Shown in pieces: positions 1 to 46,195 of a stretch of 46,195 bases of DNA (positions are counted from its first letter, which is position 1; each line of letters begins with the position of its first letter). The notes beneath the pieces are model-generated. The model searched no databases and had not been told where the DNA came from. It saw only the letters and a program-made list of their open reading frames with translations. This stretch comes from Bdellovibrio sp. (GTDB lineage: Bacteria > Bdellovibrionota > Bacteriovoracia > Bacteriovoracales > Bacteriovoracaceae), in assembly GCA_022729855.1 (NCBI GenBank), contig DZBG01000009.1, forward strand, positions 1 to 46,195. The letters run 5' to 3'. Position numbers and translations under genes: made by a program.

Positions 1-53
1 ACCTTATGAAGTTATGATGAAGAAAAGTTGCACTAGGAAATGGTAGTTGGGAT
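1..53. repeat. Left arm of 53-bp terminal inverted repeat
   Basis: Bases 1-53 are the exact reverse complement of 46143-46195. Similarity continues imperfectly to about base 68 (one mismatch at 54, another at 61, then divergence). Read on the plus strand, this arm contains an ATG at 40 opening a 30-residue frame (40-132) that begins MVVGISF, as the partial HExxH gene in the right arm does, and then departs from it. I read the left arm as a degenerate or truncated relative of that gene, or as an assembly boundary at a multicopy sequence. Confidence 0.85.
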
Positions 54-142
54 CTCATTTTACTCTAAATTACGCAATGTGTTCCTTGCCGATGTCCTAT
101 GTTTGGGTGTAGATAAGCCTATTAGTTTATAAGGAGTTACCC

Positions 143-1855
143 ATGGATCTGTTAAGCCAAATGCTTCACGAAGCGCAAGCTTATAGAAAGTTTGATGATA
201 TCGAAAGACTTGTAGAGAGCGGAGTGGATCTTTCAGTGATTCCAGTTCAGCCTTTATATCTTTCACTTCAGACTTCTTCTAAAGATCAAGTGGCAATGAT
301 CCTTCCTAAATTATCTGTAGAGCAGAGACAAGCTTTGCGTGATATTGATCTTTGGAAAAAAGATCAATTTGATTCAGAAGCAGGACTTTATTGGATCGAA
401 GTTTTTTCAAAGGTCCAACATGAAGGTGTTCTTTTAGAATTTTTAAAATCAGAAGACTTTCTTCTCGCAGTAAAATCACAATTTAGTGTAAGCACTCATG
501 ATCAAGAAGAGCCTGATTATCCTGAGAATGATAATTTCTTTATCACCGATGATGATCTTCTCATGATTGAGTACAACGATGATTTCGCTCTCGCCAATGA
601 ACTTAAAGCGATGATCAAGAAGCTCTATGAAGATATGGGTGTCGAGAACGCTTATACTTTCCTCTTTAAAATGGTCGCTGATTCATTTCTAGTAATGGAA
701 GAAGATACTTATAATGAAAAGAAAGAACGTCTTCGTGACTATGGATTCGTGGATTATTTTGAGGCCTTAAATTTTGAATCAATTTTTCCCAATAGAGATC
801 AATTAGATACTTTTGTTTCTAAAAAGAAAGGCTCTACTGGTAAGATCGATGCTCTTTCTCAGAATCAATCACTTCATGCATCGGCTTTGGTTTCTTATCA
901 GCATGGACTTGATAGTTTAAAACAAGAATTAGAAAAAATCGCAAGTGTTGAAAGACAGCAGTACTTGCACTTTAATTTTATTCGTCTTGTGAATGCTCGT
1001 ATAACAATTGAAGAAGCTCTGAAAGAGGGAAGTCTTGCTCTTGCTCAGGCGGGACAGAGAACAAAACAAGCTCTTGAGCTTGGTTTTGATTATATTCAGC
1101 AGACACGTTTGTTTTTAAATCTTGAAGGTCTTGTTTTTGATAATTATGATTTTACAGATCTTTACCGTGTTGGGCATTCACTTCTTGAGATGACAAAAAA
1201 GAAACTTAAAAAAGATATTCAAGGAACTCCTTTTGAAAAAGATGATATTGAGTTCTTCCTTGGGATGTACTGGAATTCATTCTTAGAAAATTCTTTTGAA
1301 GAAGTGACAAAGTATAAATTTGACGGAAGTTCAAAGGCCCATGAAGTTTCAAACTATCAGCATTATCTGGTTTGGGACAAGGCTGCAGACTCTCTGGTGG
1401 AATCACTTCCGTTTATTGAAAAGTTCTTTGAAACAATTCAGCATTTAAAAAATGAGAATCTTCTTAATGATGATTATTATTTAAATTACGATACCGAAAA
1501 TATTGATTTTGAAGCCATCTTGATTTCTAGCTTTATTAATTTCTCACAGGGAACTTATGAGAAAGAGCAAGCGAGTAAGATGGGGATTTCAATTAAAGAG
1601 CTTAAATCTTTCTACCATGCTTTCTTCACTAAAAATGGAGAAGAGTATTTAATCAAAGGCGAGGAAGATAAAGTATTGCGTGAGAAAATTCACAGCTTTG
1701 TTGAAAAATTTGGTCTTTCAAAAATTCCAGACTTTGATCGCTACCTCTACCAAATTTTATTAGAGCAAATGAACGGGTACGAAGTCGATGTCTTGTCTGA
1801 AGAAGACTTCAAGCATATCGGTGGGCCAATTCTCTTAGTTAGTAAGAGCAATTAG
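143..1855 (+). CDS. DUF6178-like conserved protein
   Basis: Soluble 570-residue protein without signal peptide or membrane segment. An early segment around residues 70-90 has the pattern 'dLWKKDQFDSEAGLYWIEVF', followed by a block rich in acidic residues (130-165) and an 'LRDYGFVDYFEAL' block near 225. These resemble from memory the DUF6178 family of deltaproteobacterial/Bdellovibrionota proteins, whose function is unknown. The ATG at 143 is supported by a TAAGGAG ribosome binding site at 130-136. The 3' end overlaps the convergent unknown gene by 4 bp. No catalytic motif is visible. Family assignment is by pattern memory only. Confidence 0.7.
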   Translation: MDLLSQMLHEAQAYRKFDDIERLVESGVDLSVIPVQPLYLSLQTSSKDQVAMILPKLSVEQRQALRDIDLWKKDQFDSEAGLYWIEVFSKVQHEGVLLEFLKSEDFLLAVKSQFSVSTHDQEEPDYPENDNFFITDDDLLMIEYNDDFALANELKAMIKKLYEDMGVENAYTFLFKMVADSFLVMEEDTYNEKKERLRDYGFVDYFEALNFESIFPNRDQLDTFVSKKKGSTGKIDALSQNQSLHASALVSYQHGLDSLKQELEKIASVERQQYLHFNFIRLVNARITIEEALKEGSLALAQAGQRTKQALELGFDYIQQTRLFLNLEGLVFDNYDFTDLYRVGHSLLEMTKKKLKKDIQGTPFEKDDIEFFLGMYWNSFLENSFEEVTKYKFDGSSKAHEVSNYQHYLVWDKAADSLVESLPFIEKFFETIQHLKNENLLNDDYYLNYDTENIDFEAILISSFINFSQGTYEKEQASKMGISIKELKSFYHAFFTKNGEEYLIKGEEDKVLREKIHSFVEKFGLSKIPDFDRYLYQILLEQMNGYEVDVLSEEDFKHIGGPILLVSKSN

Positions 1856-2217
1856 TTTTTCGAAAAAAAAGAATCAAAAATATATTTTAGCGACTGATGA
1901 AAATTCGATTGTGGTGACTTAAGTAAGGTCACCACATTCTTTCTCACTTTCTCCACTTCTTCTTGCTGACGTGAAAGAAGTGTGAGGCCCTGTTCGTGGT
2001 GTCTCATAAACGGAAGCTTCTCAGAAACCAATCTGTTTACTTTTTTAAGCCTATAAGTGTCGTTGGTTAAAAATGTGAAATATTCAAATGAAACTTCTTT
2101 TTTTATCTGCGGAGATTTGAGGAGAAAGCTAGTGTCACTAGACTGAGATTCAATGAATTCTTCGAATCCTTTAATATCATCAGGGTCTGCGGTCTTAACT
2201 AATTTTTTCTTATCCAT
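1852..2217 (-). CDS. Small hypothetical protein
   Basis: Charged 121-residue protein, not recognised. It has no signal peptide or membrane helix; the middle (about residues 40-95) is predicted helical and rich in Lys/Glu/Arg. It starts 1 bp after the end of the upstream 163-residue gene on the same strand, so the two are probably translated from one message. Its 3' end overlaps the convergent DUF6178-like gene by 4 bp. The tight spacing supports a real gene; no function is proposed. Confidence 0.65.
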   Translation of the reverse strand: MDKKKLVKTADPDDIKGFEEFIESQSSDTSFLLKSPQIKKEVSFEYFTFLTNDTYRLKKVNRLVSEKLPFMRHHEQGLTLLSRQQEEVEKVRKNVVTLLKSPQSNFHQSLKYIFDSFFSKN

Positions 2218-2218
2218 A

Positions 2219-2710
2219 TTATTTCTTCTTTGTCAGATGATCGAGCAAGTGGCGATAAAAATTGCGCTCTTGATCTAATTTAAAAATTTTACGATGAATA
2301 TGCCCGTAATGCTCCAAAGATTCATCCGTTGTTCTGGGGTCCGAGTTTCTGATCTCTTGTTGTTGAAGCTTATTTTTTGCGATGAGGTGAGTTTCTTTCA
2401 CATTCATCTTCCCTTCTTTTTGATTATAAAACTGGGGAAGCTCTTCCACCGTATTTATCACAGGCATCTCAGAGATAGAAGGGTCGTGGTCGGTTACCAG
2501 ATACATGGGGTAGGGAAAAGTGAATGAAACATTTTGAGTTGTGAAATAATTTTCAATCAGTCCAATGAACTCTCGTTGCAGATCAATATCAAGACTTCTG
2601 AGATTAAAGACCACAGGGTGGCGAATATTCATTTCGGCAGTTAAAATGCTATTTAAATCCTCAAAAACTTGAGATCGGATATTAATGTGCTGGTAGATTG
2701 GAAGGTTCAT
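2219..2710 (-). CDS. Hypothetical protein, 163 aa
   Basis: Not recognised. Residues 1-85 alternate hydrophobic strands and helices like a small alpha/beta domain; residues 95-163 are strongly charged and likely helical, ending in KKK. No secretion signal. The ATG at 2710 has only a poor ribosome binding site. It is the first gene of a two-gene minus-strand unit with the 121-residue gene, and is divergent from the gene beginning at 2754 with only 43 bp between them, so promoters for both directions must be packed there or overlap coding DNA. Confidence 0.65.
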   Translation of the reverse strand: MNLPIYQHINIRSQVFEDLNSILTAEMNIRHPVVFNLRSLDIDLQREFIGLIENYFTTQNVSFTFPYPMYLVTDHDPSISEMPVINTVEELPQFYNQKEGKMNVKETHLIAKNKLQQQEIRNSDPRTTDESLEHYGHIHRKIFKLDQERNFYRHLLDHLTKKK

Positions 2711-2753
2711 GTCTAAAATTAAAACTGAAACTTTGCTTTAGTACAAGTTTAGA

Positions 2754-3461
2754 GTGAAACACTCGGGTTATTCTATGTTATTTTCGCTTCCTTATGTCCT
2801 CATGCCTAAAGAATTTGTCTCGCTCTTGCGTACAAGTATTGCTGTCACCAATTCTCCAGGTCCTGTCTTTGATTCCATTCGTTCTAATCGCGGTCTGATG
2901 ATGCTTCTAGAAAAATCTTTCAAAGAGTTTGATGATGGCCGTGGTGTAGAGAAAGTGATGGTGGCCCTTGGGTGGTCACATTTTAGAGATCGTTTTGCTT
3001 CTCTTTATATTTTTAAATCTATCTATGGTCACTTTCCTCAGAAGACAGATATGTCTCTGGTTGAGGATATTAAGAATATTGAAACACTTTATAGTGATTT
3101 CTCCATTCAAAGTTATTCACGTATCTTCCTTTTAGGATTTTATTTGAGTCTCTCAAATATTGAAGTCAGGCACAAAGAAGGGCAGTTAAATGTACCTCTT
3201 CAGCTTCCACCAGAGGTTCTAGATGTGATGAGTATTTGCCAGGGAAGAAGTGAGCGCATTGACTGGCTTATGCTGATGGTTTGGCATTTTATTACTTATC
3301 TTGGAAAGAATGAGCTGATCAATAAACTAACAGCTGGTGTAAGCTTCTCAGATTTATATCAAAGCATAACAGCAGATCAACAATTACATTTTACTCAAAA
3401 CCTACTTACTTATGGGGCCTCAGTGCAAGAAGATGAAGTCTTCTTCTATGAGCGTGTTTAG
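2754..3461 (+). CDS. Hypothetical protein upstream of CpaF-like ATPase
   Basis: Not recognised; 235 residues, mostly helical by composition, with hydrophobic stretches (about 125-140 and 175-190) too short or charged to be confident membrane spans. The frame opens with GTG at 2754; an ATG at 2775 is an alternative start and neither has a strong ribosome binding site. The stop codon TAG at 3459-3461 directly abuts the ATG of the secretion-type ATPase, so the two are almost certainly co-translated and may act together. This could be a dedicated partner of the ATPase, but nothing in the sequence shows how. Confidence 0.65.
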   Translation: MKHSGYSMLFSLPYVLMPKEFVSLLRTSIAVTNSPGPVFDSIRSNRGLMMLLEKSFKEFDDGRGVEKVMVALGWSHFRDRFASLYIFKSIYGHFPQKTDMSLVEDIKNIETLYSDFSIQSYSRIFLLGFYLSLSNIEVRHKEGQLNVPLQLPPEVLDVMSICQGRSERIDWLMLMVWHFITYLGKNELINKLTAGVSFSDLYQSITADQQLHFTQNLLTYGASVQEDEVFFYERV

Positions 3462-4496
3462 ATGCAGAAATCAAATAAAGTTTGGCAACTCTTAGCAGAT
3501 CTCAATAAAAAAGCCGCTATCAGTGAGATTATTATTAATCGAACGGATGCTATCTTTGTCGAGGTTCAAGGGGAGCTCATTCGTCTTGATTTTACTTTAA
3601 ATGATTCTGATATTGATGATTTTGTGAATGATGTGGCGGTCAATAATAATAGAAACTTTGGCCCAGGCGCTCCGATTCTAGATGGGAATCTTCCTGATGG
3701 AAGTCGTATTAATATTATTTCAAAAGATTATACAAAAACATGTCATTCAATTACGATTCGCCGCTACTCTAAGGCGATTAAAACTTTTGAAGGTAGTCCT
3801 GGGATCTTTGGATTAAATCCACAGATGGTTCATCTTTTGCGCTCAATGATCCGGGCCCGTTTTAATGTACTTGTGGCCGGTGGAACAGGAGTTGGGAAAA
3901 CAACTTTTATGAATCTCATGCTTCAAGAAATTTCGGCCAAAGATAGAATCATAACGATTGAGGACACCAGAGAGCTTCAGCTCTCTCAGCCCAATGTTGT
4001 ACGTCTTGAGGCCAAGCCTGGCTTCGGTGATATGGTTGGTCTGACTCAACGTGATTTAGTGAAGAACACTCTTCGTATGAGACCGGACCGTATTATTGTG
4101 GGAGAGGTAAGAGGACCTGAGGCCTTTGATTTACTTCAAGCGATGAATACGGGACACGAGGGAACCATGGCCTCGCTTCACGCCAATTCGCCAGGGGAGT
4201 GTATGATTCGTTTAGAGAATCTTTTTATGCTCGCGGGATATGATTTACCGATGAAGGCCCTCCGTTATCAAATCTCTGAGGCCATTGATTATATCGTTCA
4301 AATTAAACGTGATAAAAATGGAAAACGCCTCGTTTCTCAGATCACTGAAGTTACTGGAATGGAAGGTGAGAGAATCACCATGCAAGATCTTGCCACTACA
4401 AAAAGTGGAGAATTAAAGCTGACTGGACTTGTTCCTGCAAGTTTTGAGCGAATGATTGAGAGTGGTGTGAGTAGAGATTTTTTTCTTAATACCTAA
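3462..4496 (+). CDS. cpaF: CpaF/TadA (VirB11-type) secretion ATPase
   Basis: Hexameric AAA-like ATPase of the type II/IV secretion superfamily, the kind that powers Tad pili or type IV secretion. Visible motifs: Walker A GGTGVGKTT at residues 140-148, Asp box ITIEDTRELQL near 165, Walker B RPDRIIVGEVRGPE at 208-220, and His box HEGTMASLHANS at 232-243. An N-terminal domain of about 110 residues precedes the motor. At 344 residues it lacks the long N-terminal extension of many CpaF proteins. No TadB, TadC, CpaE, pilin or secretin gene lies next to it; its only close partner is the abutting unknown gene upstream. Family is certain; role in a Tad system is not. Confidence 0.9.
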   Translation: MQKSNKVWQLLADLNKKAAISEIIINRTDAIFVEVQGELIRLDFTLNDSDIDDFVNDVAVNNNRNFGPGAPILDGNLPDGSRINIISKDYTKTCHSITIRRYSKAIKTFEGSPGIFGLNPQMVHLLRSMIRARFNVLVAGGTGVGKTTFMNLMLQEISAKDRIITIEDTRELQLSQPNVVRLEAKPGFGDMVGLTQRDLVKNTLRMRPDRIIVGEVRGPEAFDLLQAMNTGHEGTMASLHANSPGECMIRLENLFMLAGYDLPMKALRYQISEAIDYIVQIKRDKNGKRLVSQITEVTGMEGERITMQDLATTKSGELKLTGLVPASFERMIESGVSRDFFLNT

Positions 4497-4571
4497 ATTC
4501 ATTCCTCCCTTTTTGCCCCACTAAAAAAAATCTTTAAGACAAATAGTCTCGCTTTGGTTGTGACCCCTAGC

Positions 4572-4587
4572 ATGATGCGCGCATCAT
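4572..4587. promoter_or_regulatory. 16-bp perfect palindrome upstream of OMP gene
   Basis: ATGATGCGCGCATCAT is a perfect 16-bp inverted repeat with no spacer, 70 bp before the start of the beta-barrel gene and 75 bp after the cpaF stop. A spacerless palindrome is a better candidate for a dimeric-regulator operator than for an RNA hairpin. No convincing -35/-10 pair was found beside it. Confidence 0.45.
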
Positions 4588-4624
4588 CTTTTGGTATAGG
4601 CCTTGCAATACCTCTTAGTATTAG

Positions 4625-4639
4625 GGCCCATTATGGGCC
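4625..4639 (+). promoter_or_regulatory. Leader hairpin before OMP ribosome binding site
   Basis: GGCCCA-TTA-TGGGCC forms a perfect 6-bp stem with a 3-base loop ending 8 bases before the GGAGGA ribosome binding site (4648-4653). It is not followed by a T run, so it is not a terminator. It could stabilise the outer-membrane-protein mRNA or influence ribosome access. Confidence 0.4.
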
Positions 4640-4657
4640 AGAACTATGGAGGATTTT

Positions 4658-5206
4658 ATGTTGAAAGTATTATTAGCTGGAGTTGTTGCTTGTGGGTCTT
4701 TATCAGTATTTGCCAATGAACTCAGCGAAGCTGGTACATTTGTTGAACCGAAAGCTGTTGAATCGAAATCTGATATGCGACGCCATTTCGGGTTGAGTTC
4801 AGGTTATAATATTCCTGAAGGTGATGCCCAAACTACACCAGAAATTGGTGTGAGTCTGGGATTCCAACCTTATATTCCTTTTGGAGTTGGTGTTGAGCTT
4901 TCAACTTCAAAATTCAAAGACAGTCATGTGGAAGATTACCGAAGAACAACTGCTCTTGGGTATGTTACTTATAATTTCGGAGGAACACTTCCGATTATTC
5001 GTGGATCATACGTAGGGATGGCGGCCGGTGCTGCTTTCTTAAATCATGGGACAGAGATTGCGGCTGCACCTCTGGCGGGATTTGATGTTCCACTTTCGAG
5101 CATTAATGGAAAACAAATCACTGTAGGAGTGAATGCAAAGTATCTTCTTGTTGATAGTGCAAGAGACTCGCTCATCACAAATGCAGCTCTTAAATTCTGG
5201 TATTAA
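4658..5206 (+). CDS. Outer-membrane beta-barrel protein
   Basis: Secreted 182-residue protein. I place the start at the ATG at 4658 because GGAGGA lies at 4648-4653; the in-frame ATG at 4646 would sit on that site. The first 20 residues (MLKVLLAGVVACGSLSVFA, cut before NE) form a classic Sec signal peptide. The mature part alternates polar and hydrophobic residues in short strands (GLSSGYNI, IGVSLGFQPYI, TALGYVTYNFGG, GMAAGAAFL, ITVGVNAKYLL) and ends in Phe-Trp-Tyr, the aromatic C-terminus expected for Bam-dependent barrels. The size fits an eight-stranded barrel. Specific subfamily and ligand are unknown. Confidence 0.75.
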   Translation: MLKVLLAGVVACGSLSVFANELSEAGTFVEPKAVESKSDMRRHFGLSSGYNIPEGDAQTTPEIGVSLGFQPYIPFGVGVELSTSKFKDSHVEDYRRTTALGYVTYNFGGTLPIIRGSYVGMAAGAAFLNHGTEIAAAPLAGFDVPLSSINGKQITVGVNAKYLLVDSARDSLITNAALKFWY

Positions 5207-5250
5207 AAAAAGATAAAAAAAAGGCAGGATTTAATCCTGCCTTTTTTTTT
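5206..5250. terminator. Bidirectional terminator between OMP gene and hemE
   Basis: Stem GGCAGGAT (5223-5230), loop TTA, ATCCTGCC (5234-5241), followed by nine T (5242-5250) and preceded by an A-rich run (5206-5222). The two flanking runs make it work for both the plus-strand OMP gene and the minus-strand heme operon, which converge here. Confidence 0.9.
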
Positions 5251-5251
5251 A

Positions 5252-6277
5252 TTAAATTTTAAATTCTGTTTGAATAATTTTGACAGCGTTTCGCACATTC
5301 TCTTCCGGTGTCTCAATTAAAACGCCATGTCCGAGTCCACAGATCCAGCGTGACATATCAAGACCACGAGTTTTTAAGTCTTGATAGAAAGCACGGATTT
5401 TTTTACTCATGATCTCACCATCAAGATGAAGCCAAGTAGGATCAATATTTCCTTGGATATAAACATGTTTTGGAAGTTTTGATTGAATTTCCACAAGATC
5501 ACATCGCCAGTCCACCCCAAGAACATCAATCACTGAGAAGTCTAAATGCTGAAGGTGATTCCACTGAGTATGTTTTGAGTAATAGATGAGTTTTGTATTT
5601 GGTGCGTGAATCTTAAATTCTTTCATCACATTCGATAAATGAGGAACAATAAACTCTTTAAAGTCGGCAGCACAAAGCTCACCAGCTGCTGTATCAAAAA
5701 GAGCAATGGCATCAGCACCGTTTCTTGCCTGAGTAAGCATTTCCTCAAGTAGTTCAGGGAAGAGAAGTTTAACAAACCCTTCATAACGTCCATCATAGAA
5801 ACCATTCTTAGTCGAAACAAGATTTCCTGCATGTGATCCCTCTACGGCATAAGCATAAAGAGTAAAGGGAGCGCCAACAAATCCAAGAAGAGTTACATCT
5901 TCAGGAAGATTTTTTCTCAGAAGTTTAGTGGCGGCACCTTGAAAAGCAAAAAAGTCTTTCGCCGGAGTTTTAATTTTAAATGAATTGAGATCTGATGGTT
6001 TCTCAAGTCTCCATCCAAGTTGAGGGCCTGGATTATAAACAAGATCCATTCCTAAATGCTCAAGGGGGAAGAGAAGATCAGAAAATAAAATGGCTGCATT
6101 GAATTTAAAATCTTCGATGGGGCCAAGAGTCACTTCCAATGCTTTTTCAGGATTTTTACACATAGTCATAAAATCAGAAGTCTTTTTAATATTCTGATAA
6201 TGCGAATGGTATCTTCCTGCCTGACGCATAAACCAAACGGGTACTGTACTAGATCTTTTTTCAAAAATATTTTTCAT
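5252..6277 (-). CDS. hemE: Uroporphyrinogen III decarboxylase
   Basis: Decarboxylates the four acetate side chains of uroporphyrinogen III to give coproporphyrinogen III. The 341 residues match the family's usual length. The N-terminal signature PVWFMRQAGRYHSHY (13-27) holds the substrate-binding Arg pair, and the C-terminal CGLGHGVLIETPEENV block is typical. It is last in the heme operon: its ATG follows the response-regulator stop by one base, with AAAGGA inside the preceding codons as ribosome binding site. The shared terminator at 5206-5250 ends the operon. Confidence 0.95.
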   Translation of the reverse strand: MKNIFEKRSSTVPVWFMRQAGRYHSHYQNIKKTSDFMTMCKNPEKALEVTLGPIEDFKFNAAILFSDLLFPLEHLGMDLVYNPGPQLGWRLEKPSDLNSFKIKTPAKDFFAFQGAATKLLRKNLPEDVTLLGFVGAPFTLYAYAVEGSHAGNLVSTKNGFYDGRYEGFVKLLFPELLEEMLTQARNGADAIALFDTAAGELCAADFKEFIVPHLSNVMKEFKIHAPNTKLIYYSKHTQWNHLQHLDFSVIDVLGVDWRCDLVEIQSKLPKHVYIQGNIDPTWLHLDGEIMSKKIRAFYQDLKTRGLDMSRWICGLGHGVLIETPEENVRNAVKIIQTEFKI

Positions 6278-6278
6278 T

Positions 6279-6980
6279 CTACTGTCCTTTGAGTTCTAAT
6301 TTATAACCAATACTTCTGATTGATTGAATCTTGATTGATTCAGAATCATCGGAGTCAGTCCATTTTCTTAATTTAACAATATAATTATCAACAGTTCTAT
6401 TTGTGGGAAAACTATCCTCTCCCCAAATAAGTTCAATCATCTCATCACGAGAGACCACTTCATTTTTTCTCTCGAGTAGTAATTCGAGAATGGCACATTC
6501 TTTTTGACCTAAAGAGATGGTCTTATTATCACCATCAGCTAATTCAAAACGTTTAGGCCAAAATTTCAATTTACCAAAACTATGCTCATCCGGGTTTTGA
6601 AAAGTAAGCTGTCTGTTTTTGAGAATCCTCTCAAGACGAAGAGTAAGCTCACGCAGATCAAAAGGCTTTGTAATATAATCTTCGGCCCCAAGTTCCAAGG
6701 CCTCAACTTTAAGAAGTGGATCATTCATGGCCGAACAAAAAAGAATGGCACACTCTTTAAATTCTTGGCGCAAATATTTCGCCAGATCAATGCCAGATCC
6801 ATCGGGAAGGCCAATATCTAAAATCGCCACTGTGGGTTTGATCTCTTGAGCAAGATTTTTGCCTTCAAGCACACTGGTTCCAAGTGAAACATTAAATTTT
6901 TTGGTTTTAAGGTAATCACGGAGAGTTTTACCTAGGTTGGGTTCATCTTCAACGAGTAGGACAGAATAGGGATTATTCAT
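6279..6980 (-). CDS. OmpR-family response regulator in heme operon
   Basis: Two-domain DNA-binding regulator, 233 residues. Receiver domain (1-122): acidic pair E11/D12, phospho-acceptor D55 in AILDIGLPDGSG, S83, and K105 in DYITKPFDLRE. The C-terminal winged helix (about 135-230) contains LGQKECAILELLLERKNEVVSRDEMIELIW (in part) and the closing IRSIGYKLE strand. I prefer the ATG at 6980, since AAGGAG lies just upstream; the in-frame ATG at 6995 would absorb it. The start overlaps the kinase stop by 8 bp, implying coupled translation. Its neighbours are heme genes, so it may control them or respond to heme or redox state; that is inference. Confidence 0.93.
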   Translation of the reverse strand: MNNPYSVLLVEDEPNLGKTLRDYLKTKKFNVSLGTSVLEGKNLAQEIKPTVAILDIGLPDGSGIDLAKYLRQEFKECAILFCSAMNDPLLKVEALELGAEDYITKPFDLRELTLRLERILKNRQLTFQNPDEHSFGKLKFWPKRFELADGDNKTISLGQKECAILELLLERKNEVVSRDEMIELIWGEDSFPTNRTVDNYIVKLRKWTDSDDSESIKIQSIRSIGYKLELKGQ

Positions 6981-7890
6981 GATTTTCTCCTTCAATGAGA
7001 GGAAGAAGAATCACAAATTTTAACCTGTCTTTATTGCTAACAGAGAATTCTCCGCGCATTTTTTTTGTCAGCTGTTTAATAAGATAAAGTCCGATACCAG
7101 AACCTTTAATTGAATTAAACTTATAAAATAAATCACCAAGCTTAGTGATGTCGCCCTTAAACTTTTTACCAAAGTCATCATAGGTGAGTTTGGCCCAATG
7201 ACCTTCTTGTCTGATAGTAATTTCTACTTTAGGTGATTCAGGATTATGTCTCAGCGTATTCTCAAAAAGATTTCTCAAAATCACACTGAGGGCCATCTCG
7301 TCGGCCATGACTTCTTTAATCTCGGCCTTGATTTCAATATTGAGGTGATTGGGAATTTTTTGTTGCTGTCTTTTAATCAAGCGCTCAAGTTGAATGGGAG
7401 ATAGATTAAGTGTGCCGTCTTGCTCGATTCGGGCCAATTGCAGACTCTTCTCAAGCTCACTTTCAAATTTATAGGTATCTTCAATTAGACGAGTGGTTAA
7501 GTTTGTGAGTTGATCGTGATCATGAGTTTCGTCACCAATTAAATCTTTAATGACTTCAGCTTGAAGGCGCATGCTTGCAAGCGGAGTTTTAAGTTCATGA
7601 GATAATGAAGCAAAAAAGGCACCAATGGCCTTAGTCTTTTTCATATCTCTAAAATAAAGAATAAAAAGAGAGAACCCAAGAAGAACTAAGAATATAAAGA
7701 AGAATGTTCCTTCCCATTTGAGCATATTTAAAAAGCGACTCTCACTGGCGAGATCTGGAAGATTAAGTTTTTTCACCACACCATGAAGTTTAAAAACAAG
7801 AAATAGCCACCAGCTTCCGAGACTCAGAAGAGACACAACCCAAAGGGCGGTTAGAATATAGAACCAGCGAAGCGTGCGGTTTAATTCCAT
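6973..7890 (-). CDS. Membrane sensor histidine kinase in heme operon
   Basis: Inner-membrane kinase of 305 residues with two membrane helices (about 10-34 and 60-80) separated by only about 25 residues, so there is almost no periplasmic sensor domain. The H-box FFASLSHELKTPLASMR carries the phosphorylated H98. The N-box ILRNLFENTLRHN and G2-box GSGIGLYLIKQL are clear. The G1 box reads DDFGKKFKGD instead of the usual DxGxG, losing the second glycine. The start overlaps the end of hemL by 10 bp and the 3' end overlaps the regulator gene by 8 bp, so it is firmly within the heme operon. The signal sensed is unknown; an intramembrane cue would suit the architecture. Confidence 0.92.
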   Translation of the reverse strand: MELNRTLRWFYILTALWVVSLLSLGSWWLFLVFKLHGVVKKLNLPDLASESRFLNMLKWEGTFFFIFLVLLGFSLFILYFRDMKKTKAIGAFFASLSHELKTPLASMRLQAEVIKDLIGDETHDHDQLTNLTTRLIEDTYKFESELEKSLQLARIEQDGTLNLSPIQLERLIKRQQQKIPNHLNIEIKAEIKEVMADEMALSVILRNLFENTLRHNPESPKVEITIRQEGHWAKLTYDDFGKKFKGDITKLGDLFYKFNSIKGSGIGLYLIKQLTKKMRGEFSVSNKDRLKFVILLPLIEGENHE

Positions 7891-9146
7891 AATTTGTTTT
7901 TAATATCCTCAACAACCTTATCATCGTGAGCAAGACTCACAAATCCCACTTCCCATGCATTGGGAGCAAGATAAATGCCTTTATTCAAAAACACTTTAAA
8001 GAGTTCATGGAATCTTTCATTTAAATTACTTGGGATATGTTTAATATTTGTGAACTTCTCGTTTGAAGGAACGGCCCAAAATAATGAACCATGAGTCAGG
8101 ATATTATAATCACTGAAGCCATGTCCCATTCCCCATTCTTTAAAAAGAGTGGCAATTTTTTTTGTTTGAGTTTCAAGAGTTGTATAAGCCGTGGGAGTAA
8201 GTTTTTTAAGACTTGTGAGTCCTGCAATCATCGCCACTGGATTTCCAGAAAGGGTTCCTGCTTGGTAAACAGGACCTGCGGGAGCGAGCTGACTCATGAT
8301 TTCGGTTTTTCCTGCGACTGCCCCAACAGGCATTCCACCGCCGATAATTTTTCCATAAGTCACGATATCTGGATGAATTCCTGTTTGCTCCGCCATTCCA
8401 CCAAAACCAATTCTAAAACCAGAGATCACTTCATCAAAAACAAGTAGTGAGTTGTGTTTTGTACAAATATCACGAAGGCCTTGAAGGAAAGCATGGTCTT
8501 GAACGAGAAGTCCATTATTGGCCGGAAGTGGTTCGATAAAAATAGCGGCGATATCATTACCATGAAGAGCAAAGATTTCTTTCACAGATTCAAGATCACC
8601 TAACTCACAGATAAGTGTATTTGATGCAATCTCTTGAGTGATTCCTTTGGTACTTGCTTCTGCTGTTCCAGCAAGTCCAGAACCAGCTTTAATTAACATG
8701 GCATCAAGATGCCCATGGTAGCAGCCATTAAATTTTACGATTTTATTTTTTCCAGTATAACCACGGGCCAGACGAACGGCCGTCATCACAGCTTCTGTCC
8801 CTGAATTTACAAAACGAATTTGTTCGATGAATGAAATTTTGTTGATAATGAACTCGGCCAGCTCAAGTGAGTATTTCTCACAAGCGCCATAAGTCCATCC
8901 GTTATCAAGGGCGCGAATAATATTTTCTTTCACCTCTTGATCTTGGTGGCCAAGAATCATCGGGCCAAAACTCATACAGAAATCGACATAAGTTTTGTTT
9001 TCTTCATCAGTGATATAGGCACCCTTGGCACTTTTAATAAAGCGAGGAGTGGTGTGAAGGCCTTTAAAGCTTCGAACGGGAGAGTGAACTCCACCCGGAA
9101 CTAGTTTAAGAGATTTTTCAAATAATTGCTCAGATGTTAAACTCAT
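7881..9146 (-). CDS. hemL: Glutamate-1-semialdehyde 2,1-aminomutase
   Basis: PLP enzyme converting glutamate-1-semialdehyde to 5-aminolevulinate, the second step of the C5 heme pathway. At 421 residues it is of normal length. Signatures: VPGGVHSPVRSF at 16-27, RFVNSGTEAVMTAVRLARG at 111-129, NGCYHGHLDAML at 140-151, FDEVISGFR at 237-245, and the PLP lysine K266 in YGKIIGGGMPVGA. It starts 2 bp after the hemCD stop and overlaps the kinase gene by 10 bp. Confidence 0.96.
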   Translation of the reverse strand: MSLTSEQLFEKSLKLVPGGVHSPVRSFKGLHTTPRFIKSAKGAYITDEENKTYVDFCMSFGPMILGHQDQEVKENIIRALDNGWTYGACEKYSLELAEFIINKISFIEQIRFVNSGTEAVMTAVRLARGYTGKNKIVKFNGCYHGHLDAMLIKAGSGLAGTAEASTKGITQEIASNTLICELGDLESVKEIFALHGNDIAAIFIEPLPANNGLLVQDHAFLQGLRDICTKHNSLLVFDEVISGFRIGFGGMAEQTGIHPDIVTYGKIIGGGMPVGAVAGKTEIMSQLAPAGPVYQAGTLSGNPVAMIAGLTSLKKLTPTAYTTLETQTKKIATLFKEWGMGHGFSDYNILTHGSLFWAVPSNEKFTNIKHIPSNLNERFHELFKVFLNKGIYLAPNAWEVGFVSLAHDDKVVEDIKNKLWN

Positions 9147-9148
9147 AT

Positions 9149-10696
9149 TTACGCCTTTAATAAAGTATTGATTTGATCCATGCCTGAAAGCGGATGGATA
9201 GTGATACTCGCCTTTGTAAACTCATCAAAAGTTTTTCCTAAACCACAAAAATGCGCTTTCGTTTTAATTTCAGGGAAGGCTTCCACATAATGAGTGTATT
9301 GCGGGAAACTCGACCAGAAATAAGCCTCGGCACTATAAAGATCTTTTTTCCATGCTTCATCAACTGGCATGGGGATTCTCTCATAACTTGGAATGACTTC
9401 ACCTAAAGTCGATGAGGCGTCAGTGTGAGAGAGAGTCACCCATTCTTGATTAAGATTTGGATGAATGATCTCTAGGGCCTTAGATGTTTTAATCATCTCA
9501 AGATCGGCCACACCTAATGAATCTGAACAACCATTAACCCAGTGGCCAGATTTAATCAGCTCTCTCCATGTCTTTGTCCCAGCGGCCCAAAGTCCTTGAG
9601 CAAGTTCAGGATGATTATGTTCTAAGTTTTCAAGAGTGTGTCTTGAAGTGATGAAGAGATGTTTTTTTGAACTTTCAAATGAATGGAGAAGTGGTTTTTT
9701 ATCAAGATACTGATCAGTCACTGCTCCAGCGATTTTTGAAGTGGGCAGACCCACAAAAATTTTATGAAATTTCCCTGTAAAGCTTTCAGCTCCTTCAAGA
9801 AATTTTTTCTCCACACGGACGCCATCGACTTCGCCTGAGTGGATATGAAGAAAATAGTTTTTCACTTTTTTCACATGAATCCCAACGGCAAGATGGCATC
9901 CACCGCCGTAGCTCTTAAAGGCTTCGCGCTCTCTGCTGACTTCCTCACCCGTGGGAGCATGAAAGAGTTTACTAATATAAGATTTTAATTCTCCGTTATC
10001 ATCTCTGCCTGCAAACATTTCAATTCCCAAGGCTCCTTGAGAAGCGGCAGAAGGGAAAGTGCTTTGCGGAAGAATCATATAATTCATGCCGTTTAAAAGT
10101 TCAGTGAGCTCACGCTTTGATTCTTCAGTGTGGGCGAGTCTCTCAATTCCAGCTAAAGCGAGAATGATGGCATCGTACTGATCATTTTTAAGTTTCCCCA
10201 GACGAGTGTTTACATTTCCACGAAGCATCTCACATTCTACTTTGATATTGTTCTCAGTGAGATGAGGGATGAAGCTCGCCACAGACTTTGTGATATTGGC
10301 AATTCGTCTTGGAGAAGATGTTCCAATTTTAAAAATACCTTTCCAGTCTTTTAGTTTTGTAATGGTTTCTTTTTTGATGAATAAAATATCATGAGCAAAA
10401 CGTCTTTCAGTGATGGCTGCGAGTTCAATGCCTTCAGGACGAAGAGACCCCAAATCTTTATAAGAGTGAACAACCAGATCAACTTGTTTTGAGAGAAGTG
10501 CTTCATCGAGCTCTTTTGTAAAAAAATCTTTTCCTTCAAGTTGCCATAATGGCCTGTCAGTAATCTGATCACCTTGAGTAGAGATTTTAACGAGCTCAAA
10601 TTTTTGGCCTGAAATACTTTCAAGTTCTTTTAAAATAAGAGAGGACTGAGTAACAGCGAGTAATGACCCGCGAGTTCCGATTTTAAATGTTTTCAT
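9149..10696 (-). CDS. hemCD: HemC-HemD fusion (porphobilinogen deaminase / uroporphyrinogen III synthase)
   Basis: A 515-residue protein joining two successive heme enzymes. Residues 1-295 are porphobilinogen deaminase: IGTRGSLLAVTQS at 6-18, VHSYKDLGS at 76-84 with catalytic D81, GTSSPRR at 125-131, LRGNVNTRLGKL at 158-169, and the dipyrromethane-cofactor cysteine C267 in GGGCHLAVG. Residues from about 300 are a divergent uroporphyrinogen III synthase: a paired alpha/beta layout with LFITSRHTLENL, LWAAGTKTWRELIKSG and a C-terminal FCGLGKTFDEF helix-start motif. HemD sequences are poorly conserved, so that half is less certain. It is second in the operon, 6 bp after hemA. Fusion would channel the unstable hydroxymethylbilane intermediate. 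Confidence 0.9.
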   Translation of the reverse strand: MKTFKIGTRGSLLAVTQSSLILKELESISGQKFELVKISTQGDQITDRPLWQLEGKDFFTKELDEALLSKQVDLVVHSYKDLGSLRPEGIELAAITERRFAHDILFIKKETITKLKDWKGIFKIGTSSPRRIANITKSVASFIPHLTENNIKVECEMLRGNVNTRLGKLKNDQYDAIILALAGIERLAHTEESKRELTELLNGMNYMILPQSTFPSAASQGALGIEMFAGRDDNGELKSYISKLFHAPTGEEVSREREAFKSYGGGCHLAVGIHVKKVKNYFLHIHSGEVDGVRVEKKFLEGAESFTGKFHKIFVGLPTSKIAGAVTDQYLDKKPLLHSFESSKKHLFITSRHTLENLEHNHPELAQGLWAAGTKTWRELIKSGHWVNGCSDSLGVADLEMIKTSKALEIIHPNLNQEWVTLSHTDASSTLGEVIPSYERIPMPVDEAWKKDLYSAEAYFWSSFPQYTHYVEAFPEIKTKAHFCGLGKTFDEFTKASITIHPLSGMDQINTLLKA

Positions 10697-10702
10697 AAGT
10701 GA

Positions 10703-11635
10703 TTAGAGGTATCTCATATCCGAGACAGAATGAGGAGTCCCAAGCTTCATAGAAAGCTTTTTTTGATTCAAAAGATCACGACGACGCGAAGCTCGCTCTA
10801 GCATAGCATTGCGAGCAAGTTCGATTTGTTGCTGTTTTTGTGACTCAACAATAGCACCTTCATTAAAAATATCTTGAAGGCGTACAACACCATCATTCAA
10901 AGTCATTGAAGTTTGAATAGAAGAAGGTCCACCAAGGTCAACAAAAAGGCGCTCTGAGTGAGAAGCTGACCACGATTCAAAGAAATCGGCATCAAAAAGA
11001 ATGCCGTTAAAACCGATCGTGTTAGCGATAAAAGCTTGATTGCTTAATTCGAAACGATTTTCCCAAGCAATAATATTGAGACCGTGAACTTCTGCAAGTT
11101 CATTCACTCTTTGAGTATTACGAGCGCAAATTGAAACCGTGGCTTTTTTCTTAAATTGATTAATCAGATCTTCGGCAAGTGCACCTGATCCAAGAATCAC
11201 TATATGCTTAGCTTTCATTCGAGAAACAAGATGTTTACGAGTGAGAGAGGCATATGTTTTTTGTGAAATACCAATGAGGTATTCAGTACGAATATCTTTG
11301 GCGTCTTTAAAAAGTTTTTCAAGAATGACAAGAAGGCGAGTGTCTTTAACTGTTGAGGCGGCCAAGATTCGGTAGGCTTCTTTAAATTGCCCTACGATTT
11401 CATTTTCACCGATGAGCTTACTTTTAAGACCGCAAATTGTTTCTAGAAGATAGGTATAAGCCGTTTCTCCTTCAAGGTATTCGTTGGCCGGAAGCTTACC
11501 GCTAGCAAAAGGCACATCTCCAGCGCTCAGCACTAAAGTGCGCTGACAAGTCTGAAGGACGAAAAATCGTCCAAAGTCTTGAATGGCCGGTAAAGTTCCA
11601 GAACTAAAGTTCCAAAGCCTAAGTGTGTCTAACAT
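10703..11635 (-). CDS. hemA: Short glutamyl-tRNA reductase
   Basis: NADPH-dependent reduction of glutamyl-tRNA to glutamate-1-semialdehyde, first step of the C5 pathway. The catalytic cysteine is C30 in LQTCQRTLVLS; ETICGLKSKLIGENEIVGQFKEAY (starting near 67, motif in part) matches the conserved GEPQILGQVK block; VILGSGALAEDLI near 146 is the nucleotide-binding loop. At 310 residues it is about 100 shorter than usual: the N-terminus before the Cys is reduced and most of the C-terminal dimerisation domain is missing. TAGGA upstream and the ATG at 11635 make this the operon's first gene. hemB and late heme genes are not in the window. Confidence 0.88.
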   Translation of the reverse strand: MLDTLRLWNFSSGTLPAIQDFGRFFVLQTCQRTLVLSAGDVPFASGKLPANEYLEGETAYTYLLETICGLKSKLIGENEIVGQFKEAYRILAASTVKDTRLLVILEKLFKDAKDIRTEYLIGISQKTYASLTRKHLVSRMKAKHIVILGSGALAEDLINQFKKKATVSICARNTQRVNELAEVHGLNIIAWENRFELSNQAFIANTIGFNGILFDADFFESWSASHSERLFVDLGGPSSIQTSMTLNDGVVRLQDIFNEGAIVESQKQQQIELARNAMLERASRRRDLLNQKKLSMKLGTPHSVSDMRYL

Positions 11636-11811
11636 ATAAATTCATCCTAACAACGAGGATGCAGAAAATTGTCACAACAATGTCATAAACCACAGATATT
11701 AAAGAAAAATATACAGTAGATTTTGTTTGGCCCAGTTGGGTTTTTCTTGACTAAATCTTAACAGAAGCATTAATTCAAGTTTGTTATTCTTCCACCAATT
11801 TGAGGGACGCT
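11636..11811. promoter_or_regulatory. Divergent promoter region, hemA / membrane-protein gene
   Basis: This 176-bp intergenic region must carry the heme-operon promoter (minus) and the promoter for the small membrane protein and Na/Pi transporter (plus). On the plus strand TTGACT (11747-11752) and TTAATT (11770-11775) have a 17-bp spacer, but the -10 is weak. Near hemA, TGACA occurs twice as a direct repeat separated by about six bases (read on the minus strand, around 11669-11686), a possible regulator site. I could not fix the minus-strand promoter. Confidence 0.35.
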
Positions 11812-12069
11812 ATGTCATTAATGGCCAAGGTCAAGGAACCTTTTATTCGGTTTGATCGCCGTGTAGACGGTGCCATTACTTTTTTTGTGAAACACTATGG
11901 AAAAACGAAATTCATGGTGGCGATGTCAAAAAAAGCGCAATACTTCGGTCTTGAAGGACTGTTTCTCAAGGGGCCCAAGGCCTTTGTTTACTTTTTTATG
12001 TTTTACTTAATAAGAGACACAATTCTTTATATTGTGATCCCAATCTGGTTTGCAACCTGGATTGACTGA
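11812..12069 (+). CDS. Small membrane protein preceding Na/Pi transporter
   Basis: An 85-residue protein with one clear hydrophobic segment near the C-terminus (about residues 51-79, KAFVYFFMFYLIRDTILYIV and on) and a basic N-terminal half, likely facing the cytoplasm. I take the ATG at 11812, with GAGGG at 11802-11806 as ribosome binding site; an upstream TTG at 11800 is less likely. The transporter ATG lies 7 bp after its stop, so they share a transcript and it may be an accessory subunit. Family not recognised. Confidence 0.7.
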   Translation: MSLMAKVKEPFIRFDRRVDGAITFFVKHYGKTKFMVAMSKKAQYFGLEGLFLKGPKAFVYFFMFYLIRDTILYIVIPIWFATWID

Positions 12070-12076
12070 GGAGTTT

Positions 12077-13756
12077 ATGGAAGCATTTAACATTATCTAC
12101 ACTCTTTTGGGTGGACTAGGGATGTTCTTTTTCGGGATGAAGTTCATGTCAGATGGTCTTCAGGCCATCGCAGGGGACGCGATCCGAAAAATCATCAACT
12201 CATTAACTTCAAACCGCTTCATGGCCGTTGGAGTTGGTCTTGTTGTCACGTGTTTGATTCAGTCTTCATCAGTGACAACAGTAATGACTGTTGGATTTGT
12301 GAATGCAGGACTCATGAGTCTGACTCAGGCCATCGGAGTCATTTTCGGTGCCAATATCGGGACGACAATTACCGGTTGGATTATCTCAATTAAAGTTGAT
12401 AAATACGGCCTTCTTCTGGTTGGTCTGGGATTTATTCCAGGTCTTTTTTCTAAATCAGAAAAATGGCAACATGTTGGGAAATCAGTATTAGGAGTGGGGC
12501 TTGTTTTCATTGGTCTTCAAACCATGTCAGCTGCCTTTGTTCCTCTTCGCGAAAACCAAGCCTTTCTTGATTCAATTGCCTATTTCTCAGGTGAGCATTA
12601 CGGTGCTTATCTTGCTTCAATTATGATGGGATGTTTACTGACGATGATTGTTCAGTCGTCTTCAGCAATGCTCGGGATTACAATGGCCCTTGCCACATCA
12701 GGAGTGATTCCTTACCACACAGCGATCACATTAGTTCTAGGTGAAAACATAGGAACAACAATCACTGCACTTCTTGCTTCAGTAGGCGGGAATGTGAATG
12801 CAAAAAGAGCTGCGCGGGCCCATGCTTGCTTCAATATTTTTGGTGTATCTGTGATGTTAACTATTCTGCCGTATTATTTTGGGCTAGTGGATTCACTTAT
12901 CCCACTTGATCCAAGATTTGCTGCACCAGATGGCTCGTTTCCTTACGTAGCTCAACATATTGCTTTGGCCCACTCACTTTTTAATATCTCGGCCACAATT
13001 TTATTTATTCCATTCATTAATCAGCTTGCCTCATTTGTGACTAAGATCACACCAGATAGAGAAGGAGTGAAAGAAACTCCACATCTTCTTATGCTTGGTG
13101 ATCCAAGTAATATGCTTCCAGCTGTTTCAATTGCTCAAGCTGAATCAGAGCTTAAAAAGATGAATGATATTGTTGAGAGAATGCTTAAAGTATCAAAAGA
13201 TTTCTGGCTTGATGAACATGAACCAGATCCTAAAAAACACGCAAAAATTTTAGATTACGAGCGCATCACAGATAATATTCACAAAGAGATCACAGTCTTT
13301 CTTTGTTATGTGATGGAAAAGCCTATGAGCCGTCAGCAGTCTGAGCAAGTTCAAGCAATGATTAAAATCTCTGACGAACTTGAGAGTGTGGCTGATTATA
13401 TTGAACGCCTTGCTAATTACCGTGACCGTTTTAAAAATGCTGAATCACTTAATGGCGAAAGTAGAGCTGAGTTCTTTGGCTTTATGGATGAAGTGACTGC
13501 ATTTTACGCGCTTGTGGCGAATGGGCTAGATGATTCTAGACAACTTAATATGGAAGTTATTCGTGCCAAAGATCAAGAGATTCAATTGGTGGCCGACAGT
13601 ATTAGAGAAAAGCATATTGATAGAATTTCTAAAGGGGTTTACCAGCCAGTAACTGCCTTAACTTATTCGGATATGGTTGTTGCCTTGCGAAAGATTAGGG
13701 CCCATTCATATTTGATGGCCGGCGCCGTCGAAAAATTTCATACAAGTTTTGATTAA
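12077..13756 (+). CDS. Na/Pi cotransporter family protein with PhoU domain
   Basis: Predicted sodium-dependent phosphate transporter of the inner membrane, 559 residues. Two inverted Na/Pi repeats are visible, each with a QSSS motif (CLIQSSSVTTVMTV and MIVQSSSAMLGITM) and a GxNIGTTIT motif (GANIGTTITGW and GENIGTTITAL), in a membrane part of about 340 residues. The C-terminal 200 residues are a helical, cytoplasmic PhoU-like domain with acidic helices (ISDELESVADYIERLANY). The start is the ATG at 12077 with TGAGGAG at 12066-12072; an upstream TTG opens the frame earlier but lacks a binding site. Direction and substrate of transport follow from the family only. Confidence 0.92.
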   Translation: MEAFNIIYTLLGGLGMFFFGMKFMSDGLQAIAGDAIRKIINSLTSNRFMAVGVGLVVTCLIQSSSVTTVMTVGFVNAGLMSLTQAIGVIFGANIGTTITGWIISIKVDKYGLLLVGLGFIPGLFSKSEKWQHVGKSVLGVGLVFIGLQTMSAAFVPLRENQAFLDSIAYFSGEHYGAYLASIMMGCLLTMIVQSSSAMLGITMALATSGVIPYHTAITLVLGENIGTTITALLASVGGNVNAKRAARAHACFNIFGVSVMLTILPYYFGLVDSLIPLDPRFAAPDGSFPYVAQHIALAHSLFNISATILFIPFINQLASFVTKITPDREGVKETPHLLMLGDPSNMLPAVSIAQAESELKKMNDIVERMLKVSKDFWLDEHEPDPKKHAKILDYERITDNIHKEITVFLCYVMEKPMSRQQSEQVQAMIKISDELESVADYIERLANYRDRFKNAESLNGESRAEFFGFMDEVTAFYALVANGLDDSRQLNMEVIRAKDQEIQLVADSIREKHIDRISKGVYQPVTALTYSDMVVALRKIRAHSYLMAGAVEKFHTSFD

Positions 13757-13762
13757 ATAACA

Positions 13763-13783
13763 AAGGGCCCCATCGGGGCCCTT
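13763..13783 (+). terminator. GC-rich hairpin after Na/Pi transporter
   Basis: AAGGGCCCC (13763-13771), loop ATC, GGGGCCCTT (13775-13783): a 9-bp perfect stem just after the transporter stop. The following sequence is TCTCATATC without a T run, so it is a weak intrinsic terminator or a 3'-end stabilising hairpin. Confidence 0.55.
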
Positions 13784-13846
13784 CTCATATCATCTCTCAC
13801 AAGCGACAATTTCAATACCACACACATTTTTTCCGGAGGAAAAGTC

Positions 13847-14905
13847 ATGGGATTGATTTTTACTGCTTCTGAGATTCTTGAAAGATCACGCGGATTAACT
13901 TTTGATGATGTACTACTGATGCCACGACATTCAGAAATGAATTCGAGAATGGCACCGAACCTAAGCTCGAAAATCACAAAAAATTTCTCACTCAAAACGC
14001 CAATCATCTCTTCAAACATGGACACAGTCACTGAAGCTGAAATGGCGATTAAGATGGCTGAGCTCGGTGGAATGGGAATTCTTCACCGCTTTATGACTCC
14101 AGAAGAGCAAATCAACCAAATTAGATTAATGAGAGACAAAATTCGTGCTCTTGGTCTTCCAGTGGCCGCTTCAATCGGCGTGAAGGAAGAAGGAATGAGA
14201 AGAGCGGATATGCTGGCCGATGCTGGTGTAGATATTCTCACAATTGATATTGCTCACGGTGATTCAGTGATGATGTTTGAAACTCTAGAATACGTAAAAA
14301 AGAAATATCCAAAGATTGATATCATCGCAGGAAATACAGCGATGCCAGAAGGTGTGAAAGGATTAATTGAACACGGAGCAGATGCTGTAAAAATTGGTAT
14401 CGGCCCAGGTTCAATGTGTACGACACGAATTATTACTGGTTGTGGTGTTCCTCAACTTACGGCCATTGCTATGTGTGTGATGGAAGCTCGTAAATATAAT
14501 ATTCCGGTGATCGCAGATGGAGGAATTAAAACTTCAGGTGATATGGTGAAGGCCTTTGCAGCAGGAGCAGACACTGTGATGCTTGGCTCAATGCTTTCAG
14601 GCTGTCTTGAAACTCCAGGTGAGATTCAAGGTGGAAAGAAAAAATACCGTGGAATGGCCTCTAAAGATGCGCAGGTTTCATGGCGCGGTGATCTACCAAA
14701 AGGAATGGCACCAGAAGGTGAAGCACGTTGGGTTCCATGCAAAGGCTCAGTAGAAAATATTATTCATGAGATGAGCGGAGGTATTCGCTCAGGTATGACT
14801 TACCTCAATGCGCAAACAATTTCTGATATCAATAAGAATGGCCGCTTTATGGAAATGAGTAGTTCTGGTATGGTAGAGAGCAAACCACACGGACTTAACC
14901 TTTAG
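13847..14905 (+). CDS. CBS-less IMP dehydrogenase/GMP reductase family protein
   Basis: TIM-barrel purine enzyme, 352 residues. Seen: [10 protein letters not shown] at 17-26, the phosphate-loop and catalytic-cysteine segment [17 protein letters not shown] (C191), [11 protein letters not shown] near 228, and MLGSMLSG. There is no CBS-domain insertion, unlike typical ~490-residue bacterial IMPDH; the length is that of GMP reductase. The flap region reads [15 protein letters not shown], with an SK like GMP reductase and without the Arg-Tyr pair of IMPDH, though the later [15 protein letters not shown] and GGIRSGMTY segments resemble IMPDH. I therefore do not choose between guaB and guaC. The ATG at 13847 follows a strong GGAGG; plsB follows 6 bp after the stop. 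Confidence 0.85.
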
Positions 14906-14911
14906 GATGGC

Positions 14912-16681
14912 ATGTTTTCAGACGACGCATTAGAACAAGTTCTTTTATATCCCAAACTTCAGGAGCGCTTGATCGCGCATCCTGAAGAGCGGGTCAAAAT
15001 ACAAAAACTCTTTAAAGAAATTCACGGTGAGTTTTCACCAACAGTAGTGAAGTCAGCGGTAACGCTGATTGATGCCTCATTTAGAAAACTTTATGATGGA
15101 ATCAATTTAGAAGTTCCTGAGGGAATGGATTTTAAAGAGCTTCAAAAGAAATATCATATTGTCTTAGTGCCAAATCATCAGTCTCACGCAGACTATGTGG
15201 CCCTGACTTATAGTATGTATAAAAATTTTGAAGTCGCGATTCGAGTGGCCGCAGGTATTAACTTAAATGTTTTTCCTATGGGGCAATTCTTTGGAAAAGC
15301 GGGTGCCTTTTTTATTCGTAGATCATTCACCTCAGATCATCTTTATAAATTAACTTTTGAAGCTTATATTTTCTATCTCCTTCAGACTGAACAAGTCGTT
15401 GAATTTTTCTTTGAAGGCGGACGAACACGTACAGGAAAACTTTTAAAACCTAAGTACGGTCTTTTTCAAATGCTTCTTGAGGCCCATCATTTAGGTGGAG
15501 TGAAAAAGCCATTAATGTTCATTCCTGTCTCTCTTGCCCATGAACATATTCCAGAAGAGAAGGCCCATGCCCGAGAGCTTGGCGGCGCCAAGAAAAAACC
15601 AGAATCAGGAACTCAGCTTCTCAAACTTTTTAAATTATTTAATAAGCGCCTTGGAACAATTCATCTTCATTTTGGAGAGGGGATTGTCAGAAAAGGTTTT
15701 GAGGGAGACCTCAAACAAGCCACTCAAGACTTGGCCTTTGAGTGCTTTAAAGCAGTCGGGCGTAATATGCCTGTGACTCCTTCATCGCTTCTTGCTCTCC
15801 TTATGCTAGATGAGCCTACGGGAGCTCTGACATGGAAGCAGATTGAAGAGCGTGCCAAAGATATTATTGATTATTGTATCTATTTAAAAGTTCCGCTTAC
15901 TCCTTCACTTCAGCCAGATGAGGCGATGAACTCAATTCGCTCATCTCTTGATATGTTTATTGGAAACAAAAAAATTGAAGTGATTAAACGTGAAAAACTA
16001 AATCAAGTTTACTACGCCATTAAACCTGAATCACGTGTGGAAGTTCTCTTTCACAAAAACATGATTCTTCATCATTTTCTTGTGGCCGGAATTATTAATG
16101 CCACTTGGTTTAATATTTTTAACGGACAGATTAAAGATAATATCCAGCTCACTCGTTTCTTACAAAATAAACGTAAAGAACTAAAGTACGAGTTTTATCT
16201 TCCCACAGTAAAAGAGATGATTTTTACATCCCTTGATATTGTGTCATACGGTGTGGGAAGAAAAATTGAATCAACAGATGAATTTTTTAAATTTAGCTCT
16301 CAAGAACTCTATCAGTTGGCCACAAAGGTGAGACGTTTTTCAACGGCTTTCTCATATATCTATGAGGCTTATTATATTTCGGCTACAACCGTAAAATATC
16401 TGCATAAAGAGCCATTTACTCAAGAGCGCTTTATCCAAGTGGCAAAAGAATTATTCTCACTCGAAATCGAGCATGGGAGAGTGGTGAAGTATCCAGAGTC
16501 TTTTGCTGTTCCCATTATTAAAGAAACACTTGATTACTACCTCACAAATAACACAATCGAGCGCACAGAAGACCGCAAGTTTAGAGTGGTTGATGTAGAG
16601 AGACTGGATAAGTTGATTGATAAGTTTAACATTGATCTGAATGATCAAGTGGCGATTAATTTAAAGTTCAATCGCCTATGA
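14912..16681 (+). CDS. plsB: PlsB-like glycerol-3-phosphate acyltransferase
   Basis: Acylates sn-glycerol-3-phosphate at position 1 to start phospholipid synthesis; a membrane-associated enzyme. Catalytic HX4D is H89-D94 in VPNHQSHADY; block II GAFFIRRSF is at 131-139; block III EGGRTRTGK at 168-176 binds glycerol-3-phosphate; block IV begins PVSLAHEHIPEEKAHAREL. The region after block IV (GGAKKKPES) also matches PlsB. At 589 residues it is about 200 shorter than the E. coli enzyme, so it might be a relative with a different acyl acceptor. AGGA sits before the ATG. The next gene overlaps its stop by 4 bp (ATGA). Confidence 0.85.
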   Translation: MFSDDALEQVLLYPKLQERLIAHPEERVKIQKLFKEIHGEFSPTVVKSAVTLIDASFRKLYDGINLEVPEGMDFKELQKKYHIVLVPNHQSHADYVALTYSMYKNFEVAIRVAAGINLNVFPMGQFFGKAGAFFIRRSFTSDHLYKLTFEAYIFYLLQTEQVVEFFFEGGRTRTGKLLKPKYGLFQMLLEAHHLGGVKKPLMFIPVSLAHEHIPEEKAHARELGGAKKKPESGTQLLKLFKLFNKRLGTIHLHFGEGIVRKGFEGDLKQATQDLAFECFKAVGRNMPVTPSSLLALLMLDEPTGALTWKQIEERAKDIIDYCIYLKVPLTPSLQPDEAMNSIRSSLDMFIGNKKIEVIKREKLNQVYYAIKPESRVEVLFHKNMILHHFLVAGIINATWFNIFNGQIKDNIQLTRFLQNKRKELKYEFYLPTVKEMIFTSLDIVSYGVGRKIESTDEFFKFSSQELYQLATKVRRFSTAFSYIYEAYYISATTVKYLHKEPFTQERFIQVAKELFSLEIEHGRVVKYPESFAVPIIKETLDYYLTNNTIERTEDRKFRVVDVERLDKLIDKFNIDLNDQVAINLKFNRL

Positions 16682-17127
16682 ATTTAAGAGAAACAGGTCT
16701 TCGTCGTTATGTTCTTCTTCCAGTTCAGGGCCGTCCTTATCAGTGGAGAGAAATAAATCAAAAACTCGAAGAGTTAGTCACCAGTCAAAAAGATTGGTCT
16801 CTGGCCCGGGATGTGGTGACTTTCTTTTTTCCCCATACTCCAGAATACATGAGGGCAAATCTTGAAGGATGCCTCATTGGCCGAGAGTTAATTGGCCCTC
16901 CAAAAGATGTGGTAGAGCCCTATGTTGCCCTTGATTGGGACAATAAAGAGCTAGAGTATTTTGATATTAAGCTAAAATCTTGGGATGATCTTTTTGATCA
17001 AGTTCAAGAATTATGGCAGAAGCGTGCGTCAGAAACAAAAACTGAGAGCCGATGGATATTTGAGTGGCAGCGTGAGTTAAATGCAAATGAATCGAAGCTA
17101 ATTGGACAAGTTGCGTTTTACAGCTGA
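16678..17127 (+). CDS. Hypothetical protein, 149 aa
   Basis: Not recognised. Soluble, Trp-rich (eight Trp in 149 residues) and without signal or membrane segments. Its ATG overlaps the plsB stop codon as ATGA, so translation is coupled to plsB, and it lies 76 bp before infC. No motif suggests an activity. Confidence 0.65.
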   Translation: MNLRETGLRRYVLLPVQGRPYQWREINQKLEELVTSQKDWSLARDVVTFFFPHTPEYMRANLEGCLIGRELIGPPKDVVEPYVALDWDNKELEYFDIKLKSWDDLFDQVQELWQKRASETKTESRWIFEWQRELNANESKLIGQVAFYS

Positions 17128-17203
17128 GAATAGCTGAAATTGATTGTCGTCCTCAGCGGAGCAATGTATTAATTGAAGAAACCATACTTAATGGAGGTGG
17201 GTT

Positions 17204-17734
17204 ATAAACGAAAAGGTTCAGGAGCCGCGAATTAACGATAGAATTCGTGCCCATGAGATTCGTCTGATCGGAGACGATGGTAAGCAGTACGGAGTGGTAA
17301 CACTCGAACAGGCAAAGCTTATTGCCAACAATGAAAATCTAGATCTTATTGAAATTTCTCCAAACGCTGCTCCTCCAGTTGTGAAGCTGATGGACTACGG
17401 AAAATATAAGTATCAAGCTCAAAAGAAGCTAGCTGAAGCTAAGAAGAAGCAAGTTGTTATCGATGTGAAGGAAATCAAATTCCGTCCAAATATCGAGAAG
17501 CACGATCTTGAAGTGAAGGTAAATCATATTGTGAAGTTCTTGGAGCATGGCGACAAAGTTAAGCTTCTTATGCAATTTCGCGGTCGTGAGATGGCCCATA
17601 AAGAAATTGGGATGGGTAAATTTTCAGAAATCATGAAACTCGTTATCGAGAAGACTGGTGCCCTGATTGAAGCCGATCCTAAATTGATGGGAAATCGAGT
17701 TATTGCCATGGTGGCACCCGGTAAGAAAAAATAA
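17204..17734 (+). CDS. infC: Translation initiation factor IF-3 with AUA start
   Basis: Binds the 30S subunit, prevents 50S joining and proofreads start codon and initiator tRNA. Both domains are present (RINDRIRAHEIRLIGDDGKQ; KEIKFRPNIEKHDLEVKV), 176 residues. The frame has no ATG upstream of the N-domain. An in-frame stop lies at 17189-17191, and the only well-placed start before the conserved N-terminus is ATA at 17204, six bases after GGAGG (17193-17197). A second choice is ATT at 17231, six bases after AGGAG. GTG at 17294 would delete the conserved N-terminus. Non-AUG starts in infC allow IF-3 to repress its own synthesis in E. coli (AUU). It heads infC-rpmI-rplT. Confidence 0.93.
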   Translation: MNEKVQEPRINDRIRAHEIRLIGDDGKQYGVVTLEQAKLIANNENLDLIEISPNAAPPVVKLMDYGKYKYQAQKKLAEAKKKQVVIDVKEIKFRPNIEKHDLEVKVNHIVKFLEHGDKVKLLMQFRGREMAHKEIGMGKFSEIMKLVIEKTGALIEADPKLMGNRVIAMVAPGKKK

Positions 17735-17785
17735 TGTCTTAGGTGATAAAAACACTTTATCTCTCTAAGGCCTTATGATAAGTTC

Positions 17786-17817
17786 ATGCACTCTTTCAAG
17801 GGTGCATTTTGTTTTTT
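17786..17817 (+). terminator. Attenuator-like terminator between infC and rpmI
   Basis: Stem ATGCACTC (17786-17793), loop TTTCAA, GGGTGCAT (17800-17807), 8 bp with one G-U pair, then TTTTGTTTTTT (to 17817). The rpmI ribosome binding site TAGGAG begins at once (17817-17822). An intrinsic terminator inside this ribosomal operon would be a control point between IF-3 and L35/L20, as L20-dependent control is in other bacteria. Confidence 0.65.
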
Positions 17818-17828
17818 AGGAGTAATAT

Positions 17829-18026
17829 ATGCCAAAAATGAAGACTAAACGTTCAGCTGCTAAGCGCTTTAAAGTGACTGCAACTGGAAAAATTAAAATT
17901 AAAAAAGCACACTTACGTCACTTACTTATTAATAAGTCTAAGAAAGCTAAGAAAGACAAGAATAAGGCCGGATATGTGCATCCAGCTGATTACAACAACG
18001 CAATGGCATGTCTTCCTTACGCTTAG
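17829..18026 (+). CDS. rpmI: Ribosomal protein bL35
   Basis: Highly basic 65-residue large-subunit protein. MPKMKTKRSAAKRFKVTATG and the following HLRHLLINKSKKAKK region are diagnostic of bL35. It lies in its usual place between infC and rplT, with TAGGAG at 17817-17822 as ribosome binding site. Confidence 0.97.
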   Translation: MPKMKTKRSAAKRFKVTATGKIKIKKAHLRHLLINKSKKAKKDKNKAGYVHPADYNNAMACLPYA

Positions 18027-18110
18027 TAAGTAGACATAAATAATAACCACCAGAGTAGTGAAATAGGGTTAAGTGACTAAAGTCCCCCTACGAATGAAGA
18101 AGGAGAAAGT

Positions 18111-18455
18111 ATGGCACGTGTAAGACGCGGTTTTAAAGCCCGCCAACGTCGTAACAAAATTTTGAAACTTGCTAAAGGTTTCCACTTTGACAGAAGAACT
18201 AAATTTAAGCACGCATCTGAAACAGTTCGTCGCGCGCTTCATTACGCATATAAGGGACGTCGTCTTCTTAAGCGTGATATGAGAAGACTATGGGTTGTTC
18301 GTATCAACGCTGGTGCTCGTATGCTTGGAACTTCTTACTCGCAATTTATTTCTGCGCTTAAGAAAAAAGACATCACGATTAACCGCAAAATGCTCTCTGA
18401 GCTTGCGATCCGTGACTTCAACGCATTCAAATCGATCTTTGACGCGACTAAGTAA
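18111..18455 (+). CDS. rplT: Ribosomal protein bL20
   Basis: Early-assembly 23S-binding protein of 114 residues. The basic N-terminal helix (MARVRRGFKARQRRNKILKL) and the GARMLGTSYSQFISALKK domain are typical. AAGGAGA precedes the ATG. L20 commonly represses its own operon by binding leader RNA; the infC-rpmI gap with its terminator is the likely target here, though I cannot trace the binding structure. Confidence 0.97.
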   Translation: MARVRRGFKARQRRNKILKLAKGFHFDRRTKFKHASETVRRALHYAYKGRRLLKRDMRRLWVVRINAGARMLGTSYSQFISALKKKDITINRKMLSELAIRDFNAFKSIFDATK

Positions 18456-18476
18456 TTCAAATTAGATTTTTTATTT

Positions 18477-18517
18477 GCCCTAACTTGCTGAAATCCGGTG
18501 AGTTAGGGCTTTTTTTT
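18477..18517 (+). terminator. Intrinsic terminator after rplT
   Basis: GCCCTAACT (18477-18485) pairs with AGTTAGGGC (18501-18509) across a 15-base loop and is followed by eight T (18510-18517). It closes the infC-rpmI-rplT transcript and separates it from ihfA. Confidence 0.9.
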
Positions 18518-18603
18518 CCTTGTATCCCACAAATATCCTGCTAACCTATAAATAATACGTAAAACGTGTCGATAAGCTTATGAAATATCATGGGAGACAT
18601 TGA

Positions 18604-19005
18604 ATGAGCATGACTAAGGCGGATATCGTCGAACGAATCTATAAAGAAGCGGGCTTTTCTAAAAAGGAAGCTGCAGAACTTGTAGATCTTGTTTTTAAGG
18701 TAATCAAAGATACTCTAGCGCGCGGAGAGAAAGTTAAAATCTCTGGGTTTGGAAATTTCTCTATCAGAGATAAGTCGACTCGTGTGGGGCGTAATCCTCA
18801 GACTGGTACGGCCATGAATATTAGTGCTCGAAGAGTACTGACATTCAAGCCTTCGCAAATCTTGAAAGAAGACATCACAGATCGTTTCGCTCACCGAATT
18901 GATGAGAATGGGAATGAAAATACTTCTCTTCCAATCAAAGAAGGTAAACCAAAAGCGTTATCATCATTTCTACTTGGAATTGATGATCCTAATGATGACG
19001 ATTAG
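18604..19005 (+). CDS. ihfA: Integration host factor subunit alpha with acidic tail
   Basis: Nucleoid protein that bends DNA sharply. MTKADIVERIYKEAGFSKKEAAELVDLVF, GFGNFSIRDKSTRVGRNPQTG (quoted in part; beta-arm proline included) and ARRVLTFKPSQILKE follow IHF-alpha closely. The usual protein is about 99 residues; this one has 133. The extra C-terminal 35 residues are polar and end in DDPNDDD. GGGAG stands before the ATG at 18604. Together with the MerR-type gene 25 bp downstream this is the common ihfA-merR pair. HU is less likely because of the RDKxxRxGRNPxTG form. Confidence 0.92.
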   Translation: MSMTKADIVERIYKEAGFSKKEAAELVDLVFKVIKDTLARGEKVKISGFGNFSIRDKSTRVGRNPQTGTAMNISARRVLTFKPSQILKEDITDRFAHRIDENGNENTSLPIKEGKPKALSSFLLGIDDPNDDD

Positions 19006-19030
19006 AATTTAAGGTCTTATCATTAGTTCT

Positions 19031-19417
19031 ATGATTCCTAATAAATCAGTATTTAAGTTTCAAGAGCTCACCCCCATCACGGGGGTGAAGCCATATGTTA
19101 TTCGTTTCTGGGAGACGGAGTTTGAGGATATTATTCCTGTGACTTCTGATACTGGAGAGAAACTTTATGGTCGCAGAGATGTTGAGCTGTTACTTAAAAT
19201 CAAAAAACTATTATTTGAAGACAAACTCTCAATTCCGGAAGCAAAACTTGCTTTAAGAAATATTGAAGTCGTAAGTTCTGTTGCTGAAGAATGGAAAGCG
19301 GCCACTCTCATCACTGATGAAGTTGAAATTCCATCAGGTCATTCTTCTGAAGTAAAAGATGCTTTAAGAATGGCCATGAGTCTTATCAAAGAAATTAAAG
19401 AATCTCACCACTGGTAA
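19031..19417 (+). CDS. MerR-family transcriptional regulator
   Basis: 128 residues. The N-terminal winged helix-turn-helix (ELTPITGVKPYVIRFWETEF, then YGRRDVELLLKIKKLLFEDKLSIPEAKLAL) is of MerR type. There is no cysteine cluster for metal sensing, and the C-terminal helix is short, as in the MerR-like proteins encoded next to ihfA in many bacteria. The ATG at 19031 has a poor binding site. The last 23 bp overlap the convergent prenyl-transferase gene. Confidence 0.9.
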   Translation: MIPNKSVFKFQELTPITGVKPYVIRFWETEFEDIIPVTSDTGEKLYGRRDVELLLKIKKLLFEDKLSIPEAKLALRNIEVVSSVAEEWKAATLITDEVEIPSGHSSEVKDALRMAMSLIKEIKESHHW

Positions 19418-20303
19418 GATCTCTCATCAACTGCTCAAATCCAAATTTAAATTCTTTAGTATTTGAATGACTACGAATAACGTCTTGGTTTTTTATTAAA
19501 ATATTAATCATGCCTTGAAGATAGAGATTCACTTCTTGAAAGAGAGATTTTAGATCTTCTGATTTAAGAGTGGTTTTGATATAAAGAATATCTTTAAGAA
19601 GGCGAGCAAAACTTTCACCGGGCCATTTTAAAAACGGATTGATCTCTTTTTCATGAGAAGAGAGGTTAGTGCTACTGAGTTCAGTGAGATCATCAATTAA
19701 TTGAAAGCTCACTCCAAGTGCTCGGCCGAGGCGAAGCATCTTTTTTGAAAAATCACCGGTTGAAATTAAATGAGAACCAACTAAGCAAAGTTGAATCAGT
19801 CTGGCCGTCTTAAGTTCATGAATCCGGATAATATCTGAGAACTGATTTGTTTTAGCTTCAAGGTCCAGGTACTGGCCAAAAATAAGGCCCTTAGCACCAG
19901 TGGTCCAAGTCATAAATTTCAAAAGCTCTGGTAAGTACTCAGCATCGATTTTAGAGAGTTCGTTAAAAGAGAGGATAAGAAGTGCATCCCCAGCAAGTAT
20001 CGCCTTCCATTCGCCAAATTGAGCGTGTGTAGAGGCCTTTCCGCGACGGAGGAGATCATTATCCATGGCCGGAAGATCGTCATGAACTAAAGTATAAGCA
20101 TGGTGGAGTTCAATTGCTGAAGCAAGTTTGCGATGATTCAGAGTCATTCCGTCAAGGTCTTGAGCAAGAGCAAGAACAAGACGTGGACGAAAAAGTTTTC
20201 CAGCTGGAAAGGTGGCCCATTCAATCACATCAAAAAAATGCTGATAAATCTGTGGAGATTTTAAAGCACGTTTTAAATCATCATTGATGAGTTGAGTGTC
20301 CAT
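19395..20303 (-). CDS. ispA: Polyprenyl synthetase (farnesyl-diphosphate-synthase-like)
   Basis: Condenses isopentenyl diphosphate with allylic diphosphates to make short isoprenoid chains. The first aspartate motif is DDLPAMDND at 75-83, followed by RRGKASTHAQFGE and LAGDALL. The second is QLIDDLTE (201-208), with Glu where most enzymes keep a third Asp. Lys-Arg FPAGKLFRPRLVLA at 32-45 binds diphosphate. 302 residues is the usual length for the bacterial FPP/GGPP group. It starts 7 bp after gspN and is the last gene of the secretion operon's strand run, so it is probably co-transcribed with it. Chain length cannot be told. Confidence 0.9.
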   Translation of the reverse strand: MDTQLINDDLKRALKSPQIYQHFFDVIEWATFPAGKLFRPRLVLALAQDLDGMTLNHRKLASAIELHHAYTLVHDDLPAMDNDLLRRGKASTHAQFGEWKAILAGDALLILSFNELSKIDAEYLPELLKFMTWTTGAKGLIFGQYLDLEAKTNQFSDIIRIHELKTARLIQLCLVGSHLISTGDFSKKMLRLGRALGVSFQLIDDLTELSSTNLSSHEKEINPFLKWPGESFARLLKDILYIKTTLKSEDLKSLFQEVNLYLQGMINILIKNQDVIRSHSNTKEFKFGFEQLMRDLTSGEIL

Positions 20304-20310
20304 AGACCTA

Positions 20311-21237
20311 CTAGAGTGGAGAAGGCTGAAGTTGGCCTAGAGTTCCACCAAGCTTAATTTGATAGAAGCCATCTTTCTGTGAGTATGGCCCAACCAATAA
20401 ATCAATCCACGGATTTTCTTGTTTAAAATTATTAGAGAAGAAAACTTCTCCCTTAATATTCACAGATGAAAAACTGAGCATTTGTTCATTAAGTTGAACT
20501 GGGCCAGAGAATTTCGCTCTTACAGGAGCATTGGCATCACCCAAAATAATTTCTTCAATCATTAGTTTTTGAGTTCCATCTTCTTGGTTGGCCTTAAATG
20601 AGAAATCATTCACTTTTAAATAATTGAGAGTAAAACCTTGGATTGATTGAGGAGGAATCGCAAAGTTTTTTGAGCGAGCATAAATTTTAACATCTTTTAA
20701 ATTCGCTTTATCCATAAGAATTTTTGCATCAAGAATAATATCTCCCTGCATTTTAAAATTCTCACTTAAGAGAGCAGAAAGTTTATCAAGATGAAGTTTT
20801 TGCTGATCCATACGAATCAGTTGTCCACCAAAACCAATGGCGTAATAAACTTCAAGGGGCTGACCTGATAGATCGGTAGAGAGTTTGAAAAGTGGTCCAA
20901 ACGGAGCAAAACTTAAAAGATTAAAATTGAGAGTCAGGTGTCTGAATTTAAGTGGCTCACCAACTTTATGTAAACAAGTGGCCGGCACAACTAAGTCAGA
21001 AATAACAATTTTCGGAAGAAACCATTCCACACGAATCTGTTCAAAATCTGGACGACATCCAGGAACATTGGCGAGGTGAGTTTTCATTTGTTCTTTAATT
21101 TTATCACCAATGGGATAAAAACTTATAAAGCTCATCACAAAAAGGAACATGCAAGCAAAGATGACAATGAACCACTTTACCTTTGAAGGATAATTGATTT
21201 CATCGAGAGACTTAATTTCTGCACTCAAAGTACTCAT
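20311..21237 (-). CDS. gspN: Type II secretion protein GspN
   Basis: 308-residue inner-membrane-anchored protein with one helix (about 22-44) and a large periplasmic part of repeating beta-rich segments (IVISDLVVPATC, LTLNFNLLSFAPF, IKGEVFFSNNF). The pattern fits the GspN family found at the end of delta-proteobacterial and Bdellovibrionota T2SS operons. It lies 3 bp after gspM. GspN is an accessory component of uncertain role; the call rests on operon position plus resemblance. Confidence 0.8.
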   Translation of the reverse strand: MSTLSAEIKSLDEINYPSKVKWFIVIFACMFLFVMSFISFYPIGDKIKEQMKTHLANVPGCRPDFEQIRVEWFLPKIVISDLVVPATCLHKVGEPLKFRHLTLNFNLLSFAPFGPLFKLSTDLSGQPLEVYYAIGFGGQLIRMDQQKLHLDKLSALLSENFKMQGDIILDAKILMDKANLKDVKIYARSKNFAIPPQSIQGFTLNYLKVNDFSFKANQEDGTQKLMIEEIILGDANAPVRAKFSGPVQLNEQMLSFSSVNIKGEVFFSNNFKQENPWIDLLVGPYSQKDGFYQIKLGGTLGQLQPSPL

Positions 21238-21240
21238 GGT

Positions 21241-21879
21241 CTAGTCTTCCTCTATCCCAGCGCCGACACTGAAATGAATGGCGTGAAACTGGCCATCAAG
21301 CATATTAGTCTCAGAATTTCTTTGAACACTAAGTGACTCAATTCTAAATTTTTCACGCTGAATAAGTGAAGTCATCATATTCACCATCTGATCAGTTGAG
21401 AGCCCAGTAAATCTAAAATCAGCTTCTGCACGGTAAACATTTGATGTGACAGCAGTCGAGTTAAAATTAGTGACTTGAACTTTAGAAAGATCAAATGTCC
21501 CAGACAACACTTGGCCGAGACGAGAAGTCATCATGCTTTGTGAGTCGATAGGGTTTTGAGAAAGAATCATAGGTGAGGCATCAGTCAGGGATCTATTCTG
21601 AGCAATGATCTCATTAATTTTTGAAATCGTACTTGTTCTCAGGTCAAGATCTGATCTCAGGCTTGCATTTTGAAACCAAAAAAAACAAAGACCTAAAAGT
21701 GGCAATAAGAAGAGAGAAGTCACAACACTCAGCTTAAGCCATTTTTGCTGATCTTCATCTAAACCATTATAGAAATCTTGAACTGGCTGATAGTTTGGAG
21801 TCGTTTTAAATTTATCTATTGATTCAAAAATCTTTGTATCAATTTTTTTAAAGAATGGGGCTTTAGCCGAATAGTCCAT
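21241..21879 (-). CDS. gspM: Type II secretion protein GspM-like
   Basis: 212 residues with an N-terminal cytoplasmic stretch of about 48 residues, one membrane helix (about 49-70, LSVVTSLFLLPLLGLCFFWF) and a periplasmic ferredoxin-like part. GspM forms the inner-membrane platform with GspL. The sequence is too divergent for motif-based proof; position between gspL and gspN and the topology make the call. The cytoplasmic stretch is longer than in Gammaproteobacteria. Confidence 0.8.
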   Translation of the reverse strand: MDYSAKAPFFKKIDTKIFESIDKFKTTPNYQPVQDFYNGLDEDQQKWLKLSVVTSLFLLPLLGLCFFWFQNASLRSDLDLRTSTISKINEIIAQNRSLTDASPMILSQNPIDSQSMMTSRLGQVLSGTFDLSKVQVTNFNSTAVTSNVYRAEADFRFTGLSTDQMVNMMTSLIQREKFRIESLSVQRNSETNMLDGQFHAIHFSVGAGIEED

Positions 21880-21881
21880 AA

Positions 21882-23468
21882 TTAATTTCCTGTCGCTGTT
21901 ACAGTCAATTTAAGGTTCTGCGGATCAACTGTACTTTGAAGATTATCCAATTCCGAGCGAGCAAAGCTCGTCTTAAGAGCTTCAAGGTCTTCAACTTTAT
22001 TGGCAGAAAAAATGGCCGTAATTTCTTTGAGGTCAGTCACTTTAAATTCAATAAGGGTCGCGGAAGTTTTTCCTGCAATTTGAGACACTCGAACAAGGGG
22101 AGCAAGGGCCTGAAGCTCAATGGCCGATTGAAGAGTTGATATCTCTTGTCTTACACCACGTTGTTTTTTTACGACGGCATCATAAACCGGTTTCGGATCA
22201 GTTAATAACTGACGACGAACTCGTCCAGTGATCTGGAGGTCATCATTTTTCATTAATGTTGTGAGCTTAGTATTAACGGCTTTAATATCGCGAATAATAA
22301 GTAATCTTTCGGCCAGAAGTGAGATCGCAAGTACTGCTGTCACAGAAGCGACTCTAGTGGCAATAAAGGCCAGTGAGTGAACAGGAACATCAGAAAGCGA
22401 GGCTTGAGTAAACTTACCAGTCAAAAAGTTAAGTAGTTTGTTCTTACGACGCCAGCTTTGGGCCAACATATTAGCGAGAACAAATTTACACTTGTTCTTA
22501 GCGTGAAGGTCAATTTTCTCTGTATGAACTCTTTCAAAAGATTCAAGGAGTGAAACCTTTACGTCCCATTTTTCTCCGAGGTAGTTGGTAATATTTTTAA
22601 TATTACTTGTCCCACCACAAATGAAAATGTGTTCAAGATTTAAACCAAAATTGATTTTGAATCCAATTTTCCAACGAGAGAGATCACTCACAAGTGGGTG
22701 AGAAACCTTATCCATCATGCGAGCAAAGTCTTTTTGACCGTCATCAACATCTTCATACTGAGAATCAGTTAGATAATAAGCATTCTGATGTTTGTAAAAA
22801 ACTGCTTCTTCAAGATCAATTTTATAATTTTCAGAAATGGCTTCATTAATTAATTGGCCACCAAAAAAAGAATTATGAGCAGAAATGAGGCGACCATTAT
22901 AGAAGAAAAAAGCTTTTGTTGTTTTATGTCCAATATCAATGACGGCGTAAGAGCCCATCATACTATTGTCCATAAAAAATAAATCCATCGCTGATGTTTC
23001 AGTTGTTAAAACATTAGGAAGAATATTTTGATCTTTAAGGGCCTGATAGAAAGGTTCAAATTCACTTAAGCGAGTTAACTCAACTAGGGCATGACACTGA
23101 GTTTTTTGCGCCTCAAGTTTATAGGCATATTGAATTTCACTAAGTGCATAAGGGATATCCTCTTCAAGTTGAAAAGGAACCATCATTTCGGCTTTCTTTT
23201 TACTCTTCACTGGAAGACTAAGAAAACGAGTTGTGATGAGATGCTGAGGGATTTGATAAATGATCTTTGTATCAGGTCTGGCGACTGAATCAATAATCTC
23301 TTTTATGATATGTGATTGCGCCTGTAGCTCATCAACATCTGGATGATCATTAATATAATCTTGTAGAATAATTTCAGACATTTCAACGTGTGTGATTGAA
23401 CGCTTTTCTACGAAAGAGGAAACATACTTAATTGAATAACTACCGGTGTCTATGGCCAATACATGCAT
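21882..23468 (-). CDS. gspL: Type II secretion protein GspL (PilM-like actin-fold)
   Basis: 528-residue platform protein linking the cytoplasmic ATPase GspE to the inner membrane. The N-terminal 340 residues are an actin/PilM-type fold with well-kept nucleotide-binding segments: LAIDTGSYSIKY at 4-15, AVIDIGHKTTKAFFF near 174 and IFICGGTSNIKN near 285. One membrane helix is near 365-387, then a periplasmic domain with coiled coil and ferredoxin-like end. Conservation of the phosphate loops is stronger than in enterobacterial GspL, resembling PilM+PilN joined. It lies 45 bp after gspK. Confidence 0.85.
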   Translation of the reverse strand: MHVLAIDTGSYSIKYVSSFVEKRSITHVEMSEIILQDYINDHPDVDELQAQSHIIKEIIDSVARPDTKIIYQIPQHLITTRFLSLPVKSKKKAEMMVPFQLEEDIPYALSEIQYAYKLEAQKTQCHALVELTRLSEFEPFYQALKDQNILPNVLTTETSAMDLFFMDNSMMGSYAVIDIGHKTTKAFFFYNGRLISAHNSFFGGQLINEAISENYKIDLEEAVFYKHQNAYYLTDSQYEDVDDGQKDFARMMDKVSHPLVSDLSRWKIGFKINFGLNLEHIFICGGTSNIKNITNYLGEKWDVKVSLLESFERVHTEKIDLHAKNKCKFVLANMLAQSWRRKNKLLNFLTGKFTQASLSDVPVHSLAFIATRVASVTAVLAISLLAERLLIIRDIKAVNTKLTTLMKNDDLQITGRVRRQLLTDPKPVYDAVVKKQRGVRQEISTLQSAIELQALAPLVRVSQIAGKTSATLIEFKVTDLKEITAIFSANKVEDLEALKTSFARSELDNLQSTVDPQNLKLTVTATGN

Positions 23469-23513
23469 AATGTTATTTTAACCGTAATTAGCTGAACAAT
23501 GGAAGTAATATAC

Positions 23514-24818
23514 TTAGTTAACTTGAATTTCTATGATTCGCGGCTCGAGTAGTAGAGCGTTTTGCTTTGAGGTCTGAGTTTGAGTCTGGGTTTGTGTTTG
23601 CGTCTGAGTCTGTGACTGTCCTTGACCCTGAGATTGAGTTTGTGCTTTCTGCTCTTTTGGTAAATAAACAGTCGCAATTAGAGTATAAGTTGAGCGATTG
23701 AAGATACCCTCTGAGGTAATTTTAAACATTTGAGGTGAAGCACCGAATTCAATTCCAAGTTTTTGGAGGACTTCAAATCTCTGGTCAAAAACAGTTTCAC
23801 TCATCACGCGTCCGACCTGAGTGATATATTTTCTGAAATCTTCAAGAGTATTAAAATAGCGAGGTTGATCCGGATTATCTCTGTATTCAAAAAAATCTGT
23901 AATTTGTGCATCATCAATCTGAGGGATCAAGAGCTTTAACATACTTTTGTTAATTTTATTTAGATCGATGATATTGTTCGGGTAGATACTAAATTCCTGG
24001 CCAATGAGATCAATGAGTTCATCAGGCCAGCCCGGCATCATATACAGCTCACTCTGAGAAGTGAGGGGACCAAATTTAGGAGTGATATCGAGAGTTTCAA
24101 ACTCACTCACCACATCAGGATTAATATCATTTCTTTGAACAGCTTTATCAGAGGTAAAGTGCTGGATATAAGCAAGAAGTGCTTCGGGATCAAGACGTGA
24201 GTATTTATCAGCAAAAGCTTCATCTTCTTCTTTTTTATCAGTAATGAGTTTTGTTAAGTGAGCAAAGATGGCATCTGGCATAGTTGCATTTCCACTCGTA
24301 TCGTTAGGTGAGCGAAGAGTGAAGTTCGCTGACTCCTCACCTGTGGCAAGTTTATTGTCTTTCATGACGTCGTAGCGCAAGACATTGAGATTGAGGCGAT
24401 TAGAAATATTCTGAATCGTCACTCTCATTTCACCTTCGATAATTGATTCTTCCTGAAATTTTTCTACTGCATCTTTAAAAGTTCGTGAGGCATCTTTTCC
24501 GGCCGGAATCGGAAAAATATAAGGAACTTCCCAGAGCTGATTGAGGAGTTGAGTTGGGACAGCATCTTTGGCCGTTTTATTATTTTCTAAATAATTATGG
24601 GCCTCTTTATAGAGACGAAGACGGGCCATGGCCATCTGAACACCAGATTCGGCGAGAAGTTTTGACTGGGCCTTATCTAAAATATTTACTGTCTTAATAC
24701 GACTGATCTTACTTTCAAATGTAAATTCACCCCAGATCGCCATGAGAAGAATCATCGCCGTCATCACCATCATGAGAGCTATCCCACTTTCATTTTGAAG
24801 GATTTTTTTAATTCCCAT
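23514..24818 (-). CDS. gspK: Type II secretion minor pseudopilin GspK
   Basis: Tip pseudopilin of 434 residues. The start is the ATG at 24818, six bases after GGAG and overlapping the gspJ stop by 11 bp. Prepilin signal: MGIKKILQNESG then IALMMVMTAMILLMAIWGE, with the non-Glu +5 residue typical of GspK. The large helical domain includes RLNLNVLRYD and the PNNIIDLNKINKSMLKLLIP segment. The last about 45 residues hold a low-complexity run of QT/QG repeats, then LLEPRIIEIQVN. The tail is unusual for GspK. Confidence 0.9.
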   Translation of the reverse strand: MGIKKILQNESGIALMMVMTAMILLMAIWGEFTFESKISRIKTVNILDKAQSKLLAESGVQMAMARLRLYKEAHNYLENNKTAKDAVPTQLLNQLWEVPYIFPIPAGKDASRTFKDAVEKFQEESIIEGEMRVTIQNISNRLNLNVLRYDVMKDNKLATGEESANFTLRSPNDTSGNATMPDAIFAHLTKLITDKKEEDEAFADKYSRLDPEALLAYIQHFTSDKAVQRNDINPDVVSEFETLDITPKFGPLTSQSELYMMPGWPDELIDLIGQEFSIYPNNIIDLNKINKSMLKLLIPQIDDAQITDFFEYRDNPDQPRYFNTLEDFRKYITQVGRVMSETVFDQRFEVLQKLGIEFGASPQMFKITSEGIFNRSTYTLIATVYLPKEQKAQTQSQGQGQSQTQTQTQTQTQTQTSKQNALLLEPRIIEIQVN

Positions 24819-25797
24819 CTTGGTCTCCGCTGTCGTCTCCACCTTGTGATCCGTCCGTTGTTGTCCCTGTAGCACTCCCTTGACCAGTTGTAGTGGTTCC
24901 TTGTCCTGTAGTTGTTGTGCCTGTCGAGGTACCAGTTTGAGTTGGAACAGGATCTTTTGGAGCTACAGAAGGCCAGAGTGGTCTAAAAATTTTTGTCTGA
25001 GTTCTTTTGATTCCTGCTTTGTCATACCAAGAGATAATAAGCTTCACACCTCGGAGGAGATGAAATCCTCCTTGAATGGTTTGAAGATTCGTCTCAAATT
25101 TAAGTCTTGATGGATCCCAAAATTGAAACTCAACAGATTCTACATTTGTCAGAAGAATTTGTGCTTTAAGCTTATCGGGATCAATTCGTTTATCGCCGTA
25201 AGGATCGTTCGCTTGAATAAATCGAGCAAAACTTTTACCGGTCTTCGTAATATTCTCAACTCCAGCAGTCTCAGGAACAGCATCACCTTCTTCTTCAGCA
25301 GGTGAGTCAACTAGTGCATAACGAACCCAAGCAAAATTAGATTGTTTTTGATTTTGAACTTTGCGGCGATTAGATGTTGTAAAGAATTCAAAAGTTGATT
25401 TCTCTGGTGAATAAAATCTTGGAACAGGAACACCATCTTGATTTGAGAAAGCAAAGGTTTCCATTTGGATATAACGATTGCTAACGGCCTCATAGATTTG
25501 TTGTTGCTCAGGAGTGACTTGTTGTCCTTTCTCTGGATCACCTACAAGTTGCATACGTTGAGAGTAGTAGAGAGGAGAATAGATTTGCGAAAAGTCCCAT
25601 TCAAAGCGACTAAGAGCTGTTTCAATTTGAAGATTATCTCTGTCTTTATTAACCGTGCGCTCTTTAGTGAGAACTGAATCATTAGTCACTGAAACAATAC
25701 CAAGCGAGACGAAGGCCAGCAAAAAGACGGCAATCAGGATCTCTATAAGTGTAAAGCCAGATTGGTTAGAAACCAATTTGGAGTTGGATTTGTTCAT
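24808..25797 (-). CDS. gspJ: Type II secretion minor pseudopilin GspJ
   Basis: 329-residue tip pseudopilin. The class III signal reads SNQSG|FTLIEILIAVFLLAFVSLG, with Glu at +5 of the mature protein. Residues 14-285 give a beta-rich pseudopilin head. The C-terminal 45 residues are almost only Thr, Gly, Ser, Gln and Asp (TGTTTTGQGTTTTGQG, ending in DQDGN). It overlaps gspI by 32 bp and gspK by 11 bp. Usual GspJ is about 200 residues, so both head and tail are expanded. Confidence 0.9.
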   Translation of the reverse strand: MNKSNSKLVSNQSGFTLIEILIAVFLLAFVSLGIVSVTNDSVLTKERTVNKDRDNLQIETALSRFEWDFSQIYSPLYYSQRMQLVGDPEKGQQVTPEQQQIYEAVSNRYIQMETFAFSNQDGVPVPRFYSPEKSTFEFFTTSNRRKVQNQKQSNFAWVRYALVDSPAEEEGDAVPETAGVENITKTGKSFARFIQANDPYGDKRIDPDKLKAQILLTNVESVEFQFWDPSRLKFETNLQTIQGGFHLLRGVKLIISWYDKAGIKRTQTKIFRPLWPSVAPKDPVPTQTGTSTGTTTTGQGTTTTGQGSATGTTTDGSQGGDDSGDQDGN

Positions 25798-26347
25798 TAT
25801 AATTCGTTAAGTAGGTTGATAAAGCGTAACTATATTTTGTTTCTTTATTTGTAACAGTGATTCGTGCCTGCCAAATAATTTTCTCGATATTCTTTTTGAG
25901 AGTGTCAAAAACCATCTTTTCGACATTTGATTTTCGATTGCCCTTATTGGCATCATTGAAATAATCGTTATCTTCATTCTCTTGCTCGGCTTCTTCTCCG
26001 GCATTTCCTTTTTGTCCAAACATTTGACCAAAGTCAGGGAGAGTGATCTTTTTTATCTCGAGAGTGTACTCGTAATTACTGAATTCAGATTCTTCAAATT
26101 TTTTTGTCTCTTTAAGCTCAGAAGTAATATTAATAAATTTAGGCGGATTCATATAAAGTTCATTGAGTTTTAATTCACACAATTGCTGAAGCATGAGTTG
26201 CTCTTCATTGAGAGCGGAGTCAGAGACATTATAACCTTGAGAGACAAGGTATGAGGCGATGAAGATTGAAAATAGGGTAAGGGCAATCATCACTTCAAGA
26301 AGCGAGAATCCTTTCTCACAAATACTTCGAACTAGTTTTTTTGCCAT
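25766..26347 (-). CDS. gspI: Type II secretion minor pseudopilin GspI
   Basis: 193-residue pseudopilin; signal ICEKG|FSLLEVMIALTLFSIFIASY with +5 Glu. GspI nucleates the GspI-J-K tip. It is longer than the usual ~125 residues because of an acidic insert near 115-140 (GNAGEEAEQENEDNDYFND). The start overlaps the end of gspH by 16 bp and the binding site GAAGGA is immediately before ATG, so the exact start is less sure. Confidence 0.88.
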   Translation of the reverse strand: MAKKLVRSICEKGFSLLEVMIALTLFSIFIASYLVSQGYNVSDSALNEEQLMLQQLCELKLNELYMNPPKFINITSELKETKKFEESEFSNYEYTLEIKKITLPDFGQMFGQKGNAGEEAEQENEDNDYFNDANKGNRKSNVEKMVFDTLKKNIEKIIWQARITVTNKETKYSYALSTYLTNYNEQIQLQIGF

Positions 26348-27036
26348 TCCTTCACAACCTCATCCATCTTAGTTTGTTGCAAATCAGACGCCTTGGCCAC
26401 ACTCTCTGCTGGAAAAGTATAAAAGGATTGCCTTGTTTCATTTTGAAATGGTTCCACTTCAAGCCAGGCCATCTCTTCTGGCGTTCCTAGAAAAATAAGG
26501 GCCCCATCTCTCTCTCCGGTTGGATAAAAATAGAGGAGTGCTTGACCTTCATTCATAATATCTTTTTGAATGGTAGAGGCGAGTCCAATAAAACTCACTT
26601 CTTGATTAATTTCTCGTCTAATATCTTCAAATTCTTCGACCTTAGTGAACTGGCCATCGAGTTTTTTTGAAGCTTCAAGAGCCGCTTTCTGCTCTTCTAA
26701 TGACAAGTTTTCAGATTTATCTTCTGAGGCATCAGGGAGAACCAGATTCTCACCTGGGCCATACTCAACAATATAAAGAATTGGATCTTTCTCAAGATCA
26801 ATTCTTAAACGGACAATACGGTTTCTTAAAACTGATTCATTGGAAGCAAATCTAACAGAGCGATCAAAGTCATCAATGGCGTTTTGGAGAGCACGATGTT
26901 TGTTAGAACTGTCACCGGTAGGTACTGCAACGAAAATAATGGCCGCGAGAAGAAGGGCCACCATGATTTCTATTAAAGAGAAACCACGGTGGTTATTTAA
27001 AATTTTTCTAGATGTCTTTACTATTGATATCAGCAT
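26332..27036 (-). CDS. gspH: Type II secretion minor pseudopilin GspH
   Basis: 234-residue pseudopilin. I place the start at the ATG at 27036 because GAAGG lies five bases upstream and the leader then reads MLISIVKTSRKILNNHRG, followed by FSLIEIMVALLLAAIIFVAV with +5 Glu. The open frame runs further upstream, but those codons lie within gspG. The start overlaps gspG by 29 bp. A charged segment (about 95-135) rich in Glu/Lys/Ser separates the helix from the beta-rich head. Confidence 0.87.
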   Translation of the reverse strand: MLISIVKTSRKILNNHRGFSLIEIMVALLLAAIIFVAVPTGDSSNKHRALQNAIDDFDRSVRFASNESVLRNRIVRLRIDLEKDPILYIVEYGPGENLVLPDASEDKSENLSLEEQKAALEASKKLDGQFTKVEEFEDIRREINQEVSFIGLASTIQKDIMNEGQALLYFYPTGERDGALIFLGTPEEMAWLEVEPFQNETRQSFYTFPAESVAKASDLQQTKMDEVVKEWQKN

Positions 27037-27454
27037 CAAAACCTTCGCCACCCTCAGCTCCGTCATTACCGAGAGACATGATCGTAAATGTTTTTCCATC
27101 TGATTCGTAAATATATTCTCCATCCCAAGGATCAAGAGGTACTTTTCCACCTTCAATATAACCAGACGGTGCATAACGTTTACATTCACGTCCACCAGTT
27201 GGTTTTTCTAAAAGTGCATCAAGACCTTGATCTGTTGTTGGATAGTATCCACAGTCACGGCGAAATTCTTTAAGACGATCAGAAATCGACTTAATCTGAA
27301 TTTTACATGTTTGAACTTTACCTTCTTGAAGGTTATCAAAAACCTGACCACCCACAAATGTACCGGCAAGTGCTAGTAGAGTAAGGGCAATTAGAATCTC
27401 AATTAAGCTCAAACCTTGCTGAGAGCTGATCAGCTTGTGAAAATTATTTTTCAT
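27008..27454 (-). CDS. gspG: Type II secretion major pseudopilin GspG
   Basis: 148-residue main subunit of the pseudopilus. Leader MKNNFHKLISSQQG then LSLIEILIALTLLALAG: the +1 residue is Leu in place of Phe while +5 Glu is kept. YYPTTDQGLDALLEKP and GGKVPLDPWDGEYIYES are GspG signatures, and the C-terminal GNDGAEGGEGFDADI loop fits the calcium site. Two cysteines (in VQTCKIQ and RDCGYY) and a third in RECKRY could form a disulfide. Good ribosome binding site AGGAGA upstream. Confidence 0.94.
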   Translation of the reverse strand: MKNNFHKLISSQQGLSLIEILIALTLLALAGTFVGGQVFDNLQEGKVQTCKIQIKSISDRLKEFRRDCGYYPTTDQGLDALLEKPTGGRECKRYAPSGYIEGGKVPLDPWDGEYIYESDGKTFTIMSLGNDGAEGGEGFDADINSKDI

Positions 27455-27473
27455 CGTTTCTCCTAAATCCTTC

Positions 27474-28679
27474 TTAGTGAAGACTGTTCATATTCATCAT
27501 CGGAATAACCACCGCAAATACAATGAACCCGATAGCAAGACCTAAAAAGATCATCATGATTGGTTCAAGGATAGAGGTGAGTCCGCCGATTTTAGATTGT
27601 ACCTGATCCTCGTAATTTTCTGAAATGATTTTTAACATTGGTTCAAGTTCACCTGATCTCTCGCCAAGGCGAATCATATGGGTGACCAGAGTAGGAAAGT
27701 ATCCACTGGCAGCAAGAGGGGCCACCATCGATGCTCCTTCTGAAATACTAATACGTGAGCGCTCAATCGCATCTTTCATATGCACATTTGAAATAAGGTT
27801 TTTTACAATGCCCATGGCCGTCATTAACGGAACACCTGAGTTTAGAAGTGTGGCAAGGGTAGAGCAAAAGCGAGAAACATTGATCATTTTAATCAAGATT
27901 CCGAAAACGGGGAGCTTGATAGCAAAGGCATCCCAGTTGGATTTACCTTTAACCGAATTAAGATATTTATTAGTTCCCCAGATAGTGAGGAAAATAAGTA
28001 AAAATACTAGCCACCAATAATTTTGCAAAAATTCCGAGATCCAAATACAGACCTTAGTAATGAGGGGAAGTTCTTTTTTCATCGATTTAAAAATTTTAGC
28101 AATTTGAGGAATTACATAGATGAAAATGACGTTCATCATTAGAAAACCAAAAATCCCCATGATCACAGGGTAGGTCATGGCCCCACGGATTTTATTTTTA
28201 AGTTTTACTTGTGACTCAGTAAAGTCGGCCAGTCTTAGGAGAACGATTTCTAAAGTACCTGAAGCTTCACCAGCTTCCACCATATTGATATAAACTGAAT
28301 CAAAAACTTTTGGATAATCTTGAAGAGCATTGGCGAGTGAGGCCCCTTCATTTACTTTTTGGCGAAGTTCAGAGAGAACGATACGTAGATTTTCATTATC
28401 TACTTGATCAGTAAGTGCAGCGAGTGCTTCAACAATTTGAATTTTTGCTTTAATAAGAGTGGCGAGCTGACGAGTCATCATCGCAAGGTCATCTACTTTG
28501 ACTTTACCTGAAAATTTAAGAAAAGAGCTACCACCTTGCGCGCGCTGTTCTTTAATATCAATGAGCATAATACCCATAGATTTAATTCTCTGCTTCGCAG
28601 TGATAATGCTATCAATATTGATAGAATTTTTGACTTCTTTTCCTGATCGATCAAGACCCTTATAAGTATAAATTGGCAT
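27474..28679 (-). CDS. gspF: Type II secretion inner-membrane protein GspF
   Basis: 401-residue polytopic platform protein. Two GspF/PilC helical domains (residues about 60-185 and 265-385), the first with DLAMMTRQLATLIKAKIQIVEALAAL and EAGEASGTLEIVLLRLADF (in part), the second with RFCSTLATLLNSGVPLMTAM and RLGERSGELEPML. Membrane helices lie near 163-195, 215-235 and 372-398. Normal length. It lies 5 bp after gspE. Confidence 0.95.
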   Translation of the reverse strand: MPIYTYKGLDRSGKEVKNSINIDSIITAKQRIKSMGIMLIDIKEQRAQGGSSFLKFSGKVKVDDLAMMTRQLATLIKAKIQIVEALAALTDQVDNENLRIVLSELRQKVNEGASLANALQDYPKVFDSVYINMVEAGEASGTLEIVLLRLADFTESQVKLKNKIRGAMTYPVIMGIFGFLMMNVIFIYVIPQIAKIFKSMKKELPLITKVCIWISEFLQNYWWLVFLLIFLTIWGTNKYLNSVKGKSNWDAFAIKLPVFGILIKMINVSRFCSTLATLLNSGVPLMTAMGIVKNLISNVHMKDAIERSRISISEGASMVAPLAASGYFPTLVTHMIRLGERSGELEPMLKIISENYEDQVQSKIGGLTSILEPIMMIFLGLAIGFIVFAVVIPMMNMNSLH

Positions 28680-28684
28680 AAGTG

Positions 28685-30424
28685 TTAGCTTTCTTCTTCT
28701 TGTTCTTCAGCGTTTACTGCTCTCATAATTTCATCTACTGAAGTAATTCCTTCAAAAATTTTATCAAGAGCATCACCTCTAAGTGTTCTCATTCCAGCTC
28801 TGATCGCCGCTTTTTTTATGGTTGCGGCATCTGTTTTTTGAATAATAAGGGCACGGATCTCATCATTAATCATAAGTAGCTCTGAAACTACTGTTCTTCC
28901 TGAGTAACCAGTGTTTTGACAACGAGCACAGCCTACAGGTTTAAAGATTGTAGCGCTATCAGGAATCACTTCAACATCAAGAGCGATTTTTTCAAATTCA
29001 CTCAAGGTAGTAGGCTGCTTACATTGAGTACAAAGTGTTCTCACTAGACGTTGAGCAAGAACTCCAACTAGTGATGATGAAATCAGGAAGGGTTGTACAC
29101 CCATATCAATTAAACGAGTTGGGGCAGACGAGGCATCATTTGTATGCAGAGTAGATAATACAAAGTGACCGGTAAGAGAGGCGTTAATCGCCATCTCTGC
29201 GGTTTCCTGGTCACGAGTCTCTCCCACCATTACCACATCAGGGTTCTGACGAAGAATAGAACGTAGAGCAATAGCAAAAGTAAGATCAATTTTATGATTT
29301 ACTTGAATTTGAGAAATTCCTGGAATTTCATACTCCACTGGATCTTCCACAGTAATAATCATTTTATCAGGAGAATTAATACGATCTAAAAGAGCGAAAA
29401 GAGTTGTTGTTTTACCATGGCCTGTAGGACCTGTTACGTATAAAACGCCATGCTTTCTTCCACCAAGTTCCTGAAGACCTTCAAGAACTTTTCCTCGAAA
29501 CCCAAGAGTCTCAAGCTTAAGTGCAGTATTATTCTTCTCGAGAATACGCATAACGATACGTTCCCCGGCCTGAATCGGAATAGTAGAGAGACGAATATCA
29601 ATATCTTTACCAGCAATCTTGATCTTAATACGACCATCTTGAGGAAGGCGTTTTTCAGCGATATCAAGTTTTGCCATAACTTTAATACGTGATGAAACAG
29701 AGGCGTGAGTTTTCTTAGGCTGGCGAAGAATTTCAGTCATTACCCCGTTAATACGGAAGCGATAAACTGTTTCACGCTCGTATGGCTCAATATGAATATC
29801 TGATGCACGCTCTTTAACGGCACGGAAAATAACTGAGTTCACAAAACGAATAACAGGTGCCTCATCAGAAGTAGAATCAAGAATATCAATAGGTCCTTCA
29901 AGATCTAGGTTCTCTTCAAATTCTTCATCTTCAATTGAGTCTACGATATTTCGATTGGCCTTCTCATAGACGCGGTTAATTGCATCTTGAATACGAAGGG
30001 GAGTCGTGCAAATGATCTTGATTTCTTTTTTATAGATCATTCCAAGATCATTAATCACATTAAAATTAAAAGGATTCGACATCGCCACAGTCACTGAAAC
30101 AGGAGTTTCAATATAAGGGAGAACTTCGTGGTGCTTAGAATAATTAATCGAGAGATCTTTTACGATATTGGCGTCAATTTCATCCACTTTTATATCTGTG
30201 ATATAAGGGATGCCAACTTGAAGACAAACAACTTTGATAATGTCATGAGGATGAATATAGTTCTTGCGAACAAGAACTTCACCGATAAGCCCACCTTCAT
30301 CACGCTGGATAGTAAGGGCCTCATCAAGCTGCTGACGAGTCAAAGAAGAGTGCTTAACTAGAAGCTCTCCAATCTTGTCTTTCTGGCTCTCGACGTTCTG
30401 TAAAATTTCTTCGTTCAGTTTCAT
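28685..30424 (-). CDS. gspE: Type II secretion ATPase GspE
   Basis: 579-residue cytoplasmic ATPase driving pseudopilus assembly. N1 domain (about 15-150) of MshEN type; motor domain with ASDIHIEPYE at 207-216, Walker A GPTGHGKTT at 332-340, Asp box ITVEDPVEYEIPG, Walker B NPDVVMVGETRD at 394-405, His box LTGHFVLSTLHTND. The tetracysteine zinc site is C465/C468 and C499/C502. The fifth Walker A residue is His, where most GspE have Ser. The acidic tail EEQEEES closes it. gspF follows by 5 bp. Confidence 0.96.
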   Translation of the reverse strand: MKLNEEILQNVESQKDKIGELLVKHSSLTRQQLDEALTIQRDEGGLIGEVLVRKNYIHPHDIIKVVCLQVGIPYITDIKVDEIDANIVKDLSINYSKHHEVLPYIETPVSVTVAMSNPFNFNVINDLGMIYKKEIKIICTTPLRIQDAINRVYEKANRNIVDSIEDEEFEENLDLEGPIDILDSTSDEAPVIRFVNSVIFRAVKERASDIHIEPYERETVYRFRINGVMTEILRQPKKTHASVSSRIKVMAKLDIAEKRLPQDGRIKIKIAGKDIDIRLSTIPIQAGERIVMRILEKNNTALKLETLGFRGKVLEGLQELGGRKHGVLYVTGPTGHGKTTTLFALLDRINSPDKMIITVEDPVEYEIPGISQIQVNHKIDLTFAIALRSILRQNPDVVMVGETRDQETAEMAINASLTGHFVLSTLHTNDASSAPTRLIDMGVQPFLISSSLVGVLAQRLVRTLCTQCKQPTTLSEFEKIALDVEVIPDSATIFKPVGCARCQNTGYSGRTVVSELLMINDEIRALIIQKTDAATIKKAAIRAGMRTLRGDALDKIFEGITSVDEIMRAVNAEEQEEES

Positions 30425-30433
30425 ATCTTCTTC

Positions 30434-32971
30434 TTACTGTACTGTTGTTTCTTGTACAGAATTTTTGATTTCTTGGTAATTAGGGCCTTCAAGCTCTGAA
30501 GTGCTATCGTCTTCACCATTATGCTGCTCAAGTTGTCTCTCATTAAGATTCTTATAGATATTAGCATCTTCAGCATCGTAGAGTGGTCCGGCTGCTTGCT
30601 GATCCATTTTCTTAATCATATTGTTTGAAAGAGCAGTATTCGGATCTTGATCATCTTCAGAGAACATATCTTTAGTGAAACGAGAACTTCTCTCCATGGC
30701 TTCTTTTGTATTGGCCGCAGCCACTTTACTATATGGAGCAAGAATTTTCGGAGTCATAAAGAAGAGAAGGTTAACTTTCTCAACTGTTCTTGTTTTGTTT
30801 TTGAATAACCATCCAAGGACAGGGATGTCTCCAAGTATAGGAATCTTATTTGAAGAAATAGTTTCTTTGTCGCGAAGTAATCCACCCATGGCAATCGTAT
30901 CTCTATCTCTTACCATCACTTCATTCACTGCTGAACGAGTCGTTGTAGGAAGAGCTGAGCCAGCAGCGGTTCCGTTTGTGGCCTTAAAGTCATCGATTTT
31001 TTGATTGATTTTAAGTTTCACAAAGCGAGTTACTTTATTAATTTGCGGAGTAATTTTTAAACTAAGTTTTGCTTCCTGACTTGTGTATGAATTATTAGCA
31101 ATCCCTGTTCCAGTCACTGTTGAGTTAAGAACCGGTGTTGTATCCCCAACTTCAAATGTGGCTTCTGTATTATCAAGAGCAAGAATTTGAGGAGTCGCAA
31201 GAATATTTGTATTTCCGTGTGAAGCGATGGCCTTAATGAAAGCATTCACTGCGTTCACTTTAATTGATCCACCTTTACCATCAGAAATATTCCTTGTTGG
31301 TCCAATACCGGCACCAGCAAAGAATCCACCTAGGGCAGTTGGAACACCAGTTGAAAGTAGGTTTAAAAGATCACTACTTGTATTAGTTAAACCAGCTCTT
31401 TGAGCATTTCCTTGTCCATAAGCTCCAACCCACTCAACACCAAAGCCTTTTGTATTAGTAACGTTGGCTTCAAGAATCATTCCTTCAACATAAACCTGAT
31501 CACGAGGAATATCTAGGCGTCCAATAACATCTTTTAAAGTTAACCAGTCAGTAGGTGAGGCGGTTACAACAAGAGCGTTATTGTTTTTATCAGAAGTAAT
31601 TTTTACTTCTGCAGAAAAGATAGCGTTATCAGACTGGCTGCTTACAGTAGAGGTGAATCTTGCCGCTCCGGCTGCTCCATCTTTTGCTACTGCACCAGAG
31701 ACGATAGTTTGAAGAGTTTTTGAAAGTTCTTCAGAGTCACCGTAATTAAGATAATAAACATGAACGCGGTTTGAGCTTGATGAAACAAGTTTTACATCTA
31801 GTTTTAAAATAAGATCTTTAAGTTGTTTTGCACCTTCAGCATTGGCCATGGCAATAATTGAGTTGGTACGAGGCTCAGCAATAATTCTTGAAATAGAACT
31901 TCCTGAAGTTTCGCCCCCACTGCCACCAGCACCAGAAAATCTTGGAGTGGCCTGGCCTGGACGTGAACTCGCTCCACCTGATCCACCTTTAAGAATATTA
32001 TCCAGAAGTTTTGCAATTTCCTGAGCTGATGAGTTCTTCACTTTTACGATTTGAAGGCTCTCTTCATGTCCAGCAACATCAAGAAATTTTACCATTTTTG
32101 ACATACGGTTAATATTTGAACCAGTGTCAGCAATAATCACTGTATTTGTTTGCTTGATATCAATGATACGTCCGTAACGAGTCATGAACGGTCTAAAGTT
32201 ACGAGCAATCTCTGCCGCTGAGACATACTTCAGTGCGATCACTTTCATCACATAGTTTTCAGTATCAGGAGTGTATGAGCCTGTGTAAATTTTTGTAGGA
32301 GTGTAGCGAATATCACGTGCATTAATAACTTTATAAAATGCGCCTGTTTTCACTAGAGAGTAACCGGCCATATTTAGGGCCGCAAGATATGCCTTCCAAG
32401 CATCACCTACTGTAATAGGAGTAGGGGCGATGATTGAAACTTTACCTTTCACATCTTTATCTAGAATCAAATTGATCCCAGTAAGTTTTTGCATGTGTTT
32501 TGTGATTTCCATAATATCTGTTTCAGGAAAATCAAAACTTTCAACGATTTCTGGACCAAATCCTGTTTCTGGATTTAGGTTTACATATTTTCCATCTTTT
32601 TTGCTTGAGGCAGAGATGGCACTTGGACTTACACGAGCACCAAAAGTACTTGTATTGGCCTCATCATCTTTATCATCTTCAAATGTATCATCTTCCTCTT
32701 CTTCATCAGCTTGAGCTTGCTCAGCGGCATCTGCTCGTGCTTGAAGGTCTTCAGCAGCTTTTAAAGCGGCAGCTGCATCTTCGGCTGAGATGTCATCAAC
32801 ACCAATATTATTTTGATCATTGCTCGCAGGCGCAGAAACTTGGCTTCCATTGAAATCAGTTTTAGATCGGTACTTATTAAATTGTGCCGAACTTTCTTGT
32901 GAAGCAAGGATGAGGGCCGCAAAGAGGAGAGGAGAGAGAAACCTCTTACGTTTTTGACTTCTTGTCATCAT
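30434..32971 (-). CDS. gspD: Type II secretion secretin GspD
   Basis: Outer-membrane secretin of about 845 residues. I prefer the ATG at 32971 (AAGGA eight bases upstream) to the one at 32980, which abuts AAGG. Counting from 32980: signal peptide to about 32, an Ala/Glu/Asp-rich linker at 65-110, N0 at 145-220, N1 at 243-305, N2 at 307-395 with a Gly/Ser-rich insert at 331-362, N3 at 405-490, secretin from 495 to about 735 with VRDRDTIAMGGLLRDKET and VEKVNLLFFMTPKIL. A polar 90-residue tail follows, which could bind a pilotin. It follows gspC by 11 bp. Confidence 0.95.
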   Translation of the reverse strand: MMTRSQKRKRFLSPLLFAALILASQESSAQFNKYRSKTDFNGSQVSAPASNDQNNIGVDDISAEDAAAALKAAEDLQARADAAEQAQADEEEEDDTFEDDKDDEANTSTFGARVSPSAISASSKKDGKYVNLNPETGFGPEIVESFDFPETDIMEITKHMQKLTGINLILDKDVKGKVSIIAPTPITVGDAWKAYLAALNMAGYSLVKTGAFYKVINARDIRYTPTKIYTGSYTPDTENYVMKVIALKYVSAAEIARNFRPFMTRYGRIIDIKQTNTVIIADTGSNINRMSKMVKFLDVAGHEESLQIVKVKNSSAQEIAKLLDNILKGGSGGASSRPGQATPRFSGAGGSGGETSGSSISRIIAEPRTNSIIAMANAEGAKQLKDLILKLDVKLVSSSSNRVHVYYLNYGDSEELSKTLQTIVSGAVAKDGAAGAARFTSTVSSQSDNAIFSAEVKITSDKNNNALVVTASPTDWLTLKDVIGRLDIPRDQVYVEGMILEANVTNTKGFGVEWVGAYGQGNAQRAGLTNTSSDLLNLLSTGVPTALGGFFAGAGIGPTRNISDGKGGSIKVNAVNAFIKAIASHGNTNILATPQILALDNTEATFEVGDTTPVLNSTVTGTGIANNSYTSQEAKLSLKITPQINKVTRFVKLKINQKIDDFKATNGTAAGSALPTTTRSAVNEVMVRDRDTIAMGGLLRDKETISSNKIPILGDIPVLGWLFKNKTRTVEKVNLLFFMTPKILAPYSKVAAANTKEAMERSSRFTKDMFSEDDQDPNTALSNNMIKKMDQQAAGPLYDAEDANIYKNLNERQLEQHNGEDDSTSELEGPNYQEIKNSVQETTVQ

Positions 32972-32982
32972 AGTAAACATCC

Positions 32983-34284
32983 TTATTTCTTGATCGAGTA
33001 TTCGAGGTTAGAGTCAGAACCCTCACGACGAACACCTAATTGTAAATTATCTAAATTTTTAATACGTCCAAATAGTCCCATGATTTCGTTAAGGTCAGTA
33101 ATCGCCTTGCCGTTGATCGATGTGATGATGTCTTGATCTTGAATACCGAGATAGCTAAAGATTCCTTCTGGGTCCATCTCTGTCATCTTGAAGGCCATTG
33201 TTCCATCAGGGTTTTGAATCTTAATAGCACGGGCCTGAGTAAGAATCGCTGAAATATCTTTTAGTTTTTCATCTAAAAGGGCCTTAGAGATAACATACTT
33301 GTTACCTTCATTTTCGATACCCTTAATTTTCTTTTGCTGTTGAACATAACTCTTACTGGCCGAAGGTGACATCACTGAAAGAGGAGCACTACGAAGCTGC
33401 TTCATTTTTTCATTTTGGATATATTCACAAACACCAGTCTCTAAATTTTTTACAATAAGTTCTAGGCGAGAGATTTTGAAAATCTTGGCCATATTATCAA
33501 TCTTCTCTCCCTCACGAAGTTCTTGTACATCACGTCCTGAACGGATTTGTACTGAGGCCAGAGACTTAACTGAATCTTGAAGAACAATTGTGTTGACGAG
33601 TGTAATGGGAAGATTACTTTTTTGACTGGCCTTCTCACATTTAGCATCGGCCAGCTGAGGCTTCTTTTCGCCAAGACCGGTATTCGTGCGGAAAATATTT
33701 TGAGTTCGAACTTGTGCCAGAGAATAAACTTGAAAATCTTTAGTGAGATCAAGAGACTCCATCGCTAATTTTTGTGTTGAAAGGTTAGGTGTCCCTTTAA
33801 GACCCAAAGCTGTTAGTTTTCCAAGTGTATAAGTCACTGTGAAAATAAACCCAATGATAAAAACTTGCTGAATTGTTTCTCGTGCTGGCTTTTGTAGAAG
33901 TTTTTCATTTAAAACAAGAAGATCAAATTTTCCAAATTTAAGACTGGTATTCTTAGATCTTTTTAGACTTGTACGTGGTTTGATTTTATCTTCAACGATA
34001 ACTTTTTTACTTTGAAGTTCTACTTCTTTAAAGCGACGTGGAATCTTATTTTTAAGATTCATCCAACGATCTTTAAGTGAAGTTTTTACTTTCATCTTAT
34101 CGAGATTAAAATTGCCAGTTGCATTTGTTGAATCTTCAACTTGAAATGCGCCAGTATTATCCCCATCAGATGAGTTCTCATCATCGAGAATTTCTTCATC
34201 ATAATGCTCATCATCAGATTCATCTGAGGATTTTGCTTTTGATAGTTTATTTTTAAGGAAGTCTTTGAATTTATTTATCATCAC
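32983..34284 (-). CDS. gspC: Type II secretion protein GspC with long cytoplasmic extension
   Basis: 433-residue inner-membrane protein that joins the platform to GspD. The single membrane helix is at about 139-157 (QQVFIIGFIFTVTYTLGKL); the HR domain follows with IVLQDSVKSLASVQIRSG, and a C-terminal PDZ domain covers about 365-433 (YLGIQDQDIITSINGKAITD). Usual GspC has about 20 residues before the helix; here about 138 precede it, with an acidic cluster (DESDDEHYDEEILDDENS, 20-38) then a basic stretch (70-115). It starts with GTG at 34284 or ATG at 34281; AGGGA is upstream. It is first in the operon. Confidence 0.88.
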   Translation of the reverse strand: MMINKFKDFLKNKLSKAKSSDESDDEHYDEEILDDENSSDGDNTGAFQVEDSTNATGNFNLDKMKVKTSLKDRWMNLKNKIPRRFKEVELQSKKVIVEDKIKPRTSLKRSKNTSLKFGKFDLLVLNEKLLQKPARETIQQVFIIGFIFTVTYTLGKLTALGLKGTPNLSTQKLAMESLDLTKDFQVYSLAQVRTQNIFRTNTGLGEKKPQLADAKCEKASQKSNLPITLVNTIVLQDSVKSLASVQIRSGRDVQELREGEKIDNMAKIFKISRLELIVKNLETGVCEYIQNEKMKQLRSAPLSVMSPSASKSYVQQQKKIKGIENEGNKYVISKALLDEKLKDISAILTQARAIKIQNPDGTMAFKMTEMDPEGIFSYLGIQDQDIITSINGKAITDLNEIMGLFGRIKNLDNLQLGVRREGSDSNLEYSIKK

Positions 34285-34468
34285 TTTATTGTCCCTAGTT
34301 TTTTTATAATGCGCAAGGAAAACGAAGAGCTAGAATTAACCAGACGGAAAACCTCGGGTACCAAGAGTAGGAAAGCGGATTTTGGGGATGAGTTTTTCTG
34401 TACTTTAGTGAATAGGTTTTCCTATAATAATACAGTTTTAATTATTTCCGTTTCAAAGGACTTTTAAT
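34285..34468. promoter_or_regulatory. Divergent promoter region, gspC / acyl-CoA dehydrogenase
   Basis: 184 bp between the secretion operon and the dehydrogenase gene. For the plus-strand gene a consensus TATAAT stands at 34423-34428, with no good -35 at 16-18 bp. AAAGGA (34456-34461) is the ribosome binding site. For the minus-strand operon an AT-rich TATAAA-like element lies about 20-25 bp before gspC, again without a clear -35. Confidence 0.4.
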
Positions 34469-36247
34469 ATGTCATCTGATCAATCCAATTCAAAAGAAAT
34501 CCATTCAATCGTAAAAACAATGTTTTTTGGTGAAATTCACGAAGAGGATGCGTTTCCATACCCAAGCTTGTCTGATTCTCAGAAAGAGATGGCCAAGGAA
34601 ATGATTGATGCTGTTGACAAGTTCGCTCAGGCTTCAATCAACTCAGAAAAACTTGATCGTGAAGCGAAAATTCCGGAAGACGTCCTTCAAGGATTAGCAG
34701 CTCTTGGCCTCTGTGGTCTTGGTGTTCCAGAAGATTTCGGTGGTCTTGGACTTGATACAACTCTTTATGCCCGCGTGTTCTCGGAAGTGGCAGGAATTGA
34801 TGGGGCCGTGGCCACAACACTTGGGGCCCACCAATCTATTGGTTTCAAAGCACTTCTCAATGAAGGAAATGAAGAACAAAAGAAATTTTGGTTACCAAAA
34901 CTTGCTTCTGGTGAAGTGATGGCCGCTTTTTGTTTAACGGAACCAGGATCTGGATCAGACGCTTATTCAATTAAAACAAAAGCCGTAAAAAACTCTGATG
35001 GTACATACACTATTACAGGTCAAAAACTCTGGATTACAAATGCTGGGATGGCCGGTTTCTATTCAGTTTTCGCTAAAACTGAACATGATGATGGAGCAGG
35101 GAAAAAAGTAGAGAAAATCTCATGTTTTATTGTTGAGAAAGAGCGTGAAGGTATTTCTTTTGGTGAAAAAGAAGACAAAATGGGAATTCGTGCATCAGAA
35201 ACACGTGCCGTTTATTTTGATAAAGTAGTTATTCCTGCAACAAATATGATTGGCGAACCTGGAAAAGGTTTTAAAATTGCCATGAACGTTCTTAATACAG
35301 GACGTCTCTCACTTGGTTCTGGGTCAGTTGGAGGGATGAAATCAATCCTTAAACTTGCAACCGCTCAAGCTAAAACACGTAAACAATTTGATGACTATAT
35401 TTGTAATTATGGTCTTATCCAGGACAAGCTGACGAGCATGGCCGCTAATATCTATGCGTCTGAATCTATTGTTTATATGACAACAGGTAAAATGACTCAA
35501 GGAATGAGCGACTTCTCAATGGAGTCAGCAGTTTGTAAAATCTATTGCTCTGAAAGACTTTGGGATACGATTAATCAAGCTCTTCAAATTGCAGCCGGAA
35601 ATGGTTATATGAGAGAGTATCCATATGAAAGAATTATGCGTGATACACGTATTAATCTTATCTTTGAAGGAACAAACGAAATCCTTCGTATCTTTACTGC
35701 ACTTTCAGGAATTAAAGAGCCCTCTGATTCACTAAAAGAGCTTGGTAGAATTGCTGATGTTTCAAAAGCACTTCAAGATCCAATTAAATCTGTTGGAATC
35801 CTTTCAGGATTTGCGAAAAAGAGAATTGGTAAAATGATTGGGTCAAAAACTTTAACTAAAGTTCACCCATCGCTTGAAACTCATTCATCACATTTCAGCT
35901 CAATGCTTAATGATTTTTCAATTGCAGTTGAAAATACAATCATGAAACTTGGAAAAAACATCATTGGTAATGAACTTGTTCAGATGAGAATTGCGAATAT
36001 GGTGATCGAGCTTTATGTTATGCTCTCTGTTCTTTCTCGCACAACTTCAATTTTAAATAATGCTGAAATTTCAACTTCTGACAAAGATTATGTTTCGGGA
36101 CTTACAGAAATTATCTGTAGAGATGCTCGTCAAAACTTCACAAGAAACTACAAGCGTCTAAGTTCAAGTTATGACCGCCTTGTTCCTAAGGTTTCTGCAC
36201 ACGTTGTTGAACGTGATGGTTACGGACTTGATATCACTAATTTTTAA
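34469..36247 (+). CDS. Acyl-CoA dehydrogenase, very-long-chain type
   Basis: FAD enzyme for the first step of fatty-acid beta-oxidation, 592 residues. Signatures: AAFCLTEPGSGSDAYSIKTKA at 152-172 (quoted in part), KLWITNAGMAGFYSVFAKT, the substrate block near 280, and catalytic E400 in INLIFEGTNEILRI. The position of the base, the extra 180-residue C-terminal helical domain and the overall length fit the VLCAD/ACAD9 branch. The extra domain usually aids membrane association and dimerisation. The ATG at 34469 has AAAGGA upstream. Confidence 0.93.
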   Translation: MSSDQSNSKEIHSIVKTMFFGEIHEEDAFPYPSLSDSQKEMAKEMIDAVDKFAQASINSEKLDREAKIPEDVLQGLAALGLCGLGVPEDFGGLGLDTTLYARVFSEVAGIDGAVATTLGAHQSIGFKALLNEGNEEQKKFWLPKLASGEVMAAFCLTEPGSGSDAYSIKTKAVKNSDGTYTITGQKLWITNAGMAGFYSVFAKTEHDDGAGKKVEKISCFIVEKEREGISFGEKEDKMGIRASETRAVYFDKVVIPATNMIGEPGKGFKIAMNVLNTGRLSLGSGSVGGMKSILKLATAQAKTRKQFDDYICNYGLIQDKLTSMAANIYASESIVYMTTGKMTQGMSDFSMESAVCKIYCSERLWDTINQALQIAAGNGYMREYPYERIMRDTRINLIFEGTNEILRIFTALSGIKEPSDSLKELGRIADVSKALQDPIKSVGILSGFAKKRIGKMIGSKTLTKVHPSLETHSSHFSSMLNDFSIAVENTIMKLGKNIIGNELVQMRIANMVIELYVMLSVLSRTTSILNNAEISTSDKDYVSGLTEIICRDARQNFTRNYKRLSSSYDRLVPKVSAHVVERDGYGLDITNF

Positions 36248-38072
36248 TTTTAAGAATGGGCGCTATCTTTGGATAGCGCCCATTCTTTTTTTGCTCTATT
36301 CATGCTCATCAAATAAAACTCTTAGTAAAGAAGAGCAAGATTTTAAACTCGACTCAGAGCTTGATTCGTTGTCTGTCACTGTCAAAAATAAAAAAGAAAA
36401 TTTTGGGCCAACAGTTGCCACTGGAACATCGTTTATTGATAAAACTGACGAGTATGGGCTCTCTGGTTATCACGCCATAGCTATGAATGCTGTGGACCTA
36501 AACTTTGATGGTTATACTGATCTCGTTTTAGTTCCCAATTTTTATGGCCGTCCCATCTTTCTTATTTTCGATCCAACTCAGAGAAAATTTAAACTCTGGG
36601 ACCACGATCCACTTCCCAATGATTTTGAAGCGAGCTTTATTGTCATCACTGATATCAATAATGACAAAATTCCAGATATGTTAGTAGGGGTTTTGAACCA
36701 AAAATCGGAAATGCAGAAGCATCCAGTGAGATTATATCTTGGTAAAGTCATCAATAATAAATTGAGCTTTGTTTTAGATCCAAATTTTATCAAACTTCCG
36801 CCAAAACCTACGAGTTCAATTAGTTTACTAGATCACAATCTCGACGGTTTCTTGGATATTTTTATCGGCAACTGGTTTGATAGAGTAGGGAATGACTATA
36901 TCCCTTCGGCAGACTTTCTTATTCAAAATAATAAAGGTGCAAGTTATGAGGATATTAGTTTTAAATTAGGGACTGAGACTCAAAAAACTGAGGCACAGAT
37001 TTATCCTCCAAATGCTAGACCAACTTATGGTTCATCAACTTGTGATATTGATCAAAATGGATTTCCAGATATCCTTACTTCTGTCTCAAACGGACAGAAG
37101 AATAAATTGTGGATGAATCTCTCTGAGACTAATTACGGAGAAAGAATTTTTAAAGAAATTGGGGCCGAAACTCTTTATGCCGGTGATCCCAATGGTCTGC
37201 TTCTTCCAAGCGGAAGTGGGCGAACTTTTTTTAGCGCCTGTGCAGACTATAATAATGACCAAATTATGGATATTTTCATGGCCGAGCTTTCTCATGCCTA
37301 TGACAATGACAGCGTCGACCGATCAAGTGTGCTTACGGGAACAAAAACGACTTATCCTCCTTCATTTATTAGAACTGAATACTTAAGTGATGCCAACTCA
37401 GAATCCTGGAACCAAGGTGACAGAAGAGCAATCTGGGCCGATATGAATAACGACGGAAGACTTGATCTCATTGTTGATAACTCGGGGTTTCCTCCTTATT
37501 CCCGCCTAGTACTTTTTGAACAGGACGAAACAAAAGCTTTTGTTAATAAAGCACTTGAATATGGAATTGATTTTGTAAATCCAACAGGGACAATTGTTCT
37601 TGATCTTAATAAAGATGGAAGACTTGATATTATCAGTGCTCAGAATAATATTCGCAGATCAGAGCTTAAACCCCGTCTTTTTGTGTTTGAAAATAATATT
37701 CCAATGAATGGTAATAAATCAATTCGCATTCATCTGGATGGCACAAGAGCTAATTCTCAAGGCATTGGAGCGATGGTGAAGCTCTATACCTTGAGGGGGA
37801 AAGAGAAAGAAATTCAAAGCAGATGGGTTGAATATTCTCAAGGTGGACTTCCGTCACAAAATGAATCAGGTGTTCATTTTGGAGTGGATAGCAAAACCGA
37901 AATTCTTGGGGTAAAAGTTCGCTGGCCCATTAGAAAAAATAAAAATGACCGTTTGTCTGAACCTCTCGAGAGACTTTATCAATTAAAAGATTATATCTCT
38001 GGGCCCACAAGTGAAGTGACTCTTTGTGAGAATGGGAAAGTGCTTAAAGGTAAAGTGAGTTGTTACTTCTAA
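36216..38072 (+). CDS. FG-GAP/VCBS repeat lipoprotein with ASPIC/UnbV domain
   Basis: Predicted lipoprotein with a beta-propeller made of calcium-binding FG-GAP repeats (DLNFDGYTDLVLV, DINNDKIPDMLVG, DHNLDGFLDIFIG, DIDQNGFPDILTS, DYNNDQIMDIFMA, DMNNDGRLDLIVD, DLNKDGRLDIISA) and a C-terminal ASPIC/UnbV domain (ANSQGIGAMVKLYTLRG to HFGVDSKTEI). The lipobox is LLYSC with Cys at residue 30 from the ATG at 36216, the acyl-acceptor. Start is uncertain: the positive n-region FKNGRY lies just after the dehydrogenase stop and no canonical start is placed beside it; ATG 36216 or TTG 36228 are in frame. The 5' end overlaps the previous gene and contains its terminator hairpin. Likely surface or periplasmic; function unknown. 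Confidence 0.85.
   Translation: MVTDLISLIFNFKNGRYLWIAPILFLLYSCSSNKTLSKEEQDFKLDSELDSLSVTVKNKKENFGPTVATGTSFIDKTDEYGLSGYHAIAMNAVDLNFDGYTDLVLVPNFYGRPIFLIFDPTQRKFKLWDHDPLPNDFEASFIVITDINNDKIPDMLVGVLNQKSEMQKHPVRLYLGKVINNKLSFVLDPNFIKLPPKPTSSISLLDHNLDGFLDIFIGNWFDRVGNDYIPSADFLIQNNKGASYEDISFKLGTETQKTEAQIYPPNARPTYGSSTCDIDQNGFPDILTSVSNGQKNKLWMNLSETNYGERIFKEIGAETLYAGDPNGLLLPSGSGRTFFSACADYNNDQIMDIFMAELSHAYDNDSVDRSSVLTGTKTTYPPSFIRTEYLSDANSESWNQGDRRAIWADMNNDGRLDLIVDNSGFPPYSRLVLFEQDETKAFVNKALEYGIDFVNPTGTIVLDLNKDGRLDIISAQNNIRRSELKPRLFVFENNIPMNGNKSIRIHLDGTRANSQGIGAMVKLYTLRGKEKEIQSRWVEYSQGGLPSQNESGVHFGVDSKTEILGVKVRWPIRKNKNDRLSEPLERLYQLKDYISGPTSEVTLCENGKVLKGKVSCYF
36252..36292 (+). terminator. Strong intrinsic terminator after acyl-CoA dehydrogenase, within lipoprotein frame
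   Basis: AAGAATGGGCGCTATC (36252-36267), loop TTTG, GATAGCGCCCATTCTT (36272-36287): a perfect 16-bp stem followed by T residues to 36292. It begins five bases after the dehydrogenase stop. The same bases encode the signal-peptide residues KNGRYLWIAPILF of the next gene. Confidence 0.9.
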
Positions 38073-38884
38073 CGCTTTTTAATCAAATCAATAATGAGTT
38101 TTATATGAGACGGCATATTCTTAAAATTGAGTGTCGATAAATGTATATGCTGACGAGGAATTCCTTTCACTTCATAACGCTTTAAGTTTTTATCTTCTGC
38201 TATAAGATGATCAGGAACAATGGCCACTCCCACACCTTTTCTTACGAGGTTAAGCATTGCTGTGACAGAGTTCACCATAATGATTTTATTAGAGCGCTTT
38301 TTATAAGCATGAAACATCTGATCTTCATCAGAGTAACAAATCCAATTATAGTTTGAGGCATCTTTGGGATTGATCTCAGTCTTACTCACAAGAACTAAAT
38401 GCTCTTCGAATAGTTTAAGAGAACTGGCAAGTTCACTTTGAATATTCTCTGTGGTAAAAATGAGGTCATATTTTCTGGCATGAAGTTTCTCTTTAAGCTT
38501 GTCCAGATTATTCACTTCAACAATCAGTTGATGCTGAGAGGTCTTAGCAAAGTCCACCATGATTTCATTAAACCAAGTTTCAAGAAGACCATGAAGAATT
38601 CCCACACGGATGGTTTTATTCATATGCCCAAAAAAGATTTCTTGGACTGAATCCTCTAGGCGCTCAATTTCAGCGAGAAGGGATTCACCTTTTTCTGTTA
38701 AAAGGACTTTTTTTGAAGAGCGTATAATTAGTTGTTCATTGACAGATTCTTCAAGGAGCTTAATTTGGCGACTTACTGCTGACTGGGCGATATTGAGCTC
38801 ATCGGCGGCTTTAGAAAAATTAAGATATTTCGCTGTGATCATGAAGGCTTTAAGATAGCGATAATCGAGAGAAATTTCTTTCAT
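38069..38884 (-). CDS. LysR-family transcriptional regulator
   Basis: 271-residue activator/repressor. Winged helix-turn-helix at 1-62 (YLKAFMITAKYLNFSKAADELNIAQSAVSRQIK), linker helix, then a periplasmic-binding-type effector domain with MLNLVRKGVGVAIVPDHLI near 210. The ATG at 38884 overlaps the stop of the A-type protein gene as ATGA, so translation is coupled; an in-frame TTG at 38896 is less likely. It overlaps the convergent lipoprotein gene by 4 bp. The target is unknown. Confidence 0.92.
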   Translation of the reverse strand: MKEISLDYRYLKAFMITAKYLNFSKAADELNIAQSAVSRQIKLLEESVNEQLIIRSSKKVLLTEKGESLLAEIERLEDSVQEIFFGHMNKTIRVGILHGLLETWFNEIMVDFAKTSQHQLIVEVNNLDKLKEKLHARKYDLIFTTENIQSELASSLKLFEEHLVLVSKTEINPKDASNYNWICYSDEDQMFHAYKKRSNKIIMVNSVTAMLNLVRKGVGVAIVPDHLIAEDKNLKRYEVKGIPRQHIHLSTLNFKNMPSHIKLIIDLIKKR

Positions 38885-39270
38885 GGTTTGGCCCAAGGGG
38901 GAAGTTTGTTTGTGTCTTTAAAAAATTTCCCTGCGTATTCTTTTTCGCGTGGGTTATTTAGAACAAAGCCGTCTTCAAAATTTTGAGGGTCAAACTTATA
39001 GTCAAGGTTTCCGCCATGGATATAGTGGGCCGTAAAAGGATCAACGTAGATTTTAAGATCTGCCGCCTCTACAATGAGGTCATCAGTATGGGGTTCAGAA
39101 AAACCAGTTTGGTAAGTGAATCCGCCACAGCCTTTTCCACCAATCTTAATACGGAAAACATGATCTTTAAGCGTATAGTCATGCTCAAGCATTAGCTTGA
39201 TTTGTTTAATCGCATTATCAGAAATTTCAACCTTCAACTCAACAGCTGAATCGTCTTGTGTTATACTCAT
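38881..39270 (-). CDS. A-type Fe-S carrier-like (HesB/IscA/ErpA) protein lacking the CxC end
   Basis: 129 residues with the HesB/IscA fold: ISDNAIKQIKLMLE, IKIGGKGCGGFTYQTGF with C48, KIYVDPFTAHYIHGGNLDY, and FEDGFVLNNPREKEYAGKFF. The family normally ends the last motif with CGCGxSF; here that stretch is YAGKFF and the protein has only C48 of the three ligands. It therefore probably does not carry a cluster in the usual way. It is co-transcribed with the LysR gene and divergent from the M61 peptidase gene with 34 bp between. Confidence 0.87.
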   Translation of the reverse strand: MSITQDDSAVELKVEISDNAIKQIKLMLEHDYTLKDHVFRIKIGGKGCGGFTYQTGFSEPHTDDLIVEAADLKIYVDPFTAHYIHGGNLDYKFDPQNFEDGFVLNNPREKEYAGKFFKDTNKLPPWAKP

Positions 39271-39304
39271 GGGGACATAATAACAGAGTCTAAGTGGGAA
39301 AACT

Positions 39305-41026
39305 ATGAAAGTTCAGTATCTCGTTCAAATTGAAAATCCGCATCAAAATCTAGTGAAAGTTACACTTCGCTTCAAGCGAAAAGCGGGTCAATCTAAGATG
39401 CGATTTTTCCTCCCTTCGTGGAGTCCTGGTTCGTATCTGATGCGTGAATACGCACGTCATATTAGATGGATAAAGGTTGAGCAAGATAATGGAGAGGCGC
39501 TTTATTTTGAGCAAGTGACTAAAGGGGAGTGGGAAGTTGATTGGAATCAGTCCCTGCTTAAAGCTGAGTCTGATGGACTCAGTGTGACTTATGAAATTTA
39601 TTGCAAAGAGCTGACGGTGCGAACTTCACATGTGGACTCTACTCATGCATTTTTACACGGGCCTAGTTATCTCATGGGGATCAAAGGGGAGACTCTTAAG
39701 GACCCGACAATTGAATTTAGATTTCCGCCTCTATGGTCAAAACTCACAACAGGACTGAAAGAAGTTTCAGAAAAAAGAGAAGAGTTTATTTATACGGCAA
39801 AAAACTATGATGAATTAGTGGATGCCCCTGTTGAGATAGGATGCCAAGAAACCGATGGTTTCAGGCATGGGGGAAAAGATCATTTCCTCGCTTATTATGG
39901 GCCTACTTATCCTCATGACCAAAACCTTAAAGCTGATATTAAAAAAATTGTTGAAACCGTTTCGGCTCATTTCTCAGGAGATCTTCCTTACGACAATTAT
40001 ACTTTTCTTACACATTTCGCTCCCAAACTTTTTGGGGGACTTGAGCACTTAAATTCAACCGCCCTTCAATTTGACGGGCGTAAGTTAAATAACAGAAAGG
40101 ATTATCTAAACTATCTCTCACTTGTGGCCCACGAATATTTTCATACTTGGAATGTTAAACGCATTCGTCCTGTGGAACTAGGCCCCTTTGATTATGAGAA
40201 TGAGGCTTATACGAGTCTTCTTTGGCTCGCTGAGGGGCTCACAAGTTTTATGGATGACCTCTTGGTTTACCGAAGTGGACTCTCGAGTCTTGAAGAGTAT
40301 TTGGAAGCAGTCAAAAATAATTTCGAGGTTTATTTTAATACTCCAGGAAAAAAGTTTCACTCACTAGAGATGAGTTCATTTAATGCTTGGGTAAAACTTT
40401 ACAGACCTGATGAGAATTCAAAAAATTCTACCATCAGTTATTATTTAAAAGGTGGACTTGTCTTTTCTGTGTTGCATGTCGCCCTTTTAGAGAAGGGAAA
40501 ATCAATTAACGATTTTCTTGAAGCTCTCTGGCAGCACTATCTTGCTCGTCCTGAGAAAGGAATTAATAAGTCTGAAATCTATGATATTGTGAGAAATCTT
40601 GCTGGTGAAAATGCTCTTTCACAATTTGCGACTATGATTGAAACCACTGAGGATATTGATTTTGAAACGGCCTATAAAAAAATGGGAATTGAGTTCAAGT
40701 GGCAAGAGTCTCCCACTCCTTGGATTGGAGCAGATTTTGAATCAATCGGTGATCGCGCCATTGTAAAAGCTGTGACACTTGATTCTCCCGCTTATCAAGC
40801 TGGGCTTAATGCTGGAGATGAAATCCTTGCCTTAAATGGAGTGAGAACTTTAAAAGAAGATATTGATCGCCTGAGTAATTATATGCAGATTAATAAGCAC
40901 AGTGATTTTTTGATTTCAAGACTTGGTGTTATTCACAAATTAGAAATGGCCCCAACGACAGGGCCACGAATTCTAAAAGAGTTAAGTGTGTTTGATAAAG
41001 CCCTTGCAGAGAAGAGCTTTAAATAA
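39305..41026 (+). CDS. M61-family (glycyl aminopeptidase-type) peptidase with PDZ domain
   Basis: 573-residue zinc peptidase. The N-terminal beta domain has FFLPSWSPGSYLMREYARHI at 34-53, typical of M61. The zinc site is HEYFH at 276-280 with the third ligand E310 in WLAEGLTSF. LFGGLEHLNST near 242 and SYYLKGGLVFSVL near 395 also match. A PDZ domain occupies about 480-560 (SPAYQAGLNAGDEILALNG). No signal peptide, so it is cytoplasmic as predicted. GGGAA precedes the ATG. Confidence 0.93.
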   Translation: MKVQYLVQIENPHQNLVKVTLRFKRKAGQSKMRFFLPSWSPGSYLMREYARHIRWIKVEQDNGEALYFEQVTKGEWEVDWNQSLLKAESDGLSVTYEIYCKELTVRTSHVDSTHAFLHGPSYLMGIKGETLKDPTIEFRFPPLWSKLTTGLKEVSEKREEFIYTAKNYDELVDAPVEIGCQETDGFRHGGKDHFLAYYGPTYPHDQNLKADIKKIVETVSAHFSGDLPYDNYTFLTHFAPKLFGGLEHLNSTALQFDGRKLNNRKDYLNYLSLVAHEYFHTWNVKRIRPVELGPFDYENEAYTSLLWLAEGLTSFMDDLLVYRSGLSSLEEYLEAVKNNFEVYFNTPGKKFHSLEMSSFNAWVKLYRPDENSKNSTISYYLKGGLVFSVLHVALLEKGKSINDFLEALWQHYLARPEKGINKSEIYDIVRNLAGENALSQFATMIETTEDIDFETAYKKMGIEFKWQESPTPWIGADFESIGDRAIVKAVTLDSPAYQAGLNAGDEILALNGVRTLKEDIDRLSNYMQINKHSDFLISRLGVIHKLEMAPTTGPRILKELSVFDKALAEKSFK

Positions 41027-41029
41027 AGA

Positions 41030-41506
41030 TTAAAGGTGGTTGAGGTAGTCCATCACTTCATCAGCAGTACTTAAGTCATTTTTGACTTTTCTGATAAGTT
41101 CAACTGCTTCAGCTTGCTTTAAACGCCCTTGGCTCATCTTTTCGCAAACAAGTGGCTCCATTGGATCAGTGATAGCATAAACTGATTTATGTTGTGGCCA
41201 TAAGTTTTCATTTGAATTCGCTCCACCAGCACAAAGTGGGATATAGTGATCAATTTTGTAGCTTCCACGATCGTTTGGTGGAAGAACAAATCCTAAGAAA
41301 CGATAGTTATTAAAAATTTGTTTCTTACGTTGTGATCCAACATCACGTTTACAGTAAGGAATCTTTTCAGGGTAACGATACTCTGAAGGATTTGAGCAAA
41401 GCTCACCTGGAGTAAGTTTGGCGTCTGGGCCCATTGGGTACTGCTTTCCTGCAGCAAAAACCGAAAAACTAAGAAGAAAAACAAGCGTCATCGTGAGCAT
41501 TTTCAT
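41030..41506 (-). CDS. Secreted HNH-type nuclease-like protein
   Basis: 158 residues. The start is the ATG at 41506 with AAGGAAG five bases upstream; the frame extends further but without a binding site. Residues 1-17 (MKMLTMTLVFLLSFSVFA) are a Sec signal peptide. The motif YKIDHYIPLCAGGANSNENLWPQ (in part) is the beta-beta-alpha metal finger of HNH nucleases: DH, then an Asn, then a P-Q end. Four cysteines in the mature part could pair. Its release into periplasm or medium would suit degradation of prey or environmental DNA; that is inference. It is convergent to the M61 gene. Confidence 0.78.
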   Translation of the reverse strand: MKMLTMTLVFLLSFSVFAAGKQYPMGPDAKLTPGELCSNPSEYRYPEKIPYCKRDVGSQRKKQIFNNYRFLGFVLPPNDRGSYKIDHYIPLCAGGANSNENLWPQHKSVYAITDPMEPLVCEKMSQGRLKQAEAVELIRKVKNDLSTADEVMDYLNHL

Positions 41507-41560
41507 AGGGCCTTCCTTTGGTTGCCTAAGACGATAAGAGATCGGGAAATGCTCTGTCAA

Positions 41561-41700
41561 AAAATACTTGATTAATCTTTGTTAGTATTAGGTTAATCGA
41601 TTACAGCTCGAAAGCTAGTAATAACAACGGTTTACCGAAACAAGATTATAAAATTTTCATCTCGGGTTGAATCTGTGAGTGAGAGTGCTAAAAAGCCCCT
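41561..41700. promoter_or_regulatory. Divergent region of two secreted-protein genes with AT palindromes
   Basis: Holds GATTAATC (41570-41577) and TAATCGATTA (41594-41603), two perfect palindromes sharing the TAATC core, between the nuclease and HExxH genes. They might be operators for shared control. I found no convincing -35/-10 pair. Confidence 0.3.
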
Positions 41701-42828
41701 ATGAAAAAACTATTTATGCTCTTTCTCCTCCTTTTCAGTTTCCTCTCTTTTGCTCAAACCGCGGAGAGTGATTATCGCTCTATGTGGAGAGGTAATTTCG
41801 GAAGAACCTTCGAGCAACGTCTTGCTCGTACCAATGAAGTTTTAAAATTAGCAGAAGCTTTGGCCGATGAGAGGGGAATTTCTTATAAAAAAATCAGCCT
41901 CAAAGATAGAGAAGGGAAGAGTTATCCTGCTCTCCAAATTCTTCCACAAGGATCCTCAGCACAAAATATCGAAGCTAGTCGAATGAGCAAAGAAATGTCC
42001 GCACTGCCATTGATTCTCTCTCCTTTTGATTTAAGTTCGGGAGCTGATGCTTTTTTTGATCCCAATGGAAGCAAGCTAGGTGTTCCTTATGATTTTCTTT
42101 TAGAAAATGGAGTGAGAAATCCAAGCTATATCCACGAACTTTATCACGCAGAGACTTATCAGAAAGTTCTCACTCGTAAAAATGCACCATGGGCCGGAAT
42201 TTCAAAAGTGGTCAAAGGCACATATATCTCAGCTAAAAATAAAGAGTACTATTTTAGATTTGGCTCTGTTGATGAATTGGTTGCGACTTCTTTATCAGTC
42301 AAACTAGAAGTGGAGCAATTACTAGAACTTTCTCGCACACTTTCATCTTTTGATTTTTATAAACCTCGTGGCGAAGCTGATCAACTTCTTAACGGAATCT
42401 ATCAAGGCATCTTAGTCGGAGAGGCACTTTCAAGACAAACAATTGACTTAGTTGACCGTGCTCTAGGAAGCCTGTCCACAGCAAAAAATAATTCAATTAA
42501 AATGACACTTGGTAAAACCACAAAAACAATCAATGAAACAGTTTTTACTCTTGATTCTTATAGCTGGGAGATTGTTAACGGACGTGGTACAGCGGTGGCA
42601 ATAAAAGAGGGAACACTCTTCTCCCTTTATTCTTCATCAGCACCAAGTCAGAAAGCATTAGAAACTCGTCTTGAATCCCTTAAAGCCAAGGCGATGAAAA
42701 CTGAGGCGATGTATAAAGAAATGGTAAAAAAGATTTATGTTTTGATTGAATACCCTGACTTAAAAAAGACTGATCTTAAAGGATTGGAATCTCTTGCAGG
42801 AAAGCCATTTCAATTGTTAGATAAGTAA
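41701..42828 (+). CDS. Secreted HExxH protein, possible metallopeptidase
   Basis: 375 residues with a clean signal peptide (MKKLFMLFLLLFSFLSFA, cut before QT). The segment NPSYIHELYHAETYQ contains HELYH (145-149), the form of a zinc-peptidase active-site helix; a candidate third ligand is E190-E191 region of SVDELVA. I do not recognise the family. The C-terminal 120 residues are basic and helical. The ribosome binding site is poor. The stop abuts the end of the convergent phosphopantetheinyl transferase gene. Confidence 0.65.
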   Translation: MKKLFMLFLLLFSFLSFAQTAESDYRSMWRGNFGRTFEQRLARTNEVLKLAEALADERGISYKKISLKDREGKSYPALQILPQGSSAQNIEASRMSKEMSALPLILSPFDLSSGADAFFDPNGSKLGVPYDFLLENGVRNPSYIHELYHAETYQKVLTRKNAPWAGISKVVKGTYISAKNKEYYFRFGSVDELVATSLSVKLEVEQLLELSRTLSSFDFYKPRGEADQLLNGIYQGILVGEALSRQTIDLVDRALGSLSTAKNNSIKMTLGKTTKTINETVFTLDSYSWEIVNGRGTAVAIKEGTLFSLYSSSAPSQKALETRLESLKAKAMKTEAMYKEMVKKIYVLIEYPDLKKTDLKGLESLAGKPFQLLDK

Positions 42829-43383
42829 TTAGCACCAAGCTTTGGCCACTTGCCAGTGAACTTGTTCAATATAAGTTTGGCACTGGCCAGAGACTGTTTT
42901 CCAATTCCATTCCTTATTATTTTTTAAAATAATCTCGTTAAAAGGAATTGGTCCTTGGATATGGCCACTATTTGAAAGAGATTTAAAGGCAGCTTCTTTT
43001 AAGCACCAGAGCTCAATTCGACTTAAGGATTGATCATCACTTGAATTTGAAATCCTCTCCCAAATACTGTCTTTAAGAACTCTATCTATTCTTTCAATAT
43101 CAATCCCGTGACCTTTCTGATCTCTCACCCAAACAATAGCAGCATCTTTAGTGTGAGAAAGGGAGACAAAAGTATTGGGGCGAGCAGGAAGTTTATGGTG
43201 ATCGATAAGTTCTAATTCATGCAATTCGGCACTAAGTACAGTCTGAAGAGCGAGGCGCGAAAGCAGAAAACCCTGAACTCTTGCAGGGTGAGATTTCTCT
43301 GGGAGCTGATTTTTGGCCCAATCTAGCAAATCTTGACTTAAAGAAAGGTCATTTTGTTGCTTTTGGAAGTAAACGGTATCCAT
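42829..43383 (-). CDS. 4'-phosphopantetheinyl transferase (Sfp-type)
   Basis: Moves phosphopantetheine from CoA to carrier proteins. 184 residues; the signatures are SLSHTKDAAIVWV, GHGIDIERIDR with the magnesium-binding Asp and Glu, and WCLKEAAFKSLS. The length is shorter than Sfp (about 220) but the catalytic core is complete. No carrier protein or synthase gene lies near, so the target (fatty-acid ACP or other) cannot be told. Confidence 0.88.
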   Translation of the reverse strand: MDTVYFQKQQNDLSLSQDLLDWAKNQLPEKSHPARVQGFLLSRLALQTVLSAELHELELIDHHKLPARPNTFVSLSHTKDAAIVWVRDQKGHGIDIERIDRVLKDSIWERISNSSDDQSLSRIELWCLKEAAFKSLSNSGHIQGPIPFNEIILKNNKEWNWKTVSGQCQTYIEQVHWQVAKAWC

Positions 43384-43440
43384 AAACTAAAGTCTCTTGC
43401 TCGTGATTCGTCACGTTAATGAAAAAAACAAAATGTCTTG

Positions 43441-43469
43441 TTGTCCAAGAATAGGCCAAATTCTATACT
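43441..43469 (+). promoter_or_regulatory. Sigma-70-like promoter of glnN
   Basis: TTGTCC (43441-43446) and TATACT (43464-43469) with a 17-bp spacer, 46 bp before the glutamine synthetase start. Upstream, CGTGA-TTCG-TCACG (43402-43415) is a small perfect inverted repeat that could be a regulator site. Confidence 0.55.
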
Positions 43470-43514
43470 GATAGTGCTAAATTCCCCACACATTTTTTAA
43501 GGAGATAAGAAGGT

Positions 43515-45710
43515 ATGGCCGTGAATACTCTTAGACATGAAGCGAAGCTAAAAGTTTACTCGAGAAAACCGCATAAATGCAGTATCCCCGTAAATGAACA
43601 AGGTAAGTTTCTTAAAGTGAGCCAGTACTATGGCGAAAATGTATTTAACTACCATCTCTCTAAGTCGCTGCTGGCCGAGGATAAAGAGAATTTAAAACTT
43701 GTGATTGAAGGAAAAAAAACAATTACAAAAGAGATCGCAAGTAAATTTGCAAACGCAGTTCTGGAATGGTCTATTTCAAAAGGTGTGACTCACTTTTGTC
43801 ACTGGTTCCAACCACTCACAGGATCGACAGCTGAAAAGCATGATGCTTTTTTAAATTTCGATAATGATCGTCCGGTAGAATATTTATCGGCCACTATGCT
43901 TATGCAAGGGGAGCCTGATGCTTCTTCATTTCCACATGGTGGATCGCGCGCCACTTTTGAAGCTCGTGGATATACATCATGGGATTTAACTTCACCTATT
44001 TTTATTAAAGAATCTGCGAATGGAAAAACTCTTGTTATTCCTACCGCTTTTGTTTCTTATCACGGTGATGCTCTTGATACTAAAACACCACTTCTTCGTT
44101 CTGATTTAAAAATTAATGAAGCAGTAAAGAAGTTCTGCCAACTCATTGGTATGAAAGATATTGAAAAAGTTTACACAACTTGTGGTGCTGAACAAGAGTA
44201 CTTCCTTATTGATAAAGCTCTTTATTATGGTCGCCAAGATTTAGTGATGACTGGAAGAACACTCTTCGGCTCACTGACATCTCGTAACCAACAGCTTGAA
44301 GATCATTATTTTGGAATGATTGAAGATCGCGTTCTTGCTTTCATGCAAGAAGTAGAGATCGAACTTCATAAGATGGGAATTCCAGCTAAAACTCGTCATA
44401 ACGAAGTGGCCCCAGGGCAATTTGAACTTGCTCCTATCTTTAAAGATGCCAACGTAGCGGCTGATAGTAATCAAATGATTATGACAGTTCTTCGTAATGT
44501 GGCCTTGAAGCATGATTTTGTTTGTCTTCTTCATGAGAAGCCATTTGCTGGAATCAATGGTTCTGGGAAACATTTAAATTGGTCAATGAGTACAGATTCA
44601 GGAATTAATCTTCTTGAACCAGGACACAATCCTCATGAAAACTTCCGTTTTCTAGCAGTGGTTGCGACAGTTGTTGAAGCTGTTCATCGCCATGCTGATG
44701 TTATCCGTATGGGAATTGCAAGCCACGGGAATGATCACCGTCTTGGTGCTAACGAAGCTCCTCCAAGTATTATGTCTGTTTTCCTTGGTGATACACTGAC
44801 TAAAATTTTTGATTCAATGGTTGATGGTGGAAATTATACTCCCGGAAAATCAACAGCAATGGATCTTGGAACAAACCAATTGGCCAATCTATTCAAAGAT
44901 AATACAGACCGTAACCGTACATCTCCTTTTGCTTTCACTGGAAATAAGTTTGAGTTCCGCGCTTGTGGATCATCAGCTTCAATTGGATTTCCACTTTCAA
45001 TCGTGAATGCAGCAGTTGCTGATATTTTCAATGAAACTAATAAGCTTCTTGAATCAGAGATTCAATCTGGTAAGAGCTCAGACGATGCTCTCATTGCTGT
45101 TGTAATGAAGTGGTATAAGAATGCACGTAATACTGTTTTTAATGGTGACGGTTATTCTGCTGAATGGGTGAAAGAAGCCGCAAAAAGAGGACTTGGAAAT
45201 CTACGTACAACTCCTGAAGCGATTGCAGTTCTTAAAGATGACAGCAAAACAAAATTTCTTATCACTAATGGTGTCTTTTCAGTCAGTGAAATTCAAACCC
45301 GCCATAATGTCATGCTTGAGCGTTATATCAAGTGTCGTGATATTGAATTTAAAACCTTAAAGCAAATGGTTCAAAAACAAATTGTTCCAGTGGCCATTGA
45401 ATACAAATCATTCCTCGCTGAATCAGTGAAAATGCAAAAAGACGCTGGCTCTGATGCGACTATTGAGCTTGAGCTCCTTAAGCATTTAGCTGATGTGACG
45501 AAAGATTTGTTTATGCAAATGACTGTTTTCGATTCAATGCTTAATAAATATCATGAGCAACTTGATGAAGAAAAACTTGCGACAAAAATCGCCATGGAAC
45601 TTATGCCTCATTCAGTTCAAATTGCGAATCTATGTAATATAATTGAAGAGCTTATTCCTGAAGATTCTTGGCCAGTCCCTAAATACTACGACATGCTTTT
45701 TATTCGTTAA
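43515..45710 (+). CDS. glnN: Glutamine synthetase, type III
   Basis: ATP-dependent ammonia assimilation. 731 residues, the size of GSIII and far longer than GSI (about 470). Visible are the GSIII N-terminal block THFCHWFQPLTGSTAEKHDAF, TTCGAEQEYFLID, HNEVAPGQFELAPIF, NGSGKHLNWSMST and FEFRACGSSASIGFPLS. AAGGAGATAAGAAGGT precedes the ATG. It is monocistronic between a 17-bp-spaced promoter and its own terminator. GSIII is a dodecamer without adenylylation control. Confidence 0.96.
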   Translation: MAVNTLRHEAKLKVYSRKPHKCSIPVNEQGKFLKVSQYYGENVFNYHLSKSLLAEDKENLKLVIEGKKTITKEIASKFANAVLEWSISKGVTHFCHWFQPLTGSTAEKHDAFLNFDNDRPVEYLSATMLMQGEPDASSFPHGGSRATFEARGYTSWDLTSPIFIKESANGKTLVIPTAFVSYHGDALDTKTPLLRSDLKINEAVKKFCQLIGMKDIEKVYTTCGAEQEYFLIDKALYYGRQDLVMTGRTLFGSLTSRNQQLEDHYFGMIEDRVLAFMQEVEIELHKMGIPAKTRHNEVAPGQFELAPIFKDANVAADSNQMIMTVLRNVALKHDFVCLLHEKPFAGINGSGKHLNWSMSTDSGINLLEPGHNPHENFRFLAVVATVVEAVHRHADVIRMGIASHGNDHRLGANEAPPSIMSVFLGDTLTKIFDSMVDGGNYTPGKSTAMDLGTNQLANLFKDNTDRNRTSPFAFTGNKFEFRACGSSASIGFPLSIVNAAVADIFNETNKLLESEIQSGKSSDDALIAVVMKWYKNARNTVFNGDGYSAEWVKEAAKRGLGNLRTTPEAIAVLKDDSKTKFLITNGVFSVSEIQTRHNVMLERYIKCRDIEFKTLKQMVQKQIVPVAIEYKSFLAESVKMQKDAGSDATIELELLKHLADVTKDLFMQMTVFDSMLNKYHEQLDEEKLATKIAMELMPHSVQIANLCNIIEELIPEDSWPVPKYYDMLFIR

Positions 45711-45714
45711 TCGG

Positions 45715-45741
45715 AAAGCCCCTCTTGAAGAGGGGCTTTTT
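45715..45741 (+). terminator. Intrinsic terminator of glnN
   Basis: AAAGCCCCTCT (45715-45725), loop TGA, AGAGGGGCTTT (45729-45739), 11-bp perfect stem followed by T to 45741. It lies 5 bp after the stop and may also serve the convergent small gene. Confidence 0.9.
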
Positions 45742-45744
45742 GTA

Positions 45745-45897
45745 TTATTTCTTGTCTGCTTTTTTCTTCGCTGTTTTCTTAGAACTGGCCTTCATCTTTT
45801 TTCGAGAGAACCGTCTAGAGATTCTTAGCATATCCATATCCCATTTGTGTTCTGTATTCAGAGCATCGAAAAGTACATGATTGTCAGTGTTTTTCAT
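45745..45897 (-). CDS. Small lysine-rich protein, 50 aa
   Basis: 50-residue protein starting at the ATG at 45897, seven bases or so after a near-perfect AGGAGG, which argues for real translation. The N-terminal half is mixed (HVLFDALNTEHKWDMDML); the C-terminal half is basic, ending KASSKKTAKKKADKK like histone H1-type tails. It may bind nucleic acid. A longer frame starting at 45930 ignores the binding site. Not recognised. Confidence 0.65.
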   Translation of the reverse strand: MKNTDNHVLFDALNTEHKWDMDMLRISRRFSRKKMKASSKKTAKKKADKK

Positions 45898-45961
45898 ACT
45901 ACCTCCTGTAGATGATAAGATGAGATTCATTTTACCATTTTCAAGGGGCAGAATTAACAGA

Positions 45962-46156
45962 TCAGTATAGTTCTTCTACAAAATCCCCTAATTTATAGGG
46001 GATAGATCGTTTGATCTTGGGAAATAGTCGGATGTTATTTTTGCCGCAATGGCCGTAACCTATTGTATGCAGTCCTTCATGAAAAAGTGTATTTGCAATT
46101 TCCTGATCTTTTCTGTTTGTGAAATTATTTGAGTTAAATGAAATCCCAACTACCAT
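45962..46156 (-). pseudogene. Partial or degenerate HExxH metalloprotease-like gene at window edge
   Basis: 64-residue frame with HEGLHTIGYGH, the HExxHxxGxxH signature of metzincin-like zinc sites, preceded by DQEIANTLF. The ATG at 46156 lies inside the right arm of the terminal repeat, has no spaced ribosome binding site, and is preceded in frame by a TAG two codons before. Another frame (PYEVMMKKSCTRKW then stop) runs into it, which would fit a frameshift. An 8-bp hairpin ATCCCCTA/TAGGGGAT (45983-46003) lies in its 3' codons. Probably the end of a longer gene cut or degraded here. Confidence 0.5.
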
Positions 46157-46195
46157 TTCCTAGTGCAACTTTTCTTCATCATAACTTCATAAGGT
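46143..46195. repeat. Right arm of 53-bp terminal inverted repeat
   Basis: Exact reverse complement of 1-53. It covers the start of the partial HExxH frame. The continued but imperfect similarity beyond base 53 suggests two copies of a gene family, not a simple fold-back artefact. Confidence 0.85.

Follow-up and report, generated by a model that had tools for sequence, protein, structure and literature searches.

HemKR (Hklep/Rrlep) is an experimentally studied two-component system of heme metabolism (PMC2266917) and, as far as the literature found shows, it has been studied in Leptospira only. L. biflexa hemKR mutants require hemin or 5-aminolevulinate, and hemA, hemE and hemL expression drops 2-10 fold in them (PMC2266917). 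Phosphorylated HemR (HemR~P) of Leptospira binds the sequence TGACA-N6-TGACA, HemR represses hmuO in L. biflexa, and HemK is converted to a phosphatase by 5-aminolevulinate (PMC11426443). Louvel et al. 2008 stated, with data not shown, that Bdellovibrio bacteriovorus too has the pair linked to heme genes (PMC2266917), as in the locus described here. In the literature found there is no later paper on the B. bacteriovorus pair, and neither a hem-box nor a regulon is reported for it. The heme-responsive systems of the HssRS and ChrSA type share with HemKR the two-component control of heme homeostasis; under heme stress they switch on the export or breakdown of heme, and not a biosynthetic operon.

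A kinase-regulator pair within a heme operon

We analyzed a stretch of 46,195 nucleotides from a Bdellovibrio sp. genome (henceforth the window). ORF calls and Pfam matches confirmed that a histidine kinase and an OmpR-type regulator lie between hemL and hemE, and the gene order hemA-hemCD-hemL-kinase-regulator-hemE forms one tight operon on the minus strand (Table 1). The gaps separating hemA, hemCD and hemL measure 2-6 bp. Overlaps of 8-10 bp had been claimed for the pair and its neighbors: those between hemL and the kinase gene (10 bp, 7881-7890) and between the kinase and regulator genes (8 bp, 6973-6980) stood, but the regulator gene and hemE are separated by a 1-bp gap. The simplest reading of this layout is a single transcription unit with its promoter 5' of hemA.

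Table 1. Features of the heme operon in the window.
Feature	Position	Strand	Remarks
hemA	11635-10703	-	310 aa, short glutamyl-tRNA reductase; ORF call, Pfam GlutR_N
hemC with C-terminal extension, probably a hemCD fusion	10696-9149	-	ORF call, Pfam Porphobil_deam; Leptospira counterpart annotated as bifunctional porphobilinogen deaminase/uroporphyrinogen synthase
hemL, glutamate-1-semialdehyde aminomutase	9146-7881	-	ORF call, Pfam Aminotran_3
HemK-type histidine kinase	7890-6973	-	305 aa; Pfam HisKA + HATPase_c
HemR-type OmpR/PhoB response regulator	6980 (ATG)-6279 (stop)	-	233 aa; Pfam Response_reg + Trans_reg_C
hemE, uroporphyrinogen decarboxylase	6277-5252	-	ORF call, Pfam URO-D
Strong intrinsic terminator	5215-5249	-	16-pair stem + T tail; closes operon 3' of hemE
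hem-box TGACA-TTGTTG-TGACA (hemA orientation)	11670-11685	-	50 bp before hemA start
Remainder of hemA promoter to start codon	11636-11669	-	candidate -10 TAGGAT (inferred)

The operon of L. interrogans reads hemA (annotated hypothetical)-hemCD-hemB-hemL-kinase-regulator-hemE-hemN-hemG. The window operon shares with it the hemCD fusion, the short HemA and the position of the pair between hemL and hemE, but is without hemB and hemN. Pfam matches in the window HemA cover the N-terminal and NADPH domains only, with no match for the dimerization domain. The L. interrogans gene at this position is likewise short (289 aa), whereas the hemA open frames of family f3 run to ~408 aa.

Kinase, regulator and hem genes are kept together in nearly all genomes of the family (Bacteriovoracaceae, named from public records) that have the pathway. 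The same order recurs in other families of the phylum, in some cases with inserted genes: f3 (G046, G053 and G038, whose contig ends before hemE), f6 (G041), f8 (G043), f11 (G049 and G055) and f12 (G050 and G057). The arrangement was thus found in most Bacteriovoracaceae and in several other families; a lack of conservation, which would have spoken against the original prediction, did not occur, and this conservation argues that the arrangement is not due to chance.

Orthology to HemKR and the candidate sensing site

In a search of 72,556 plasmid-collection records, the kinase matched best to a protein encoded on a 350-kb replicon of L. interrogans (1e-31); the best other organism among the matches listed reached 1e-13. 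The matches are reciprocal, since the reverse search of the Bdellovibrio genome returned the window pair first, well ahead of the next match (4e-41 versus 7e-14 for HemK, 4e-42 versus 4e-33 for HemR). Both Leptospira proteins fall within the hem-linked HemK and HemR sequences in trees (branch values 96/93 and 100/99), beside those of the Bdellovibrionota genomes G007, G041, G049 and G055, a hint that the heme module was transferred between phyla; the placement of the f3 pairs is unsure, with long branches. Judged by sequence, the window pair is a HemKR ortholog and a further example of a known system, although it belongs to another phylum and the proteins share 34-37% identity.

The likeness extends to the residues on which a two-component system relies. 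The catalytic-residue test found the phospho-acceptor His (H98) and the phosphatase Thr (T102, at H+4 as in Leptospira HemK) in the kinase and the phospho-acceptor Asp (D55) in the receiver domain, whose best solved-structure match is 4q7e, which we take to be L. biflexa HemR. The regulator, of the OmpR/PhoB type in both organisms, carries the recognition-helix signature FPTNRTVDNYIVKLR, and this helix is near identical between the window and Leptospira regulators (SFPTNRT(V/I)DN-x-IV-(K/R)-LR). N199 within it is shared by Leptospira HemR and each of the 28 hem-linked regulators examined, but by none of four paralogs.

The kinase had been claimed to possess two membrane helices with hardly any periplasmic loop. 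Indeed, it has two hydrophobic segments, at about residues 10-35 and 61-80, joined by a loop of roughly 20-25 residues, and is thus a short-loop HisKA kinase like its Leptospira counterpart; a Pfam search found no HAMP domain. An AlphaFold model of low confidence (pLDDT 68) was used solely for the helix limits. Across 51 aligned kinases the helices are conserved and the loop is variable: H98 never varies, nor do the W27-W28 pair of helix 1 and E60 where helix 2 starts, and T102 is Thr in 50 and Asn in one. The f3 pairs, though unsure in their tree placement, retain the promoter box described below, and their kinases have a WW pair and, close to where helix 2 starts, a Glu. A WW pair was not found in the paralogs checked in the Bdellovibrio genome.

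In L. biflexa HemK the short loop is dispensable, and an allele with F31-S62 replaced, according to the printed primers, supported growth (PMC2266917). The replaced segment includes the Glu equivalent to E60, and the kinase-on state would thus not depend on E60. It is a tentative and rather doubtful joint proposal that a site built from W27-W28 and E60 lets HemK detect 5-aminolevulinate or a porphyrin directly in the membrane, as a conserved tetrapyrrole sensor common to two phyla, and that heme operon and sensor were transferred as one module between Bdellovibrionota and Leptospira. A redox cue, also suggested for this kinase, found no support; the off-signal in L. biflexa is 5-aminolevulinate or a derived porphyrin metabolite.

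A HemR-type box at the hemA promoter

The window contains one TGACA-N6-TGACA (0.10 expected by chance), a direct repeat with an 11-bp period, and this exact copy of the published HemR box falls within 11636-11811, where regulator binding had been proposed. In close relatives with a readable promoter the box sits at -48 to -50 from hemA with a varying spacer, and at -53 in L. interrogans. Many deeper family members have lost the strict box and carry CTACA/TTACA-N6-TGACA at a similar place, a variant defined only after inspecting them. Counting one hemA per genome (two for G019), an exact or variant box lies 5' of hemA at 37 of 37 Bdellovibrionota loci with linked HemKR, and at none of 12 hemA loci without the pair; 16 of the boxes are exact and the others have at most two changes in the left half. 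Shuffled sequences gave an exact box in 0.1% and a relaxed box in 6% of cases. Co-occurrence of box and pair has a Fisher P of 1e-11, uncorrected for phylogeny, a value that overstates the association because the relaxed rule was set post hoc and the species are not independent. The G017 operon (hemA-hemCD-hemL-hemE) is missing both pair and box, and losses within the family (G017, G019 and G025) point the same way, as do the other families.

When 18 close loci are aligned on the hemA ATG, positions -12 to -7 resemble a -10 element (A in 16/18 at -11, T in 17/18 at -7), with the pattern TA(A/T)NNT. Such an element would place the box over the -35 region and suggest a leaderless or nearly leaderless hemA mRNA. 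The box position is compatible with either sign of regulation. HemR might repress the operon, with the box-bound regulator blocking polymerase and heme or porphyrin excess stimulating the kinase, much as the same regulator represses hmuO in L. biflexa (PMC11426443); we consider this variant unlikely, since in Leptospira a box placed in this way accompanies hemA activation, as judged by the fall of hemA, hemE and hemL in the mutants (PMC2266917). The trend is reversed in the L. biflexa mutant when iron is scarce, and the sign may thus depend on condition.

A wider regulon was not evident: the hem-box pattern is not clearly enriched genome-wide beyond the hemA site. Strict boxes in 18 genomes number 63, 18 of them at hemA, against a summed 35 for a reversed-pattern control; the recurrent sites inspected lie inside a conserved gene adjoining a thiamine-pyrophosphokinase-like ORF, and most others are intragenic too. 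In the Bdellovibrio genome itself, relaxed sites number 19 versus 15 in the control, most inside genes. Three further strict sites there were treated as chance: two are intragenic, one in a desaturase gene and the other in a large ORF, and the third precedes a two-component system at C134. The last (C134:3261-3276) is intergenic, 34 bp before a second kinase-regulator pair, and may be chance; the regulator of that pair is the next-closest to HemR in this genome. No box was found at hemB or hemH, and heme oxygenase (PF01126) was not detected in this genome. The hmuO arm of the Leptospira regulon would thus be absent here. Whereas L. biflexa has boxes also at hmuO and exbBD, we found one promoter-placed conserved box, and the circuit seems to consist of one autoregulated operon, a simpler layout than in L. 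biflexa.

These data also bear on whether the pair is co-transcribed with the heme genes for co-expression only, and senses and regulates something else, such as envelope stress. Kinase and regulator indeed fit just generic NCBIfam models, all below cut-off (equivalog matches were not reached, with 132 versus 296 bits for PhoB and 75 versus 334 bits for PhoR). The dedicated promoter site that co-occurs with the pair, the lack of another recurring genomic site and the orthology to HemKR all speak against such a role, which we hold to be very improbable.

The E. coli Pho-box pattern TGTCA-N6-TGTCA is the reverse complement of TGACA-N6-TGACA, so that the hem-box reads as a Pho box in opposite orientation, and in most of the family, as in the window (12050-13756, +), a Na/Pi cotransporter-PhoU gene is transcribed divergently from hemA. 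That the box is a PhoB site for this gene, with the kinase-regulator pair merely riding in the operon, was rejected by a survey of the genes neighboring hemA and merits hardly any credence: the box is kept where the neighbor is not Na/Pi (G023, families f3, f6, f8, f11 and f12, and Leptospira), is missing along with HemKR from G017 despite a Na/Pi-like neighbor, lies much closer to hemA (~50 bp) than to the Na/Pi gene (~365 bp), and has the sequence that Leptospira HemR was shown to bind (PMC11426443). The box thus tracks hemA and HemKR. The window pair resembles PhoR-PhoB in its kinase and regulator superfamilies and in the 11-bp-period direct-repeat site, but differs in the recognition-helix residue N199, in gene context and in a box that does not track phosphate genes.

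Other features were noted around the operon and elsewhere in the genome. An 89-aa ORF (11800-12069, +; TTG start listed) with the conserved motif FDRKVDGAxSFFxKHYGKTKFM precedes the Na/Pi cotransporter in most family members. In G007 (L096) and G041 (L097), hemA and a HemB-like gene diverge from either side of the hem-box, and one box could therefore serve both. An 805-aa ORF at C39 (L147:49-2466, -) has ferrochelatase as its N-terminal part and a C-terminal half that looks major-facilitator-like, a possible HemH-transporter fusion.

A probable HemKR feedback circuit on heme synthesis

We propose that the pair very probably forms a HemKR feedback circuit on the C5 heme pathway; the phosphotransfer, the sign of regulation and the signal are carried over from L. 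biflexa. HemK would use its membrane helices, and not a periplasmic domain, for sensing and would phosphorylate HemR at D55 when the pathway is under-supplied. HemR~P would dimerize on the TGACA-N6-TGACA repeat, which overlaps the hemA promoter at the -35 region, and would activate hemA-hemCD-hemL-hemK-hemR-hemE, its own genes included. As 5-aminolevulinate or a later porphyrin accumulates, HemK would become a phosphatase through T102, dephosphorylate HemR and shut the operon down. The original prediction of a self-contained tetrapyrrole control circuit is in this respect very probably right, supported by the match to the known Leptospira system (PMC2266917, PMC11426443).

The kind of system is already known from Leptospira, as is the heme linkage in Bdellovibrio (PMC2266917, data not shown). 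New here are the phylum-wide footprint of HemKR, the co-loss of box and kinase, the invariant W27-W28/E60 signature and the lack of a detected heme oxygenase in this genome. Orthologs across the phylum with matching promoter boxes put the published HemR site to an independent test by evolution, and make Bdellovibrionota a second group in which the HemKR circuit can be studied. W27-W28/E60 is a specific candidate sensing site that bears on how HemK detects 5-aminolevulinate. Our findings also suggest that HemKR exerts feedback control on the heme supply of predatory bacteria and related organisms.
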